64,000 bases of DNA from Arthrobacter sp. HY1533 (lineage in GTDB: Bacteria > Actinomycetota > Actinomycetes > Actinomycetales > Micrococcaceae), in NCBI RefSeq assembly GCF_027568515.1, contig NZ_JANKZF010000003.1, positions 186,001 through 250,000 of the forward strand. Direction: 5' to 3'. The position numbers and the translations under genes are program-made. The stretch's first letter is position 1; every line of letters begins with the position of its first letter. Below, in pieces: positions 1 to 64,000 of this stretch. The notes beneath the pieces are model-generated. The model was not told where the DNA came from. It was given only the letters and a program-made list of their open reading frames with translations, and searched no databases.

Positions 1-1263
1 GACCATGGCCGACATGAAGCGGCCGTAGATGTCCGGGCGCAGGAACAGCCGCGTGCGGCGGCGCTCGGCAAGCCTGAGGATGCCGTCGGCAATCTCAATG
101 AGGTCGGCGACCTCCATCTGGAACAGCTCGTCGCGGGGGTAGGTCTCCAGCACGGCGAACAGGTCCTTGCCGGAGTGGGAGTTGGGCGGGTAGCCGAAGT
201 GGCGCAGCACGGCGTCGACTTTTTCCCGCACCACGGGGATGTTGCGCACGGAACCTGTGTAGACGGCCGAGGAGAACAGGCCGATGAAGCGCTGCTCGCC
301 GTTGACGTTGCCCTGCGAATCGAAGGACTTGACGCCAATGTAGTCCAGGTAGGCGCCGCGGTGCACCGTGGAGCGGGAGTTGGCCTTGGTGATGACCAGG
401 ACCCGCTTTTCGCGGGCCTTGCGCCGGCCGGTCCGGGTCAGGTGCTGGATGGTGGGGTGGCCGGAGCCGTCGCGCAGCAGGCCCAGGCCGCTGCCTTCGC
501 GGTTGACCAGGACGTCTTCGCCGTCGCGCTTGTGCAGGTCGTATTCACGGTATCCGAGGAAGGTGAAGTTGTCCGCCTCCATCCAGTGCAGGAGGTCCTC
601 GGCCTCGGCCAGGTCCACAATGGATTCCCCTTCCAGGACCGAGGCCAGGATCTCGGCCCGGCTCAGGGCCTTCTCCCGCATGGCCGGCCAGTCCTCGACG
701 GCTGCCCGGACGTTGGCGAGAACACCCTCAATCCCGGCGGTGAGCTGTTCCTTCGCGGCGTCGTCGATCTTGGGGATTTCAATGGCGATCCACGATTCCA
801 GGACGGAGCTGTTCTCGCCGTCGCCCAGCAGGTGGGCAATGTTGGGCATGGCGGAGGTGTCGCCGCTGGCCACGCCGGCGTGCGTGGGGACCTTGGTGAC
901 CGAGTGCAGGGTGTGGGTGGCCTTGTCGCGCGAGACCACAAAAACCGGGTGCGTGACCAGGTGGATGGCAAGGTTTTGGCGGAGCAGTTCAGCGCTGACG
1001 GAGTCAACCAGGAATGGCATGTCATCGGTGATGATGAAGACGACGCTCGCATCGCGTTCATCCCGGATTTCCATGTTGGCACTGCCAGGGGTGCGGCGTT
1101 CGGCCAGCTCCTGGTGCACATGCGCCCGGGCGTTCAGCACCGTCTGGTCATACACGGCAGCATCTTCGGTGGAGAGCTGCACAAAGTAGTCGGCAAGAAA
1201 TGAGTCGCCGCCAAAGCGGGCCTGGTCCTGCACGGGCTCGTGGCCGGGTGTGTGCGATGACAT
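1..1263 (-). CDS. gdh: NAD-specific glutamate dehydrogenase, large type (partial, N-terminal part)
   Basis: Reverse-strand reading frame open from the ATG at 1263 to the window edge (421 codons), so the catalytic part lies outside. The large (about 180 kDa) NAD-dependent glutamate dehydrogenases convert glutamate to 2-oxoglutarate in the cytoplasm and carry a long N-terminal regulatory region; this translation resembles that region, with segments such as VVFIITDDMPFLVDSV, DNFTFLGYREYDL and RLFLRPDIYGRF. A GGAGG Shine-Dalgarno sits about 10 bases before the start. A terminator separates it from the upstream gene, so it likely has its own promoter. Family assignment is from recognised motifs; the enzyme core cannot be checked here. 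Confidence 0.88.
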   Translation of the reverse strand, partial: MSSHTPGHEPVQDQARFGGDSFLADYFVQLSTEDAAVYDQTVLNARAHVHQELAERRTPGSANMEIRDERDASVVFIITDDMPFLVDSVSAELLRQNLAIHLVTHPVFVVSRDKATHTLHSVTKVPTHAGVASGDTSAMPNIAHLLGDGENSSVLESWIAIEIPKIDDAAKEQLTAGIEGVLANVRAAVEDWPAMREKALSRAEILASVLEGESIVDLAEAEDLLHWMEADNFTFLGYREYDLHKRDGEDVLVNREGSGLGLLRDGSGHPTIQHLTRTGRRKAREKRVLVITKANSRSTVHRGAYLDYIGVKSFDSQGNVNGEQRFIGLFSSAVYTGSVRNIPVVREKVDAVLRHFGYPPNSHSGKDLFAVLETYPRDELFQMEVADLIEIADGILRLAERRRTRLFLRPDIYGRFMSAMV

Positions 1264-1285
1264 GAAATTAACGCCTCCGTCAAAG

Positions 1286-1309
1286 AGAAAAGACCGCCTC
1301 TTTGCGGTC
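1286..1309 (-). terminator. Intrinsic terminator after the CpaE-like ATPase gene
   Basis: On the minus strand a 6-bp stem (GACCGC/GCGGTC) with a 6-base loop is followed by TTTTCTC. It lies 30 bases after the stop codon of the ATPase gene and just before the glutamate dehydrogenase start, so it probably separates the two units. Confidence 0.6.
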
Positions 1310-1339
1310 ACACCCATGAGCCTAGCCCTGAAAATCAGC

Positions 1340-2947
1340 CTATGCTGTGGTCTTTGAGACAGCGATTTTTGGCTTTTGCTGGTCAATTGCACAATCCAGC
1401 CCGCGAATGGCACGGCGCAGCGGGGCATCCGGGGAAAGCTCCAGCAGCAGCCTGCCCTCGAGCAGTGCCTTGTCCGTCAGTTCGGGATCCCACGGCAGGA
1501 AGTGGCTGATGCCCCTGGCCGGGCCGAAGCGCTCCCAGGCCTGCCCCAGTGATTTCTCCGGTGAGCCGCCCACGGCCCTGCGGCGCACCTTGTTGACCAC
1601 CACCTGCACCTCGGCGGCGGGAAACGCCAGCTCCAGCTCACCAAGTCCCCGGATCAGCCGCGGAATGCCAATGGGGTCGCCGTTGCCCACTGCATAGATG
1701 AGCTCGGCCTGGGACAGGACCGCCAGGGTGGCGGCATTGCGCCGCGGCGCCACGGTGTCGTAGCTAAGCTCCTCGTCGTTTTCCAGGGCAAAGCCGCAGT
1801 CAACAATGACCAGCTCCGCCATGTCCCTGGCCGTGGACAGGACCCTTTCGACGGCGGCGGCCCTCAATTCCGGCCACCTGTCCGCCCGGGTCAGACCGGT
1901 CAGCAAGTGGAAGGTTCCGCCGGCGAACACCACCTGCGTGGCGGTCCGGGCCAGGTGCGCCAGGTTCAGGATGCCTTGGTCGGCGGCCCTGCAGGCCTGG
2001 GCGAAGGACGCGGATTCGTCCAGCAGGCCAAGGGCCGCCGCGACACTGGCACCGTAGCTGTCGGCGTCAATCAGCAGCACTTTCCTGCCCGCCGCCGACT
2101 GTTCCGCGGCCAGGTTGACGGCCAGGGTGGTGCGGCCGGGCGATCCAATGGGCCCCCAGACGGCAACGATGGCGCCAGGCCCGGACCCCTGCCCCGGTGC
2201 GGGCGGCAGGACCTGCAGCCGGCCGGCCTTCTTGCGGGCGCCGCCGGCCCCACGGGGCGTTGCCGCCGAGATCCTTGCCCACAGCCCGGCCCGCGCCTTG
2301 GGGTCCCTTGGCCCGCCGCTTGCCGGCGGAGGCGCGTCCAGCGCTGTTGCCGGCGCGGCCTGGGGTACCGTGCCGGGAGCGGTGTCAGCGGAGCCAGCGT
2401 CCCCGTCCACCCCGGCCTCCACTTCGCCGGGACCCATGGTTCCCGTGCGGGGATTTTCCTCCCGCTCCCCCAGTGGGTTTCCGTCCCGCACGCCACCACC
2501 GGCCAAGGTGCCGCCCGCCAGGGGATGGCGGGGCCCGGCGTCGTGCGCCAGGTCCGCAACATCCGCGGCCGGGACGGAGAATCCGGCCGCGCCGTGGTGG
2601 CGGCCTTCGACGGCGGCCACCACCGCCTGCGCGAGGACCTCGGCCGTGGCCTGCTCCGTGACGGTCGAGACCCCAATGCCGCGCAGCCGTCGCGCCTCAT
2701 CCGCCGTGGTGGCCACGGCGACGACGCAGACGCCCACCGCCGCCAACCGGTCCACGAGGGTGGCCGTGAGGTCGGGGTGCGGCGCGGCGATGACGGCAGC
2801 CTGCGCCAGGCCGCTCTGGCAGGCGGCCAGCAGGCCGGCAAGTTCGCTGCAGCGGCGCACGATCCGCAGCCTGCCGGGATGCTTCTCCATTCCGGCGATG
2901 AGGTTCGTGGGGGTGTCGCCGACCGACACGACGCTCACCGGCTTCAC
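1340..2947 (-). CDS. ParA/MinD/CpaE-like P-loop ATPase with variant Walker A
   Basis: 535-residue protein. The N-terminal about 120 residues look like a degenerate receiver-like domain, followed by a low-complexity Ala/Pro/Gly linker and a MinD/ParA-type ATPase domain (from about residue 255). The P-loop reads GPIGSPGRTT: the usual GKT lysine is arginine and the signature lysine of deviant Walker A motifs is missing. Later parts fit the fold (LLIDADSYGAS, LVIVDCGF, QVVVNKVRRR). It starts at a GTG that overlaps the stop of the upstream SAF gene by 4 bases, so the two are translationally coupled. CpaE and CpaB-like pairs occur in pilus assembly, but no pilin or secretion ATPase is visible here, so the role is open. 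Confidence 0.75.
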   Translation of the reverse strand: MKPVSVVSVGDTPTNLIAGMEKHPGRLRIVRRCSELAGLLAACQSGLAQAAVIAAPHPDLTATLVDRLAAVGVCVVAVATTADEARRLRGIGVSTVTEQATAEVLAQAVVAAVEGRHHGAAGFSVPAADVADLAHDAGPRHPLAGGTLAGGGVRDGNPLGEREENPRTGTMGPGEVEAGVDGDAGSADTAPGTVPQAAPATALDAPPPASGGPRDPKARAGLWARISAATPRGAGGARKKAGRLQVLPPAPGQGSGPGAIVAVWGPIGSPGRTTLAVNLAAEQSAAGRKVLLIDADSYGASVAAALGLLDESASFAQACRAADQGILNLAHLARTATQVVFAGGTFHLLTGLTRADRWPELRAAAVERVLSTARDMAELVIVDCGFALENDEELSYDTVAPRRNAATLAVLSQAELIYAVGNGDPIGIPRLIRGLGELELAFPAAEVQVVVNKVRRRAVGGSPEKSLGQAWERFGPARGISHFLPWDPELTDKALLEGRLLLELSPDAPLRRAIRGLDCAIDQQKPKIAVSKTTA

Positions 2948-3585
2948 GGGGCCGCACCCGGGTTCCAGACAACGGAGACCTTGGCCTTGTTGGCCACGGC
3001 GCCGAGGAAGCCGGGCATTTGCGCGTCGGTCACCAGGACGAGCAGCTGGGTGTTCCGGCCCGAGCCCAGCGAGGCGTTTGCGACATTGAGGGCGGCAACC
3101 TCCGCGCCCGGAAGCATGAGGACCGGGGGCTTGAAGCCGTTGCGTTCATCCGGGAGCGAGACCCAGACGTCGACGTGGGCACCCACAACGACTTCCTTGG
3201 GCAGGGGTTCATCCACCGTGACGGACGCCGGCTTGCGGTTCAGTGCGTCAACGCGGCCGATGCTGGAACGGGAAATGAGCTCGCCCTTGGGAACCATGCG
3301 GACGGCCACGGCGTGTTCATCCAGGGCATCGTCCGGGGAGAGATATTTTCCGTCAACATCGCCCAGTTGCACCTGGACCACGGTGAAGGAATCCGGGGTG
3401 ATTTTCTGTCCCACTGTCAGTACTTCCCTGGCCGCATACATGGGGACCGTCCTGCCTGCGCTGCCCACGAGTGCCACCACACCGGCCACGGATGCCAGGA
3501 CCAGCAGGATGCCAATCAGCAGCCGCGGGTCCTTCCACGACGGCTTGGTCAACCGTGGCGCCTGGCCCTGCCCGTCCATCCCCAT
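2944..3585 (-). CDS. SAF-domain membrane protein (CpaB/RcpC-like)
   Basis: 213 residues from the ATG at 3585, chosen because GGGGAGG lies 4 bases before it; a longer open frame upstream lacks such a site. One membrane segment (about residues 20-40, LLIGILLVLASVAGVVALVG) is followed by a SAF domain (VPMYAAREVLTVGQKI; PKGELISRSSIGRV) and a C-terminal extracytoplasmic domain. In CpaB/RcpC proteins this domain is a periplasmic pilus-assembly part. It is the first gene of a two-gene operon with the CpaE-like ATPase, which supports a joint envelope role. The exact function is not known. Confidence 0.7.
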   Translation of the reverse strand: MGMDGQGQAPRLTKPSWKDPRLLIGILLVLASVAGVVALVGSAGRTVPMYAAREVLTVGQKITPDSFTVVQVQLGDVDGKYLSPDDALDEHAVAVRMVPKGELISRSSIGRVDALNRKPASVTVDEPLPKEVVVGAHVDVWVSLPDERNGFKPPVLMLPGAEVAALNVANASLGSGRNTQLLVLVTDAQMPGFLGAVANKAKVSVVWNPGAAP

Positions 3586-3836
3586 GGGGCCTCCCCTTGG
3601 AACGTTCCGCCGGGCGTGGCGTGCCTCAACCCTTGAAGCGGCCCATCCGCCCACTTGTGCCGCAGGATTCGGTGGCCCGCAGCCGTCTACCATTTGTACC
3701 GCCGATCGAAGGGCGTTGAAAGGGCCAATCAGGATTTGCCCGGAATCTGTGGACAACTGGCCGCGCTTCCCGGAGCGGGATGTTCCGATTCCCTGTGGAT
3801 ATCGCGCAAAACCTCGTCAAAGGTGGCCAAAAGGGG

Positions 3837-3842
3837 CATAAT
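3837..3842 (+). promoter_or_regulatory. Candidate leaderless -10 box (CATAAT)
   Basis: CATAAT matches TATAAT in five positions and ends 6 bases before the ATG at 3849. No clear -35 box is visible. The spacing suggests transcription starts at the start codon. Confidence 0.35.
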
Positions 3843-3848
3843 GGCTTC

Positions 3849-4073
3849 ATGCCCCGATTCCTAACACTTGCCGATGTTGCCGAACAGCTGCAAATCTCCG
3901 CCGCGGCCTGCTACAACCTGGTCCACAGCGGGGAGCTCCCCGCGTTCCAAATTGGCGGGCGCGGACAGTGGCGAGTGGACGAGGCCCGCTTCGAGGAGTT
4001 CATTGAGGCACGCCACGCCGCGGCCCGCTCCATGCTCGCCGCGCAAAAAGAGCCGGCCTCGGACCAGGCCTGA
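3849..4073 (+). CDS. Small helix-turn-helix DNA-binding protein (excisionase/BldC type)
   Basis: 74 residues. Residues 4-50 form a MerR/excisionase-like helix-turn-helix (LTLADVAEQLQISAAACYNL, then HSGELPAF and GRGQWRVD), with a short charged C-terminal helix. This architecture is typical of Xis/BldC-like DNA-binding proteins. There is no integrase or attachment site nearby, so a chromosomal regulator is likelier than a recombination accessory factor. The ATG at 3849 was chosen because the helix-turn-helix starts directly after it; the open frame continues upstream through the probable promoter. It is divergent from the SAF/ATPase pair and might regulate it; that is inference. Confidence 0.75.
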   Translation: MPRFLTLADVAEQLQISAAACYNLVHSGELPAFQIGGRGQWRVDEARFEEFIEARHAAARSMLAAQKEPASDQA

Positions 4074-4122
4074 CCTCGCGCCCGCTGCGCCGTGATGTTG
4101 CAACGGCTGCGGCCGCGCCCAG

Positions 4123-4683
4123 TCAGAACTCGTTGTCAGTGGCTGATGCGATGGACACCAGCTGCCGCAGGGGCAGCACAAGGCTGCCCTGTCTGTTGTC
4201 AGGGCTCCGGCCCACCCCGTCGGCCAGCTGCATGAGCTGGACGTAGTCCGCGCCAACCTGGTCAAGCACCCCGCGCACCACCGCCGGACGGGGCGAATCC
4301 AGCTCCAGGACAACTGCTGACCTGTTCCTGGCCAAAAGCCGCAGGGCAGCGGCCAGGGTGTAGGGAATCCTCGAAGCCGACTTTGCCCGCAATGTTCCCA
4401 GGCCATGGACATGCAGGACCTTGGCCAGTGGGAGCAATACCTGCCGGTTGCCCTCCCCGAGCAAGAGCCATTCGGGCTCCACCTTGAGCAGCATTCCGTG
4501 GAAGGCTGTGCCGTTGGCCGCGGCGATGGACAGTTGCGTCCCCAGGGCCCCACGCAGCGCCTCGGCAAGTGTGAGCTGTGAAGCCTCCACCCGCGCCAAC
4601 TCGTTGATGCGGCGTTCAAGTTCCTGGGCCGTGGCCTCGTGCAGCTGGGCTTCCAGGTCGCCAAAGAGCAGTTCCCATCGCAT
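4123..4683 (-). CDS. Conserved-looking protein of unknown function
   Basis: 186 residues, no recognised domain. The first 35 residues are predicted helical and charged (LEAQLHEATAQELERRINEL); the remainder has alternating hydrophobic beta-type stretches (GMLLKVEPEWLLLGEG, QVLLPLAKVLHVHG, SAVVLELDSPRP, SLVLPLRQLVSI), somewhat like proteins built from small beta-barrels. No signal peptide or membrane segment is seen, so it is probably cytoplasmic. It is convergent with the helix-turn-helix gene and divergent from the LysM gene. A TAGCGT box ends 6 bases before the ATG with no Shine-Dalgarno, suggesting a leaderless transcript. Confidence 0.65.
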   Translation of the reverse strand: MRWELLFGDLEAQLHEATAQELERRINELARVEASQLTLAEALRGALGTQLSIAAANGTAFHGMLLKVEPEWLLLGEGNRQVLLPLAKVLHVHGLGTLRAKSASRIPYTLAAALRLLARNRSAVVLELDSPRPAVVRGVLDQVGADYVQLMQLADGVGRSPDNRQGSLVLPLRQLVSIASATDNEF

Positions 4684-4689
4684 GCCGCC

Positions 4690-4695
4690 ACGCTA
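4690..4695 (-). promoter_or_regulatory. Candidate leaderless -10 box (TAGCGT)
   Basis: On the minus strand TAGCGT fits the actinobacterial TANNNT pattern and is separated by 6 bases from the ATG at 4683. Confidence 0.4.
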
Positions 4696-4799
4696 GGCCC
4701 GGTGCAGAGGCGCCGTCAATGCCACTGCGCCGGCCCGCTTCCCGCTGTCCACAATTTTCCGCACTGCACTGGACACTGGACACGGATGGGTTCAAAATT

Positions 4800-4811
4800 A
4801 TGTGTACACAT
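4800..4811. promoter_or_regulatory. AT-rich 12-base palindrome, possible operator
   Basis: ATGTGTACACAT is a perfect palindrome inside an AT-rich patch of the divergent region between the unknown gene (minus) and the LysM gene (plus), 47 bases before the LysM start. Its position fits an operator; the cognate regulator is unknown, the nearby small helix-turn-helix protein being one candidate. Confidence 0.35.
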
Positions 4812-4857
4812 TCAAGCAACGTCTAACAGTGTCAAATGATGCCAAAGGACTATCCTC

Positions 4858-5748
4858 ATGAAACGGCAAACTCGCGCGGACCTGGCCATGGCGGCGGCAA
4901 TACTGTTGCTTGGGGCCTCCCTCGTATTCAGTGGCTTTTCCCTGCTGAAGCTGCATTGGGGATCCGGCGGGGCCACCAGGCCTTTCGGGTTGGCGGAACT
5001 CCTGGCGGTCGGATGCGCCGGCGCCGGTGCCGCCCTGCTTTGCTGGTGGCTGCTGGCCCTGGCCTGCGCATTTCTGGCAGCCACGGCCCAGGTGCCGGGC
5101 GCCGCGAAACTGGCGGCCTTCTCGGAGTCGGTCTCCCCCGCGTTCATGCGCCGGCTTGTTGTTGCGGTGCTGGGCATGAACTTGCTGGCCGCCCCGCTGG
5201 CCCACGCCGTGGGGGCTCCCGCCATCGATCCGCGGTGGCAGCCCGAAACAGTGGCAACGGAGCCTGCCGCGGCGTCGGCCCTGCCCACTGCTGGGCCGGC
5301 TGCGTCCACGGGCGCCGCCACGGGGTCCGCAGACATCCTGCCGCCGGCCTCCATGGAGCCCGTCGCCCCGCAATGGGTTCCACAGCATGCCGAAACCGAT
5401 CCCGGGCCGCTGGTCCGCCCGGAACTGCGGCCCGGCCCGGTCATTGGTGGCGTGTCCCCGGACGGCGCAAGCCCCGCGGAGCCGTCTGCGGCCAGCCCAA
5501 CCCACGAGGGGCCGGCAGGCGCGGCGGAGGTCCCGGCGTCGGGCGTTCCTGCCAGTGCCGTGGCCGGAACCGACGTGGTGGTGAAGCGCGGGGACAGTCT
5601 CTGGGGAATTGTGGCGGCGGCCTTGGGTCCGTACTCCACGGACGTGGACGTGGCCCTCGCGTGGCCGGCCTGGTACAGGGCCAACCGCGAAACCATTGGC
5701 GCGGATCCGAACCTCATCCTGCCCGGCCAGGTGCTCCACGCACCGTAG
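4858..5748 (+). CDS. LysM-domain membrane protein
   Basis: 296 residues. Three hydrophobic segments near residues 10-30, 45-83 and 97-120 are followed by a Pro/Ala-rich linker and a C-terminal LysM domain (about residues 240-295: VVVKRGDSLWGIVAAALG, NLILPGQVLHAP). LysM domains bind N-acetylglucosamine-containing polymers such as peptidoglycan, so the protein probably places a wall-binding module outside the membrane. The downstream Rv3235-like gene starts 78 bases later on the same strand and may be co-transcribed. It starts at ATG 4858, with AAAGGA about 7 bases before it. Confidence 0.8.
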   Translation: MKRQTRADLAMAAAILLLGASLVFSGFSLLKLHWGSGGATRPFGLAELLAVGCAGAGAALLCWWLLALACAFLAATAQVPGAAKLAAFSESVSPAFMRRLVVAVLGMNLLAAPLAHAVGAPAIDPRWQPETVATEPAAASALPTAGPAASTGAATGSADILPPASMEPVAPQWVPQHAETDPGPLVRPELRPGPVIGGVSPDGASPAEPSAASPTHEGPAGAAEVPASGVPASAVAGTDVVVKRGDSLWGIVAAALGPYSTDVDVALAWPAWYRANRETIGADPNLILPGQVLHAP

Positions 5749-5826
5749 CGGAGCGAACCACACAGGCACAAAAATCCTGCCGGTTCGCAGACCGGCCCGG
5801 CCAAGCACAGTGCAAAGGAGCACCCC

Positions 5827-6390
5827 ATGAACACAGCATCCACCTCCCAGGCAGCCAGGCCCGCCCTGCTCGTTGTCAGGCCTGTCCCCGCGCCCGACGG
5901 CGGGCAGGGCGGCGCCAACGTTGTGAAGCTGCCGCCCCGCGCGGACCGGGCCGCCCGGGCTGCAGGCGGCGCCCCTTCACCGGGAGGCGGGACAGTCAAG
6001 GTCCTGGACCCGGTGGCTGCCGAGCGGACAGTGGTGTGCGCGATGTCGTGCAAGGTGGCCCAGGCTTCCTTGGAGGTGCTCAGCGGCGTCCGCTCCGTCC
6101 AGCAGCTCTCGCGGTGGCTGAGCACCATGTGCATGGATTCGCTGACCACCCGTGCCCGGCTGCACGCCGAGGCCGCCCGCTTGGAACTGCGCAGGCACAG
6201 CAGCGACGACGGCAAGGTCCACACGCTGTACCACCAGCCCCAGGTTCGCTCGGTGCACTGCAGTGCGGTGCTGCCGGGGATCTACGAGACCTCGGTGGTG
6301 GTTGCCGATGCGAGCCGTTTTCGCGCCATCGCCATGCGGTTCGAACAGTCACAGGGATTGTGGAAGGTCACTGCGCTGCAGATTGGCTAA
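5827..6390 (+). CDS. Rv3235-family protein (DUF6459-like)
   Basis: 187 residues. The first 60 residues are Pro/Ala-rich and probably disordered; the rest resembles the Rv3235 family, with a helical part (VCAMSCKVAQASLEVLSGVR, QLSRWLS) and a beta part ending in VVVADASRFRAIAMRFE and WKVTALQIG. This family lies upstream of secA1 in many Actinobacteria and its function is not established. Location here, two genes from secA, fits that synteny. AAAGGAG lies 7 bases before the ATG. Confidence 0.75.
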   Translation: MNTASTSQAARPALLVVRPVPAPDGGQGGANVVKLPPRADRAARAAGGAPSPGGGTVKVLDPVAAERTVVCAMSCKVAQASLEVLSGVRSVQQLSRWLSTMCMDSLTTRARLHAEAARLELRRHSSDDGKVHTLYHQPQVRSVHCSAVLPGIYETSVVVADASRFRAIAMRFEQSQGLWKVTALQIG

Positions 6391-6409
6391 CCGTTCCTGC
6401 GCGGGCCGG

Positions 6410-8044
6410 CTAGAAGATGGGGCTCAGGCCGGCCCAGCCGTAGCCCACCTGGATTCGGGAACCCCATGTTGCATTCCCGGTTCTCGGATACAACCACAGC
6501 TTCCCTGCACTGTCGTAGGCCAGTACATCGGCAGTCCGGTCGCCGTTGAAGTCACCGGGACTCATCATGGCCGGCAAGGAGTTCCAGCCGCTTCCCACGA
6601 GGATTTGTGGTTTCCAGCCGCCCGTCCCACTGCCCGGGTACAGCCACAGGGCCCCTGTGGCGCTGTCCCGGGCCAGCACATCAGCCGTTCCGTCGCCGTT
6701 GAAGTCACCCGGGCCCACCAAGGTGTTGAAGATTCCCCATCCATTCCCCACAAGCACCCGGGGCAGCCAGCCGCCGCTGCCGTTGCCGGGGTACAGCCAC
6801 AGCCGCCCGGTCAGCCGTTCCCTCGCCAACAGGTCAACATTCTGGTCGCCGTTGAAGTCACCCGGACCCACCAGGGCGTCGAAGCCGTTCCAGCCGTTTC
6901 CGATCACCACCGGCGCCAGCCATCCACCGTTTCCAGCACCACGGTACAACCACAACAAGCCCGTGGCCGGCACCCTGGCAATCACGTCAGCATGGCCGTC
7001 ACCGGAAAAGTCGCCAACGGTCTCAAGGGCGTCAAATCCGTTCCAACCGTTTCCGATGGTGGCGGCTGCCCCGAACGTGCCGCGGCCGGTGCCCGGATAT
7101 TGGCGCAGCTGGCCGCTGGCCGCCACCCGGGCCAAAACGTCAGTGTTCCAGTCGCCGTTGAAATCGGACGTGGAGGCGGACAGCGATGATCCCGGCATGG
7201 GAAGTGCGGCCAGCGCGTAGTTGGAACAGGTGATGTCGTAGTCCCGAACATCGTCATACCACTGCGACAGGTACACCTTGCCACCTGAAAAACTTGGCTG
7301 CACGCAGCGGTCCTGGGCCTCCGTGGGATAGTCAAGCCGGCCGGCCGTGGCCCAGACGGGAACGCCAGGCAGGCGCCAGGAAGCCGTGATGGATTGCCAT
7401 CCGCTGGCAAAGGAGTACAGCCCGTAGGAGAACCCGGCATCTCTGAGTCCCCGCATCAGCCCTTCAATCACCAGCCGGTTCTCACGCTGGGAAGCAGCCG
7501 TCGCCGTGGGCCACGGTTGGGCTGGGCGGGGCTCGACGTCGATCCACACCATGGCAGGACGGAAATTGTTCCGGGCCAGGCTCGCCACCGCGTAGCTGGC
7601 CTGGGCATAGCCAACGTTGGACAGCTGCCCGGCCCGGGTGGTTGCAGACCACGGACCGCTCGAACGATAGCTCAGCAACTGCGAGGCCGAGGGAAACGCT
7701 GCCATGGTGTAGGCCTGGGCAGGCTTGGAATTTGTTCGCACCCAGGTGAGCTGGCTGCCCAGGCACGGGTTTTCCGTAAAAGGCAAACCCTTGGTCAAGC
7801 CAACCACAACAAATTGTGTCGAGGTTGGTGGCAGCGGCAAATCAAATCCGCCTGCAGCTGCGGGGCATTGGGGCCAGGAAATATCGTGTCCCGACAGGGT
7901 GGCAGCATGGGCCGGTGGCGCCGCGACAAGGATGCCCAAAATCAGGGCCAGGGTGGCAAGCACGCCTTGGATCAGCACGGGGGCGGACGCCGCCGTCTTG
8001 TGGACTCCTGCCTGATGTTCGGTTTGGCCGAAATATTGAGTCAT
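6410..8044 (-). CDS. Secreted DUF1906/GH25-like protein with five FG-GAP repeats
   Basis: 544 residues from ATG 8044 (a TTG five codons upstream is possible). A signal peptide ends near APPAHAA. The first domain (about residues 45-270) resembles glycoside-hydrolase-like DUF1906 proteins: HDISWPQCP, the acidic pair in MVWIDVEPR, and SQWYDD. From about residue 293 to the end are five roughly 51-residue FG-GAP/VCBS units, each with a calcium-binding type DFNGD core and a W-L-Y-P-G strand, predicted to form a beta-propeller. A secreted cell-wall or sugar-active role is likely; the substrate is unknown. It converges with the Rv3235-like gene. Confidence 0.8.
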   Translation of the reverse strand: MTQYFGQTEHQAGVHKTAASAPVLIQGVLATLALILGILVAAPPAHAATLSGHDISWPQCPAAAGGFDLPLPPTSTQFVVVGLTKGLPFTENPCLGSQLTWVRTNSKPAQAYTMAAFPSASQLLSYRSSGPWSATTRAGQLSNVGYAQASYAVASLARNNFRPAMVWIDVEPRPAQPWPTATAASQRENRLVIEGLMRGLRDAGFSYGLYSFASGWQSITASWRLPGVPVWATAGRLDYPTEAQDRCVQPSFSGGKVYLSQWYDDVRDYDITCSNYALAALPMPGSSLSASTSDFNGDWNTDVLARVAASGQLRQYPGTGRGTFGAAATIGNGWNGFDALETVGDFSGDGHADVIARVPATGLLWLYRGAGNGGWLAPVVIGNGWNGFDALVGPGDFNGDQNVDLLARERLTGRLWLYPGNGSGGWLPRVLVGNGWGIFNTLVGPGDFNGDGTADVLARDSATGALWLYPGSGTGGWKPQILVGSGWNSLPAMMSPGDFNGDRTADVLAYDSAGKLWLYPRTGNATWGSRIQVGYGWAGLSPIF

Positions 8045-8144
8045 GGCTTCACCATCCAATGCAAGTCAACCACGCCCGGGCACCGGGCGCCAGATGTTGG
8101 CCGGAGGCGACACCATGGAGTTTGGGCAGCCCTGGGCCGGATGC

Positions 8145-8197
8145 AAAAAACGCCGCCCGGCGTTTCCACGGTTGGTCCGTGGAAACGCCGGGCGGCG
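8145..8197 (-). terminator. Strong intrinsic terminator of secA
   Basis: A perfect 21-bp stem (8151-8171 with 8177-8197) and 5-base loop, followed on the minus strand by six U residues (AAAAAA at 8145-8150). It begins 17 bases after the secA stop codon and closes the minus-strand secA unit before the next gene. Confidence 0.9.
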
Positions 8198-8214
8198 GCA
8201 TTCCGGGTTGGCTG

Positions 8215-11007
<2,793 letters not shown>

Positions 11008-11120
11008 GAAATTGCTCCCAATCTATTGCTGCCTAAAAGTGGCGTTTTCAGTCTACGTGAGAAGAGGCACAGCTTCAGGACAGCCGCTTCCCTATTCAGC
11101 AAGTTCCCAGCCTGGCCGTT

Positions 11121-12332
11121 TCAGGCCATGGCCTCGGCAAGGGCCGGGGCCAAATCCCCGTGTTGGTGCACCACCACGGCGTCCAGTCCCAGCCATTGGG
11201 CCATGAGCGCCAATTCCCCGGCAAGTTCGACGGCGGTGTGCGCCGGCGCGTCCGGCTCGCCAAAGGCGCCCCGGACCAGCAGGGTGCCGGACTGGCGGTC
11301 CGCCTTGAGGTCCACGCGGGCCACGATGTTCTCGCCCAGCAGAAAGGGCAGCACGTAATATCCGTACCTGCGTTTCTCCGCGGGGGTGTAAATCTCCAGC
11401 CGGTAGTGGAAGCCGAAGAGCTGCTCCAGGCGGCGCCGTTCAAAAACGAGGGAATCGAAGGGGCTCAGCAGGGCACGTGCCACGGCCTTTCTGGGCCTGG
11501 CGGCATCACTGTGCACATAGAGCTCGGCATTCCAGCCTGCCACGCTGGCCGGGCGCAGGGTGCCCCGGCGCACGAGCGTTTCCACCGCGCCGGCACTCTC
11601 GCGCACCGGCAGGCGGAAGTAGTCGGCAAGGCAGCGGACTGTCCCGATGCCATGGGCAAGCGCCGAGGCCTCGATGAGCCGGAGCATGGCCTCGGACTTG
11701 TCGGGGCTGCTGTCCCCGTCGTGCCTGAGCGCAGGCGGCAGCACCTTTGCGGTCGGGGCATACCTGCGTTCAAACTGTTCGGTGCGCCCGGCCGCGCTTA
11801 CGGCACCCTTTTCAAAGAGACCCTCCAGGGTGCGCTTGACGGCGTTCCAGTTCCAGCCCCATTCGTCCTTGTTGCTGACTTCCTCGTGCCCGATCCGGGC
11901 AGTCACCTCGCGGGCGGTCAAGGGCCGGCTGCGCCCAAGCAGTTCGAGGATTTCACCCTCCAGTCTGTCCCGCAGCGCCGCTTCCATGCTCTCGGAGCCG
12001 ACCCACGTGCGGCTTTGCCACACCCGCAGGTCGTGGAAGTGCTCGGGCCTGATGAAGCTGGCCTCGTGGGCCCAGTACTCCATCATCTTGCGCTGTGCGC
12101 TGGAGGACAGCGTGGCCAGCAGGTCCCTGTCATAGTTGCCCAACCGGGCAAAGAAGGGCAGGAAGTGGCTGCGGGAGACAACGTTGACCGAATCGATCTG
12201 GACCAGTTGCAGACGGGCAAAGGTCCGGCCCACGGCCCGTGCTGTGACGGGTTCCGTGGACCGGACCTTTGCCAGTCCCTGGGCCTGGAGTGCGATTCGG
12301 CGGGCCTGTGGCAGGCTCAGCCGTTCAATCAT
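11121..12332 (-). CDS. AlkX/YcaQ-like DNA glycosylase (HTH_42 winged-helix family)
   Basis: 403 residues, the usual size for the family. The N-terminal part holds the QxD catalytic signature (VQIDSVNVVSRSHFLPF), the type seen in E. coli YcaQ (AlkX), whose relatives AlkZ/YcaQ remove bulky or cross-linked alkylated bases from DNA. Other family features are YWAHEASFIRPEHF, three winged-helix units (e.g. LTAREVTARIGHEE) and the C-terminal DLKADRQSGTLLVRGAF barrel. It lies between hpf and secA on the same strand with only 38 bases after hpf's stop and may be co-transcribed. The function is inferred from motif and family. Confidence 0.85.
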   Translation of the reverse strand: MIERLSLPQARRIALQAQGLAKVRSTEPVTARAVGRTFARLQLVQIDSVNVVSRSHFLPFFARLGNYDRDLLATLSSSAQRKMMEYWAHEASFIRPEHFHDLRVWQSRTWVGSESMEAALRDRLEGEILELLGRSRPLTAREVTARIGHEEVSNKDEWGWNWNAVKRTLEGLFEKGAVSAAGRTEQFERRYAPTAKVLPPALRHDGDSSPDKSEAMLRLIEASALAHGIGTVRCLADYFRLPVRESAGAVETLVRRGTLRPASVAGWNAELYVHSDAARPRKAVARALLSPFDSLVFERRRLEQLFGFHYRLEIYTPAEKRRYGYYVLPFLLGENIVARVDLKADRQSGTLLVRGAFGEPDAPAHTAVELAGELALMAQWLGLDAVVVHQHGDLAPALAEAMA

Positions 12333-12371
12333 TCCTTGGCTTTCGGGGTTTTGTGGGTGGCAGTGTGTGGA

Positions 12372-13067
12372 TCAAACCCTGGCGGGCTCATCCGGTGAGC
12401 GGTAGGCGGAGATTTCCTCGACCCCCGCGGCGTTTTCATCCAGCGAAATGACCCCGTAAGTCCATCCCTTGCGGCGGTAGACCACCGAGGGGATGCCTGT
12501 TGAGGAATCGATGAACAGGTAGAAGTCGTGTCCCACCATTTCCATGTTGTCGACGGCGTCGTCGAGTGAGAGTGCCGTGGCAGGGAAAACCTTGCGGCGG
12601 ATCAGCACGGGCGAATCGCCGGCAGGGATGTCGTTCTCGATGTCGTAGGGCGACTTTTCCTCGACAACCGCTTCAGCCTTCTGGGCGTAGATCGGTTCGG
12701 AGGAGCTGACGGGAGGCAGTGAACCGGTGGCCTCGTTGACGGCCACGGGGGCGTGCCTGCCGTGGTGGACCTTCTTCTTGTCCTTGGCCCGGCGGAGCCG
12801 CTCAAGCAGCTTTCCGTAGGCCAGGTCGAATGCAGCAAACTTGTCCGATGCGGCAGCTTCCGCACGGATCACCGGACCCCGGCCCAGAACCGTGAGCTCC
12901 ACCGTGAGGGGGGCTTCTGCTGTGCGTGCCTTGCTCTCCTTGGAAACCTTCACATCAACCCGCTGGACCTTGTTGGCCAGCTGTTCGATCTTCGTGAGCT
13001 TCTCGCCAGCATATTCGCGGAATCGGTCCGAAACACTCAAGTTGCGACCGGTGATCATGAACTCCAT
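12372..13067 (-). CDS. hpf: Ribosome hibernation promoting factor, long form
   Basis: 231 residues. The N-terminal domain (EFMITGRNLSVSDRFREYA; helix KFAAFDLAYGKLLERLRRAKD) binds the 30S decoding region; the C-terminal domain (LSLDDAVDNMEMVGHDFYLF, SVVYRRKGWTYGVI) dimerises ribosomes into 100S particles during stress or starvation. The ATG at 13067 was chosen because GGAGG lies 6 bases before it and because the fold begins here; a longer open frame upstream is not homologous. Gene order comF-hpf-secA matches other Actinobacteria. Confidence 0.95.
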   Translation of the reverse strand: MEFMITGRNLSVSDRFREYAGEKLTKIEQLANKVQRVDVKVSKESKARTAEAPLTVELTVLGRGPVIRAEAAASDKFAAFDLAYGKLLERLRRAKDKKKVHHGRHAPVAVNEATGSLPPVSSSEPIYAQKAEAVVEEKSPYDIENDIPAGDSPVLIRRKVFPATALSLDDAVDNMEMVGHDFYLFIDSSTGIPSVVYRRKGWTYGVISLDENAAGVEEISAYRSPDEPARV

Positions 13068-13194
13068 GGTGCCCTCCAAATATCTTCGGTGACACGGCGG
13101 CCGGGTAGCGATTGGTGTGCCAATCCTGACCGCCGACGGGCGGTTTCCCCTCGAAAGGGGTACCCGTTCATTCACGTTAGTTCACTGGCACCGT

Positions 13195-14136
13195 TTATTC
13201 ATCTTTTGCGGAAAACTTATTTTGGGCGAGTCCTTCCACGGCGGAAATTGGGTGGCCTTGATCGGGTGCCCTGGCCGCTGCCAGCACCGCCGCGGCAACC
13301 ACGACAAGCCCCGATTTTCCCAGTGTTTCGGCAGCTTCGCGCAAAGTGGATCCCGTGGTGAGGACATCGTCAACGAGTACGGCCCGCTGTCCGTTCGGCT
13401 TCGCTTGAAGCGGAAATCCGGACACGCCACACCCCCTGATTTTCATAGTGTTACGCACGTTGCGGCGCCTCGCCGAGCGGCCCAGCCCCTTCTGGTGCCG
13501 TTGGCGCCACGGCAGCCTGGCCCGGATGCCAAGGACAGGTGCAACAATTGCCCCGGCGGGCAGCCGGCCCTCCCTGAGCATTGCCCGCAGCAACAGCGCC
13601 ACGGGGTCGTATCCCCGGCGTCGCCATCCAGTGCCGGTGCTGGGTACGGGAACAAGCAGCACGGGCCCGCCACCTGCCGGTGGGTGGCCTTCCGTGGCCA
13701 GCGCGGCCTCGAGGCTGCGGGCAAGGCCGCGGGACAGGACCGGCGCAAGCTCGGTGCGGCCGTGGTTCTTGAAGGCCAGGATGGCTGCGGACAGCGCATC
13801 ACGGTAGTTCCCGGCCGCGACCACCGGCAGCAGCGCCTCCCCCAACACACCCACAAGGGCATCCGCGGTGGCCTCGGCACGGAATGGCACAGCCGTCTGG
13901 CGGCGGATTTCCGTGGCACATTCGGCGCACAGTGCGTGGTCCTCCATGCCGCAGACGGCGCATTCGGCGGGCATGACCAGGTAGAAAAAGTCGCGCAGTG
14001 CCGCCTCACAGGCAGTCCACATCCGCAGCCAGGCCGGCCGTGGCAGCGCGCGGTGGCTGCCCCTTGTGCCGTGGCTGCCCGGGCCGCCAGCCGCCCCGGA
14101 ATCCGCACCATGCTCAACCCCGGGACCGGTCTCCAT
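13195..14136 (-). CDS. comF: ComF-type amidophosphoribosyltransferase-like protein
   Basis: 313 residues from ATG 14136; a start at 14022 is also possible, as the first 38 residues are low-complexity. It has the ComF zinc-finger pairs (CAVCGMEDHALCAEC) and the C-terminal type I phosphoribosyltransferase site (RAVLVDDVLTTGSTL), with RSARRRNVRNTMKI in between. In competent bacteria ComF helps DNA uptake; in many non-competent Actinobacteria its role is unknown. The downstream gene is hpf, with a 127-base gap. Confidence 0.9.
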   Translation of the reverse strand: METGPGVEHGADSGAAGGPGSHGTRGSHRALPRPAWLRMWTACEAALRDFFYLVMPAECAVCGMEDHALCAECATEIRRQTAVPFRAEATADALVGVLGEALLPVVAAGNYRDALSAAILAFKNHGRTELAPVLSRGLARSLEAALATEGHPPAGGGPVLLVPVPSTGTGWRRRGYDPVALLLRAMLREGRLPAGAIVAPVLGIRARLPWRQRHQKGLGRSARRRNVRNTMKIRGCGVSGFPLQAKPNGQRAVLVDDVLTTGSTLREAAETLGKSGLVVVAAAVLAAARAPDQGHPISAVEGLAQNKFSAKDE

Positions 14137-14302
14137 GCCCCCAGCGTGGCCGCAGCGCTTCAGTTGCGCCAGCACGCCTGAAGGGATTGTGGATAGGCAC
14201 GCGCACGGCCCTGCCTGTGGAGGACTCGTTGTGCCAGTCCGAATCCCTGGCCGCCAACCCACCGGAGGTGTCCACTGGAACGCCAAGCCGGGCGTTGAAT
14301 CC

Positions 14303-16054
14303 TTAGCCTGCGAACGACGCCTGGCGCAGCTCCTTGGCCACCACTTCCCAGCTGTTGCCCACGTTGGCGTAAAACTCGGTGGCAGTCTGGGCGTGCACAT
14401 TGCGCACCCCGGATCCTGCGCTGAGCCATTCCAGGCCGGGAAGTTCATCCATGGTGGTGGGCGTCCGGGCCAGGTCGAGGATTTCTATGGAGACCGGGTC
14501 GACTGTGGACGGTGCCATGACGGCGACGCTCGACTCCCCCGCCCACACCCCCAGGGTCGGTGATCCGGTGTGCACCATGGACAGGGGCTCGGTGAGCTGC
14601 TTGGGCGCATCGCCGGACTTGAAGATGCCGGTGATGCTGACCTGGCTGACGCCGTTGGCCTGCGAGATGACAAGTGCCCGCGTGCCGTCCCTGGACACGC
14701 GCAGCGTGGTGACTTCCTGTCCCACGAGCCACGGAACCGTCAGCACGACCGGAACACCCAGCTTGCCGCCGTCGTCCGGGTTGATGGCCATCACCGTCCC
14801 GGAACCGTCCCCGGCAGCCGAGAACAGCCAGCCGTTCGGGGCGAACGACGGCGGTGTCATGGCAACCCCTGACAGGGCTACAACGGGCTGCTGGCCCGGC
14901 ACCACCGTGTAGATCCGGTTGCCGCCGGAACGGAAGGCAAACCGCTTCCCGTTGTAGGAGATGGCAGGCGCCGTGGGGAGCAGCTCCGCCACGGAGGGCA
15001 TGTTGGGGATGGCCGTGATCTTGGTGCCGTCAAAGCTGACCAGCTCATTGTTGGACAGGGCCACCTGCGTGGGCGGCACCAGGTTGTCAATGACCATGGG
15101 TGTGATGGCGTCGACGGGCCCACCCATGTCGACTTCGCGGTCGTCGGCCAGGAACTGCACCTCAATGACGGTGCTGAGGGCCTTCTGCAGGGTCACGAGC
15201 AGCTGGGAATGCATCTGCTGGCGCTGCTTGACGGTGGTCTCCAACAGTGCATCGGCAGTCAGGCCCACCTTGGCAAGGCCGTTGTTGACCGGGACGGAAT
15301 CGCGCTCCAGCGCAATCCCGTTGGGAAAGGCGCTCACAACGGCGCCCTTCAGGTAGGGGGCGGGCCCTTCCAGCATGGCCTTCACAATGGCGGTGGGCGT
15401 GCGCGACGACCGCCCGGCCAGCCAACGCACATCCGGCACCCCGTAGGTGAACGTGGGGTCAAAGAAGTACAGCGGGAACGGGCTGAACAGCGTCTGGAAC
15501 GTGGCTTCGCTGAGGATCAGGCCATTGGGCGTCTTGGAGATCCGCCACTGGCCGTCCACCTGTTCCAGCGTCATCTGCACCGATTCCTTGGCGCCTTCGC
15601 CTTCCGGGGTCAGCACGCCCATCGAGTCCACCGTGGAGACCACGTCAAAGGTCAGCACGTAATTGTCCTTGTCGGTCCCCGGCGCCACTGCGAAGGCGTC
15701 CCGGTACACCAGGGTGCGCTGGTCCGGGGACCACGACTGCGCGAGCCCGGGTGCCAGGAACTGCCGCGCGACCTGGAAGTCGTCGTTCAGGCCCGTGCCG
15801 GCCTCGATGAAGCCGCGCACAATGCTCTCGGGCGAGGCGTCCTCCACCGGCGCAAATTGCTGGAAGTTGACGTTGACGGAGTTGTTCCGCGGGGCCAGGG
15901 GGTCGCTCTTGCCCACTGTGCCCTTCATGGGGATGGTGGCGCAGCCTGCCAGCGCCAGAAGCACGACGACGGCCATCACCAGGGTGCCAAGCGCCCCGTT
16001 CCGCCGCAGCCTGCCGCCGGGACGGCCGCCCCGGTTCCTGTGCGTGGGTGCCAT
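14303..16054 (-). CDS. lpqB: Lipoprotein LpqB, accessory to MtrAB
   Basis: 583 residues. A signal peptide with lipobox LAGC (VVVLLALAGCATIPMKG) is followed by a GerMN-like domain (about residues 200-320) and a C-terminal beta-propeller-like domain (SFAPNGWLFSAAGDGSG, VSRDGTRALVIS). In mycobacteria LpqB interacts with the outer part of the sensor MtrB and modulates the response. Its ATG overlaps the TGA of mtrB by one base (TGATG), so the genes are translationally coupled; an in-frame GTG one codon earlier is an alternative start. Confidence 0.95.
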   Translation of the reverse strand: MAPTHRNRGGRPGGRLRRNGALGTLVMAVVVLLALAGCATIPMKGTVGKSDPLAPRNNSVNVNFQQFAPVEDASPESIVRGFIEAGTGLNDDFQVARQFLAPGLAQSWSPDQRTLVYRDAFAVAPGTDKDNYVLTFDVVSTVDSMGVLTPEGEGAKESVQMTLEQVDGQWRISKTPNGLILSEATFQTLFSPFPLYFFDPTFTYGVPDVRWLAGRSSRTPTAIVKAMLEGPAPYLKGAVVSAFPNGIALERDSVPVNNGLAKVGLTADALLETTVKQRQQMHSQLLVTLQKALSTVIEVQFLADDREVDMGGPVDAITPMVIDNLVPPTQVALSNNELVSFDGTKITAIPNMPSVAELLPTAPAISYNGKRFAFRSGGNRIYTVVPGQQPVVALSGVAMTPPSFAPNGWLFSAAGDGSGTVMAINPDDGGKLGVPVVLTVPWLVGQEVTTLRVSRDGTRALVISQANGVSQVSITGIFKSGDAPKQLTEPLSMVHTGSPTLGVWAGESSVAVMAPSTVDPVSIEILDLARTPTTMDELPGLEWLSAGSGVRNVHAQTATEFYANVGNSWEVVAKELRQASFAG

Positions 16055-18015
16055 CACGGCTCCACCCTTTCCTGGGAATTGCCGCCGGGCCCGTTGTGGT
16101 GGTCGGCGCCCTTGCCCAGCGCACCCAGCTCCGCGGGGCTGTCGACTGCCGGGATGGCGCCACTGGCGGGATCGTGCGCAGGTGCCTTGAACTTGCCGAG
16201 TGCACCCACCACACCCATGGCGCCGGTGTTTGTCAGGAGCGGGCCGGTGGTGAGCGACGGCGCGTGGCCGGCCTGGCCGCCGTCGGGCGGCAGTGGAACA
16301 GGCGAATGCGTCAGCACCCCGCCACGCTGGCGCGGCAGGGTGAGCCGGAAGCAGGAGCCTTCGCCGGGAACGCCCCAGGCCTCGAGCCAGCCGTCATGCA
16401 GCCGGGTGTCTTCCATGGCGATGGACAGGCCCAGGCCGCTGCCGCCGGTGGTGCGGGCGCGGGCGGTGTCGGCGCGCCAGAAGCGGTCAAAGACGTGTTG
16501 CAACGCCGAGGGAGACATGCCGACCCCGTAGTCGCGCACGGCCACCGCCACGGCGGTGTCGTCGGCGGAGACAAAGATCTTCACGGGGTTCCCCTCGCTG
16601 TGCTCCACGGCGTTCAGGACTAGGTTGCGCAGGATCCTATCGATCCGGCGCGAGTCCATCTCCACAACGCACTTGTGGCTGCGCAGGCGCGTCACCACCG
16701 AAAGCTCGCAGCCGTTGGCCTCGGCGACGGGGGCGGCGCCGTCGATCACGGAATGGATCACGGAGAAGATGTCCAGCTGCTCGGCGTCGAGATCGGCCAC
16801 GCCGGCGTCGAAGCGGGAGATTTCCAAAAGATCGGCCAGCAGCAGCTCGAAGCGCTCCACCTGGTGGAAGAGCAGCTCCGAGGATCGCTTGTTGATGGGG
16901 TCAAAGTCCTCGCGGGCGTCGTAGAGGACCTCGGCGGCCATCCGGACTGTGGTCAGCGGGGTGCGGAGTTCGTGGGAGACATCGGAGACGAAGCGCTGCT
17001 GCATCTCCGAAAGTGAGGCCAGGGCGGTGATCTGGTCCTGCAGCGAGGTGGCCATCTTGTTGAAGGAGGTGGCCAGGCGGGCCATCTCGTCCTCCCCCTT
17101 GACCACCATGCGTTCCTCGAGTTCGCCGGCGGCCAGCTTTTCCGACACTGCGGCTGCCTGGCTGACGGGGTTCACCACTGTGCGGGTCACATACCAGGCG
17201 ATGGCGCCGATGAGCAGCAGCAAGATGGCTCCGGCCAGCCACAGCACGGACTGGATGTAGTTCAGGGTCTCCTGGGCCGTGTTCAGGTCGTAGATCATGT
17301 ACAGCTCGTAATTGGTCTTGAGCAACTCAACCTGGCTGCCCACCACCACCGCCGGGTGTGCCCCGGAACTGCCGGTCGGGAGGGCGATCGACTGCCAGAA
17401 CTGGCCGTCGGCATCCCCCTGGACGGCGCGGCGCAGCTCGTCGGGGATGATGGCCGTGGTGACTCCGCCGGAGTCCGAGGAGCTGACGGCCAGGCGGCTG
17501 TTCTGGCCCGGGATCTTGACCATGAGGTACTTGCGGTTGTCGTCCGCGCCGCCCACTTCAAGCAGTTTCAGCGTGTCCACAACGTAGGTGGACACGCGGG
17601 TCTGGTCGCTGAGGCTGGCGTTGGAAAAGCTCTCCTGGACCTGGGTGACGCCGCGGGCGGAGTCCTGCTGGGCCTGGATGAGGCGTTCCTTGAACAGGCC
17701 GTTGGAGATCTGGCCGGCCAGGTAGCCGCCTACGCCCACCACGGCAACGGAGGCGATCAGCAGAGTGGTCACCACTGTGCGGAACTGCAGGGACGTGCGC
17801 CATTGCCGGGACCAGGAGCTGCGCAGGCGCAGGGCCGCCCTGCCCACGGCACGGCCGGCCGCACGCAGTGCCAGCAGCGCACGGGCCAGCACGACGGCGA
17901 TGGGCGAACCGTGCGCCTCGGGCCCGTCAGGGGATTCGGTCTCGGCTGCGGCGCCAGCTGGCGGCACGGCGCCAAGGTGGGTGACGGCGTCGTTCCCGGA
18001 CTGCTCCTGGCTCAT
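16054..18015 (-). CDS. mtrB: Sensor histidine kinase MtrB
   Basis: 653 residues. Two membrane segments (about residues 83-105 and 255-278) enclose an extracellular sensor domain; then HAMP, HisKA with phospho-accepting H348 (SDVSHELRTPLTTVR), and HATPase with N box (NLVLNAVEHSEGNP), GVGM and GSGLGLS motifs. The C terminus has an extra about 90-residue low-complexity tail. In mycobacteria MtrB phosphorylates MtrA and links septation and peptidoglycan to gene expression. It is 34 bases downstream of mtrA and coupled to lpqB, as in related genomes. Confidence 0.96.
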   Translation of the reverse strand: MSQEQSGNDAVTHLGAVPPAGAAAETESPDGPEAHGSPIAVVLARALLALRAAGRAVGRAALRLRSSWSRQWRTSLQFRTVVTTLLIASVAVVGVGGYLAGQISNGLFKERLIQAQQDSARGVTQVQESFSNASLSDQTRVSTYVVDTLKLLEVGGADDNRKYLMVKIPGQNSRLAVSSSDSGGVTTAIIPDELRRAVQGDADGQFWQSIALPTGSSGAHPAVVVGSQVELLKTNYELYMIYDLNTAQETLNYIQSVLWLAGAILLLLIGAIAWYVTRTVVNPVSQAAAVSEKLAAGELEERMVVKGEDEMARLATSFNKMATSLQDQITALASLSEMQQRFVSDVSHELRTPLTTVRMAAEVLYDAREDFDPINKRSSELLFHQVERFELLLADLLEISRFDAGVADLDAEQLDIFSVIHSVIDGAAPVAEANGCELSVVTRLRSHKCVVEMDSRRIDRILRNLVLNAVEHSEGNPVKIFVSADDTAVAVAVRDYGVGMSPSALQHVFDRFWRADTARARTTGGSGLGLSIAMEDTRLHDGWLEAWGVPGEGSCFRLTLPRQRGGVLTHSPVPLPPDGGQAGHAPSLTTGPLLTNTGAMGVVGALGKFKAPAHDPASGAIPAVDSPAELGALGKGADHHNGPGGNSQERVEP

Positions 18016-18049
18016 TGCCCCTTCACCACCGCAACACCATGTCCGCGGC

Positions 18050-18724
18050 TTATGACCCGGCCTTGTAGCCCACGCCGCGGACGGTCAGGACAACTTCGGG
18101 GGCTTCGGGGTCGCGTTCAATCTTGGAGCGCAGGCGCTGGACGTGGACGTTGACCAGGCGGGTGTCGGCGGCGTGGCGGTAGCCCCACACCTGCTCGAGC
18201 AGCAGTTCGCGGGAGAACACCTGCCACGGCTTGCGGGCCAGGGCCACCAGGAGGTCGAACTCCAGGGGCGTCAGGGAGATCTTCTCGCCGGAGCGGCGCA
18301 CGGAATGCCCGGCCACGTCGATGCTGATCTCGCCAATGATGAGTGTCTCGGGGACCTTGACGTCGCCGGGGCGCAGCCGCGCACGGACGCGGGCCACGAG
18401 CTCGGCCGGCTTGAAGGGCTTGGCCACGTAGTCGTCGGCACCTGATTCCAGGCCGCGGACCACATCGGAGGTGTCGGACTTTGCTGTCAGCATGACGATG
18501 GGCACGTCGGATTCGGCGCGGATGAGCCGGCAAATCTCGATGCCGTCGATTCCGGGCAGCATCAAGTCAAGCAGGACCAGGTCCGGCTTGTTGGCCTGGA
18601 AGACCTCAAGGGCCTTGGCTCCGTCGGCGCAAAAAACGGGGTCAAACCCGTCGTTGCGGAGCACAATGCCGATCATTTCGGCCAGTGCCTCGTCATCGTC
18701 AACAACTAAGATGCGTGCCTTCAT
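18050..18724 (-). CDS. mtrA: Response regulator MtrA
   Basis: 224 residues, OmpR/PhoB type. Receiver domain with acidic pocket (VVDDDEA), phospho-acceptor D53 (LVLLDLMLPG), T and K switch residues (MLTAKSD, AKPFKP), then a winged-helix DNA-binding domain (TPLEFDLLVALA, RLVNVHVQRLRSKIE). MtrA controls cell-wall hydrolase and replication-linked genes in mycobacteria and development in Streptomyces. The ATG at 18724 starts the receiver directly; the long open frame upstream is not part of it. No strong Shine-Dalgarno is seen. First gene of the mtrA-mtrB-lpqB operon. Confidence 0.97.
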   Translation of the reverse strand: MKARILVVDDDEALAEMIGIVLRNDGFDPVFCADGAKALEVFQANKPDLVLLDLMLPGIDGIEICRLIRAESDVPIVMLTAKSDTSDVVRGLESGADDYVAKPFKPAELVARVRARLRPGDVKVPETLIIGEISIDVAGHSVRRSGEKISLTPLEFDLLVALARKPWQVFSRELLLEQVWGYRHAADTRLVNVHVQRLRSKIERDPEAPEVVLTVRGVGYKAGS

Positions 18725-19039
18725 GCTTCTATATTTGCCTATTGGACCGCGAATGTCCCCATCGACGCTCCACAAGTGGCGTTTCGGGGGCGATTCGGCC
18801 GGTTCTGCCCCCTCTCGATGGCACTGAAGGGTGGTGGATGTGCGCCGGCGGCATCTCTTTGTGCAAATCTGACTCCATTCACGGAGATTTCCCGGCACTT
18901 CCCTATAGGGTTTGAGGTGGACGCAGCCACACACCATGTCCACTGCCACAACCACCGCAGGGCGCCACCCCAGCGGCCGCGGCCACGTGCACGGCAGGGG
19001 CTGCGGAAAGATTTACTGGGGAGAAAATCAGGGAGCAGC
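18725..19039. other. Divergent regulatory gap between mtrA and the DUF4129/MoxR cluster
   Basis: 315 bases with no credible gene. It must hold the promoters of mtrA (leftward) and of the cluster starting at 19040 (rightward). AT-rich patches are at about 18725-18740 and around 18902-18911 (CCCTATAGGG). GGGAG lies before the 19040 start. No clear -35/-10 pair or repeated MtrA-like site could be assigned by eye. Confidence 0.5.
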
Positions 19040-20476
19040 ATGACGCAGGAACCGCAGCAACCACCCGTGGAACCACAGGGCCACGAAGGACAGCCGAATG
19101 AGTGGCCGCAGGGCCAGCCCGTGCAGCCACCTGTGCAGCCACCCGCGCAGCAGTGGGGCCAAGCGGAACAGCCCGCGCAGCCGCAGTACGGCCAATATGC
19201 TCAACCGCAGTATCCCCAGTATGTGCAGCCTCAGTTCAGCCCGCCGCAGCAGCCCGCCCAACCCCAGTGGGGGCAGTATGCCCAGCCGCAGCAAGGCCGC
19301 CAGCCCTGGCCGAGCGAGCTTCCGGGCGGGCCCGGGCCGTTCGGGCACAACTATGCCGCCCCGCCCAAGCCCGGCGTGATTCCGCTTCGCCCCCTGGGCC
19401 TGGGCGAGATCCTGGACGGGGCGTTCCAGGCCGCCCGCCGCAACGGCAAGGCCATGTTTGGTTCGGCCCTGATCTTCCAGCTGGCCACCACGGCCGTGAC
19501 GCTGCTGGTCATGTTCGTCGCCTTCGGCCAGTTCATGGGCCAGCTACTCAGCTTCGACTCCACTTTTGACGAAACCGACCCCGCCGCGGCTGCCGCCCTG
19601 GGCGGCGGAATCATCACGTATTCCGTCTCAATCCTGCTGACGGCATTCCTGTCGGTCATCATCCAGATGGTCCTGCAGGGAGCCCTCGTCATCCCCGTGC
19701 TGCGCGCCGTCCTGAACCGCAAGACCTCCTTTGGGGAAATGTGGCGCCTGGCCAAGCCGCGGGTTGGCAGCCTGATCGTCCTGGCCCTGCTTTACGCTGC
19801 GGCGATGGTCGTGGCGATAGTGGTTTATACGCTGATCGTCGTGGGCCTGGTCTTCGCCGTCTCCCCCGACAGCGAGACCGGCGTCCTGGGCATCATTGGC
19901 CTGGCCGTGCTCCTGAGCCTGCCATTTTTGGCCGCAGGCATCTGGCTCGGAACCAAGGTCCTGGTGGCCCCGGCGGCAGTCGTGGTTGAGAACATTGGCG
20001 CCGTGGCCGCCGTCAAGCGTTCCTGGCAGCTGACCAGCCGCAACTGGTGGCGCACCTTCGGCACCTCGCTGCTGGCGGCCATCATTGCCGGCGTGATTGG
20101 CAGCATCATCACCACGCCCGTCGCCTTCCTGGCCGGTTTGCTGACGCCCATGATGCTCGGCACCGAGGCCACACCCGAGCAGCTCGTCACCCAAATGATC
20201 ATCATCCAGGCCATTTCCGGCGTCATCGGCGCCCTGGTGGGTGCCGTCACCCTCGCCTTCCAGACGGGCGTCATGGCCCTGATCTACGTGGACCTGCGCA
20301 TGCGGCGCGACGGCTTTGACATCACCCTCCTGAAGGAGGCCGAGTCGGGCAAGGACGACGGCGGGATCCCCGGCTCCCTCGTCGCCGCCGCCTTTGTGCC
20401 GTCTCCCTATGCAACGGGCACAACCGGCACTGGCCCCTACGCCCCGGGACCGCCTCCCGGCAACTACGGGCAGTAG
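19040..20476 (+). CDS. Multi-pass membrane protein with Gln/Pro-rich N-terminal tail (GPDPase membrane-domain-like)
   Basis: 478 residues. Residues 1 to about 110 are very rich in Q, P and aromatic residues in short repeats (QPQYGQYAQPQYPQY), then about six membrane helices follow (e.g. LLVMFVAFGQFMG, IVLALLYAAAMVVAIVVYTL, IGLAVLLSLPFLAAGIWLG). The membrane part starts with a PLGLGEILDGAFQAARRN segment that resembles the membrane domain found with glycerophosphodiester phosphodiesterases; no catalytic domain is present. The ATG at 19040 follows GGGAG by about 6 bases. It heads a probable operon with the DUF4129, DUF4350, MoxR and DUF58 genes. Confidence 0.8.
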   Translation: MTQEPQQPPVEPQGHEGQPNEWPQGQPVQPPVQPPAQQWGQAEQPAQPQYGQYAQPQYPQYVQPQFSPPQQPAQPQWGQYAQPQQGRQPWPSELPGGPGPFGHNYAAPPKPGVIPLRPLGLGEILDGAFQAARRNGKAMFGSALIFQLATTAVTLLVMFVAFGQFMGQLLSFDSTFDETDPAAAAALGGGIITYSVSILLTAFLSVIIQMVLQGALVIPVLRAVLNRKTSFGEMWRLAKPRVGSLIVLALLYAAAMVVAIVVYTLIVVGLVFAVSPDSETGVLGIIGLAVLLSLPFLAAGIWLGTKVLVAPAAVVVENIGAVAAVKRSWQLTSRNWWRTFGTSLLAAIIAGVIGSIITTPVAFLAGLLTPMMLGTEATPEQLVTQMIIIQAISGVIGALVGAVTLAFQTGVMALIYVDLRMRRDGFDITLLKEAESGKDDGGIPGSLVAAAFVPSPYATGTTGTGPYAPGPPPGNYGQ

Positions 20477-20488
20477 GTCCGGACACCC

Positions 20489-21163
20489 ATGGCATTCCCC
20501 CTGTCCGCCGCTGCGCTGCGCCCGTCCGAGGTGCCAGTTGTCCCCGGGTCCGGCGAAGCCAGGCAGTGGGCGCAGGAGGAGCTGGCCAAGCAGCTGTACC
20601 AGGACGCCAAGCCGGGCTGGGCCGAGCAACTTGGCCAACTCCTCATGCAGGCGCTGGCGGAGCTGCTCCAGAAAGTTGGCGTCGCCCCTGGCCAGACCGG
20701 CCTGGTGATCGTGGGCGCCGTGGCAGTCCTGGCCATTATCGCGGTGGTGCTCATTGTCAGGCCCCGGCTGAACCGCAGGAAGGCGCAAGAATCGGCGGTG
20801 TTTGAGGGCGCCGCGGTGCTTTCCGCCAATGAACACCGTGCCCGGGCCAGGGCAGCCGCCGAGGCGGGCGATTTCCGCGCAGCTGCCACCGAGCAGTTCC
20901 GTGCCATGGTCCGATCCGCCGAGGAACGGGACATCAGCATGCCGGCGCCGGGACGCACCGCCGTCGAAGTCGCCACCGAGCTGGAACGTGCCTTCCCCGC
21001 CCATGCCGAGCCCTTGCACCGCAGCGCCGAACTGTTCAACGCCGCACGCTATGGGCAGCAGACACCCACGGCGGACATGTACCGGCAGATGGCCGACACC
21101 GACGCTGCCGTCGCGGCGGCAACACCCGTGTACGCCGACCAGGCCGGGGCGGTGCAGCCGTGA
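20489..21163 (+). CDS. DUF4129-domain membrane protein
   Basis: 224 residues with one membrane segment (about residues 70-90, TGLVIVGAVAVLAIIAVVLI) and a C-terminal DUF4129 domain (HRARARAAAEAGDFRAAATE, FRAMVRSAEER, RTAVEVATEL). DUF4129 is usually found with MoxR ATPases, DUF58 proteins and transglutaminase-like proteins. It begins 12 bases after the preceding stop and its stop overlaps the next GTG start, so it is part of one operon. The function is unknown. Confidence 0.85.
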   Translation: MAFPLSAAALRPSEVPVVPGSGEARQWAQEELAKQLYQDAKPGWAEQLGQLLMQALAELLQKVGVAPGQTGLVIVGAVAVLAIIAVVLIVRPRLNRRKAQESAVFEGAAVLSANEHRARARAAAEAGDFRAAATEQFRAMVRSAEERDISMPAPGRTAVEVATELERAFPAHAEPLHRSAELFNAARYGQQTPTADMYRQMADTDAAVAAATPVYADQAGAVQP

Positions 21164-22455
21164 GCGCACAGGCAGCGCCGGCGCAGGAGGCCGCAACACC
21201 CGGACCCGCCGCCGGCACCGACGGGCTGTTCCGCGACACCGGCCCCGGCAACCGTGCGCGTGCCCGGGCCTGGTGGCGACGGAGCAGGTTTTGGGCCATC
21301 TGCGCCGCCGTGTTCATTGTGCTGTCGCTGATCGCCTTCTTTGCGGCAGGATCCGGCAACCGCAGCAGCGCCACACTGTCCATCACGAACCCCGCCCCCG
21401 CCGGCGCCCGGGCAGCGGCCGAGGTGCTGCGCAGCCAGGGCGTCAACGTCACGGCCATGGACTCGCTGGCCGGCACCACCGCAGCCCTTGCAGCCAACGG
21501 TTCCGGGAGCAGCACCGTGTTGTTCAACGATCCGGCGCAGCTGTTGTCAACGGAGCAGGTGGGCGAATTGGCCGCTGCGGTCCGTTCCGCCGGCGGCCGG
21601 CTCGTCGCCATTGCGCCGGGCCCGCTGGCCGCAGGGGCCCTGGACGCCGGCATCACCAGCGCCGGCTCTGCCTCTGAAACCCCGGCCGTGCAGGCCGGAT
21701 GTGGCAACGCCGACGCCGCAGCGGCCCAAACCATTGACGGCGGCGTCTCTGCCATCGCCGGAATCGCACCCGTTCGGACCGCCCTGCAGCTCTACAAGGG
21801 CGCGCAGACGTGCTTCGTCCCGGACGGGGCGGGGACCGGAAACAGCGGCGGATACCTGGCCCTGGACACCACCGGCTCCGTTGCCGTGCTGGGCAGCCCG
21901 GGCATTGTCATCAACCAAAACCTGGCAAGCCGCGGCAACGCCGCCCTCACCTTCAGGCTCCTGGGCAGCACGCCCGAGCTGCTCTGGTACACGGCGTCGC
22001 TGAAGGATGTTCCCGTGGCGGAACAGCCACCCTCACTTGCCGACTTCACGCCGCAGTGGATCTTCCCTGCCACGGCCTGGCTGCTGCTCGTGGCCCTGCT
22101 GGGCATGCTCTGGAAGGGGCGCCGCAACGGGCCCCTCGTCACCGAGCCGCTGCCCGTGGTGGTGAAGGCCTCCGAGACCCTGGCCGGCCGGGCCCGGCTC
22201 TACCAGGACGCACGCGCCTCCGGGACCGCCGGGCGCACCCTGCAGCACGCCACGCTGACCCGGCTGGCACACAAGCTGCGGCTGGGGCACACGGCCGAGC
22301 CGGCCGCCGTGGTCGATGCCGTGGCAACCGCAACAGGGCGCAACCGCCAGCAGGTCAATTCCCTGCTGCTGGGCGACGCCCCCAAAACCGACAAAGACAT
22401 GATGAGCCTGGCCGTTGAACTTGCGGCCCTAGAGGAAGAAGTGGCCCGCCGATGA
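21160..22455 (+). CDS. DUF4350-domain membrane protein
   Basis: 431 residues beginning at a GTG that overlaps the previous stop by 4 bases. Two membrane segments (about residues 46-66 and 304-324) enclose an extracytoplasmic DUF4350 domain (GARAAAEVLRSQGVNVTAM, VLFNDPAQLLS), followed by a cytoplasmic C-terminal region (TLTRLAHKLRLG). The family regularly neighbours MoxR and DUF58 genes. The ATGA overlap with the next gene shows tight coupling with the MoxR ATPase. No enzymatic motif is recognised. Confidence 0.85.
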   Translation: MSAQAAPAQEAATPGPAAGTDGLFRDTGPGNRARARAWWRRSRFWAICAAVFIVLSLIAFFAAGSGNRSSATLSITNPAPAGARAAAEVLRSQGVNVTAMDSLAGTTAALAANGSGSSTVLFNDPAQLLSTEQVGELAAAVRSAGGRLVAIAPGPLAAGALDAGITSAGSASETPAVQAGCGNADAAAAQTIDGGVSAIAGIAPVRTALQLYKGAQTCFVPDGAGTGNSGGYLALDTTGSVAVLGSPGIVINQNLASRGNAALTFRLLGSTPELLWYTASLKDVPVAEQPPSLADFTPQWIFPATAWLLLVALLGMLWKGRRNGPLVTEPLPVVVKASETLAGRARLYQDARASGTAGRTLQHATLTRLAHKLRLGHTAEPAAVVDAVATATGRNRQQVNSLLLGDAPKTDKDMMSLAVELAALEEEVARR

Positions 22456-23531
22456 CTACACCCCACCCGGAGCAGCCCGCCGCACTGGACCTGCAGAAGC
22501 CGACGCCGGAGGCCTGGCAGCAGTCCGGGCAAGCCGCACCCGAGGCACCCCGGCAGGCTCCCCCGGCATCGCAGCCTGGCGCCAGCCACGCCGCCGCGGC
22601 GCTGCTGGCCGTGCGCGGTGAGGTGGCCAAGGCTGTGGTGGGCCAGGACGCAACCGTGACGGGATTGCTCATCGCCCTGCTCGCCGGCGGGCATGTGCTG
22701 CTTGAGGGCGTGCCCGGCGTGGCCAAGACCCTGCTGGTCCGGGCGTTGTCCACGGCGCTGAGCCTGGACACGAAGCGAGTGCAGTTCACCCCCGACCTCA
22801 TGCCCGGCGATGTCACCGGTTCGCTGATCTACGACGCCAGCACCTCGGCATTCACGTTCCGCGAGGGTCCCGTGTTCACCAACATCCTGCTGGCCGATGA
22901 GATCAACCGGACGCCACCCAAGACCCAGGCTTCGCTGCTGGAGGCCATGGAGGAGCACCAGGTCTCGGTGGACGGAGTGTCGCGCCGGCTGCCGTCGCCG
23001 TTCATGGTGGCCGCAACCCAGAACCCCGTGGAATACGAGGGCACCTACCCACTGCCCGAGGCCCAGCTGGACCGCTTCCTGCTCAAGCTCACCATGGAGC
23101 TGCCCGCTCGGGATGAGGAAATTGAGGTGATCCGACGGCACAGCCTCGGCTTTGACCCGCAGGACCTGCACGCCGCCGGGGTGCGCCCCGTGGCCGGGGC
23201 CGCCGAGCTCGCTGCGGCCCGGGACGAGGTTGCCCAGGTGGGCGTGGCCGCGGAAATCCTGGCCTACGTTGTGGACCTGGTGCGGGCCACCCGCACGGCC
23301 CCGTCATTCCAGCTGGGCGTTTCCCCGCGCGGGGCCACGGCCATCCTGAAGTCGGCCCGCGCCTACGCCTGGCTGTGCGGGCGCAGCTTCGTCACGCCCG
23401 ACGACGTCAAGGCCCTGGCCCTGCCCACGCTGCGGCACCGCGTGGCACTGCGCCCCGAGGCCGAGATGGACGGCGTGTCCGCCGACCACATCCTGCTCTC
23501 CATCCTGGCCACAGTGCCGGTCCCCCGCTGA
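22452..23531 (+). CDS. MoxR-family AAA ATPase
   Basis: 359 residues. After a Pro-rich 50-residue head come the AAA core: Walker A-like LLEGVPGVAKT, RVQFTPDLMPGDVTGS, Walker B LLADEINRTPPKTQ, sensor 1 VAATQNPVEYEGTYPLPEAQLDRF, and the MoxR C-terminal lid (ARDEVAQVGV; FVTPDDVKALALP). MoxR ATPases act as chaperones that insert cofactors or mature partner proteins, commonly with DUF58/von Willebrand-type partners such as the gene that follows. ATG overlaps the DUF4350 stop by 4 bases. Confidence 0.95.
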   Translation: MTTPHPEQPAALDLQKPTPEAWQQSGQAAPEAPRQAPPASQPGASHAAAALLAVRGEVAKAVVGQDATVTGLLIALLAGGHVLLEGVPGVAKTLLVRALSTALSLDTKRVQFTPDLMPGDVTGSLIYDASTSAFTFREGPVFTNILLADEINRTPPKTQASLLEAMEEHQVSVDGVSRRLPSPFMVAATQNPVEYEGTYPLPEAQLDRFLLKLTMELPARDEEIEVIRRHSLGFDPQDLHAAGVRPVAGAAELAAARDEVAQVGVAAEILAYVVDLVRATRTAPSFQLGVSPRGATAILKSARAYAWLCGRSFVTPDDVKALALPTLRHRVALRPEAEMDGVSADHILLSILATVPVPR

Positions 23532-23549
23532 CCGGAAAGTAGCGCGAAC

Positions 23550-24842
23550 ATGGCAATATCGGGCCGCTTCCTTGCCCTGGCACTCGCGGCACTCGTGCCC
23601 ATCGTCGTGCTGCCTGGCGTGGCCACGTGGCTGGCGGCGCTGGGTGTGCTGGCCGCCGTGCTGGTCCTTGATCTCAGCCTCGCAGCATCCCCCCGCCGTG
23701 TGGCGCTCCAGCGCACCCTGCCCGCCGGCGTCCGCCTGGGCGAGCGGGCATCCGCCGTGCTGCGGCTGTCCAACGAGTCACCGCGCCTGCTCCGCGCACA
23801 GGTCAAGGACGGCTGGCAACCCTCTGCAGGGGCCTCCAACGCGCTCCAGCAGGTCCGCATCCGGCCCGGTGAGCGGACAGCACTGCACATTGCGCTGCTG
23901 CCCTCCCGCCGCGGGGACCTGCTGACCCACCACGTCACCGTCAGGTCCTTTGGCCCGCTGGGCATGGCCGCAAGGCAGCGGACCATCGCGGCGCCGGGCA
24001 CGCTGCGGGTGCTCCCGCCGTTCCACTCCAAACGACACCTGCCCTCCAAGCTCCGCAAGCTGCGCGAGCTGGACGGCCGGGCGGCCGTGCAGATCCGGGG
24101 GGCGGGCACGGAGTTTGATTCCCTCCGCGACTACGTCCGCGGCGACGATGTCCGCTCCATCGACTGGCGTGCCACCGCCCGGCGCCGGGACGTTGTGGTG
24201 CGCACCTGGCACCCGGAACGGGACCGGCGCGTGGTGGTCGTGCTGGACACCTCCCGCACCTCGGCGACCAGGATCCAGGACGAGACGGCCCTGGACACTG
24301 GAATTGAGGCCTCCTTGCTGCTGGCCGTGCTGGCGGAGCGCGGCGGCGACCGGGTCAGCCTGCTGGCCTACGACCGCCGTGTCCGGGCCAAGGTTTCCTC
24401 CACGGGCAAGGGAAACATGCTCAATGCCATGGTGCAGTCGCTGGCGCCCCTGGAACCGGAGCTGATTGAGCTCAACGCACCGGCCATCGCCGGACAGGTC
24501 CGCGACATCACGGCCCACCGGGCGCTCGTTGTCCTCGTGACGTCCCTGGATGCCGGCGCTGCCGAGGAGGGCCTGATCCCCATGGCGGTGCAGCTGGCCC
24601 ACAAGCATGTGGTGGTGGTCGCTGCCGTCCGCGACCCTGCCGTGGACGAGGCCCGCATGGACCGTTCCAGCACCACCTCCGCCTACCGCGCCGCCGCCGC
24701 CGAACACGCCCTGAACCGCAGGGCCGCCATCACGGCCGTGCTAAAGCAGTCGGGGGTGGAGGTGGTTGATGCGCCGCCGCAGGAGCTTCCCCCGCAGCTG
24801 GCAGACATGTACATCCGGCTCAAGGCCGCCGGCCGCCTCTGA
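23550..24842 (+). CDS. DUF58-domain membrane-anchored protein
   Basis: 430 residues. Two N-terminal hydrophobic segments (about residues 5-48) are followed by a beta-rich part and the DUF58 hallmark (GTEFDSLRDYVRGDDVRSID) and a von Willebrand A-like fold (VVVVLDTSRTS, LLAVLAERGGDRVSLL). DUF58 proteins pair with MoxR ATPases. It is the last gene of the cluster, 18 bases after the MoxR stop, and converges with the MetE-like gene. Confidence 0.92.
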   Translation: MAISGRFLALALAALVPIVVLPGVATWLAALGVLAAVLVLDLSLAASPRRVALQRTLPAGVRLGERASAVLRLSNESPRLLRAQVKDGWQPSAGASNALQQVRIRPGERTALHIALLPSRRGDLLTHHVTVRSFGPLGMAARQRTIAAPGTLRVLPPFHSKRHLPSKLRKLRELDGRAAVQIRGAGTEFDSLRDYVRGDDVRSIDWRATARRRDVVVRTWHPERDRRVVVVLDTSRTSATRIQDETALDTGIEASLLLAVLAERGGDRVSLLAYDRRVRAKVSSTGKGNMLNAMVQSLAPLEPELIELNAPAIAGQVRDITAHRALVVLVTSLDAGAAEEGLIPMAVQLAHKHVVVVAAVRDPAVDEARMDRSSTTSAYRAAAAEHALNRRAAITAVLKQSGVEVVDAPPQELPPQLADMYIRLKAAGRL

Positions 24843-24866
24843 CCGGCCGGGCCGCGAGGGAATGGG

Positions 24867-25976
24867 CTAGTTGTTTTGGATGCCGCCCAGGGCGTCGGCC
24901 ACCTCGAGGGTGCGGCCCAGCACCGCACGGGCCTGTTGCGGCGAAAGCTGCGCCAGGCTTGATTCGGGCGTGATGCGCAGCTGCTGCAGCCGCGACTCCT
25001 CCAGGCCGAGTCCGCGCCACGGGCGCATGATCCGCTCCACCAGGACGGAGTACTGCGGCAGGACGCCGCCGGCACCGGCAGGAACGGTCCCTGCCCACAC
25101 ACCGAGGCCGGATTCAATGGCGCCGGCCAGCTGCTCCCAGTGGCCCGTGTCCAGGTTTTGCAGGGGCAGCGCAACGGCGTCGGCCCCGCTGTCGATGGCC
25201 GTGTCCAGCGCCATGCGCCACGCGGCGGCTTCCGCGGCGGCCGGTTCCGTTTCCCCGGGGCGGGCCGCTGACCCTTGGCCGGCATCGCCGGGGGCAAGGT
25301 TGAGGGCAATCGTGGCGAAGCCTGCGGCCCGCGCCGCATCCACCAAGGTGCTCCAAGTGTGGCGCAGTTCCGCTGCGGGGATGGAACGCAGGGTCCGGTA
25401 GCCGGAGGCGGTGGGGATGGTGCCGGCCGCGGCCGCTGCTATGAACGGCTCATCGATCTGCAGGGTCAGTGCGGCCCCGGGCACGGCCGCCGCCACTTTG
25501 GCGGCGTGGAGCGCCAGCCCGGCTGCCAGGGAGTCCGCAATGTCGCGCCGGGCTCCGTGGTCGCGCAGCGCGCGTTCCCCGTAGTGGAGGTGGATGGACG
25601 CCGCAAGGGACAGCGGCCCCATGGCGTGGACCTTGAACTGTGCGGGGACCTCGCCCGCTGCACCCACCACGTCGGCCAGCACGTTGATGTCCGTGGACAG
25701 GGCCGAGACGGCCCGGCGCTGGTCAAGTCCCGGCCGGTCGGCAAAGCGCCAGCCGTAGGGCTGGATGTCGACGGGAAGCTCCACGAGCATCGCGGCGGTG
25801 CGGCCCACGGCGTCGGAACCTGTGCCACGGCCCGGCAGGGCAGCCAGTTCCGGCAGGTGCGGGGCAGGGAAAACGCCCAGGGCGACCTTGGCCGCCTCGA
25901 CGGGGTCGGTGCCGGGCCACTGGCCCAGGGCCGTGGCTGTCGCGTGGCCGGGAAAAGCGTTGGGTGAGTGGCTCAC
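24867..25976 (-). CDS. MetE-like protein without zinc ligands (Rv3015c-type)
   Basis: 369 residues resembling the C-terminal barrel of cobalamin-independent methionine synthase (MGPLSLAASIHLHYG, ALTLQIDEPF, ALNLAPGD, ADAVALPLQNLD), but about half of MetE's length. The whole protein contains no cysteine, so the His-Cys-Cys zinc centre that activates homocysteine in MetE cannot be formed; homologs such as M. tuberculosis Rv3015c are of the same kind and have unknown function. It starts at GTG overlapping the chorismate mutase stop by 4 bases. True methionine synthase activity is unlikely. Confidence 0.75.
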   Translation of the reverse strand: MSHSPNAFPGHATATALGQWPGTDPVEAAKVALGVFPAPHLPELAALPGRGTGSDAVGRTAAMLVELPVDIQPYGWRFADRPGLDQRRAVSALSTDINVLADVVGAAGEVPAQFKVHAMGPLSLAASIHLHYGERALRDHGARRDIADSLAAGLALHAAKVAAAVPGAALTLQIDEPFIAAAAAGTIPTASGYRTLRSIPAAELRHTWSTLVDAARAAGFATIALNLAPGDAGQGSAARPGETEPAAAEAAAWRMALDTAIDSGADAVALPLQNLDTGHWEQLAGAIESGLGVWAGTVPAGAGGVLPQYSVLVERIMRPWRGLGLEESRLQQLRITPESSLAQLSPQQARAVLGRTLEVADALGGIQNN

Positions 25977-26461
25977 GTGGCCTGCGTGCCGGCGTCGTCC
26001 CCGGCTGTGGCGTGCGCCGCGGCATGGGGATCGGCAACGAAGCCCTGGCCATCCAGGCTCACCACGGGCACCACACCGGTGGCGGCCACGGCGGAGTGGC
26101 TGTCGGAGATGGCCTGGTGGTGGTGGATGACCTCGCTGATGATGAAGTTCAGGAACTTCTCCGCGAACGCCGGGTCCAGGTTGGCCGATTCGGCCAGGGC
26201 GCGCAGGCGCTGGATCTGGGCCTTCTCGCGGTTGGGGTCGGCCGCCGGCAGCTGGTGCGTGGCCTTCAGGATGCCCACACGCTGGGTGGCCTTGAAGCGT
26301 TCGGCCAGCAGGTACACCAAGGTGGCGTCAAAGTTGTCAATGCTGGAGCGGATCGAGAGCAGCTCCGCCATGACGGCCGGGTCCACGGCGCCCGTGAGGG
26401 AGCTGGCGGAGGGGTCAAAGTCGTCGACGGACAGATGCTGCGGGTGGCTCGGTTCGGTCAT
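25973..26461 (-). CDS. Chorismate mutase (AroQ type)
   Basis: 162 residues. The AroQ core at about residues 30-115 (MAELLSIRSSIDNFDATLVY, LLAERFKATQRVGILKATH, DPNREKAQIQRLRALA, FAEKFLNFIISEVIHHHQ) converts chorismate to prephenate, the first committed step to phenylalanine and tyrosine. The C-terminal about 45 residues are an extra low-complexity tail. No signal peptide, so a cytoplasmic enzyme. It is preceded by a TANNNT box and no Shine-Dalgarno, and is coupled to the MetE-like gene. Confidence 0.92.
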   Translation of the reverse strand: MTEPSHPQHLSVDDFDPSASSLTGAVDPAVMAELLSIRSSIDNFDATLVYLLAERFKATQRVGILKATHQLPAADPNREKAQIQRLRALAESANLDPAFAEKFLNFIISEVIHHHQAISDSHSAVAATGVVPVVSLDGQGFVADPHAAAHATAGDDAGTQAT

Positions 26462-26467
26462 AGGGAC

Positions 26468-26473
26468 AGTTTA
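26468..26473 (-). promoter_or_regulatory. Candidate leaderless -10 box (TAAACT)
   Basis: TAAACT on the minus strand lies 6 bases before the chorismate mutase ATG, with no Shine-Dalgarno between, fitting a leaderless actinobacterial promoter. Confidence 0.5.
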
Positions 26474-26519
26474 GGCGGTGCACCGGGCGGACAAAATTCA
26501 TGTCCACGCGGGCACCGCC
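26474..26519 (-). terminator. Stem-loop after the peptide ABC importer operon
   Basis: An 8-bp outer stem (GGCGGTGC/GCACCGCC) and an inner stem (GGACA/TGTCC) about 30 bases downstream of the importer ATPase stop. There is no U-run, so termination is uncertain. Confidence 0.35.
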
Positions 26520-26550
26520 CACTGTCAGCCGCCTGCAGGGTTGCAGAGTC

Positions 26551-28260
26551 CTACTTGGCCGCGATCAGCGCCTGGTGGATGGCCCGGCGCTCGGCCTGCT
26601 CGGCCGGGTTGGGCACCGGCAGCGAGGCAATCAGTCGCTTGGTGTAGTCATGCTGTGGATTGCCCATGACCTGGTTGCCAATCCCCTGTTCCACCAGCCG
26701 GCCCTTGTAAAGAACACCGACCCATTCGGCAAGGATGTCGACCACGGCCAGGTCGTGGCTGATGAACAGGGCCGCGAAGCCCAGCTCTGCCTGGATCTCC
26801 AGGAACAGCTCCAGCACCTTTGCCTGCACCGACACGTCAAGGGCCGATGTGGGCTCGTCGGCGATGAGCAGCTTGGGTTGCAGGGCCAGCGCCCGGGCCA
26901 GCGAGGCACGCTGGCGCTGACCGCCGGAGAGTTCGTGCGGGAAGCGGCGGGCATAGCCGCGCGGCAGTTGCACCGACTCGAGCAGTTCCTCCACCTTTTT
27001 GGTGATGGCGGGGCCGCCCAGGCTGGTGTGGATGGCCAGCGGCTCGGCAACACATTCACCAATGGTCAGGTGCGGGTTGAAGGATGCCGCGGGGTCCTGG
27101 AACACGAAGCCGATGTCCTTGCGCAGCGGCCGGAAGGTGCGCTCCCGGTAGTCGCGCATCTCGTACCCCAGCACGTTCAGCGAGCCGCCCGTGGTGCGGT
27201 TCAGCCCGGCAATGGCCCGGCCAATGGTGGTCTTGCCGGAACCGGACTCCCCCACCAGGCCGAACACCTCCCCGGCGCTGATGGTGAAGGACACCTTGTC
27301 CACTGCCCTGAACGCCGGGCTGCCAAGGCGTCCCGGGTATTCAATTTCCAAGTCCGTGGCCCGGACCAGCACCTCCTTGTCCTGGAAGGCACGCTCCGTG
27401 AAGCCCTCCGAAGCGGAATTGCGGCCCAGGTGCGGGACGGCGGCCAGCAGCTTTTGCGTGTACTCCTCCCTCGGGTTGGCAAAGAGCGCCTCGGAACCGG
27501 CCTCTTCCACCACGTCGCCCTGGTACATGACCACCACGCGGTCGGCCAGGTCGGCCACCACCCCCATGTTGTGGGTGATCAGAACAATGGAGGTCCCGTA
27601 GCGGTCACGCAGGTCACGCAGCAGCTCCAGGATCTCGGCCTGGACCGTGACGTCCAGGGCCGTGGTGGGCTCGTCCGCGACGATCAGGCCCGGGTTCAGG
27701 GCCAGGGCGGCGGCAATGACCACGCGCTGCTTCTGGCCGCCGGAGAACTGGTGCGGATAGTAGTCCACCCGCTTTTCCGGGTCGGGGATGCCCACCTTGC
27801 CCAATGCCTCGATGGCCAGCTTGCGGGCTTCCTTCTTCCCCACACGCTTTCCCTCGGGCCGGTGGGCCCGAAGCCCTTCGGCAATCTGCCAGCCCACCGT
27901 GTAGACGGGGTTCAGGGCCGTTGACGGTTCCTGGAACACCATGGCCACGTCCCGGCCGCGGATGGCCCGCAGCTGGGCGGGGCTGACGGTGATGACATTG
28001 TTGCCGGAGATGACAACGGCGCCGCTGCTCTGGGCCGTCTCCGGCAGCAGGCCAAGGATGGCCTTGGCCGTGACGGTCTTGCCGGAGCCGGACTCGCCCA
28101 CAATGGCCACAATCTCCCCGGGCGCAACGCTCAGGGACACATCCTTGACGGCAAACACGTCCCCCGCGTCGGTGGCAAAGGTGACCTTCAAGTCCGCGAT
28201 GTCCAGCACCGGGCGCACTCCGTCCGCTGTGGCACCTGGCTTTTCACTGTGCCGGCTCAT
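26551..28260 (-). CDS. Peptide ABC importer, double ATPase (DppD-DppF fusion type)
   Basis: 569 residues with two complete ABC ATPase domains. Domain 1: Walker A GESGSGKT (55-62), signature FSGGQKQR, Walker [13 protein letters not shown]. Domain 2: Walker A GESGSGKT (second half), signature LSGGQRQR, Walker [13 protein letters not shown]. In most systems DppD and DppF are separate; here both are in one chain. Together with the two permeases and the binding protein it should import peptides or similar solutes. Its ATG overlaps the DppC-type permease stop by 4 bases. Confidence 0.95.
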
Positions 28261-29198
28261 GCGTCCACCAACTCCTGCTTCTTCTTTCCGGCCCGCCTGC
28301 GTCCTCGCAGCCGGGGGTCGTTCAGGTCATTCATGGACTCGCCCAGCAGGGTAAGCCCCAGCACCGTCAACACAATGGCAGCGCCGGGGAAAACCCCTGT
28401 CCACCAGATCCCGGCGGTTGCATCGGACTGCGCCCGGTTGAGGTCGTAACCCCATTCGGCCGCGTAGGTGGGTTCGATGCCGAAGCCCAGGAAGCCCAGC
28501 GCCGCCAGTGTCAGGATCGCCTCGGAGGCGTTGAGCGTGAAGATCAGCGGCAGCGTCCTGGTGGCGTTCTTGTAAATGTGGCGGGCCATGATGCGCACGC
28601 TCGAGGCGCCCACCACGATGGCGGATTCCACGAACGGTTCAGCCTTCAGCCGGATGGTCTCGGCCCGGATCACCCGGAAGTACTGCGGGATGAACACGAC
28701 AGTGATGGAAATGGCCGCCGAGAAAATGCCGCCCCACAGGCTTGAGCTGCCGCGACTGATGGTGATGGACATGACGATTGCCAGCAGCAGCGTTGGAAAG
28801 GCGTAGATGGCGTCGCTGACCACCACCAGGACCCGGTCCACCCAGCCGCCAAAGTACCCCGACACCAGGCCGAGGATGACGCCGGCGAAGATGGACAGCG
28901 CCACGGCAATCACCACCACCAGGAATGCCGTCTGGGCTCCCCAAATGGTGCGGGAAAAGACGTCGTAGCCTCCCGCCGTCGTGCCCCAAATATGGGCGGA
29001 CGACGGCGGCGACTGGGTTTCGCTGAACCCCTGGCTGAAGCCGTAGGGGGCTATGAGCGGCGCGAAGGCAGCGGTCAGCAGGAAGGCAGCGGTGATGGCG
29101 ATGCCCGCCACGAGCATGCCGCGCTGCAGCCCCACGCTCTTGCGCAGGTGCGCCACGACGGGCAGGCGGCTGAAGAAGGATTCATTTGCCTGGGCCAT
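28257..29198 (-). CDS. Peptide ABC importer permease, DppC type
   Basis: 313 residues with an N-terminal membrane segment (about residues 28-50) and five more helices; the permease-ATPase contact loop is visible in VESAIVVGASSVRIMARHIYKN. The OppC/DppC family pairs with an OppB/DppB permease. Its start lies one base after the stop of the DppB-type gene and its stop overlaps the ATPase start, so translation of the three genes is coupled. Confidence 0.93.
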   Translation of the reverse strand: MAQANESFFSRLPVVAHLRKSVGLQRGMLVAGIAITAAFLLTAAFAPLIAPYGFSQGFSETQSPPSSAHIWGTTAGGYDVFSRTIWGAQTAFLVVVIAVALSIFAGVILGLVSGYFGGWVDRVLVVVSDAIYAFPTLLLAIVMSITISRGSSSLWGGIFSAAISITVVFIPQYFRVIRAETIRLKAEPFVESAIVVGASSVRIMARHIYKNATRTLPLIFTLNASEAILTLAALGFLGFGIEPTYAAEWGYDLNRAQSDATAGIWWTGVFPGAAIVLTVLGLTLLGESMNDLNDPRLRGRRRAGKKKQELVDA

Positions 29199-29199
29199 G

Positions 29200-30291
29200 T
29201 CAGTACCTCACCCTCGGGTCGATGAGCGCCGCAATGACGTCCACAATGAAGTTGCTGATGGCCACGATCACGGCCAGCAGGACCACGATGCCCTGAACGG
29301 CCACAAAGTCGCGGGCGGTCAGGTAGGAGGCCAGCTGGAAACCAAGGCCCTTCCATTCAAACGTTGTTTCGGTCAGCACGGCGCCGCCCAGGAGCAGGGC
29401 AATCTGCAGGCCCATGACAGTGATGATGGGGATCAGGGCCGGCTTGTAGGCGTGCTTGGTGACCAGCCGGAATTCACTGACGCCGCGGGAACGGCCGGCT
29501 TCCACATAGTCCTTGCCGAGCGTGCCGATGACGTTGGTGCGGACCAGGCGCAGGAAGATGCCAGCCGTCAACAGGCCCAGGGCAACGGCCGGCAGCACCG
29601 AATGCTGGACCACGTCCCAATAGGCCGCCATGTTTCCGCTGCGCAGTGCGTCGAGCCAGTAGATTCCGGTGGGCGAGGCAAGCTGCGTCATGGCGATCTC
29701 GGTGGACGTTCCGGACCGCCCAGCCACCGGCAACCAGCCAAGCCAGACGGCAAAGACCAGCTTCAGCAGCAGTCCGGCGAAGAAGACAGGCGTGGCGTAG
29801 AACAGGATCGCTGACACGCGCAGCACGGCATCCTGCCATTTGTCGCGCTTGTAGCCTGCCAGCATCCCCAGCGGAATGCCCACGGCCAGGGCCACGATGA
29901 GGGAGTTGACGGCCAGTTCAAGCGTTGCGGCCCCGTAGGTGGCCAGCATGTCCGTCACCAGCAGGTTGTCGGAAATGGTCCGGCCAAAGTTGCCGGTCAG
30001 GAGTTGGCCCAAGTATTCAAAGTATTGAACCATGACGGGCCTGTCGTAGCCCGCCTCGTGGATGCGCTGGGCCAGCTGTTCAGGTGGCAGCCGCCCGCCC
30101 AGGGCCGCCGTGATGGGATCGCCGGTGATCCGCATCAGGAAAAACACCATCGTGACGAGTATGAGGATGGTGGGGAAAATCAGCAGAAACCTTATCAAGA
30201 GGTATTTGCCCAAGCTCCCCCCGGACTTGTTCCTACGTTTGGGTGCCTGCGCGGCGGGTTCCTCCACCGGCAGGTCAATCATTGCGGTCAT
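29200..30291 (-). CDS. Peptide ABC importer permease, DppB type
   Basis: 363 residues. It has the DppB/OppB N terminus with a long first helix (LLIRFLLIFPTILILVTMVF), the signature PEQLAQRIHEAGYDRPVMVQ, a permease loop near DYVEAGRSRGVSEF, and a C-terminal helix bundle ending IVDVIAALIDPRVRY. The first 30 residues are a charged cytoplasmic extension. It lies 147 bases after the binding-protein gene across an attenuator-like stem-loop. Confidence 0.93.
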   Translation of the reverse strand: MTAMIDLPVEEPAAQAPKRRNKSGGSLGKYLLIRFLLIFPTILILVTMVFFLMRITGDPITAALGGRLPPEQLAQRIHEAGYDRPVMVQYFEYLGQLLTGNFGRTISDNLLVTDMLATYGAATLELAVNSLIVALAVGIPLGMLAGYKRDKWQDAVLRVSAILFYATPVFFAGLLLKLVFAVWLGWLPVAGRSGTSTEIAMTQLASPTGIYWLDALRSGNMAAYWDVVQHSVLPAVALGLLTAGIFLRLVRTNVIGTLGKDYVEAGRSRGVSEFRLVTKHAYKPALIPIITVMGLQIALLLGGAVLTETTFEWKGLGFQLASYLTARDFVAVQGIVVLLAVIVAISNFIVDVIAALIDPRVRY

Positions 30292-30362
30292 GTGCGCCTG
30301 ATTCCTGTGTTGCTGAGCTGTTGGATGCAGTTGTCTTGCGCCGCTGGCATCCGGGGCCGCGC

Positions 30363-30396
30363 AAAAGGCGGGGCATTCCTTGCAGAAAGCCCCGCC
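30363..30396 (-). terminator. Stem-loop between binding-protein and permease genes
   Basis: On the minus strand an 8-bp GC stem (GGCGGGGC/GCCCCGCC) with a 14-base loop is followed by TTTT. It sits between the solute-binding protein stop and the DppB-type start, where partial termination would give more binding protein than permease. Confidence 0.55.
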
Positions 30397-30438
30397 CGTT
30401 GCAGTGTGGCCGGATGCACTGCGGCCACCGAGGCGTCC

Positions 30439-32070
30439 CTACTTGGACAGGACGCCCAGGCGGAACTTGAACGATGCATCCAGGGTTGTCTTGACACCGC
30501 TGACGTTCTTGCCGGAAACGGCCACCTGGGCACCCTGGAGCAGCGGCAGCGTGGAAATGTCCTTCGCCACTGCGGTCTGGATGTCCTCGATGAGCTTGGT
30601 CCGCGCGGCGGGATCGGTCGTGGAGCGCTGCTCCTCGATCTTGGCCTGGACGTCCTTGTTGTCGTAGTGGTTCTTCAGGAAGTTGTTGGAGCTGAAGAAC
30701 GGTGACAGGTAGTTGTCGGCGTCGGAGTAGTCGGGGAACCAGCCCAGCTGGTACAGCGGGTAGGTGTCCTTGACGCGTTCCTTCTGGTAGGTCACCCACT
30801 CGGTTGACTGGAGGTTGACCTTGAACAGTCCACCGGCTTCCAGCTGCGACTTGACCAGGGCGTACTCGTCGGCCGATGACGGGCCGTAGTGGTCGGGGTT
30901 GTACTGCAGGTCAAGGGTCACGGGGGTCGTGACGCCGGCGTCTGCCAGGGTCTTCTTGGCCTTGTCCGCATCCGGACCGCCGCTGCCGTTGCCGTAGGCC
31001 TCCTTCATGGGCTCGATGGCGCCGGTGAATCCCTGCGGAACCCACGAGTAAGCCGGCAGGTAGGTTCCCTTGTACACCTGGGAGGCAATGGCTTCCCGAT
31101 CCACCAGGTCTGCAGCAGCCTGGCGAACGGCCAGCGACTTGGCGGCATCGGGTGTGGCGGAGGTGGCCCCGAACGGCATGGTGTTGAAGTTGAAGACAAT
31201 GTAGCGCAGCTCGCCACCGGGTCCGATGTCCACCTGGACCTTGTCATCCTTCTTCAGGCTTTCGATGTCGGTGGCGGTCATGCTGCGCCACGCCACGTCG
31301 ATGTTGCCCTGCTGCACGTCGAGCTTGAGGTTGTTGGAGTTCGCGTAGTACTTCACGGTTGCGGCGTCGGACTTTGCCGCCCCGAGCATGCCCTTGTAGT
31401 CGGGGTTCTTCTTGAAGGAAATGAGCTCGTTCTTCTTGTACGAATCAATCGTGAACTGGCCGGCGAATGACTTGCCGGCAATGATGGCATCGTCTTCGGT
31501 GGCCTTGTCGGGGCTGAATACCGTGTCATCGACGATGGGGCCCACCGGGCTTGTCAGCACCTGGGCAAAGGTCTGGTCGTTGGGCGTCTTGAGCTTGAAC
31601 ACCACTGTGGTGGCATCGGGGGCGGTGACGCTGTCCAGGTTGCCCAGCAGGGTGGCGGGACCGTTGGCGTCGTTGATCTTGACCTGCCGGTCAAAGGTGA
31701 ACTTCACATCCTTCGAGTCCAGGTCCGTGCCGTTGGCCCACTTGAGCCCGGCCTTGAGCTTGACGGTGTACTCCGTGGGTGAAGTGAACTCCGCGGACTC
31801 GGCAATGTCGGGCTTCGGGTCGGCGCTGCCGGGCGCCGAGTTCAGCAGGAACGGGTAGATCTGGTTCATGACCATGAACGAGCCGTTGTCGTAGGAGAAT
31901 GCGGGGTCAAGGAATGTGACCTTGTCCGTGGTGCCAACCACGACGGGTCCCCCCGTGGTTCCACCTGTCGCCGTGCCGCCGCCTGTTGGTCCCGTGCAGG
32001 CCGTCAAGGCCAGGACCGACACACCTGCAACGGCGAGCACCGCATTGAATCCAAACTTCTTCTTAGCCAT
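30439..32070 (-). CDS. Peptide/solute-binding lipoprotein of the ABC importer
   Basis: 543 residues from the ATG at 32070 (preceded by GAAAG). A lipoprotein signal (VLALTACTGPT) anchors it outside the membrane. The SBP_bac_5 fold is visible (DPAFSYDNGSFMVMNQIYPF, YTVKLKAGLKWANGTDL, VRQAAADLVDREAIASQVY), and binds peptides in family members; nickel or other ligands are possible. It is the first gene of the operon with two permeases and a double ATPase. An inverted repeat in its upstream region may be an operator. Confidence 0.93.
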   Translation of the reverse strand: MAKKKFGFNAVLAVAGVSVLALTACTGPTGGGTATGGTTGGPVVVGTTDKVTFLDPAFSYDNGSFMVMNQIYPFLLNSAPGSADPKPDIAESAEFTSPTEYTVKLKAGLKWANGTDLDSKDVKFTFDRQVKINDANGPATLLGNLDSVTAPDATTVVFKLKTPNDQTFAQVLTSPVGPIVDDTVFSPDKATEDDAIIAGKSFAGQFTIDSYKKNELISFKKNPDYKGMLGAAKSDAATVKYYANSNNLKLDVQQGNIDVAWRSMTATDIESLKKDDKVQVDIGPGGELRYIVFNFNTMPFGATSATPDAAKSLAVRQAAADLVDREAIASQVYKGTYLPAYSWVPQGFTGAIEPMKEAYGNGSGGPDADKAKKTLADAGVTTPVTLDLQYNPDHYGPSSADEYALVKSQLEAGGLFKVNLQSTEWVTYQKERVKDTYPLYQLGWFPDYSDADNYLSPFFSSNNFLKNHYDNKDVQAKIEEQRSTTDPAARTKLIEDIQTAVAKDISTLPLLQGAQVAVSGKNVSGVKTTLDASFKFRLGVLSK

Positions 32071-32106
32071 CAGCAATCTTTCTCTTGTGGATTCCATGGA
32101 ACAGGC

Positions 32107-32122
32107 CACACATCATTGTGTG
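32107..32122. promoter_or_regulatory. Inverted repeat upstream of the peptide importer operon
   Basis: CACACA-TCAT-TGTGTG is a perfect 6-base inverted repeat 36 bases upstream of the binding-protein ATG, in a place suited to an operator. The regulator is unknown. Confidence 0.35.
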
Positions 32123-32205
32123 ACCTGCACCACTTGCCTGATGGTTAAGTCTTACCAGACTTGCCGCCCCCTCCCGGCACGCCCGGTGATTTTGCAACCG
32201 GATGG

Positions 32206-32823
32206 TTATGCAAGCGAATTGGCATGCGGGCCCGCCCTGAAGTACGGGCTGCGGCCAAACCAGCCGGCCAGCTTCGCATAGGGATCCGCGGCAATGGGGA
32301 CCCTGACCTCCGGGCCAATGCCCTTTTCAACGCTTCGATGCTCCGGCTTGAGCGTCCGCTGCGCCCAGGCCAGGGACTGTTCAGCCAGCACCGGGTCAAG
32401 ATTCACGGGCACGCCGGTTGCCCTGGCGAGGTCCCAGGAATGGACCGTGAACTCGGTGATCTGCAGGCCTATGCGGCTGCGCAGGGGCGCCTCTCCCCCT
32501 CCGGGCAGCGCCACCTGGGTGCTCAGGTCAGCCGTGGCCCAGGCCCTCATCAACAGTGCGGCGCCGTCGCTGAACCGTGTGGACCAGTCGGCACCCACGG
32601 TGGCCTCGGAGGCCAGGGGGTCAACGTTGTGGCCGCGCGCCATGATGCTGTAGTTGTGCAGGTCCTGGACCACAAGGTGGTGCAGGAGATCCTGGACGGT
32701 CCACTCAGCGCAGGGCGTGGGCCAGTCGGCCTGGTTGGCCGAGATTGCGCCAATGATTTCAGCGCACTGGTTCAGTGCACCGCCCAGATACTGCAGCGGG
32801 TTGGGAATTGTGTGCGGGGGCAT
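32206..32823 (-). CDS. TIGR03086-family DinB-like metal-binding protein
   Basis: 205 residues, mycothiol-dependent isomerase/DinB fold. Metal-binding type histidines appear in LLHHLVVQDLHNY and TVHSWDLARATG, and the family pattern PTPCAEWTVQDLL and AWAQRTLKPEHRS is present. Many members are mycothiol-dependent enzymes with unknown substrates. The ATG is preceded by GGAAGG at 8 bases. It is between the mnmA terminator and the peptide importer. The substrate cannot be told from the sequence. Confidence 0.85.
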   Translation of the reverse strand: MPPHTIPNPLQYLGGALNQCAEIIGAISANQADWPTPCAEWTVQDLLHHLVVQDLHNYSIMARGHNVDPLASEATVGADWSTRFSDGAALLMRAWATADLSTQVALPGGGEAPLRSRIGLQITEFTVHSWDLARATGVPVNLDPVLAEQSLAWAQRTLKPEHRSVEKGIGPEVRVPIAADPYAKLAGWFGRSPYFRAGPHANSLA

Positions 32824-32942
32824 TGTGTAAACCTTCCGTGATCCAAGTCACCTGTAATGGAAGTTTACGCCAGTGGCACAAGCCGCGGCTGGATGTGTCA
32901 TTGCCCTGCCCCATCCCCGGACGCGGCATCAGCAAGAACAGC

Positions 32943-32983
32943 AAAAAGGACAACCCCGCACCACGGGGTGATGCGGGGTTGTC
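32943..32983 (-). terminator. Intrinsic terminator of mnmA
   Basis: A 12-bp stem (32949-32960 with 32972-32983) and 11-base loop followed by five U residues on the minus strand, 40 bases after the mnmA stop. Confidence 0.88.
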
Positions 32984-33022
32984 GAAAAGCCGACGTCAAG
33001 TGATGCCGCGTTGGGACGTGGG

Positions 33023-34162
33023 CTAGGACAGTTCGGGGCGGGCCAGGGAGCGTGCGGTGTCAATCGTGGCCTGGCCCAGCACGCGGGAGCCCTGGTACAG
33101 CACAATGGTCTGGCCTGGGGCCACGCCGCGCAGCGGCTCAACCAGGGTGACGTGCAGCTGCTGGCGGGTGCCGGCGTCGTCCGTTTCCTCGGTGACAAAG
33201 GCACGGGCCGGAACGGGGTCGCCGTGGGCGCGGACCTGGGCGTAGCAATCGAACTCCTCGCCGGTGGCCACTTCTGCGATGGGCAGCCCGGCCCAGGAGA
33301 CCTTGATGCCCTGGATGGAGTCAATGGCCAGCAGCGCGTGCGGGCCCACGACGACCTTGTTTTCCTTGGGCCGGATCTCCAGCACAAAGCGGGGCTTGCC
33401 GTCGGCGGCGGGGGTGCCGAGCTTCAGGCCGCGGCGCTGGCCCACGGTGAACTGGTTGGCGCCCGTGTGGCCACCCACCTTGTTGCCGGTTTCATCGACG
33501 ATGTCGCCGTCGGTCATCTCAATCTTCTCGGCCAGCCAGCCGGCGGTGTCGCCGTCGGAGATGAAGCAGATGTCGTGGGAGTCCGGCTTCTTGGCCACGG
33601 AGAGGCCGCGGGCCTCGGCTTCGGCGCGGACCTCGGCCTTGGACGGGGTGTCGGCCAGCGGGAACATGGAGTGCTTGAGCTGTTCGTGGGTCAGCACGCC
33701 CAGCACGTAGCTCTGGTCCTTGGCCCAGTCCGCGGCACGGTGCAGCTCCGGGTTGCCGTCGGCGTCGGTGATGACCTTGGCGTAGTGGCCCGTGCAGACG
33801 GCGTCAAAGCCCAGGGCGATGGCCTTTTCCAGCAGTGCGGCGAACTTGATGCGCTCGTTGCAGCGCATGCACGGGTTGGGCGTGCGGCCGGCGGCGTATT
33901 CGTCGATGAAGTCCTGGACCACGTCCTCCTTGAACCGTTCGGAGAAGTCCCAGACGTAGTACGGAATGCCGAGCTTGTCGCAGGCACGCCACGCGTCGTT
34001 GGAGTCCTCCACGGTGCAGCAGCCGCGGCTGCCGGTGCGCAGGGTTCCGGGCATGCGGGAGAGCGCCAGGTGGACGCCGACGACGTCGTGCCCGGCATCC
34101 ACCGCGCGTGCTGCTGCGACGGCGGAGTCAACCCCGCCACTCATGGCGGCCAATACTCGCAT
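33023..34162 (-). CDS. mnmA: tRNA-specific 2-thiouridylase MnmA
   Basis: 379 residues. It thiolates U34 of tRNA for Lys, Glu and Gln using sulfur from a cysteine desulfurase. PP-loop motif SGGVDS (residues 8-13), the [12 protein letters not shown] region with one catalytic cysteine, the second cysteine in [10 protein letters not shown], and the C-terminal beta-barrel ([19 protein letters not shown]) are all present. It sits 121 bases downstream of the cysteine desulfurase gene, its natural partner, across a tandem repeat. GAAAGG precedes the ATG. Confidence 0.96.
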
Positions 34163-34224
34163 TACTTGCCTTTCAATTCATGGTCAATTCTTGCGTGCCC
34201 GGTGCCTGTCGAGATCTCGACAAG

Positions 34225-34296
34225 CTCGATCACCGGAGGGTGCCCGATCACCGGAAGGTGCCCGATCACCGGAGGTTGCCCGATCACCGGAAGGTG
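34225..34296. repeat. Tandem 18-base repeat between mnmA and the cysteine desulfurase gene
   Basis: Four direct copies of an 18-base unit (CCCGATCACCGGAAGGTG with one to two changes per copy) at 34225-34242, 34243-34260, 34261-34278 and 34279-34296. The last copy contains the stop codon of the desulfurase gene. The stretch just before (34206-34236, GTCGAGATCTCGACAAGCTC...) resembles short dispersed palindromic repeats known from Arthrobacter and relatives. Confidence 0.85.
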
Positions 34297-35507
34297 CTTG
34301 CAGTTTCAATGCTGGAAACATGGGCGGCCATGCCTGCTGTTTTTGCGCGTGCGTGGGCATCGGGCAGGGCGGCCGCAAAGGCATCAACGTCTTCCGGGGT
34401 GGATGTATGCCCCAGGCTGAAGCGTTGTGCGCCACGTGCCGTGTCCTCGTCCAGGCCCATGGCGAGCAGCACGTGGGAGGGGCGGGGCACCCCTGCGGTG
34501 CAGGCGGAACCCGTGGAGGACTCGATGCCGGCCATGTCCAGCAGGAACAGCAGGGAGTCGCCTTCGCAGCCGGGGAAGGTGAAGTGTGCGTTGCCGGGGA
34601 GCCTGCCGGCCGGGTTCACGGCCGGGTCGGCGCCGCGCAGCACGGCTTCGGGGACCAGCCGGCGGACTGCGGCAATGACGTCGTCGCGGAGCCCGGCAAT
34701 CCGGGCACTCTCCGCGGCCAGGTTTCCGGTGACGTCCGCGGCGGCCGCGGCGAAGGCGGCGATCCCTGCGGTGTCGAGCGTGCCGGAACGCACGGTGCGC
34801 TCCTGGCCGCCACCGTGCTGCACGGGCGTGAGCTTGACGGCACGGCCCAGCAGCAGCGCGCCAACCCCCACGGGGCCACCGATCTTGTGGCCGCTGATGG
34901 ACATGGCGGCCAGCCCGGATTCGCGGAAGTCCACGGGGATGGAGCCGAAGGCCTGGACGGCGTCGGAGTGCACGGGAATGCCGTGCCTGCCTGCGAGCGC
35001 CACGACCTCGGCGATGGGCTGGATGGTGCCGACCTCATTGTTGGCCCACATGCAGCTGAGCAGCGCAACCGAGTCCGCGCCGCCGTCGGCCAGTTCCTTT
35101 TCCAGTGCGGCCAGGTCAAGGGTTCCGTCCGCGTGAACGGGCAGCCAGACCGCTTCGGCGCCTTCGTGCTTTTCCAGCCATTCGACGGTGTCCTGCACGG
35201 CGGCGTGCTCCACGCTGGAGACCAGGATGCGGGTGCGTGCGGGTTCGGCGTCGCGGCGGGACCAGAACAGTCCCTTGACGGCGAGGTTGTCCGCCTCGGT
35301 GCCGCCGGAGGTGAAAATGACCTCGGTGGGGTGGGCGCCGGCAGCTGCGGCAATGGTTTCGCGGGCCGCCTCCACCGTGGCGCGGGCGCGGCGGCCCGAT
35401 CCGTGGAGGGACGACGGATTGCCGCTACGGGTGATAACGGAGGTGAGTGCGGCGAGGGCCGGGGCCGAAATAGGCGTGGTCGCCGCGTGATCTAGATACA
35501 CGGGCAC
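34284..35507 (-). CDS. Cysteine desulfurase (NifS/IscS type)
   Basis: 407 residues. PLP enzyme that removes sulfur from cysteine to supply tRNA thiolation and iron-sulfur clusters. Visible are the N terminus (VYLDHAATTPI), the PLP lysine in ISGHKIGGPVGVG, TSGGTEADNLAVKG, and the catalytic cysteine loop GSACTAGVPRPSHVL. It starts with GTG; a TAGAAT box 6 bases upstream suggests a leaderless transcript. It lies directly upstream of mnmA. Its stop codon falls within the 18-base tandem repeat. Confidence 0.94.
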   Translation of the reverse strand: MPVYLDHAATTPISAPALAALTSVITRSGNPSSLHGSGRRARATVEAARETIAAAAGAHPTEVIFTSGGTEADNLAVKGLFWSRRDAEPARTRILVSSVEHAAVQDTVEWLEKHEGAEAVWLPVHADGTLDLAALEKELADGGADSVALLSCMWANNEVGTIQPIAEVVALAGRHGIPVHSDAVQAFGSIPVDFRESGLAAMSISGHKIGGPVGVGALLLGRAVKLTPVQHGGGQERTVRSGTLDTAGIAAFAAAAADVTGNLAAESARIAGLRDDVIAAVRRLVPEAVLRGADPAVNPAGRLPGNAHFTFPGCEGDSLLFLLDMAGIESSTGSACTAGVPRPSHVLLAMGLDEDTARGAQRFSLGHTSTPEDVDAFAAALPDAHARAKTAGMAAHVSSIETASTFR

Positions 35508-35513
35508 CGCTCA

Positions 35514-35519
35514 ATTCTA
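35514..35519 (-). promoter_or_regulatory. Candidate leaderless -10 box (TAGAAT)
   Basis: TAGAAT on the minus strand is 6 bases before the GTG start of the cysteine desulfurase gene. Confidence 0.5.
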
Positions 35520-35534
35520 CGGCACGGGCGTGGG

Positions 35535-36296
35535 TCACCGCGGCGGACTGTTGACAACATCACCCTGTGAGCTGAGGTCCGTGGTCGGGGTCACCTGAAG
35601 CGCCTCCAACACCTCTGAGTGCACGACGGCGTCGACCAGTTCCGCCGTTCCGCCCACCAGGGTGGAATCAAAGTCAATCTCCGTGGCCAGGCACCAGCTG
35701 CGGTCCGCCGGCCAGGCCAGGTTGGCCGTGGGTGAGCTGAAGCCCAGGCCGTCGTCGAACCAGGGCGGGTGGGCCAGTTCGCCCAGGCTCCCCCGGAAGA
35801 CCCAGTATTTGCGCAAGCCGTTGGCCACAGTGAGCGCCTGGCCGGGGCCACTCGGGATGCTGCCTGTGCCGGGCTCGAAGCCGCCCCAGCCCACCCACGC
35901 GGCCTGGAAGATGTCCTGGCCCTTGGCAGTGTGGCCGCCGAGGAGGGCCGCGAGCGCCAGCAACTGTGCCTCATCGAGTTCTCCCATATTGGGCCGCATG
36001 TACTCCGCGCCGCCGGCCCCGTCGAGGACGGCGTTTTGGTAGAGCTCGGTTTGCGCCAGCCGGTGGAACTGCGCCGCGGCGTGCAGCCGGGTCCCCTTGG
36101 CCCGGGCCACATCGGCCCAGCGGCGTTCCGGCCCTTGGCCGACGTCCATCCGGTGGAAGATGCGCGCGTAGGCCTGGAAATGGTCTGGAATCGTGGCGGC
36201 CACCGTGCCGAACGATTCATCCCACAGCTCCCTGGTGAGGCGTCGCCCCAGGGCATCGGCGATCCATTGGCCCTCTGCTGCGCTGGCGTCTTCCAT
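35535..36296 (-). CDS. Protein of unknown function
   Basis: 253 residues with no domain I recognise. No signal peptide or membrane helix. The sequence is mixed alpha/beta with tryptophan-rich parts (AAWVGWGGFEPG, KYWVFRGSLGELAHPPW, LAWPADRSWCLATEIDFD), similar in style to conserved actinobacterial proteins of unknown role. It starts at ATG 36296, preceded by a TAGGCT box at 6 bases. It ends 27 bases before the cysteine desulfurase start, so the two have separate promoters and are probably not one operon. Confidence 0.7.
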   Translation of the reverse strand: MEDASAAEGQWIADALGRRLTRELWDESFGTVAATIPDHFQAYARIFHRMDVGQGPERRWADVARAKGTRLHAAAQFHRLAQTELYQNAVLDGAGGAEYMRPNMGELDEAQLLALAALLGGHTAKGQDIFQAAWVGWGGFEPGTGSIPSGPGQALTVANGLRKYWVFRGSLGELAHPPWFDDGLGFSSPTANLAWPADRSWCLATEIDFDSTLVGGTAELVDAVVHSEVLEALQVTPTTDLSSQGDVVNSPPR

Positions 36297-36302
36297 GCCC
36301 GG

Positions 36303-36308
36303 AGCCTA
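36303..36308 (-). promoter_or_regulatory. Candidate leaderless -10 box (TAGGCT)
   Basis: TAGGCT on the minus strand lies 6 bases before the ATG at 36296 and no Shine-Dalgarno is present. Confidence 0.45.
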
Positions 36309-36373
36309 CCGCGGCCGCATCGGCAGGCACGCTGACCTTTTGGCCAATCCCTCCGCGGCGCGTTTGTCAATCC

Positions 36374-36403
36374 TTGTCAAGGCTACGGAACCGGTGGCAG
36401 GAT
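36374..36403 (+). promoter_or_regulatory. Possible promoter of the subtilase gene
   Basis: TTGTCA (36374-36379) and CAGGAT (36398-36403) with an 18-base spacer, 47 bases before the ATG at 36451. A second TTGTCAA lies 10 bases upstream as a direct repeat. Confidence 0.35.
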
Positions 36404-36450
36404 CAGCGTGTCCCACATCACCCTCACTCGATCCATGGGAGATCCATTAC

Positions 36451-37950
36451 ATGAAATCTGCATTCCTCTCGCGGTCAACCGCGGCCGCGTTTTGCGCCGT
36501 CGCCGTTGCCGCAACCACCATGCTGGGCAGCAGCGCCTCGGCAGCACCGAACAATTCACCCTCGACCCCTGTTGAATTTCCGGCAGCGGACGGCCAGCTC
36601 ATGAGCTACGTGGTCAACGCCAAGTCGAGCAACGGCAGCAAGACCCAGGATGTCCTGAAGGCCATCACGGCGGCCGGCGGCGTTGCCGTCCAACAATGGC
36701 CGGAAATCGGCGTGGTCATTGCCCAGTCCCAAAGTGCCGGCTTCCGCACCAACGTCCTCAAGCAGGGCAAGTCCTCCGTGGAATCCGTGGGCGCAACGCG
36801 CACAGCCACGGTGGCAGAGGGCACGCCGGAGGGCATTGCCACGCCATGGCAGCAGTCACCGCAAAGGCAGGCAAAGAAGCTGGCCAACGCCGATCTGCTC
36901 TACGGCGACGCCACCTTCGACGGAACGGCACTGGACCCCCGCGAGGCCGAAAAGTGGGATCAGGTGCAGATCAAGGCCGACCAGGCACACCAGCTCACTG
37001 ACGGTTCACGCGACGTCCTGGTGGGTGTCCTGGACAGCGGGATCGACCCCACGCACCCTGACCTCGTGGCCAACATCGATGTGGCCAACTCGGTCAACTG
37101 CGCCAACGCGGGTCGCCCCGACTCCTCCCCGGGCGGCTGGTTCCCCACAACGTCTTCGCACGGCACACACGTGGCCGGCATCATCGGTGCCGCACGCAAC
37201 GGCGTGGGCATTGTGGGCGTGGCCCCCAATGTGCGCATGGCCTCCGTCAAGGTGGTCAATGACGACGGCTACATCTACCCCGAATACGCCATTTGCGGTT
37301 TCATGTGGGCCGGCATGAAGGGCATGGACATCACCAACAACAGCTACTTCATTGACCCCGTGGAGTTCTGGTGTGACGACCAGCCCGACCAGGCCGCCGT
37401 GCGCACCGCTGTGGAACGGGCCGTGAAGTGGTCCACGGACAAGGGTGTGGTGCATGCGGCAGCCGCGGGCAACGCCTCCTACGACCTGGCCAACAAGACC
37501 ACCGACAGCGACAGCCCCAACGACGGCACCACGATTGAGCGTCAGATCGGCAACCAGTGCAAGGACATTCCCACCGAGCTGGACGGCGTGGTGACGGTGT
37601 CCTCCACCGACCAGGCCGGCAAGCTGTCCTCGTTCTCCAACCGCGGCCTGAACGTGATTGATGTGGCCGCCCCCGGCTCCCGCATCCTCTCCACCCTGCC
37701 GAACAACAAGTACGGTCTGCTCAGCGGCACTTCCATGGCATCCCCGCAGGTTGCCGGCGTCCTGGCACTGATGAAGTCCGAACACCCCGGCTGGAAGCCG
37801 AAGCAGCTGGTTTCCGAGCTGCGCAAGCAGGCCGAGGACCACCTCTGCATGCCGTCGGCAACCCCAACCGGCTCCGCATGCGTGGGCAAACTGCGCGACA
37901 ACAGCTACTACGGTGAGGGCATCGTCGACGCCCTGGCCGCCGTCATGTAA
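36451..37950 (+). CDS. Secreted S8 serine protease (subtilase)
   Basis: 499 residues from ATG 36451 (GGGAGA 8 bases before). A signal peptide ends near SSASA (about residue 31), followed by a propeptide of about 150 residues and the subtilisin domain with catalytic D195 (VGVLDSGIDPTHPDL), H237 (SHGTHVAGI) and S428 (SGTSMASPQVAG), plus the oxyanion-hole asparagine (AAAAGNASYD). Extracellular peptide digestion is likely; the peptide importer nearby fits but linkage is not shown. A strong stem-loop follows. Confidence 0.93.
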   Translation: MKSAFLSRSTAAAFCAVAVAATTMLGSSASAAPNNSPSTPVEFPAADGQLMSYVVNAKSSNGSKTQDVLKAITAAGGVAVQQWPEIGVVIAQSQSAGFRTNVLKQGKSSVESVGATRTATVAEGTPEGIATPWQQSPQRQAKKLANADLLYGDATFDGTALDPREAEKWDQVQIKADQAHQLTDGSRDVLVGVLDSGIDPTHPDLVANIDVANSVNCANAGRPDSSPGGWFPTTSSHGTHVAGIIGAARNGVGIVGVAPNVRMASVKVVNDDGYIYPEYAICGFMWAGMKGMDITNNSYFIDPVEFWCDDQPDQAAVRTAVERAVKWSTDKGVVHAAAAGNASYDLANKTTDSDSPNDGTTIERQIGNQCKDIPTELDGVVTVSSTDQAGKLSSFSNRGLNVIDVAAPGSRILSTLPNNKYGLLSGTSMASPQVAGVLALMKSEHPGWKPKQLVSELRKQAEDHLCMPSATPTGSACVGKLRDNSYYGEGIVDALAAVM

Positions 37951-37962
37951 CAACAGCAGGAA

Positions 37963-38008
37963 AGCACAAAGCCGTTGGCCACCCGCGGGCGGCCAACGGC
38001 TTTGTGCT
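37963..38008. terminator. Bidirectional stem-loop between subtilase and regulator genes
   Basis: A perfect 18-bp stem (37963-37980 with 37991-38008) with 10-base loop between convergent genes. No long U-run on either strand; likely a shared terminator. Confidence 0.7.
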
Positions 38009-38032
38009 GGGCGGCGGCAGCCCGCCGTCGTG

Positions 38033-38803
38033 CTACTGGGAGCCGGTTTCCGTTGCAGGCACCAACCGTGCGCAGCAGTGCGAAATTTCGGCGTCGGGGG
38101 CAAGGGCAAGCCCGCTTTCGGCACACCCCTCCAGTGCCCCTGTGAGCAGCGAGCCGTTCAGCGCGCAAATGACGCCCGTGTGGTCCCGGGACAGGCGGTG
38201 GAAGGGGCAGTTGGCCATGATGGTGCCGCCCCCGCCGTCGGGTTCGGGGCTGTACCCCGTGTTGGCTAGCAGCTGGTGGATGTCCCCGGCCTCGCTGCCC
38301 ATCCGCCGTCCCTCTTCAGAGGCGACCTGCGCAAGCGATTGCTCAATGCCGTCCCCCGTGTCAATGGAACGCTGGACCCCTGCGGCCAGCAGGCTTGCGG
38401 CGAGGTCGTAGTGCCGTGGCGGCACGGAGGCGCTGACCTCGCTGCGGGCCACGGTGTACAGCTTGGTGGGCCGCCCCGAGCCGGGTCCTGTCCGGTTGCC
38501 GATCTTGCGGAATTCCACCAGCAGGAGCCGTTCCTGAACCAGCCGGTCCAGGTGGGCCCGGATGGTGCTCTTGGGCAGGGCCAGGGCCTCGGCGCAGTCG
38601 TCGCGGCTGAGGGCCCCTGCTGCATCACGCACCAGCTCGAAGAGCTTCCGGCGGACCGGATCGCCCAGCGACGCCACGGCACGCAGGCGCTGGGATTCAT
38701 CCAGCGTGGGGTCCAGCACTGATTCCGGGCCGGCCCCGTGGAGGCGTTGCCCGTCGCCCGAAGGCCGGGAGGTGCCGTTGCGCACCGGTTCAGTCGTGGC
38801 CAT
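38033..38803 (-). CDS. Winged-helix regulator with C-terminal cysteine cluster (SufR-like)
   Basis: 256 residues from ATG 38803 (a longer start at 38863 is possible). The N-terminal half has an ArsR/DeoR-type winged helix (RLRAVASLGDPVRRKLFELV, SRDDCAEALALPKSTIRAHL). The C-terminal half carries four cysteines spaced as in iron-sulfur binding SufR-type regulators: NCPFH, VICAL, EGCAESG and SHCCARL. This suggests iron-sulfur or redox sensing. It is divergent from the folE operon; an inverted repeat lies between the two genes and is the natural operator. Ligand and metal binding are inferred. Confidence 0.8.
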   Translation of the reverse strand: MATTEPVRNGTSRPSGDGQRLHGAGPESVLDPTLDESQRLRAVASLGDPVRRKLFELVRDAAGALSRDDCAEALALPKSTIRAHLDRLVQERLLLVEFRKIGNRTGPGSGRPTKLYTVARSEVSASVPPRHYDLAASLLAAGVQRSIDTGDGIEQSLAQVASEEGRRMGSEAGDIHQLLANTGYSPEPDGGGGTIMANCPFHRLSRDHTGVICALNGSLLTGALEGCAESGLALAPDAEISHCCARLVPATETGSQ

Positions 38804-38876
38804 TGGCCTTGTGCTCTCTAGTACTTGCACTGCCCGCCGCGGGCAGTTTGCGGATTGCTTCATGCTACTTGACGCC

Positions 38877-38904
38877 TTGAGCGTGCGCTTCTAAAGTCAA
38901 TAAT
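38877..38904 (+). promoter_or_regulatory. Promoter of the folE pterin operon
   Basis: TTGAGC (38877-38882) and AATAAT (38899-38904) with a 16-base spacer. Both boxes match the consensus at four to five positions. The -10 box is flanked by the arms of the inverted repeat. Confidence 0.55.
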
Positions 38905-38917
38905 ACAAGCTTTAGAA
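38889..38917. promoter_or_regulatory. Perfect 8-base inverted repeat, probable operator of the folE operon
   Basis: TTCTAAAG (38889-38896) and CTTTAGAA (38910-38917), 13 bases apart, surrounding the -10 box and near the start region. A repressor dimer bound here would block transcription. The divergent winged-helix regulator is the obvious candidate to bind it. Confidence 0.65.
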
Positions 38918-38927
38918 AGGGTTGAAC

Positions 38928-39566
38928 ATGAGCCATGCCAACGCACCCCTGCCGGACCTGCTCGGCTTCGACCTCCCCGAACCGCTGGAACCCGGGTCCG
39001 TGGGACCCGCTCCCGACGGCTCCACCCCCGCCATTGACCTGCCCCGGGCCCAGGCCGCCATCGCCGAATTCCTGCGGGCGTTGGGGCGCGACGAAACGGA
39101 TCCCCACCTGCTGGACACCCCGCGACGGGTCGCGGCGGCCTATGCCGAAATGCTGACCCCGCGTGAGACGTCGTGGACCACCTTCCCCAACGACGACGGC
39201 TACCAGGGCCTGGTGCTGGTCAAGGACATCCCCTTCCACTCGCTGTGCCAGCACCACCTCCTGCCGTTCCGCGGCGTTGCCCATGTGGGGTACCTGCCCG
39301 GAACGCGCCTGTTTGGGCTCTCCAAGCTGGCCCGCGGCGTGGAACGCTTTGCCCGCGACCTCCAGGTGCAGGAACGCCTCACGCAGCAGGTCGCCGACTG
39401 GCTCGAGGGAACACTTGCACCGCGCGGGGTGGGCGTTGTCATGGAGGCCGAGCACATGTGCATGTCCCTGCGCGGTGTGCACACGGCCGGCACCATGACT
39501 CGAACCTCTGTCTTCACCGGGCTGCTGTCCGGGGATGGGCCCCTGCGCGGGCAGTTCCCCCTCTGA
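38928..39566 (+). CDS. folE: GTP cyclohydrolase I (FolE)
   Basis: 212 residues from ATG 38928 (GAAAGGG upstream). Converts GTP to 7,8-dihydroneopterin triphosphate, entry point of folate and other pterins. The zinc ligands are seen in FHSLCQHHLLPF and EHMCMSLRG, and the fold motifs in DTPRRVAAAYAEML and RVGYLPG-like GYLPGTRLFGLSKLAR. Most Actinobacteria have a folE next to ftsH, so this copy is probably a paralog. It is the first gene of the pterin operon. Confidence 0.94.
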   Translation: MSHANAPLPDLLGFDLPEPLEPGSVGPAPDGSTPAIDLPRAQAAIAEFLRALGRDETDPHLLDTPRRVAAAYAEMLTPRETSWTTFPNDDGYQGLVLVKDIPFHSLCQHHLLPFRGVAHVGYLPGTRLFGLSKLARGVERFARDLQVQERLTQQVADWLEGTLAPRGVGVVMEAEHMCMSLRGVHTAGTMTRTSVFTGLLSGDGPLRGQFPL

Positions 39567-39636
39567 CAGCGGCAGCGCAGGGGCGCATGATTAACCAAGG
39601 AAGCCACAGCTTGTCCCACGGAAAAGAGTTTGGACC

Positions 39637-40893
39637 ATGAGCCACTCACCCAGCACAGCAGCAAACGGCACGGACCCGGGCATGGTGATCATTGGCGGCG
39701 GGCTGGCCGCAGCCACGGCCGCCGAGACCCTGCGCCGCGAAGGCTGGCAGGGGCCGGTGACGGTGGTGGCCGGCGAGGATGAAACCCCGTACCAGCGCCC
39801 TCCCCTGTCCAAGGGGTTCCTGGCCGGCAAGGAGGGGGTCGATGCGCTGCTCCCGCTGCCGGAAAGCTGGTACCCGGAGCATCAGGTGTCCGTGCTGCGG
39901 GGCGTGCGCGCCGCGGCCCTGGACACCGCAGCCCACACCGTGTCCCTGGACAACGGCGAAACGCTTCCGTATGCCAAATTGCTCCTCGCAACAGGTGCCG
40001 CACCGCGCCGGATCCCCTTTCCCGGTGTCGACCTGGCCGGCGTGCACACCTTCCGGACCAAGGCCGACGCCGTTGCGCTGCGCGAGCAGCTGTCCGGCGG
40101 AGGCAAAAACGTGGTCATGGTGGGCTCGGGCTGGATCGGCATGGAGATTGCAGCCACGGCCACCGAGCTGGGCAACCAGGTGGCGCTGCTGGGGCTCGAG
40201 GAGGTCCCGCTCTCGGTGGCCATCGGCGCGGAGCTCGGCACCGTGTTCACCGCCCGGCACAGGGAGGCCGGCGTGCGCTTTGAGCTGCCGGCCAGTGCCG
40301 CCGAAATCCAGGGCAGCGGCGGAAACGTCACCTCGGTGCTGACCACAACGGGCGTTACCCTGCCGGCCGACATCGTCATCGTGGCCGTGGGCGTTGCCCC
40401 CAACACGGAGCTGGCCGCGGCCGCGGGCATCACGGTCAACAACGGCATCGAGGTGGACTCCTCGCTGCGGACCTCCGCGCCTGACGTGTTTGCCGCAGGC
40501 GATGTGGCCAACGCCCTGCACCCGTTCACCGGCACGCACCTGCGCTCCGAGCACTGGGCCAACGCCATCGCCGGGGGCAAGGTGGCGGCACTGTCCATGC
40601 TGGGGCAGGACGCAGTGCTCGATGACATCCCCTACTTCTACACCGACCAGTTTGACCTCGGCATGGAGTATTCCGGCTTCGGCACACTCACCGGGGACGC
40701 GGAGCTTGTGGTCCGCGGCAGCCTGGAAACGCGCGAATTCATCGCCTTCTGGGTGCGCGGGGGCCGGGTGGTGGCGGGCATGAACGTCAACACCTGGGAC
40801 GTGCAGGAGGCCATCAAGGGCCTGATTTCCTCGCGACGCACTGTAGACACGGCACGGCTGGCTGACCCGCAAACCCCGCTTGAGGATATTTGA
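39637..40893 (+). CDS. FAD-dependent NAD(P)-ferredoxin reductase-like oxidoreductase
   Basis: 418 residues. Two Rossmann folds: FAD site VIIGGGLAAATAAETLRREG (from about residue 17) and NAD(P) site VVMVGSGWIGMEIAA (about residue 158), with the FAD-binding GDVANALHPF motif near the end and a C-terminal reductase domain. Typical relatives pass electrons from NAD(P)H to a ferredoxin or rubredoxin; no redox partner gene is visible here. It is 70 bases after folE and its TGA overlaps the next ATG by one base. Confidence 0.88.
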   Translation: MSHSPSTAANGTDPGMVIIGGGLAAATAAETLRREGWQGPVTVVAGEDETPYQRPPLSKGFLAGKEGVDALLPLPESWYPEHQVSVLRGVRAAALDTAAHTVSLDNGETLPYAKLLLATGAAPRRIPFPGVDLAGVHTFRTKADAVALREQLSGGGKNVVMVGSGWIGMEIAATATELGNQVALLGLEEVPLSVAIGAELGTVFTARHREAGVRFELPASAAEIQGSGGNVTSVLTTTGVTLPADIVIVAVGVAPNTELAAAAGITVNNGIEVDSSLRTSAPDVFAAGDVANALHPFTGTHLRSEHWANAIAGGKVAALSMLGQDAVLDDIPYFYTDQFDLGMEYSGFGTLTGDAELVVRGSLETREFIAFWVRGGRVVAGMNVNTWDVQEAIKGLISSRRTVDTARLADPQTPLEDI

Positions 40894-41909
40894 TGGAAGG
40901 CATGAGGACTTCCGCAGTTTCCCAATCCGTGGCCACCGCCGCCCCGTTCTTCACCCCGCCCCTGCTCCACCCGGTCCACGACTTTGGCCCGCGCACCATC
41001 GACTTCAGCCGCCAGGTGGCGCTCATGGCCATCATCAACCGCACCCCGGATTCCTTTTACGACGGCGGCGCCACCTTTGCACTCGATGCGGCCGTTGCCG
41101 CTTCCCTTGCGGCCGTGGACGACGGCGCCGACTGGGTGGACATTGGCGGTGTCCCGTTCGCCCCGGGCCCTGCGCTGGGCGCCGATGAGGAAGCCGAGCG
41201 GGTGGTGCCGGTAATCGCCGCCGTGGCCGCGGCCAGCGACGCCATCATTTCCGTTGACACGTTCCTGCCGGAGGTGGCGGCCGCCAGCATTGCCGCGGGT
41301 GCCCACGTCATCAACGACACCACGGGGCTCTCCAACCCCGAATTGGCCCAGGTGGTGGCCGAATCCGGCGCACACCTGGTCATCACGCATTCCCTTGCCA
41401 AGCCGCGCACCGTGTACCCCCGGCCGCAGTATGGCGACGTGGTGGCCGAGGTGGCGGCGTTCCTGGCGGCAAAGGTGGAACTGGCCATCTCCCTGGGCGT
41501 CCCGGAGGAGAAGATCATCATCGACCCCGGCCACGACCTGAACAAGAACACGCTGCACACGCTGGAGATCACGCGCCGCTTCAACGAGATTGCGGCCCTG
41601 GGCCTTCCGGCACTTGCAGCCGTGTCCAACAAGGACTTCATCGGCGAGACCCTGGACCGGGCCAAGCAGGAACGCCTGTCGGGGTCGCTGGCCTCGGCCA
41701 CCATTTGCATGCTGGGAGGGGCCCGCATCCTGCGCATGCACAACGTTGCGGCCTCGGCCGACGCCATCCGCATGACCGAGGCCGTGCTGGGCTGGCGCGA
41801 ACCTGCCTACCAGCTGCACAACATGGGCGACGTCAACCGGCCGGCCCATCCGGGACGCCCCGGCGACGCGGCGGCGACGTCCACAGCGGGGCGGGGTGCC
41901 ACGCCGTGA
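40893..41909 (+). CDS. folP2: FolP2-type dihydropteroate synthase-like protein
   Basis: 338 residues. TIM-barrel of the DHPS family with the NRTPDSFYDGGATF loop (49-62), DIGG, INDTTG, DPGHDLNKNTLH and SNKDFIGETL motifs, the last two as in mycobacterial FolP2 (Rv1207). The normal DHPS loop STRPG after DIGG is replaced by VPFAPG (residues 87-92), so the substrate or sulfonamide-binding loop is altered; M. tuberculosis FolP2 has been reported not to act as a DHPS. GAGG lies before the ATG. Translation is coupled to both neighbours (TGATG before, GTGA after). It likely handles another pterin reaction. Confidence 0.85.
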   Translation: MEGMRTSAVSQSVATAAPFFTPPLLHPVHDFGPRTIDFSRQVALMAIINRTPDSFYDGGATFALDAAVAASLAAVDDGADWVDIGGVPFAPGPALGADEEAERVVPVIAAVAAASDAIISVDTFLPEVAAASIAAGAHVINDTTGLSNPELAQVVAESGAHLVITHSLAKPRTVYPRPQYGDVVAEVAAFLAAKVELAISLGVPEEKIIIDPGHDLNKNTLHTLEITRRFNEIAALGLPALAAVSNKDFIGETLDRAKQERLSGSLASATICMLGGARILRMHNVAASADAIRMTEAVLGWREPAYQLHNMGDVNRPAHPGRPGDAAATSTAGRGATP

Positions 41910-42661
41910 TCGAGCGCCTGTTCCCCAACCCGGCGCCACTGCCCCACGGGGCCCTCGAGGATGAGATGCGCGCGGCCCCGGCGTCCCGGCCGCGCAGCAA
42001 TGCACCATGGCTCAGCTTCAACTTTGTGGCCAGCATCGACGGCGCCGCCACCGTGGACGGCCGTTCGGGCCAGTTGGGCAACGCCTGGGACCAGAGGCTG
42101 TTCATGCTGCTGCGCCACACGGCCGACGTCATCGTGGTGGGGGCCCAGACCATCCGCGCCGAAGGCTACGGCGGGGAGCTCCTGGGTGCAGAGGCGCAGC
42201 AGTGGCGCAAGGACAACTGGCTGTCCGCCCACCCGCCGCTGGCCATTGTCTCCGGCTCCCTCAACCTGGACCCGGACATGGCGGTCTTTGCCCAGGCACC
42301 CGTGCGGCCGCTGGTGCTGACGCTGGAAACGGCACCGGCGCAGCGGCGCGAGGCACTGGCGGAAGTGGCCGACGTCGTCAATGTGGGCGTGGCATCCCTG
42401 GACGTGGAGCGGACCATGGCCGAGCTGGCCTCCCGCGGCTTCAGGAACATCCACTCCGAGGGCGGCCCCACGCTGCTGGGCACCTTTGCGGCGGCCGGCC
42501 GGGTCGATGAACTGTCGCTGACGGTTTCACCGCTGCTGGTGGGCGGTCCGGCCAGGCGGATCGCGCACGGGCCCACGGACGCATCGCAGGGCATGGTCCT
42601 GGACCGCGTGCTGAAGGCCGATTCAATGTTGTTCCTGCGCTACGTGCGCCCCACGCACTGA
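41906..42661 (+). CDS. RibD-like pyrimidine/pterin reductase family protein (Rv2671-type)
   Basis: 251 residues starting at GTG that overlaps the folP2 stop by 4 bases. It has the RibD C-terminal reductase fold: NFVASIDGAATVDGRSG, TADVIVVGAQTIRAEGYG, FRNIHSEGGPTLLGTF and LSLTVSPLLVGG. NADPH-dependent family members reduce riboflavin precursors; the mycobacterial relative Rv2671 has been reported to substitute for dihydrofolate reductase. In this operon a dihydropterin reductase role is likely, but the substrate is inferred. The next gene, a lipoprotein, is convergent. Confidence 0.85.
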   Translation: MIERLFPNPAPLPHGALEDEMRAAPASRPRSNAPWLSFNFVASIDGAATVDGRSGQLGNAWDQRLFMLLRHTADVIVVGAQTIRAEGYGGELLGAEAQQWRKDNWLSAHPPLAIVSGSLNLDPDMAVFAQAPVRPLVLTLETAPAQRREALAEVADVVNVGVASLDVERTMAELASRGFRNIHSEGGPTLLGTFAAAGRVDELSLTVSPLLVGGPARRIAHGPTDASQGMVLDRVLKADSMLFLRYVRPTH

Positions 42662-42682
42662 GCCGCGGGCCGCCCTGGCACG

Positions 42683-43423
42683 CTAGCTCGACGGCGGTGC
42701 GACCGACAGTTTTGCCATGACCTTCGGGGTTGTGGCGGCCAGGAGATCCTCCGTGGGGCATGCCAGGGTCACGAGCAGTCCCGTGTTGGCGGTGCCGAGC
42801 AGGCGGGCCCAGGCGGTGCTGGCCATGACACCTGGCCCGGCCTTGGTTTGGAATGCCAGGAAGGAGATGGCCGGGCCCTTGCTGCCGGCCTCTGCCACCC
42901 ACGGCAGTTTTGCCTCGGTGAGCGAGGACTCGATGACCGAGGGGACCAGGTACTTCATGAGCGCCACGGTGGACGCCCTGTCATCCCCTTGTTCAATGAT
43001 CGGGCCCTGGTTTGTGGTGGTCCAGTGGGCCAGCTGGCAGCCGGCGGCGTTGCTGTACTGGGTCTGCCCCGCCACGTTGGCACGCAGCAGTTTCCATTCC
43101 GGCGGGCCGGGAGTTTCGGAATAGTCGGCCGGGGCGCCGAGGATGTCGCTGAAGCCCACGGGAACCCCGGGCGAGAGCGTGTTTCCGGCTTCGAAGCTCA
43201 TGGGCGCGGCGGCCACGGCCCTGGCGTCGTGCCCCGCCACCACCGTGGGAGGGGCGAATGTTGGCGCGGGGGCCGGGGACTCCGTCACGGCGGGTTCCGG
43301 GTTGGGGATGGTGATGCTGCAGCCGCCGAGCCCCACGGCCGCCGCCAGGGCCGCTGCCGCAACGGCTGCGGCTGGGGTCCGTTTCTGTGGCCGCCCCGGG
43401 CCGTGCACGTGCTGTCGTTTCAC
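42683..43423 (-). CDS. Lipoprotein of unknown function
   Basis: 246 residues from GTG 43423. A lipoprotein signal (AAAVGLGGCSITIP) is followed by a Pro-rich linker and a globular domain (WKLLRANVAGQTQYS, AAGCQLAHWTT, DRASTVALMKYLVPSVIESS, TLACPTEDLLAATTPKVMAKL). Two cysteines may form a disulfide. The start is supported by GGAAG and by a TACAGT box 7 bases upstream. It is probably attached outside the membrane; no enzymatic motif is recognised. Confidence 0.8.
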   Translation of the reverse strand: MKRQHVHGPGRPQKRTPAAAVAAAALAAAVGLGGCSITIPNPEPAVTESPAPAPTFAPPTVVAGHDARAVAAAPMSFEAGNTLSPGVPVGFSDILGAPADYSETPGPPEWKLLRANVAGQTQYSNAAGCQLAHWTTTNQGPIIEQGDDRASTVALMKYLVPSVIESSLTEAKLPWVAEAGSKGPAISFLAFQTKAGPGVMASTAWARLLGTANTGLLVTLACPTEDLLAATTPKVMAKLSVAPPSS

Positions 43424-43430
43424 AGCTTCC

Positions 43431-43436
43431 ACTGTA
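43431..43436 (-). promoter_or_regulatory. Candidate -10 box (TACAGT)
   Basis: TACAGT on the minus strand lies 7 bases before the GTG at 43423; may give a leaderless transcript. Confidence 0.35.
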
Positions 43437-43467
43437 CCCAAACGCCTGCGGACCCTTGCCAAACCGG

Positions 43468-44415
43468 CTACGCCCACACCGCGAGGGCGCCCGGGTCCAC
43501 ATGGATGGTGGCAGGCAGCGGCCCCACCCGTTCCCCGTCGGCATAGGACACCAGGGACGGCGCGTTGATGGACACCTGCTGCACCTGCTCGATGGAAATC
43601 TTCGGGTGGGAGGTGTGCCGCCCCGAAAACACCAGCGGGAAAATCTTCAGGAACACCAGCCGCGAAACAGGTGAGACCACGAACAAGTCCAGCCGGCCGT
43701 CGTCGTGCTTGGCATCGGGGGTGATCTTCATGCCGCCGCCAATGGAGGTGCCGTTGGAGACGGAAATGAGCATGGCGCGCTGGAGGCGGGCCGCGCCGTC
43801 CACCACGAGCGAGTACTCCAGCGGCTTGAGCACCGCCAGCTCCCGCAGGATCGCCAGGTTGTAGCGCATGGGCCCGCGCGGCCACCGCCAGCCGTTGGCA
43901 CGCTCGTTGACCAGGGCGTCAAAGCCCGCCGAGAGCGCGCCCATGAACCACACGGGGGCTTTCCCGGCCCGCTCGATCCGGCCCAGGTCGACGCGCCTCG
44001 GCTGCTGCCTGCACCGTTGCAGGAAGTGCTCGACGGCGGCGTCTGGGTCTGCGGGGTCAAGGCCCAGGCCGCGGGCGGCGTCGTTGCCCGTGCCGGCCGG
44101 GATGATGCCCAGCGGGATGCCGGTGTGGGCCAGGGCGTTCACGCCGAGGTGGACCATGCCGTCCCCGCCCACCACCAGGACGGCCTGGGTGCCGGCGGCA
44201 ACTTCGGCCTCGACGGCTTCACGCAGGGCATCGTAGTCCCGGCGGCGCAGCACTGTGACCTCGTGGCCCGCGGCGCGCAGCCGCAGCACGGCCTGTTCGC
44301 CGGTGTTGCCGGAGGTGGCTTTCCGGCTGCCGCCAAAGGCTGCCCTCGGGTTGATGGCAACGGCGATCCGCAGGCCGGGGGCGGCATCTGTGCGGTGTGT
44401 GGGGTGTGTGTTCAT
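43468..44415 (-). CDS. Diacylglycerol kinase family lipid kinase
   Basis: 315 residues. The DAGK catalytic motifs are GGDGMVHLGVNAL and IPAGTGNDAARGLGL, with SVSNGTSIGGGM and DGRLDLFVV in the C-terminal half. Family members phosphorylate diacylglycerol, sphingosine or related lipids; in Actinobacteria they feed phosphatidylinositol or phosphatidic acid recycling. No membrane segment, so a peripheral membrane enzyme is likely. The J-domain gene is divergent 65 bases away. Confidence 0.93.
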   Translation of the reverse strand: MNTHPTHRTDAAPGLRIAVAINPRAAFGGSRKATSGNTGEQAVLRLRAAGHEVTVLRRRDYDALREAVEAEVAAGTQAVLVVGGDGMVHLGVNALAHTGIPLGIIPAGTGNDAARGLGLDPADPDAAVEHFLQRCRQQPRRVDLGRIERAGKAPVWFMGALSAGFDALVNERANGWRWPRGPMRYNLAILRELAVLKPLEYSLVVDGAARLQRAMLISVSNGTSIGGGMKITPDAKHDDGRLDLFVVSPVSRLVFLKIFPLVFSGRHTSHPKISIEQVQQVSINAPSLVSYADGERVGPLPATIHVDPGALAVWA

Positions 44416-44480
44416 GGCAACAGCAAGTATGACAGCGGCGCCCGCCGGCGCGGGGTGGACGCGCAGGAGCGGCGGCTAGA

Positions 44481-45497
44481 ATGAGCTTTTGGCACGGCAG
44501 GGCAAGCGAAAGGTCACCTGTGGGCGAGAAGTTCCTCACGCACTACCAAGTCCTGGGACTTGCGCGCTCCGCCTCCGAGCGCGACATCAAGATTGCCTAC
44601 CGCAAGGCCGCCCGGATCACCCACCCGGACCGCGGCGGGGACCCTGCCCTGTTCCGCCAAATCACCGAAGCGTACGAGGTCCTGGGCAACCCGACGCGGC
44701 GCCAGGCCTACGACCGTTCCTACGGCGCCGCCGGCCACTCCCCCCGCTCTGCGGGCTCGACGGCGGGCCCCTCCTCGCGCGGCTACGGCACCCCGGGCGC
44801 CGATGGCGCGGGCGGCTTTGGCGGCTTCACCACCCGGCGCGCACCGGAGGACCGCGGGACCGCAGGCGACCCTGCCATTTATGTTCCCGCCTACGAGGAC
44901 CTGGCCCCCGGCGAGGTCCCGCTGCTGCCGCGGCGCACGGCGGCCCAGCCCGTGCACGGGGCACCCCGGAAGCGCGGCGTGTTCGGTGCATCCTCCCGCC
45001 TGGCCCGCGAGGCCCGGACGGCGCAACTCATCATGCAGCAGGTGCTCCCGGGCATTCCGGCGGCCAGGCTCATCAACGGACTGACGGCGCCGTACAACAA
45101 CGGCTACATCGACCACGTGCTGGTTTCCGGGTACCGGATTGCCATTGTGGGTTCCATGCTGGTGCCCGACGGCGCATTCCGCTGGGACGGCAGCATGCTG
45201 GTGCACGGCAGCAGGGTGGCCGCCCCGCCGCAGCTGCTTCCGGCCGCCCGCCAGTTCCAGGAACTCTTTCCCGAATGCAACGTCACCTCCTGGGTGTGCG
45301 TGCACAGCAACACCGGCAACTTGTTTGAGCCAGTGATCGACTACGCCCGCGGCACCGAGCCCGACGGCTCCAACCTTGTCAACGTGGCCAACGCCGCCCG
45401 CTTTGTCCGCGAGGCCAAGGGGTTCCTGGCCGCCGGCCCCACCCCGAATGTGGTGGACCTGCATGTCCTGGGCCGGCTGCTCGGCGGCATGTACTGA
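44481..45497 (+). CDS. J-domain protein with degenerate nuclease-like C-terminal domain
   Basis: 338 residues. The N-terminal J domain (about 18-85) has the Hsp70-stimulating HPD at 48-50. A Gly/Ser linker follows, and from about residue 175 a domain resembling the NERD restriction-nuclease-like fold (YNNGYIDHVLVSGYRIAIVGSM, then WDGSMLVHGSR). The IDHV aspartate (D211) is kept but the catalytic acid-x-lysine pair is replaced by G224 and M226, so nuclease activity is unlikely. No Cys-rich DnaJ zinc finger. It may bind DNA or membrane partners for DnaK. Confidence 0.82.
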   Translation: MSFWHGRASERSPVGEKFLTHYQVLGLARSASERDIKIAYRKAARITHPDRGGDPALFRQITEAYEVLGNPTRRQAYDRSYGAAGHSPRSAGSTAGPSSRGYGTPGADGAGGFGGFTTRRAPEDRGTAGDPAIYVPAYEDLAPGEVPLLPRRTAAQPVHGAPRKRGVFGASSRLAREARTAQLIMQQVLPGIPAARLINGLTAPYNNGYIDHVLVSGYRIAIVGSMLVPDGAFRWDGSMLVHGSRVAAPPQLLPAARQFQELFPECNVTSWVCVHSNTGNLFEPVIDYARGTEPDGSNLVNVANAARFVREAKGFLAAGPTPNVVDLHVLGRLLGGMY

Positions 45498-45548
45498 CAC
45501 CTGGCCGTTTGGGTCCGGGCCCGGTGCCCGGCGCCCCGGCCCGGGCGG

Positions 45549-45554
45549 TAGGAT
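45549..45554 (+). promoter_or_regulatory. Candidate leaderless -10 box of trmL (TAGGAT)
   Basis: TAGGAT ends 7 bases before the GTG at 45562. An ATG at 45553 overlaps this box, which favours the GTG as the real start. Confidence 0.5.
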
Positions 45555-45561
45555 GAAACAC

Positions 45562-46035
45562 GTGTTTCGCATCCTATTTGTAACCCCCGAGATCCCCGGC
45601 AACACCGGCAACGCCATCCGGCTGGCCGCCATCACCGGCGCCGAACTGCACCTCGTCGAGCCCCTGGGCTTTGACTTCGAGGACTCCAAGCTGCGCCGTG
45701 CCGGCCTGGATTACCACGACCTCGCGGTGGTCACTGTGCACAAGAGCCTCGAAGCTGCGTGGGAGGCGCTGGCCCCCGAGCGGGTCTTTGCGTTCACCTC
45801 CGACGGCGAAACCAACTACACGGACATTGCCTACCAGCCCGGCGACGTGCTCATGTTTGGCCGCGAATCCGACGGCCTGCCCGAGGACATCAAGCACGAC
45901 TCCCACGTCACTTCCCGGGTCCGGCTGCCTATGCTGCCGTCCCTGCGCTCGCTCAACCTTGCCAACGCCGCCTCCATCGCCGTGTTTGAGGCGTGGCGCC
46001 AGAACAACTTCGCCGGGGCACAGATCCAGGCGTAG
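45562..46035 (+). CDS. trmL: tRNA (cytidine(34)-2'-O)-methyltransferase TrmL
   Basis: 157 residues from GTG 45562; an ATG three codons upstream is the alternative but lies in a probable -10 box and typical homologs begin with FRILFV. Family motifs are PEIPGNTGNAIRLAA, LMFGRESDGLP and SLRSLNLANAASIAV of the SPOUT knot. TrmL methylates the ribose at the wobble base in leucine tRNAs. It is followed 56 bases later by a methyltransferase gene on the same strand. Confidence 0.92.
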   Translation: MFRILFVTPEIPGNTGNAIRLAAITGAELHLVEPLGFDFEDSKLRRAGLDYHDLAVVTVHKSLEAAWEALAPERVFAFTSDGETNYTDIAYQPGDVLMFGRESDGLPEDIKHDSHVTSRVRLPMLPSLRSLNLANAASIAVFEAWRQNNFAGAQIQA

Positions 46036-46091
46036 CCCGCGGTCCGGCACCGCCGGGCCCACCACATCCACTTCACCATTTGGAGGCATCC

Positions 46092-46895
46092 ATGTCCGCA
46101 CGCGATCCAGGCCTGGCGTTCACCGACGGGGCGCTGCAATTTGAGGCCTGGGCGGACAAGCTTTGGGACCCCATGGGCCGCGACGTGGCCGCCGCCGCCG
46201 CGCTCAAGCCCGGCGAAAAGGTGCTCGATGCTTGCTGCGGAACGGGCGCTGCCACCATTCCCGCCGCTCTGGCCGTTGGTCCGGAAGGAACGGTCGACGG
46301 CGTCGACCTCTCCACCGGGCTGCTGCGCATTGCCGCGGCCAATTTGGGCGAGCGCGGCATCATCAACACCACACTGACCGAAGCCGACGTCACTCGCTGG
46401 CGCGGTCACCGCACCTTTGATGCCGTGCTGTGCTCCTACAGCATGTTCTTCTTCGCCGACATGGAGGCCGGTGTGGAGCACCTGGCCTCGATGCTGCGCC
46501 CCGGCGGCCGCATGGTGCTGAGCACCTGGATCGAAGGCGCCCTGGAGCCCTTTGCCGGCCGCATCCTGGAAGCCGCCATCAAGGAACGCCCCCGACTGGC
46601 CGGGGTGGAACCGCTGGCCAACGTGAACATGGCACGGGTCAACTCCCCCGAAAAGCTCTCGGCATGGCTTGGCGAACGCGGGCTGGAGGACGTCTCCGTC
46701 TCGCTCAACCCCTTGACGCTGCAGGTAGATGACGCCATGGCCTGGAACCTGGTCATGGGAAGCGGCTGGCGCACCCTGCTCCCCCGCGACCCCGAGGCCA
46801 TTTCCCGCGTCCGCCGCGACTTCATCCAGTCCGTGGGCCCGCACATTGAAATGAACTCCGACGCCATGATCGCCACGGCGTCCGTCCCGCGTTAG
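46092..46895 (+). CDS. Class I SAM-dependent methyltransferase
   Basis: 267 residues. The SAM motif I is VLDACCGTGAATIPAAL, followed by GVDLSTGLLRIAAANL, FDAVLCSYSMFFF and LRPGGRMVLSTW, typical of UbiE/COQ5-like enzymes. Substrate is not identifiable. GGAGG at 6 bases defines the ATG at 46092. It converges with etfA across a long palindrome. Confidence 0.88.
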   Translation: MSARDPGLAFTDGALQFEAWADKLWDPMGRDVAAAAALKPGEKVLDACCGTGAATIPAALAVGPEGTVDGVDLSTGLLRIAAANLGERGIINTTLTEADVTRWRGHRTFDAVLCSYSMFFFADMEAGVEHLASMLRPGGRMVLSTWIEGALEPFAGRILEAAIKERPRLAGVEPLANVNMARVNSPEKLSAWLGERGLEDVSVSLNPLTLQVDDAMAWNLVMGSGWRTLLPRDPEAISRVRRDFIQSVGPHIEMNSDAMIATASVPR

Positions 46896-46921
46896 GCACC
46901 CCGGGAACCCTTCCTGGCAAA

Positions 46922-46987
46922 AATGACACCGATCCCCCTAAATGATCCCGGAATTCCGGGATCATTTAGGGGGATCGGTGTCATTTC
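46922..46987. terminator. 66-base perfect palindrome between the methyltransferase and etfA
   Basis: Every base in 46922-46987 pairs with its partner around the axis at 46954/46955: 33-bp arms, centre GAATTC. It lies in the 112-base gap between convergent stops, where it can form a bidirectional terminator. A loop of four central bases is the minimum for folding. Confidence 0.85.
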
Positions 46988-47007
46988 CCGCTAAGGGTGG
47001 ATGGGGA

Positions 47008-47976
47008 CTACGCCCGGCGACGCTTGATTTCCTCCACGGCCTGCGGCAGCACCTGGAAAAGGTCGCCCACAATGCCGAAGTCGGCAATCTCGAAGATGGG
47101 CGATTCCGAGTCCTTGTTCACTGCCACAATGAGCTTGGAGGTCTGCATGCCGGCCTTTTGCTGGATGGCGCCGGAGATGCCCACCGAGATGTACAGCTGC
47201 GGGGACACCTTCTTGCCGGTCTGGCCCACCTGCGAGGCGTGCGAGATCCAGCCGGCGTCGGTTGCCGCACGCGAAGCGCCAACGGCCGCACCAAGGACGT
47301 CGGCCAGCTCCTCGATGGGGGTGAAGTCGCCGTCCACGCCGCGGCCACCGGCCACCACGATCCGGGCGTCTTCCAGTTCCGGGCGGCCCGAGGCGGCCCG
47401 CGGCGTGCGGGACACCACGCGGGCACCCAAGCTGGCGGGGGCAAATGCCACCTCAATCGCCTCAACGGCGGGGGCCGTAGGCGCTGCGGCCGGTGCGGCC
47501 TCCACTGCGTGCGACTTCACGGCGATGACGGTGACAGCGGACGTGGCCCGCGCCTCCACGGTCCAGGAACCTGCCAGGACGGACTTGTGCGCCGTGAGCG
47601 TCCCGCCGTCGACCGTCACCGAAACGGCGTCGGTGATGACGCCGGCGTTCAGGGTGACGCCAACACGGGCCGCGATTTCCTTGCCGGCGGCGCTGTTGTC
47701 CACCAGCACTGCGCTGGCGGAAACGGCGGCCGCGGCCTGGGCCACGAGGTCGGCCTTGGGGGCCACCAGGAACTGGCCCAGTTCGGGCTGCTCGGAGTTC
47801 AGCACGCGGGCCACGCCGTAGGTGCCAAGCTCGGCGAGAACGTCCGCACCGACGGGACCGGCCACAACGGCCACGGGCTCGCCGGCGCCGCGGGCCAGGG
47901 TCAGCAGCTGTGTTGCCGTGCCGGAAAGCTTGCCGGGCACGTCGAGCTGATCTACAAAAACAACAATTGCACTCAT
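47008..47976 (-). CDS. etfA: Electron transfer flavoprotein, alpha subunit
   Basis: 322 residues. The FAD-binding domain of the alpha subunit is at the C terminus: [43 protein letters not shown] and [19 protein letters not shown]. It forms a heterodimer with EtfB, taking electrons from acyl-CoA dehydrogenases to quinone via ETF dehydrogenase. It begins 13 bases after the etfB stop, so the pair is one operon; order matches fixA-fixB of M. tuberculosis. Confidence 0.96.
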
Positions 47977-47988
47977 GAAATATGGTCC

Positions 47989-48795
47989 TTAGATCAGTTT
48001 CTGCGCGGCCAGGAAGTCGACAAGCTGGATGCCGGCATCGCCCGAATCGGTGATGATGGTGCCGGCGGTGCGCGCGGGGCGCTCGGCTGCCGCGGTGACC
48101 TGGGTCAGGGACCCGGCGTGCCCGACGGCGTCCGGGGAGACTCCCAGCTCGGCCAGGGACACCGTGGTGACCTTCTTCTTCTTGGCGGCGAGGATGCCCT
48201 TGAAGTTGGGGTAGCGCGGATCGTTGGCCTGGTCGGTGACGGAGACCAGGGCAGGCAGCGTGGCCTGGATTTCCTCGGAGAAGTCGTCGCCGTCGCGGCG
48301 GGCCGTGACAGTGGTGCCGGCAACGTCCAGCGCCGAGGCGAAGGTGATCTGGGGCAGGCCCAGGCGGGCGGCCAGCTGGGCCGGGACAATGGAGGTCTCG
48401 GCGTCGGTGGAGGCCATGCCGGTGACGACCAGGTCCACCGGGCCCAGGGACTTGATGGCTGCTGCGAGGACCAGCGAGGTGGCCGAGGCGTCGGAGCCTG
48501 CGAGCGCTTCGTCGCTGACGTGCAGGCCCTGGGTGGCGCCGATCTGCAGTGACTTCTTCACGGCGACTGCTGCCGATGCCGGGCCCACAGTCAGGGCCGT
48601 GACGTTGTTGCCGGCCTTGGTGCCGCCGCGCGCGTCGGTCAGCGCCAGGGCTGCCTCCAGCGCGTATTCGTCGAGTTCGGAAAGGATGCTCTCGCTGCGG
48701 TCGATCGTGCGGGCATCGCCTGTGAGGTGCCGGTCAAACTGCGCGTCTGGCACATATTTGACCAGTACCACAATGTTCAGTGCTGAGTTTTCCAC
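47989..48795 (-). CDS. etfB: Electron transfer flavoprotein, beta subunit
   Basis: 268 residues from GTG 48795, with AAAGGA 5-6 bases upstream; an ATG six codons earlier is a second candidate. It has the ETF beta pattern (NIVVLVKYVPDAQF, LSELDEYALEAAL, VVTGMASTDAETSIVPAQLA, SVTDQANDPRYPNFKGI). EtfB binds AMP and pairs with EtfA. First gene of the two-gene operon. Confidence 0.95.
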   Translation of the reverse strand: MENSALNIVVLVKYVPDAQFDRHLTGDARTIDRSESILSELDEYALEAALALTDARGGTKAGNNVTALTVGPASAAVAVKKSLQIGATQGLHVSDEALAGSDASATSLVLAAAIKSLGPVDLVVTGMASTDAETSIVPAQLAARLGLPQITFASALDVAGTTVTARRDGDDFSEEIQATLPALVSVTDQANDPRYPNFKGILAAKKKKVTTVSLAELGVSPDAVGHAGSLTQVTAAAERPARTAGTIITDSGDAGIQLVDFLAAQKLI

Positions 48796-48972
48796 TGCTG
48801 TCCTTTGTGTCATGGACGGATGGCTGCGCCGCCCGTCCCCTTGCCGGGGCGGGTGCTGCGGCTTCGCCCTTGGCCTACCCCCACAGCTTAGTTCGTGCCG
48901 GCCCGGAGCTGGAATTTCACGCGACGAAACTTTACTCCGGGCGAACACGGGCGCCGTATCGGGAAAATCACT

Positions 48973-49002
48973 TTGACGTCCATGGCGTTCTTGGGCCACA
49001 GT
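48973..49002 (+). promoter_or_regulatory. Possible promoter of the FUSC-type gene
   Basis: TTGACG (48973-48978) and CACAGT (48997-49002) with an 18-base spacer, 48 bases before the chosen ATG at 49051. The -10 match is weak. Confidence 0.3.
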
Positions 49003-49050
49003 GAAAGCTGCAATCTTTGTTCATTCCCCTCCCCTGGTGGTGCCTTCAAC

Positions 49051-50151
49051 ATGCCTGCTTCGCCCCTGCAGTCCACCACCAGGGCAGCCTTCGGTCCCGC
49101 CCACGGGCGCACCTCAATGCTGCGCCCGGCGACGCTGCTCCCGAGCCGGGGCGACCGGCGGGCTGCAGCACGCATGACCCTCAGCTTTGGCGTGCCCGTG
49201 ATGTTGCTGCTGGCGGCGGGGCACCCGGAACTGATCATTTACGCGGCATTCGGCTCCTTTGTGGGCATGTACGGCCGCGACGAGAGGCACCAACTGCGGC
49301 TTCTGCACCAGGGGCAGGCGGCTGGACTGTTGCTTGGCGGGGCGTTGCTGGGCATATTCTGTGCCGTCGCCGACCTGGGCCCCTGGACCTTGATTGGCAT
49401 CGAGGCGCTGCTGGCAGGGGCTGCTTCACTTGTCGCGGACCGGTTCGGGCTCAAGCCGACAGGCCCCTTTTTCACCATCTTCGCCTTCGGCGCGCTGGCC
49501 TCGGTACCTCCCATCGCCGCATGGTGGGGGCCGGCCTGCGTCAGCATTGCGGCGGCGGCATTTTCCGTGCTGGTGGGATTCTCCGGCTGGGTGGGCAAAC
49601 GCTCCTGGCACCCGGGTGCGGCGCGCGCCGTGGTCCACCCGCACGCCTCTGCCGCGGCGGTCCACGCCCTGCGCTATGTTCTGGCCGTTGGCGCGGCCGG
49701 CAGCATTGGACACCTGCTGGGCATGGGCCATCCATACTGGGCCATGGCTGCCGCGGCCGTGCCCCTTGCTGCGGAAACCCTCAACGGCCGGCTCCGCCGC
49801 GGTGTGCACCGTGTGTTCGGGACGTTCGCCGGTGTGGGCGTCACGGCGCTCATCCTGTGGCCCCAACCGTCAGTCCCCATGCTGGCGGTGGCAGTGCTGG
49901 CGCTCATGTACCCCTCGGAGTTGTTCATGCAGCGGCACTACGGCATGGCCATGGCGTTCTTCACGCCGCTGATCCTGCTCATGACGCTGCTGGCCGTCAC
50001 AGGGGACCCCTCCGTCTTGATTCGGGACAGGGCTGTGGAAACCGCTGTGGGTGCCCTGGCCGGGATGCTCGTTGCCGTGGTGATCCGTGAACCCCGCCGG
50101 GCAGGATCGGCCGAAGCGCTCAAGCCGGCGGAGCAACACCCCCTGCAGTAG
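49051..50151 (+). CDS. FUSC-family membrane protein (aromatic acid exporter-like)
   Basis: 366 residues from ATG 49051; the open frame reaches further upstream, and a start at 49117 is also possible, so the N terminus is uncertain. About ten hydrophobic segments in two repeated blocks (residues about 45-170 and 210-330) show the FUSC pattern (GSFVGMYGRDERHQLR, PYWAMAAAAVPL, NGRLRRGVHRVFGTFAG). Family members export aromatic acids or related compounds. It is divergent from etfB. No clear Shine-Dalgarno. Confidence 0.78.
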   Translation: MPASPLQSTTRAAFGPAHGRTSMLRPATLLPSRGDRRAAARMTLSFGVPVMLLLAAGHPELIIYAAFGSFVGMYGRDERHQLRLLHQGQAAGLLLGGALLGIFCAVADLGPWTLIGIEALLAGAASLVADRFGLKPTGPFFTIFAFGALASVPPIAAWWGPACVSIAAAAFSVLVGFSGWVGKRSWHPGAARAVVHPHASAAAVHALRYVLAVGAAGSIGHLLGMGHPYWAMAAAAVPLAAETLNGRLRRGVHRVFGTFAGVGVTALILWPQPSVPMLAVAVLALMYPSELFMQRHYGMAMAFFTPLILLMTLLAVTGDPSVLIRDRAVETAVGALAGMLVAVVIREPRRAGSAEALKPAEQHPLQ

Positions 50152-50240
50152 GTGGGCCTCCTACCCCGGGTGGATGCCGCCGGCAAAGGTTCCTCCCCCG
50201 GCCCGACGCTTCAGCACCGCGGCCCGGGCAGGCTTGGTTC

Positions 50241-51023
50241 ATGACAACTTCTACTGCAATCCTGGGTGCACGTTCCCTGGCCAAGCGATACGGCGCCGGC
50301 ATCGCCCTGAACAACGTGGACCTGGACGTCTTCCCGGGCGAATCCGTGGCCATCATGGGCGCCTCCGGCTCGGGCAAGACCACGCTCCTGCACACCCTGG
50401 CCGGCATCACGGCCCCGGACTCCGGCACCGTCAACTACGCCGGCACGGACGTCACGGCCCTCAATGAGACCCAGCGCTCCAAGCTGCGGCGGGAGTCCTT
50501 CGGCTTTGTGTTCCAGTCCGGGCTCCTGGTGCCGGAGCTGACGGCCATTGAAAACGTGGCCCTGGCCCTCATGCTCAACGGTGTGTCCCGCCGCGACGCC
50601 GAGGGCCAGGCCGCAGCCTGGCTGGCCCACCTGGGCCTGGCCGGCATGGAGAGCCGCCGCATCGGCGAGCTGTCCGGCGGGCAGGCCCAGCGTGTCGCCA
50701 TTGCCCGGGCCCAGGTCACCGGCGCCCGCATCGTGTTCGCCGACGAGCCCACCGGAGCCCTGGATTCCCACACCTCGGCGGATGTCATGGGCGCCCTGTT
50801 GGATGCCACTGCCGGCCGCGGCCACACCCTGGTCCTGGTCACGCACGACCCCACGGTGGCTGCCCGCTGCTCCCGCACCCTCTACATGCACGACGGCGTG
50901 CTGTCGCCTGTTGCGCCTGCCCGCCCGGCTTTGGCCCCGCAGGGCAATCCGGCCGCGGGCACCACATTCCTGCCGCAGGCGGGGCCGGCGCCGCAGGAAC
51001 AGAACTGGGCGGGTCGGCCGTGA
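50241..51023 (+). CDS. ABC transporter ATPase, MacB/LolD type
   Basis: 260 residues: Walker A GASGSGKTTLL (about 40-50), signature [14 protein letters not shown], Walker B IVFADEPTGALD, and the H-loop THDP. The C-terminal about 35 residues are an extra Pro-rich tail. Such ATPases work with FtsX-like permeases (the next gene, coupled by a GTGA overlap) in antimicrobial peptide or lipoprotein handling. Substrate unknown. Confidence 0.93.
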   Translation: MTTSTAILGARSLAKRYGAGIALNNVDLDVFPGESVAIMGASGSGKTTLLHTLAGITAPDSGTVNYAGTDVTALNETQRSKLRRESFGFVFQSGLLVPELTAIENVALALMLNGVSRRDAEGQAAAWLAHLGLAGMESRRIGELSGGQAQRVAIARAQVTGARIVFADEPTGALDSHTSADVMGALLDATAGRGHTLVLVTHDPTVAARCSRTLYMHDGVLSPVAPARPALAPQGNPAAGTTFLPQAGPAPQEQNWAGRP

Positions 51024-52369
51024 ACCAGCTGAAATCCTCCCTGTCCATCCTGTGGATGATGTCCCGCCCCTCCCCCGGCAGCAAGGCCGTCATTGCCCTG
51101 CCGGCCGTGGCCTTCGCGCTCGTGACTGCCCTGCTGCTGATTGTCCTGGCCGGGGCCCTGAGCTTCTACACCAACCCCGCCGCCGAGGATCCCACCGGCA
51201 TGGCCGGCACCTACCAGGGGCTGGCGGCCTTTGCCATCACCCTCATGGTTCTGCCCATGCTGACACTGGGCGGCTCGGCGGCCAGGCTGTCGGCTCGCCG
51301 CCGGGACGAGCGGCTCTCCACCCTGCGGCTGCTGGGCGGGACGCCCGCGCTTGTTGCCTCGATGACTGTGGTTGAGTCAACCCTCGTGGCCCTCCTTGGC
51401 GTGGTGTCCGGCATTGCCTTGTATGCTGCCGCACTGCCCGCCATTGCGCTCATCCCGTTCCAGGGCAAACCGCTGGGACTGGCCGGCCTGTGGCTCCCCG
51501 CGGGCGTGCTCGTGATTGCCGCCACCGCCCTTGTCCTGCTGGCGGCGGTCAGCGCGGCGGCCGGCCTGCGCCAAGTTGTCCTGTCACCGCTCGGTGTGCG
51601 CACCAGGCAAAAGGCGCCCACGGTGCACTGGGTGAGAATTGCGGCTGGGGCCGGTGCCGCGGCGGTGCTGTACGGCTTCATGGCCAACCTGACGGCGAGC
51701 GGCACCTTCGCGGCCATGATGGTCATTGTGTGCGCCTGCTTTGCCGGTGGTCTGGCCCTGCTGAACCTCATGGGCCCGTTTGTGCTCAGCTGGCTGGCCG
51801 GTCGGGCGCTGCGCAGAGCCGAAACTCCGGCGAGGCTGCTCTCTGCCCGGACCGTCCTGGAATCTCCCAAGGCGGCGTGGCGGCAGGTCAGTGCCCTCTC
51901 CATGACCAGCTTCATTGCCGTGGTGGCCGGCACCGGGCTGGCCGTGCTCTCTGGCGGCGGTGAAGGTGGCAATCCGGCCGAGGCCAACCTGACCACTGAC
52001 ATGCGCACAGGCGTGTTGATTACTGTGGCGGCCTCGTTCCTGCTGGTTGCCGCAAGCGCCGGGGTCAACCAGGCGGCCTCGGTGCTGGACCGCAAGGACC
52101 TGTACGTGAGCCTTGACCGGCTCGGCATGCCCCGCGGGGTCATGGACGCGGCCCGCAGGCGTGCGGTGATGTCGCCGGTGCGGATTGTCACGGTGGGTTC
52201 GGCCGCCATGGCCGCCCTGCTGCTGTTCCCGCTGACAGGGGCCGCCATGATTTTTGCGCCGTTGTCGCTGCTGGTGATTGCCGGCGTGCTGGCCGGTGGC
52301 ATAGGGCTGGTGTGGCTTGGCCTGGCCGCCACGGGGCCCGTGCTGGACAAGGTGCTGGCACAGACATAG
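51020..52369 (+). CDS. FtsX-like ABC permease
   Basis: 449 residues with eight to ten predicted membrane helices, including two FtsX blocks (e.g. GLAAFAITLMVLPMLTLGG, RLSARRRDERLSTLRLLGG and LYVSLDRLGMPRGVMDAARR). Starts at GTG overlapping the ATPase stop by 4 bases. Likely forms an export or sensor-linked ABC complex with the previous gene. No two-component genes are adjacent, unlike BceAB-type systems. Followed by a terminator. Confidence 0.9.
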   Translation: MNQLKSSLSILWMMSRPSPGSKAVIALPAVAFALVTALLLIVLAGALSFYTNPAAEDPTGMAGTYQGLAAFAITLMVLPMLTLGGSAARLSARRRDERLSTLRLLGGTPALVASMTVVESTLVALLGVVSGIALYAAALPAIALIPFQGKPLGLAGLWLPAGVLVIAATALVLLAAVSAAAGLRQVVLSPLGVRTRQKAPTVHWVRIAAGAGAAAVLYGFMANLTASGTFAAMMVIVCACFAGGLALLNLMGPFVLSWLAGRALRRAETPARLLSARTVLESPKAAWRQVSALSMTSFIAVVAGTGLAVLSGGGEGGNPAEANLTTDMRTGVLITVAASFLLVAASAGVNQAASVLDRKDLYVSLDRLGMPRGVMDAARRRAVMSPVRIVTVGSAAMAALLLFPLTGAAMIFAPLSLLVIAGVLAGGIGLVWLGLAATGPVLDKVLAQT

Positions 52370-52406
52370 GCCGCAGCGGCCCCTGGGCTGCGCGCCATTA
52401 AGCACA

Positions 52407-52439
52407 AACGGTGCGCCACTTCAGAAGTGGCGCACCGTT
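52407..52439. terminator. Bidirectional stem-loop between the FtsX permease and htrA-like genes
   Basis: A 14-bp stem (AACGGTGCGCCACT and its complement) with a tiny central loop between convergent stops at 52369 and 52481. No long U-run. Confidence 0.65.
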
Positions 52440-52480
52440 CGAGCCCAACCAGGCGCAGCTTCAGGGGCTGCGGACAAGGG

Positions 52481-54346
52481 TCAGCTGGCGGGCATGGTGT
52501 CCAGCGTGACGTCCACCGACTGGGCCTTGCCGTCGCGGGTGAAGTTCAGCTTCACCGTGGCGCCGCCCGGCTGTTCACGGACCGCGGCCGTGAGGTCTGC
52601 GGCGTCGCTGATGGTGCGGTTGCCCAGCTGGGTGATGACATCACCCTTCTTGATGCCGGCCTTGGCACCGGCGCTGCCGGCCGTCACGTTCTGGACCGTG
52701 GCGCCGGAGGAGAAGGCGCTGTCGGTTCCCGTGGCGGAGGTGCCGCTGACGGTGACGCCCAGCTGGCCGTGAGTGGCCTTGCCGGTCTTGATGATCTGCT
52801 CGGCCACCTGCTTGGCGTGGTCGATCGGGATGGAGAAGCCCACGCCGATGTTGCCGCCCTGGCTGCCGGAGCCGGAGGAGCTGCCCGTGGAGGCGATGGC
52901 CACGTTCACGCCAATCACCTCACCCTGGGCGTTGACCAGTGCGCCGCCGGAGTTGCCCGGGTTGATGGCGGCATCGGTCTGGATCACGTTCAAGTTGACC
53001 GTGCCCTGGGCCGCAGTGGTGTCCTGCCCGCCGCCGGGAGGCGAGAAACGGAAGCCGTTGCCGCTGTCGTCCGGGGTCTGGGAGGAATCGCTGGGCGTTT
53101 CCGGAACGGCCGAGGAGGCCACCTGGATGGTGCGGTTCAGGGTGGAGACGATCCCGTCGGTGACCGTGTTGTCCAGGCCCAGGGGCGAGCCGATCGCGAT
53201 GACGGTGTCGCCCACGTTGATCTTGCCGGACTCGCCCAGGGTGGCCGGCACCAGGTCAGGTGCGTCGATCTTGATGACGGCGAGGTCGGACAGCGGGTCG
53301 GTGCCCACGATGGTGCCCGCATAGACCTTGTTGTCGCTGGTCTGGACCTCGATCTTGGCGTGTGCGGCGGCACCGTCCAGGGTCACCACGTGGGTGTTGG
53401 TCAGGATGTAGCCGTCGGTGTTCAGGATGATGCCCGAACCCGTGCCGCCGGAGTTGCCGCTCGTGGCAGAGATGGTCACCACCGAGGGCATGGCCTTTGC
53501 CGCGGCGGCCGTCACCTGGTTCACGGAGTTGGTGTTGTTGACCACCAGGGGCGCGGACTGCGAGGACGGCGCGGCGCCGTTGCTGCCCGTCTGGCCCATC
53601 AGGGCCATGGAGCCGCCAGCCACGAGGCCGCCCACGAGCGCAGCTGCCACGACGCTGCCGGCGAACAGGCCCAGGCCCACCTTCCTGCGTTCCTTGGGCA
53701 CAGCGGTCACGGCCGGCGCCAGGGCGTGGGGGTAGGCGTTCGACGCCGGGTACCCGGGACCTGCATGGCCGTTCGCCTGGTGTGCGGGCTGGCCGGGCTG
53801 CGCTGCTGCCTGCGGGGTGGTGCCGGAGCCCGCGTTTTCCTGCTGGACTCCGGGGATGCGCTCAGTGGGGTTCTGCGAGGCAGCGGGTGCACCGTAGGGT
53901 GCCGGCGCGCCGTGGCGGCCCTGGGGTGCTGGTGCGCCGTAGGGGTTCTGGTTGGCGGCCGGGTTCGGCGCTGCCGGGGCTCCGTAGGCGGAGGGGATGG
54001 GCAGGGTGGGGTGCTCGGTGGCCGGGATGGGCTCCGTGGGGCTGCCAGCCGGGGCTCCTGTGCCGGACTGGGCAACGGGTGCCTGGGCCGCGGGCGCCTG
54101 CCAGCGGTTGGCGGCCGGCTCGGCCTCCCGGGCTGCGGGCCACTGTGCCCGGGCTGCCGGTGCCTGCTCGGCCGCGGCTGGTGCCTCTTGGCCCGGAATG
54201 GCCTGCGTCTCGGCGGCCGGTGTTGCAGCGGCCGGTGTTGAGGGGGCGGGCGTTGCAGCTTCAGCTGCGGGCGTCTGGTTGGCCTCGGGTGCCTTGTGCT
54301 GCAGTTCCCCGTTGTTGGTGGTCTGTTCCCCGTTGTTCTCGGACAT
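52481..54346 (-). CDS. HtrA/DegP-like membrane serine protease with PDZ domain
   Basis: 621 residues. The first about 220 residues are an unusually long Ala/Pro/Gln-rich cytoplasmic tail; one membrane helix follows (GLFAGSVVAAALVGGLVAGG). The trypsin-like domain has H319 (TNTHVV), D354 (SDLAVI) and S466 (NPGNSGGALVN), then a C-terminal PDZ domain (ATVQNVTAGSAGAKAGIKKG). HtrA proteases degrade misfolded envelope proteins. AAGGGAAAG precedes the ATG. A small possible gene lies upstream on the same strand; the divergent side carries the TPM gene. Confidence 0.95.
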   Translation of the reverse strand: MSENNGEQTTNNGELQHKAPEANQTPAAEAATPAPSTPAAATPAAETQAIPGQEAPAAAEQAPAARAQWPAAREAEPAANRWQAPAAQAPVAQSGTGAPAGSPTEPIPATEHPTLPIPSAYGAPAAPNPAANQNPYGAPAPQGRHGAPAPYGAPAASQNPTERIPGVQQENAGSGTTPQAAAQPGQPAHQANGHAGPGYPASNAYPHALAPAVTAVPKERRKVGLGLFAGSVVAAALVGGLVAGGSMALMGQTGSNGAAPSSQSAPLVVNNTNSVNQVTAAAAKAMPSVVTISATSGNSGGTGSGIILNTDGYILTNTHVVTLDGAAAHAKIEVQTSDNKVYAGTIVGTDPLSDLAVIKIDAPDLVPATLGESGKINVGDTVIAIGSPLGLDNTVTDGIVSTLNRTIQVASSAVPETPSDSSQTPDDSGNGFRFSPPGGGQDTTAAQGTVNLNVIQTDAAINPGNSGGALVNAQGEVIGVNVAIASTGSSSGSGSQGGNIGVGFSIPIDHAKQVAEQIIKTGKATHGQLGVTVSGTSATGTDSAFSSGATVQNVTAGSAGAKAGIKKGDVITQLGNRTISDAADLTAAVREQPGGATVKLNFTRDGKAQSVDVTLDTMPAS

Positions 54347-54397
54347 CAGCTTTCCCTTCGTTGAAATCTCATGTGATGAATCCTTGCTTGAGTTTCA

Positions 54398-54553
54398 TCA
54401 TGTCGGCCGCGGCTGGTGCCTTGGCGAACGTTCGCTGGAAGGCAGCTGTGAAGGTTCGCCAGCTTCATTATCTCCCCCGGCAGGCTTCCGGAACATTATT
54501 CGCAAGGCGAAAAACGCGGCGGTGAAAGCAGCCGCAAACAAAACGCCCGCCAT
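54398..54553 (-). CDS. Possible small membrane protein (51 residues)
   Basis: Open frame on the minus strand from ATG 54553 to a stop at 54398. The product begins MAGVLFAAAFTAAFFALRIMF, a clear single membrane helix, followed by a hydrophilic Ser/Pro-rich tail. It ends 51 bases upstream of the htrA-like start, so it could be co-transcribed. No Shine-Dalgarno is seen; TACAAA lies 7 bases before the ATG. Too short to judge by homology; could be chance in a GC-rich gap. Confidence 0.4.
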   Translation of the reverse strand: MAGVLFAAAFTAAFFALRIMFRKPAGGDNEAGEPSQLPSSERSPRHQPRPT

Positions 54554-54622
54554 AGTATCGTTTGTAGCAACAGGCCCCAGTCCCCCAGTGGTCCGGCAGC
54601 GGTCCCACATCAAAGGTGAGCG

Positions 54623-56647
54623 ATGATTGCACGGTTGAAGGTATTCTCCCCATTTCTGGCAGCCCTGGCCCTGGCGGTGCTGATGCTCGCCCCGGCCGGC
54701 CTTGCACAGGCTGAACCGCCCGTGACAATCCCCGGCGGCACCTACATTGTTGACAACGCCAATGTGCTGGGCGGGCAGAAGGCCGACGTCCAAAAGGCCA
54801 TCAACGAGCTGTCCCAAAAGCACGGCATGACCTTGTTTGTGGTCTATGTCGATTCCTTTGACGGCCAGAGCGGCGAAGCCTGGGGCACGGCAGTGGCTGA
54901 CAGCAAGCAGCTCGGCACCGGCGACGCACTGATGGTGGTGGCCGTCAAGGACCGGAAGTACGGCCTCCTGGCAGATACGGCCATGGTGCCGGACGCCAAA
55001 AACACCAATATCCAGACCAACGTGATCAAGCCGCAGCTCGCCGCAGGCAACTGGGCGCAGGCGGCCATTGACACGGCAGCAGCACTGGGCGACGCGGCCG
55101 GCGGCGGCAAGGGCGACGTTCCCAACCCCACGGGCGGCTTCGTGGCACTGGGTGTGGGCGGTGCGATAGTGGTTGGCGGTGCAGGCACAGCCCTGTTCAT
55201 CCGCAACAAGCGCAAGAAGGCATCGGCCGACGCCACCGCCAAGGGCTACGGCGCCGACGGCAAGGCCGTGGACGCCAACGCCGGCATGACTGTCGAACAG
55301 CTGCGGTCAAAGGCCGGATCCCTGCTCATTGCAGCCGACGACGCCATCAAGACCAGCGAGCATGAAATTGGCTTTGCCCAGGCCTCCTACGGCGACGAAG
55401 CGGTCAAGCGTTTCCAGGCCGCCCTGGACAGCGCCAAGGCGCACCTGAGCGAATCCTTCAAGCTGCAGCAGCAGCTGGACGATGAAATCCCCGACACCCT
55501 GGAGGAACAGCGCAGCTGGCTGGGTGAGATCATCAAGCGCAGCGAAGACGCTAACGCGGCCCTCGACGCTGAGAAGGCAGCCTTCGACGAACTTCGTGAA
55601 CTGGAACGCACGGCACCGCAGGTCCTGGCCGGCATCCGCAGCCAGGCTGCCGAGTCCCGCACAACGGTTGCCGGCGCCGAACAAAAACTGGCAGGGCTGG
55701 CCGCCCAATATGCAGATTCGGCACTGGCCCCCGTGCGCGACAATGTGGCCCAGGCCAAGGAACGCCTGGACTTCGTGGACACAGCGGCCAGCGATGCGGA
55801 CGCAAAGCTCGCCGCAGCCGACACCGCCGGCGCGGCGGTTTCGGTCAAGGCGGCCGAGGAAAGCCTGCTCCAGTGCACGGTGCTCCTGGAGGCCATTGCC
55901 ACTGTGGAGGCCGCCATCCATGATGCCGCCGCCACCCTGACCACGGCCCTTCCTGCAGCACTGGCCGACCTTGACCAGGCAAAGTCCATGGTGGCCTCGC
56001 AACAATTTGCCCGCTATGCACCCACCGTCCAGGCTGCCGAGGCCCTGCTCAACGACGTGCGAATGAACTCGGCATCGGGCAAGTCCGATCCCGTGGCCCA
56101 GCTGGCCAGTGTGCAGGCTGCCCACGGACAGCTCGATGAGCTGCTGACAGGCATCCGTGACCAGCAGCAACAGGCGCTGCGTGCCCAGGCCGCGCTGCAG
56201 CAGGCACTCGCCGGCGCGCAGGCAACCATTGCCACGGCCAAGGACTTCATCGCCGCCCGCCGCGGCGGCGTGGGAACCGAGGCCAGGACACGCCTGTCCG
56301 AGGCCCAGCGCAACCTTGACTACGCCGCGAGCATCGCGGATTCCGATCCCAGCAACGCCCTCGCCTATGCGCAGCAGGCCCAGGCCCTGGCCAACCAGGC
56401 CATCCAGTACGCGCAGAATGACGTGGACCGCTTTGGCGGCGGAGGAGGCTACGGCGGCGGAGGCCGTGGCGGCGGCTCCATGGGAGGCGGCATGGGTGGG
56501 GCCATCCTCGGCGGCATCATTGGCGGCCTGCTCTCCGGAGGCGGGGGCGGCGGCGGATTTGGCGGCGGTGGCGGCTTCGGTGGAGGCGGCGGCGGCGGAT
56601 TTGGCGGCGGGGGAGGCGGCTTCGGCGGCGGCGGCGGCAACTTCTAG
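54623..56647 (+). CDS. TPM-domain membrane protein with Gly-rich C terminus
   Basis: 674 residues. A signal peptide (LALAVLMLAPAGLAQA) leads into a TPM/DUF477 domain (about 35-155: YIVDNANVLGGQKADVQKAI, TLFVVYVDSFDG, RKYGLLADTAM), one membrane helix at about 172-192, then a long coiled-coil region with Ala-rich heptads, and a C-terminal stretch of over 60 residues of almost pure Gly with Phe and Ser ending GGGGNF. TPM proteins are linked to membrane stress and photosystem repair in other groups. Divergent from htrA; the PspA gene follows. Confidence 0.88.
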   Translation: MIARLKVFSPFLAALALAVLMLAPAGLAQAEPPVTIPGGTYIVDNANVLGGQKADVQKAINELSQKHGMTLFVVYVDSFDGQSGEAWGTAVADSKQLGTGDALMVVAVKDRKYGLLADTAMVPDAKNTNIQTNVIKPQLAAGNWAQAAIDTAAALGDAAGGGKGDVPNPTGGFVALGVGGAIVVGGAGTALFIRNKRKKASADATAKGYGADGKAVDANAGMTVEQLRSKAGSLLIAADDAIKTSEHEIGFAQASYGDEAVKRFQAALDSAKAHLSESFKLQQQLDDEIPDTLEEQRSWLGEIIKRSEDANAALDAEKAAFDELRELERTAPQVLAGIRSQAAESRTTVAGAEQKLAGLAAQYADSALAPVRDNVAQAKERLDFVDTAASDADAKLAAADTAGAAVSVKAAEESLLQCTVLLEAIATVEAAIHDAAATLTTALPAALADLDQAKSMVASQQFARYAPTVQAAEALLNDVRMNSASGKSDPVAQLASVQAAHGQLDELLTGIRDQQQQALRAQAALQQALAGAQATIATAKDFIAARRGGVGTEARTRLSEAQRNLDYAASIADSDPSNALAYAQQAQALANQAIQYAQNDVDRFGGGGGYGGGGRGGGSMGGGMGGAILGGIIGGLLSGGGGGGGFGGGGGFGGGGGGGFGGGGGGFGGGGGNF

Positions 56648-56807
56648 GCCGCGTAGCCCCGGGTCCTGGCACCCGCGGACTGCGCTCCCGTCCCGGCCCC
56701 GGCCGGCGGCAGGGGCGGCGCGACGAGGCGCAGGAGGTGCCCGGCGTCGTCCATGGAAAGGCATTGCACACGGGCACAACGTAAGGCAAGAATTGGGAAT
56801 GCTCCCC

Positions 56808-56813
56808 TAGACT
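56808..56813 (+). promoter_or_regulatory. Candidate -10 box upstream of pspA (TAGACT)
   Basis: TAGACT in the AT-richer leader 78 bases before the pspA ATG, similar in sequence to the box used by the molybdate operon. No -35 partner is clear. Confidence 0.3.
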
Positions 56814-56890
56814 CAAACCACGGGGAGCCCCGGTAAGCATTTTTTTGAGATTTTGTTTGCAGCAACCAACAGAAATACAAAGGGGAAACA

Positions 56891-57667
56891 ATGGTAAAGC
56901 AGTCAATTTTCGGCCGTATCGCACAGCTGGCCAAGGCCAACATCAATGCCCTGTTGGATCAGGCCGAAGACCCGCAGAAAATGCTTGACCAGATGGTGCG
57001 CGACTACAAGGCCAACATCACCGAGGCCGAGGGTGCCGTGGCCCAGACCATCGGCAACCTGCGCATGCTCGAGGACGACTACAACGAGGATGTGAAGAAC
57101 GCCCAGGACTGGGGCTCCAAGGCCCTGGCCGCAAGCCGCAAGGCCGACGAGTTCCGTGCCGCGGGCAACGCCGCCGACGCACAGAAGTTCGACAACCTGG
57201 CAAAGGTGGCACTGCAGCGCCAGATCGCCTCGGAGAACGAGGCCAAGGCATCCGCGCCGAACATCGCGGCCCAGACCGACGTTGTGGACAAGCTCAAGAC
57301 GGGGCTGCAGCAGATGCAGGGCAAGCTGAACGAGCTCAACGGCAAGCGCAATGAGCTGATCGCCCGTTCCAAGACCGCCGATGCACAGCTGCAGGTCAAC
57401 GATGCCCTCAAGAGCATCGACATCATGGACCCCACCAGCGAGGTCAGCCGCTTCGAGGAAAAGATCCGCCGCGAAGAGGCCAAGGTCCGCGGCCAGAACG
57501 AACTCGCAGCCTCCAGCCTGGATGCACAGTTCAACTCCCTGGAAGACCTGGGCGAGCAGACCGAGGTGGAGGCCCGTTTGGCCGCACTGAAGGCCGGCGC
57601 CACACCGGCCCCCGCTGCCATCAGCGCCGGGGACAAGGTCGACGAGGCCGATTTCGACAAGCTCTAA
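56891..57667 (+). CDS. pspA: PspA/IM30 family membrane-stress protein
   Basis: 258 residues, almost all helical: GRIAQLAKANINALLDQAED at the membrane-binding N terminus, then four long coiled-coil helices (DPQKMLDQMVRDYKANITEA, NLAKVALQRQIASENEAKA). ESCRT-III-like PspA proteins form scaffolds at damaged membranes. A good Shine-Dalgarno (AAAGGGGAAAC) and a T-rich leader precede the ATG. Located after a TPM-domain gene and near htrA, it completes an envelope-stress set. A terminator follows. Confidence 0.94.
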   Translation: MVKQSIFGRIAQLAKANINALLDQAEDPQKMLDQMVRDYKANITEAEGAVAQTIGNLRMLEDDYNEDVKNAQDWGSKALAASRKADEFRAAGNAADAQKFDNLAKVALQRQIASENEAKASAPNIAAQTDVVDKLKTGLQQMQGKLNELNGKRNELIARSKTADAQLQVNDALKSIDIMDPTSEVSRFEEKIRREEAKVRGQNELAASSLDAQFNSLEDLGEQTEVEARLAALKAGATPAPAAISAGDKVDEADFDKL

Positions 57668-57700
57668 CACGCCTCTGCACCGGGCTCCCGCCCGGCGCTG

Positions 57701-57740
57701 ACAAGGCAGCCCCGGACCGTATGGTCCGGGGCTGCCTTGT
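57701..57740 (+). terminator. Terminator after pspA
   Basis: A perfect 18-bp stem (57701-57718 with 57723-57740) with loop GTAT, in the gap between the convergent pspA and aldo/keto reductase genes. It may act in both directions. Confidence 0.8.
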
Positions 57741-57778
57741 TGCCTGCCACCTCGGGTGCCGGCGCCTTTGGCGCGATG

Positions 57779-58636
57779 CTACAGCTGCGTGAACGCTGCC
57801 ACTGCGGGATCGGCACCGATGCGGTGGCCCGCCTCCAGGCCGGAGACCAGCTCCAGCTCGGCGTCGCTGAGCTTGATGCCGGCTGCGGCCAGGTTCTCGG
57901 CCATGCGCTCCGGGGAGACCGTCTTGGGGATGACAATGTTTCCCGTGCCGAGGTGCCAGGCCAGGACCACCTGGGCCGGTGTGGCCCCGTGTGCCTGCGC
58001 CAACTCGGCCAGGACGCCACTTTCCAGGTCCTGGCCCTGGCCCAGGGGGCTGTACGCCTCAACCGCGATGCCGTGGCCGCGGCTCTTCTGCGCCAAGGCT
58101 CCCTGTTGGAAGGAGGGATGCAGTTCAATCTGGTTGACCGCCGGCACAACGTTTGCGCCGGCCAGGAGTTCATCCAGGTGCGGCGGCAGGAAGTTGGACA
58201 CGCCAATGGCACGGACCAGCCCCTGCGCGTACAGGGACTCGAGTTCCTTCCAGGCCTGTGTGAAAAGGCCCTGCGACGGGACGGGCCAGTGGATCAGGTA
58301 CAGGTCCACCCAGTCGATGCCAAGTGCCTTGCGGCTGGCCTCGAAGGCGGCGCGGGGGCTGCCTTGCTCGCCGTTGCGCAGCTTGGTGGTGATGAAGATG
58401 TCCTCACGCGCCAGGCCGGATTGCGCAATGGCAGCGCCCACGCCTTCCTCGTTGCGGTAGGCCGCGGCGGTGTCGATGTGGCGGTAGCCGGCCTCGAGGG
58501 CCTGCCCCACGGCAACGCGGGTTTCTTCCGGCGGCACCTGGAACACGCCGAAGCCTAGTTGCGGGATGGTGACGCCATTGTTCAGGGTCAGCGCGGGAAC
58601 GGCCGCTGCCGCTTCTGCGGCCCTCGAGTCAGTCAT
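57779..58636 (-). CDS. Aldo/keto reductase (2,5-diketogluconate reductase type)
   Basis: 285 residues with the AKR tetrad D55, Y60, K85, H116 (YRHIDTAAAY, FITTKLRN, LIHWP) and NADPH-binding end IPKTVSPERMAENLAA. Such enzymes reduce aldehydes, keto sugars or methylglyoxal. It is divergent from a second AKR. Substrate is not predictable from the motifs. Confidence 0.93.
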   Translation of the reverse strand: MTDSRAAEAAAAVPALTLNNGVTIPQLGFGVFQVPPEETRVAVGQALEAGYRHIDTAAAYRNEEGVGAAIAQSGLAREDIFITTKLRNGEQGSPRAAFEASRKALGIDWVDLYLIHWPVPSQGLFTQAWKELESLYAQGLVRAIGVSNFLPPHLDELLAGANVVPAVNQIELHPSFQQGALAQKSRGHGIAVEAYSPLGQGQDLESGVLAELAQAHGATPAQVVLAWHLGTGNIVIPKTVSPERMAENLAAAGIKLSDAELELVSGLEAGHRIGADPAVAAFTQL

Positions 58637-58841
58637 GAAAATTCGGTCCTCTCATTGCCTCCGCCGCAACGCGCGGCTTCCCCCAGCCTAGGCCCGGGGG
58701 CAGGCAGCCGGGTTGCTGATGACGCCGGACTGCCCCTGGTGAACATCCCGCCGTCACAATTGCCGCGCAGGTGCACAATGGGGACATGCGCCGCGGCACT
58801 GCACCCGCCTGGCGCCACCGTGCCAACCGAAGGAGCCAGCC

Positions 58842-59813
58842 ATGAAGTACACGCACCTGGGCCGCAGCGGACTGTCGGTGTCGAGGCTTTGCCTGGGCAC
58901 CATGAACTTTGGCCCGCACACGGCCGAGGCCGACTCCCACGCCATCATGGACCAGGCGCACGACGCCGGGCTGAACTTCTTCGACACGGCCAACGCCTAT
59001 GGCGGCAAGGGGCGGCTGGGCTGGACCGAGGAGATCATCGGCCGCTGGATCGCCCAGGGCGGCGGCCGGCGCGAGCGGACCGTGCTGGCCACCAAGTTGT
59101 ATGGCGACATGGTGGACTGGCCCAACAACGGCAAGCTCTCCGCCCTGAACATCCGGCGGGCCCTGGATGCAAGCCTCAAGCGCCTGCAAACGGACTACAT
59201 CGACCTCTACCAGTTCCACCACGTTGACCGGGGCACCCCGTGGGATGAGATCTGGCAGGCCATTGACGTGGCCGTCACGCAGGGCAAGATCCTCTACGCG
59301 GGCAGCTCCAACTTTGCCGGCTGGCACATCGCCGCCGCCCAGGAGGCCGCGGCCCGCCGCCCCGTCACGGGCCTGGTCAGCGAGCAGTCCATTTACAACT
59401 TGATGGAGCGCAGCGTGGAGCGGGAGGTCATCCCCGCCGCCGAACACTGCGGACTGGGCCTGCTCCCCTGGTCGCCCCTGCACGGCGGCCTGCTGGGCGG
59501 TGTGCTGCAAAAGCACGACGACGGCGTGCGGCGCCTGGAGGGCCGCGCCGCCGACGCAGTGGCCAAGTCCCGGGACGCCATTGCCGCCTTTGAGGCCTTC
59601 GCCGCCGAACTTGGCCATCCCCCGGGTGACGTGGCGCTGGCCTGGCTGCTGCACCAGCCGGCCGTGACCGCACCCATCATCGGGCCGCGGACTGCCGCCC
59701 AGCTGGATGCCGGGCTCCGCGCCCTGGAGGTCTCCCTCGATGAGGCCTCCCTGGCCCGGCTCGATGAGATCTTCCCCGGCCCCAAGACCGCCCCCGAGGA
59801 CTACGCATGGTGA
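58842..59813 (+). CDS. Aldo/keto reductase (second type)
   Basis: 323 residues. Catalytic D48, Y53, K85 and H126 are present (NFFDTANAYGG, VLATKLYG, YQFHHVDRG), and the C-terminal NADPH site (PIIGPRTAAQLDAGLRALEV) is complete. GGAG precedes the ATG. Its stop overlaps the start of the following epimerase-like gene by 7 bases, so the two are probably one operon. Confidence 0.93.
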   Translation: MKYTHLGRSGLSVSRLCLGTMNFGPHTAEADSHAIMDQAHDAGLNFFDTANAYGGKGRLGWTEEIIGRWIAQGGGRRERTVLATKLYGDMVDWPNNGKLSALNIRRALDASLKRLQTDYIDLYQFHHVDRGTPWDEIWQAIDVAVTQGKILYAGSSNFAGWHIAAAQEAAARRPVTGLVSEQSIYNLMERSVEREVIPAAEHCGLGLLPWSPLHGGLLGGVLQKHDDGVRRLEGRAADAVAKSRDAIAAFEAFAAELGHPPGDVALAWLLHQPAVTAPIIGPRTAAQLDAGLRALEVSLDEASLARLDEIFPGPKTAPEDYAW

Positions 59814-60880
59814 GCGCGGCCGGATCCGGCCCCGCCGTGCCGGGTCCCCGGGTCCTGTTCATGGGCGGCACGGGCATCATCAGCTCGGCCGCCGTGGCGC
59901 TGGCGGTGGCACAGGGATTCACCGTGACAGTGCTCAACCGCGCGGCGAGTTCCGTGCGCCAGGTGCCGGCCGGCGTCGAACTTCTGGTGGCGCATGCCAG
60001 GGACACGGCTGCCGTTGCGGCAGTCCTGGGGAACCGGACCTTCGATGTGGTTGCCGACTTCATCACGTACCTGCCGGAGCAGGCCCGGGTCGCCGTGGAA
60101 ATGTTCGGCGGCAGGACGGGGCAATACCTGTTCATCAGCACCGCCTCGGCGTACCAGAAGCCGCCGGCCCGGCTGCCCGTCACGGAGTCGACCCCGCTGC
60201 GAAACCCGTTTTGGCAGTATTCGCGGGACAAGATTGCCTGCGAGGATGTCTTCACGGCCGCATACCGTGACCACGGCTTCCCGGTCACCACTGTGCGTCC
60301 CTCCTCCACCTACGACCACACCAAGCTGCCGCTGCTGTTCGGCTGGAGCGATGTCCACCGCATGCGCCTGGGCCTTCCGGTGGTGGTCCACGGCGACGGC
60401 ACCTCACCGTGGACCCTGACGCATGCGGCCGACTTCGCCGTGGGGTTCGTGGGGCTCTTCGGCCTGCCCGTGGCCGGCGAGGCGTTCACCATCACCTCCG
60501 ACGACGTGCTGCTGTGGGACGCCGTGTACCGCAGCGTGGCGGCCGCCGCCGGTGCACCCGAACCGCGGCTGGTGCATGTGGCCAGCGAGAGCATCGCGGC
60601 CCTGGCCCCGGAGCTGGGACCTGGCCTGTTGGGCGACAAATCCCATCCGGCCATTTTCGACAACACCAGGATCAAGTCACTGGTGCCGGACTTTGCCACG
60701 CGGATCCGCTTCCCGGACTCCGTCCGGGCAACGCTGGCCTGGCATGACGCCCACCCGGAGGCCTGCGTGGTGAACCCGGCCTACATGGCGCTCTCGGACC
60801 GGCTGGCCGGGTTGGGGGCGGCGCCTCGGGGCCTCGGGCCTGAATTTGCGGGCCAGAAACCACTTCCATTCCGCAAATGA
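59807..60880 (+). CDS. NAD-dependent epimerase/dehydratase-like protein
   Basis: 357 residues, extended SDR type: NAD site VLFMGGTGIISSAAVALA, catalytic-site region FISTASAYQK and QYSRDKIACE, and VRPSSTYDHTK. It resembles proteins annotated as nucleotide-sugar epimerases, but the YxxxK reads as YSRDK, which is compatible with activity. Overlaps the preceding aldo/keto reductase; GTG three bases later is an alternative start. Substrate unknown. Confidence 0.85.
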   Translation: MVSAAGSGPAVPGPRVLFMGGTGIISSAAVALAVAQGFTVTVLNRAASSVRQVPAGVELLVAHARDTAAVAAVLGNRTFDVVADFITYLPEQARVAVEMFGGRTGQYLFISTASAYQKPPARLPVTESTPLRNPFWQYSRDKIACEDVFTAAYRDHGFPVTTVRPSSTYDHTKLPLLFGWSDVHRMRLGLPVVVHGDGTSPWTLTHAADFAVGFVGLFGLPVAGEAFTITSDDVLLWDAVYRSVAAAAGAPEPRLVHVASESIAALAPELGPGLLGDKSHPAIFDNTRIKSLVPDFATRIRFPDSVRATLAWHDAHPEACVVNPAYMALSDRLAGLGAAPRGLGPEFAGQKPLPFRK

Positions 60881-60885
60881 GGATA

Positions 60886-60891
60886 TAGACT
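60886..60891 (+). promoter_or_regulatory. Candidate leaderless -10 box of the molybdate operon (TAGACT)
   Basis: TAGACT is 6 bases before the ATG at 60898, with no Shine-Dalgarno. It lies just after the preceding gene's stop. Confidence 0.5.
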
Positions 60892-60897
60892 GCGGTC

Positions 60898-61308
60898 ATG
60901 ACTCTCATACGCGTCTCCGAGGCGGCCAGATTCCTGGGCGTCAGCGACGATACAGTTCGCCGCTGGCTCGAGAACGGCACACTGCACGGCAGCAAGGACC
61001 AGCACGGCAAGATGGTGGTGGACGGCGTCGAACTGGCGGCCCTGGCCAAGAAACAGTCCCAGCTGCCGCAGGACCCGGCAGGGGTGGGCAGCTCCGCCAG
61101 AAACCGCATGGTGGGCCTGGTAACCAACATCATCATGGACAAGGTCATGGCCCAGGTTGAGATGCAGTGCGGCCCGTTCCGGGTGGTCTCGCTCATGAGC
61201 AGCGAGGCCGTCCGCGACCTTGGCCTGGAGCCCGGTTCCGTGGCCACGGCCGTGGTGAAGTCAACCAACGTCATCATTGAAGTGCCTGCGAAGGGAAACC
61301 CGGCATGA
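60898..61308 (+). CDS. Helix-turn-helix/Mop (TOBE) molybdate-binding protein
   Basis: 136 residues. The N-terminal excisionase-like HTH (IRVSEAARFLGVSDDTVRRW, LENGTLHGSKD) is joined to a C-terminal Mop/TOBE domain (ARNRMVGLVTNIIMDKVMAQ, STNVIIEV), which binds molybdate or tungstate. It combines sensing and DNA-binding, similar in plan to ModE though from different DNA-binding fold. Its stop overlaps modA by 4 bases, so it is co-transcribed with the transporter and likely regulates it. Confidence 0.9.
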   Translation: MTLIRVSEAARFLGVSDDTVRRWLENGTLHGSKDQHGKMVVDGVELAALAKKQSQLPQDPAGVGSSARNRMVGLVTNIIMDKVMAQVEMQCGPFRVVSLMSSEAVRDLGLEPGSVATAVVKSTNVIIEVPAKGNPA

Positions 61309-62105
61309 GGCTTTTCACGAAGGCCGCCGCAGCCGCACTGCTGGTGCTGGGCCTGGCCGCCTGCGCACCCGCCACGGACACCTCCCCCGGCGCGGCGTCC
61401 ACCCCTGCAAGCCCGGCACCCGCCGAACTCTCCGGCACACTCAACGTGTTTGCGGCAGCCTCTCTCAAGGGAACGTTCACCGAGCTGGCCACGCAGTATG
61501 AACAGGCGAACCCGAAGGTCAAGGTTTCCCTGAGCTTCGACGGTTCCTCCACCCTTGTCACACAGATCAAGGAGGGCGCACCCGCAGACGTCTTTGCCTC
61601 CGCCGACAAGGCCAACATGAAAAAGCTCAGCGACGCCGGCCTGGTCCAGGGCACCCCCGCCGACTTCGCCAGCAATGTGCTCACACTGGTGGTGCCGCCC
61701 GGAAACCCGGCCAACATCAAGTCCTTCGCCGATGCCGCCAAGGCCGGGGTGAAGCTCGTCATCTGCGCCCCGCAGGTGCCGTGCGGCGCGGCCAGCCAGT
61801 CGGATGCCAAGGCCGCCGGGCTCACACTTGCCCCTGTCAGCGAGGAACTCAACGTCACCAGCGTGCTGGGCAAGGTCACCTCGGGCGAGGCCGACGCCGG
61901 CCTGGTCTACGTCACGGACGCCAAGACCGCCGGGGCCAAGGTGACTGCCATCCCCCTGGGCCTGGACAAGCCCACCGTGAACCTCTACCCGATCGCCGCC
62001 GTCAACACCTCCAAGGTGCCTGACCTGGCACAGGGCTTCATGGACCTTGTCACGGGCGCAGAGGGCCAGAAGGTCCTCTCGGATGCGGGCTTTGGCAAGC
62101 CCTAG
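61305..62105 (+). CDS. modA: Molybdate-binding lipoprotein ModA
   Basis: 266 residues. Lipoprotein signal ([11 protein letters not shown]), then the ModA fold: [58 protein letters not shown] and [10 protein letters not shown]. It binds molybdate or tungstate outside the cell. ATG overlaps the Mop-HTH stop by 4 bases. Confidence 0.95.
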
Positions 62106-62991
62106 AACCTCCGCCAAGCCTGACGGCGGCACGCGCGCGGGCCGGGGGACGCGCCGTCGTGCCTGGCAATACACAGGTGTCCCGGCCTGGATCTATGTGG
62201 TGGCGGCACTGGGCGCCCTGTTCATCCTGCTGCCGCTCACGGGCATGGTGGCGCAGGTCAACTGGGGCCAGTTTTGGCCATTGGTCACCTCGGAATCGTC
62301 GGTGGCGGCGCTGGGCCTGAGCCTGAAGACGGCCGCCGCAAGCACGGCCCTGTGCATTGTTTTCGGCGTTCCGCTGGCGCTGCTGCTGGCCCGCGCGCAG
62401 TTTGCCGGGCAGCGGATCCTGCGGGCGCTGATCCTGCTGCCGCTGGTGGTGCCGCCGGTGGTGGGCGGCCTAGCGTTGCTGTACACCTTTGGCCGCTCGG
62501 GGCTGATCGGGCGCACGCTCGAGCTGGCCGGCATCAGCATTGCGTTTTCCACCACGGCGGTGGTCATGGCGCAGACGTTTGTGGCGCTGCCGTTCCTTGT
62601 CCTCAGCCTGGAGGGCTCGCTGCGCACGGCCGGGCAAAAATACGAGGCCGTGGCCGCCACCCTCGGCGCCCGTCCCGGGACGGTGCTGCGCCGCGTGACT
62701 TTGCCGCTGGTGCTGCCCGGGCTCATTTCCGGCGCCGTGCTGTCCTTCGCCCGCAGCCTGGGCGAGTTTGGCGCCACGCTGACATTTGCCGGCAGCCTGC
62801 AGGGCGTCACCCGGACACTGCCGCTGGAGATTTACCTGCAGCGTGAAACCGACCCGGATGCCGCCGTGGCGCTGTCCTTTCTGCTGATTGCCGTGGCCGT
62901 GGTGGTGGTCGCCGTGACATACCGGGCACCGAGGTCGCCGCTGCGGACACTACTGTCCGGACCCGTTGCGGAGAGGAGCGATGCGGCATGA
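62083..62991 (+). CDS. modB: Molybdate ABC permease ModB
   Basis: 302 residues from ATG 62083, overlapping modA by 23 bases and preceded by AAGG; a TTG three codons later is an alternative. Six membrane helices and the permease loop [20 protein letters not shown] with [19 protein letters not shown] are present. Its TGA overlaps the modC ATG. Confidence 0.9.
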
Positions 62992-64000
62992 CGCTGCACC
63001 TCAACGCGGTGCTGGCCGCCCGCAACGTTCAGATCTCACTGTCCGTGGCCCCCGGCGAGACCCTGGCCATCATGGGGCCCAACGGCGCCGGAAAGTCGTC
63101 AGTGGTGCAGCTGCTCGCGGGGTTGCTGAAACCCGATTCCGGCACGGCAACCCTCGACGGCAAAACCTTGTTCGAGCTCTCCCCCGGCAGTGCCTGGCTG
63201 CCCCCGCACTTGCGCGGCGTTGGCGTGCTGGCCCAGGAGCCGCTGCTCTTCCCGCACTTCGATGTGCTGGACAACGTGGCTTTTGGCCCGCGCAGCCAGG
63301 GTGCCGGACGGCGCGAAAGCCGCGAAACGGCCCGGCGCTGGCTCGCTGAGGTGGACGCAGCGGGCCTCAGCGCCCGCATGCCGTCCCAGCTCTCCGGCGG
63401 CCAGGCACAGCGCGTGGCCATTGCCCGGGCACTCGCCACCGACCCCGCCCTCCTGCTGCTGGATGAGCCCATGGCCGCGCTGGACGTCAACAGCACCCCG
63501 TTCCTGCGCAGCCTGCTCAAACGGGTCCTGGCCGGGCGCCGCGCCATCATCGTCACGCACAGCGTCCTGGACGCGCTCATGCTCGCGGACCGCACCATCG
63601 TCATGGACGGCGGGCACATCGTGGAATCCGGCCCCACGGCAACCCTGCTGGCCCACCCCCGCAGCACCTTCGCCGCATCGCTGGCGGGGCTCAATGTCCT
63701 GCCCGGCACCTTGTCCGGCTCTTCCCTGGTGATGCACGACGGCGTCCAAGTCGCCGGCCAGCCTGCCGTTGGCCCGGGCGCGGGACGGGCGGGAGACGGT
63801 GCGGGAGACGGTGCGGCACCGGTTCCCGAGGCGGCAGGTGGGATGGACGGCATGGCCGCGTTCCCGCCGTCGGCGGTTTCTGTCTTTTTGGAGCCGCCCG
63901 TGGGCAGCCCGCGTAACTGCTTCCGGGTGCACGTGACCGAGCTGCAACCCCAGGGCGGGCACATCCGGGTCAGGGCCGGGGACCTGGCAGCCGACATCTC
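62988..64000 (+). CDS. modC: Molybdate ABC ATPase ModC (partial, 3' end outside)
   Basis: 337 codons are in the window. Walker [10 protein letters not shown], signature [14 protein letters not shown], Walker [13 protein letters not shown], and the H-loop VTHS. A C-terminal Mop/TOBE domain begins near residue 300 ([17 protein letters not shown]). Between the ATPase and TOBE parts is an extra Gly/Ala-rich loop (about 260-285). ATGA overlap with modB. Confidence 0.94.

What the first reader, a model, noticed from the sequence alone, without database searches (positions are those of the whole stretch)
38803..42661. Four-gene pterin operon with FolP2 and RibD-like reductase may make an undescribed pterin cofactor
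Seen: folE, an FAD oxidoreductase, a FolP2-type DHPS without the STRPG loop, and an Rv2671-type reductase are in one tightly coupled operon (TGATG and GTGA overlaps). Known: FolE makes dihydroneopterin triphosphate; mycobacterial FolP2 is reported not to be a DHPS; Rv2671 is reported as a DHFR analogue. Inferred: the genes form a branch from GTP to a reduced pterin other than folate, with the FAD enzyme giving electrons.
Basis: partly seen in the sequence, partly recalled or inferred. Interest (0 to 1): 0.85.

Follow-up and report, generated by a model that had tools for sequence, protein, structure and literature searches.

The report
Shadow folate-like pathway in Actinobacteria
Some actinobacteria carry, next to their normal folate genes, a second set for three of the same steps whose key joining enzyme has lost the pocket for the usual folate building block, which suggests (but does not prove) that it builds a different folate-like molecule.

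Summary
The window carries folE2 – FAD oxidoreductase – folP2 – RibD-like reductase, a divergent cysteine-rich ArsR-like regulator, and a promoter whose -10 lies in a perfect palindrome. The genome has a separate ftsH-folE-folP-folB-folK cluster and a FolA-type DHFR.

The conserved core is smaller than four genes: folP2 beside the reductase, in 64 of 80 fetched loci; all four genes in 16, 13 of them with the regulator. Of 36 FolP2 genomes, 35 also hold canonical FolP. In all 80 loci FolP2 keeps the pterin and pyrophosphate residues (one conservative change in 3) but replaces Thr62, Arg63 and Ser222 of the pABA side. In 149 genomes the reductase family is in 30 of 31 FolP2 genomes and 43 of 118 others, uncorrected for relatedness.

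Best reading: an inducible side branch in which FolP2 joins DHPPP to something other than pABA and the reductase makes the tetrahydro form. Product, nucleophile and the regulator's cluster are inferred; the FAD enzyme is optional. A search for papers naming both Rv1207 and Rv2671 found none.

The parts
38033..38803 (-). Divergent ArsR/SmtB-like regulator (256 aa) with cysteines C199, C213, C227, C243, C244 in its C-terminal part and an NCPFH motif; predicted Fe-S or metal-binding repressor
   Evidence: HTH_5 just over and HTH_20 just under the Pfam cut-offs; alignment of 15 relatives; cysteine positions counted; spacing 14/30 equals that of the [4Fe-4S] regulator ArnR. Cluster binding is inferred.
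38869..38897 (+). Sigma70-like promoter TTGACG-N17-TAAAGT for the operon
   Evidence: a TTGAC(A/G)-N17 or 18-TA...T element lies between the regulator and folE in the window and in all 14 regulator-bearing loci examined.
38889..38917 (+). Perfect palindrome TTCTAAAG-N13-CTTTAGAA overlapping the -10; likely operator
   Evidence: only site in the window at up to 3 mismatches, none in 100 shuffles. Same 8-13-8 layout over the -10 with at most one mismatch in 5 of 14 other loci (L044, L045, L047, L064, L074); not in the other 9.
38928..39566 (+). folE2, second GTP cyclohydrolase I (212 aa)
   Evidence: PF01227 5e-57; NF006826 and NF006825 over cut-off, TIGR00063 below; C107, H109, H110, H176 and C178 invariant in 23 aligned FolE.
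39637..40893 (+). FAD/NAD(P)H oxidoreductase of the ferredoxin (putidaredoxin) reductase type (418 aa)
   Evidence: PF07992 + PF14759; best solved relatives 3lxd 9e-75 and putidaredoxin reductase 1q1r 4e-62.
40893..41909 (+). folP2, diverged dihydropteroate-synthase-like protein (338 aa)
   Evidence: PF00809 1e-62; best solved relative of its alignment is 2vp8, dihydropteroate synthase 2; loss of T62/R63, S222 to D.
41906..42661 (+). RibD_C-type reductase of the PRK14059/Rv2671 family (251 aa, GTG start overlapping the folP2 stop)
   Evidence: PF01872 8e-33; NF010663 over cut-off, NF010664 and NF010665 below; best solved relative 4xrb Rv2671 2.7e-48; N44, D67 and E193 kept.

Best explanation
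An inducible side branch of pterin metabolism that runs parallel to folate synthesis. FolE2 adds dihydroneopterin triphosphate. FolB and FolK, which have no copy in the operon, are supplied by the housekeeping cluster and give hydroxymethyl-dihydropterin pyrophosphate (DHPPP). FolP2 displaces the pyrophosphate with a nucleophile other than pABA. The reductase takes the 7,8-dihydropterin adduct to the tetrahydro form with NADPH. The FAD protein is an optional redox helper. The divergent regulator represses the promoter until its cysteine-bound cluster or metal is lost or changed. Shown: the gene set, the couplings, the extra copies beside canonical genes, residue loss and retention, linkage and co-occurrence, the promoter-palindrome layout. 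Inferred: every chemical step, the identity of the nucleophile, and the regulator's ligand.
For: (a) Own genome has canonical ftsH-folE-folP-folB-folK elsewhere and a FolA-type DHFR. (b) Of 36 FolP2-bearing genomes examined, 35 hold a separate canonical FolP; the exception, G030, is 88% complete. (c) In 80 of 80 loci FolP2 has F at 62, no R at 63 and D at 222, yet keeps N22, D56, N115, D185, K221, R255 and H257, with D96 in 77 and E in 3; roles of the equivalents of N115, D185, D96, K221, T62 and S222 from a product complex in PMC3098144 (passages). (d) folP2 and the reductase are adjacent on one strand in 64 of 80 loci with differing flanks. (e) In 149 genomes of the order, 30 of 31 FolP2 genomes carry the reductase family, 43 of 118 others do; in 394 of the class 264 have both, 46 FolP2 only, 25 reductase only, 59 neither. 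(f) Two FolE groups sit beside the pair. (g) The reductase keeps N44, D67 and E193, which I match, by a shift of 12 in numbering, to contacts of antifolate ligands in simulations of Rv2671 (PMC10530724, passages). (h) Promoter element in 15 of 15 and palindrome over the -10 in 6 of 15 regulator-folE intergenic regions, window included.
Against: FolP2 scores above the cut-off of the DHPS equivalog model TIGR01496 (249.9 against 162.6), so routine annotation calls it DHPS. No gene recognisable as making or attaching another nucleophile recurs beside the pair, though not every neighbour was annotated. FolP2 has no adjacent same-strand reductase in 15 of 80 loci; class-wide 46 genomes have FolP2 without the reductase and 25 the reverse; G113 has the operon-type reductase and no FolP2. 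The co-occurrence counts are not corrected for relatedness. Position 222 varies even among true DHPS (Ser or Arg, PMC3098144; the own canonical FolP has Arg). Loss of folP2 is reported to raise sulfamethoxazole sensitivity in mycobacteria (PMC7809127), which could point to a role in folate itself.
Confidence: 0.5

Rival explanations
1. A stress-inducible back-up of ordinary folate synthesis: FolE2, FolP2 and the reductase are spare GTP cyclohydrolase, DHPS and DHFR that still make tetrahydrofolate when the standard enzymes are inhibited or damaged.
For: TIGR01496 DHPS model passed; Rv2671 is described as a second DHFR (PMC8262987, passages); genomes without FolA carry non-operon members of the same reductase family in 21 of 26, against 32 of 123 with FolA; folP2 deletion raises sulfa sensitivity in mycobacteria (PMC7809127).
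Against: T62, R63 and S222, on the pABA side of the site, are replaced in 80 of 80 loci. M. leprae folP2 is reported not to complement an E. coli folP mutant (PMC1971073). The operon-type reductase sits in FolA-positive genomes in 19 of 20.
Confidence: 0.22
2. Detoxification or salvage: FolP2 uses DHPPP to tag foreign arylamines that lack pABA's carboxylate, or handles damaged pterins, and the reductase recycles oxidised pterins.
For: The new acidic residue at 222 disfavours a carboxylate (inference); sulfa sensitivity of folP2 mutants; a regulator type that may sense stress; in Actinoplanes-like loci with folP2 alone, a TetR-type regulator (5 of 80 loci) and an MFS-type transporter (4 of 80) lie next to it.
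Against: That transporter is not beside the folP2-reductase pair in the other groups. The wide presence of FolP2-family proteins in the class (310 of 394, at a threshold that may admit some FolP1) is unlike a detoxification gene.
Confidence: 0.12
3. A simple tetrahydropterin cofactor for pterin-dependent hydroxylases (phenylalanine hydroxylase type), with FolP2 not catalytic.
For: FolE plus a dihydropterin reductase is the minimal route to such cofactors (recalled knowledge).
Against: Biopterin_H is in 5 of 149 genomes of the order and not in this one; of the 5, G091 and G122 are among the 31 FolP2 genomes, and G066 just misses that threshold at 1.6e-90. FolP2 keeps its pyrophosphate and pterin residues. 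NO synthase and other pterin users were not searched.
Confidence: 0.06
4. FolP2 is a non-catalytic or regulatory pterin-binding protein, and the linkage to the reductase reflects co-regulation only.
For: Mycobacterial FolP2 is reported or predicted not to work as DHPS (PMC1971073, PMC7809127).
Against: Residues of the catalytic site, including N22, K221, R255 and H257, are invariant in 80 loci, more than a pure binder should need.
Confidence: 0.1

Closest known systems
Mycobacterial FolP2 (Rv1207, PDB 2vp8)
   Same: Best solved relative (5e-83); shares N220, D222, H188, D189 and the loss of T62/R63.
   Different: The window protein lies outside the 100/100 clade that holds the M. tuberculosis protein, with F62 and L190 where that type has A62 and F190. 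The 2007 survey says that folP2 of high-GC Gram-positives clusters with cell-wall genes (PMC1971073); here it is beside a reductase.
Rv2671 (4xrb), described as a DHFR functional analogue
   Same: Best solved relative (2.7e-48); N44, D67, E193 kept.
   Different: In the reductase tree 20 rows of stand-alone homologues form their own group (95/95) without any operon-type row; Rv2671 itself, on a long branch, falls in neither. Operon-type reductases coexist with FolA in 19 of 20 genomes.
Canonical folate operon ftsH-folE-folP-folB-folK
   Same: Same gene families for FolE and the DHPS-like step.
   Different: The window operon lacks folB and folK and adds a reductase, an FAD enzyme and its own regulator.
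Tetrahydromethanopterin synthesis (RFAP route)
   Same: Works like it in principle: an arylamine other than pABA ends up on the pterin (RFAP is made from pABA and PRPP, PMC6787355, passages; the joining step is recalled).
   Different: No dedicated search for methanopterin genes was made; none was recognised among the neighbours looked at.
Plasmid Sul1-Sul3 sulfa-insensitive DHPS
   Same: Diverged DHPS with a remodelled pABA-binding region (PMC10328974, passages).
   Different: Sul enzymes keep DHPS-like catalysis; FolP2 scores far below the Sul cut-offs.
ArnR of corynebacteria ([4Fe-4S] regulator)
   Same: Winged-helix N-terminus and cysteine spacing 14/30 (ArnR C179/193/223; regulator C199/213/243), with a conserved His nearby.
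   Different: ArnR controls nar and hmp genes; overall sequence homology was not tested.

Membership tests
Dihydropteroate synthase (DHPS) | Curated equivalog model TIGR01496 | tested here: met
   249.9 bits against a cut-off of 162.6
Dihydropteroate synthase (DHPS) | Pterin and pyrophosphate residues N22, D56, D96, N115, D185, K221, R255, H257 | tested here: met
   80 of 80 loci, except D96 which is E in 3
Dihydropteroate synthase (DHPS) | pABA side: STRPG loop (T62, R63) and Ser or Arg at 222 | tested here: not met
   F62 in 80, R63 absent in 80, D222 in 80; own canonical FolP keeps T62 and R63 and has R222
Dihydropteroate synthase (DHPS) | Forms dihydropteroate from DHPPP and pABA | not testable with these tools
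   Needs an assay
Mycobacterial FolP2 (Rv1207) type | Shared substitutions N220, D222, H188, D189 | tested here: met
   80 of 80, H188 in 79
Mycobacterial FolP2 (Rv1207) type | Membership of the same clade | tested here: not met
   48-row tree: the Rv1207 type is a separate 100/100 group of 7 rows; the root is not fixed
Rv2671/PRK14059 reductases | Curated models | tested here: inconclusive
   NF010663 191.7 against cut-off 184 (met); NF010664 193.9 against 226 and NF010665 194.2 against 274 (not met)
Rv2671/PRK14059 reductases | N44, D67, E193 contact residues | tested here: met
   Invariant in the 30 aligned operon-linked rows and in all operon-type rows
GTP cyclohydrolase I | Family model and Cys/His set of the active site (roles recalled) | tested here: met
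   PF01227 5e-57; C107, H109, H110, H176, C178 invariant in 23 rows; the equivalog TIGR00063 is narrowly missed
SufR/ArnR-type Fe-S regulators | Cluster cysteines with matching spacing | tested here: met
   C199 and C213 invariant, C243 and C244 in at least 90% of 15 rows; spacing 14/30 as in ArnR
SufR/ArnR-type Fe-S regulators | Binds an Fe-S cluster | not testable with these tools
   Needs purified protein

The most novel reading that the evidence does not exclude
Actinomycetes make an undescribed tetrahydropterin coenzyme, built like folate but with another group in place of p-aminobenzoate, by FolP2 and an Rv2671-type reductase. It would explain the long-unexplained second DHPS of the group and would be a folate-like carrier distinct from tetrahydrofolate and tetrahydromethanopterin.
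Probability: 0.28. Interest if true: 0.92.

Novelty: new variant of a known kind. Interest (0 to 1): 0.66.

Why it matters
A 2007 survey already says that the second DHPS of high-GC Gram-positives is probably in another pathway, citing work of 2000 in which the M. leprae copy failed to replace DHPS (PMC1971073, passages). This operon gives that orphan a partner, the Rv2671-type reductase so far discussed as a spare DHFR, and ties both to GTP cyclohydrolase I. That makes an open question directly testable in harmless laboratory actinobacteria. If the product is not dihydropteroate, a new pterin coenzyme and a revised view of antifolate action in this group would follow. The search that asked for both Rv1207 and Rv2671 in one paper found 0 papers in the library, which lacks most subscription papers.

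Tried and rejected
Cofactor for aromatic amino acid hydroxylases: Biopterin_H in only 5 of 149 genomes, not this one. Reductase simply replacing FolA in operon genomes: rejected, FolA present in 19 of 20; stand-alone relatives may replace it. A sixth conserved operon gene: none recognised in two clustering passes or among neighbours printed for 16 loci. What does recur is flanking: a response regulator and a histidine kinase in 22 of 80 loci each, an mnmA-like gene in 14, a class-V aminotransferase (desulfurase-like) in 11 (one representative of each tested by Pfam). A folate or thymidylate neighbour of stand-alone reductases: none recognised by eye in the loci printed; only one such neighbour was run against Pfam (flavin reductase). 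Regulator identity by solved structures: the real matches were ArsR/SmtB-type winged helices, the rest weak. The ArnR operator could not be compared because the passages that I saw do not print it. Literature: searches; judged from listings (titles, starts of abstracts), none describes this operon.

What I saw of papers: passages only, of PMC8262987, PMC1971073, PMC12855090, PMC7809127, PMC10530724, PMC12343034, PMC10328974, PMC3098144 and PMC6787355. The primary papers on Rv1207 biochemistry and Rv2671 structure were not held, so their content is second-hand or recalled.

In one search the last six of 26 FolA-negative genomes were not printed and are inferred by elimination, and two FolA-positive calls (G025, G042) rest on weak hits. 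The tables were typed in; totals matched. No test corrects for relatedness. Whether the FolE beside folP2 in Curtobacterium-like genomes is their only FolE was not tested. The separation of the operon FolE group from the rest (94/89) is below the tool's firm threshold. Residue numbers follow the 5umg alignment, taken as E. coli numbering.
Full report
Observation. The interval holds folE2, an FAD oxidoreductase, folP2 and a RibD_C reductase on one strand. The stop of the FAD gene overlaps the folP2 ATG by one base, and the folP2 stop overlaps the GTG of the reductase (GTGA, 41906-41909). folE2 ends 70 bases before the FAD gene. A divergent regulator runs from 38803 down to 38033. Between them lies TTGACG-N17-TAAAGT (38869-38897), whose -10 sits in the palindrome TTCTAAAG-N13-CTTTAGAA (38889-38917), the only one in the window at up to three mismatches, with none in 100 shuffles. 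A promoter of the form TTGAC(A/G)-N17 or 18-TA...T is present in the window and in all 14 other regulator-bearing loci examined. A palindrome of the same 8-13-8 layout over the -10, with at most one mismatch, is in the window and 5 of the 14 (L044, L045, L047, L064, L074), and not in the other 9.

Extra copies. The genome has two folE and two folP. The other pair lies in ftsH-folE-folP-folB-folK, and a FolA-type DHFR is present. Of 37 genomes examined for Pterin_bind, 36 carry FolP2 and 35 of those also carry a canonical FolP; the exception, G030, is 88% complete. Of the same 37, only G000, G013 and G063 have a second FolE beside FolP2, G023 has a second one elsewhere and G030 has none. So in most FolP2 genomes the ordinary FolE must feed the branch, if it is fed at all.

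The conserved unit. Architectures: regulator-folE-FAD-folP2-reductase 13; the same without regulator 3; FAD-folP2-reductase 7; a more distant folE-folP2-reductase 6; regulator-folE-folP2-reductase 1; folP2-reductase 34; folP2 without an adjacent same-strand reductase 15; cut off by the contig end 1. So folP2-reductase adjacency holds in 64 of 80, and the FAD gene is beside 23 of those 64. In L069 and L090 a reductase lies nearby on the other strand. Flanks differ: an mnmA-like gene (14 loci) and a desulfurase-like class-V aminotransferase (11) in the Micrococcaceae, a response regulator and histidine kinase (22 each) mostly in the Microbacteriaceae, a TetR regulator (5) and MFS transporter (4) beside folP2 alone in Actinoplanes-like genomes. 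The FolE beside folP2 in Curtobacterium, Frigoribacterium and Glaciihabitans forms its own group (100/99), apart from the operon FolE (94/89, not firm). This suggests two recruitments.

Co-occurrence. In 149 genomes of the order, FolP2 (E up to 1e-90) is in 31 and the reductase family (E up to 1e-20) in 73; 30 of 31 FolP2 genomes have it against 43 of 118 others. Of 20 genomes with an operon-type reductase (E below about 1e-88), 19 have FolP2, the exception being G113. With the stricter single-protein search the figures are 21 of 31 and 14 of 118. In 394 genomes of the class: both 264, FolP2 only 46, reductase only 25, neither 59; the FolP2 threshold there may admit some FolP1. None of these counts is corrected for relatedness.

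FolP2 chemistry. In all 80 loci N22, D56, N115, D185, K192, K221, R255 and H257 are kept, with D96 in 77 and E in 3. The pABA side is not kept: T62 is F in 80; R63 is A (54), S (14), G (10) or K (2); R220 is N in 80; S222 is D in 80. F190, which faces the pterin in DHPS, is L in 80. In the Burkholderia product complex the equivalents of N115, D185, D96 and K221 bind the pterin, that of T62 contacts the linking nitrogen, and that of S222 binds the pABA carboxylate (PMC3098144, passages). D222 is also in M. tuberculosis FolP2, whose family is reported or predicted not to act as DHPS (PMC1971073, PMC7809127; passages). In a 48-row tree FolP2 (46 rows) separates from true DHPS (2 rows) at 100/100, and the M. 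tuberculosis type forms its own 100/100 group of 7 rows apart from the operon type. Against this, the DHPS equivalog model is passed.

Reductase. Its best solved relative is Rv2671 and it keeps N44, D67 and E193. A simulation paper lists ASN32, ASP55 and GLU181 as ligand contacts in Rv2671 (PMC10530724, passages); matching them by a shift of 12 is my reading. FolA is missing in 26 of 149 genomes, and 21 of those carry a reductase of the non-operon type, against 32 of 123 FolA-positive genomes. So stand-alone members may replace FolA, while the operon type coexists with FolA in 19 of 20; the exception, G142, has a second reductase.

Other parts. The FAD protein is a ferredoxin-reductase type with no ferredoxin gene in the operon; its role is open. 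The regulator has an ArsR-like head, invariant C199, C213 and NCPFH, and C243 and C244 in at least 90% of 15 rows. The spacing equals that of ArnR's cluster cysteines (PMC12343034, passages). A [4Fe-4S] or other metal-bound sensor is inferred.

Mechanism. The best-supported reading is a side branch from GTP through DHPPP to a reduced pterin adduct that is not dihydropteroate, with FolB and FolK borrowed from the housekeeping cluster. The nucleophile is unknown; an acidic residue where DHPS has Ser or Arg suggests a partner without pABA's carboxylate. A back-up folate route is the main rival. An aromatic hydroxylase cofactor is unlikely, since Biopterin_H is in 5 of 149 genomes and not in this one.

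Novelty. FolP2 as an orphan is known. Its pairing with an Rv2671-type reductase, with FolE and a cysteine-rich regulator, was not seen in print: the search for both Rv numbers gave 0 papers, and the listings show none. The library lacks most subscription papers.

Noticed in passing
order sample of 149 genomes, G-handles: 26 genomes lack a FolA-type DHFR; 22 of them carry some Rv2671/PRK14059-family reductase (21 counted as non-operon only), a candidate replacement DHFR. Six of the 26 inferred by elimination.
   Followed up: partly
L033, L034, L035, L037, L200, L201, L203, L204: In one genus (f6 g12) several reductases have V or H where Rv2671 has Asn44.
   Followed up: no
L017 (G113): Operon-type reductase near a desulfurase-like neighbour, but no FolP2 was found in the genome.
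   Followed up: partly
L092, L099, L101, L112, L113, L065: A second, distinct FolE group stands directly before folP2-reductase.
   Followed up: partly
L082, L085, L086, L088, L097: folP2 alone in Actinoplanes-like genomes is followed by a TetR regulator (5 loci) and an MFS transporter (4 loci).
   Followed up: partly
L108, L109: folE in L108 and the reductase in L109 match in two pieces, a possible frameshift or sequencing error.
   Followed up: no
L050, L100: Contigs labelled Acidobacteria and Burkholderiales MAG carry actinobacterial-looking folP2-reductase; possibly mis-binned.
   Followed up: no
L035: A stand-alone reductase is next to a flavin-reductase-like gene (PF01613); L037 looks the same by eye.
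   Followed up: partly
window 36193-37950: Subtilase-family serine protease upstream of the regulator; best NCBIfam model is type VII secretion mycosin, below cut-off.
   Followed up: no
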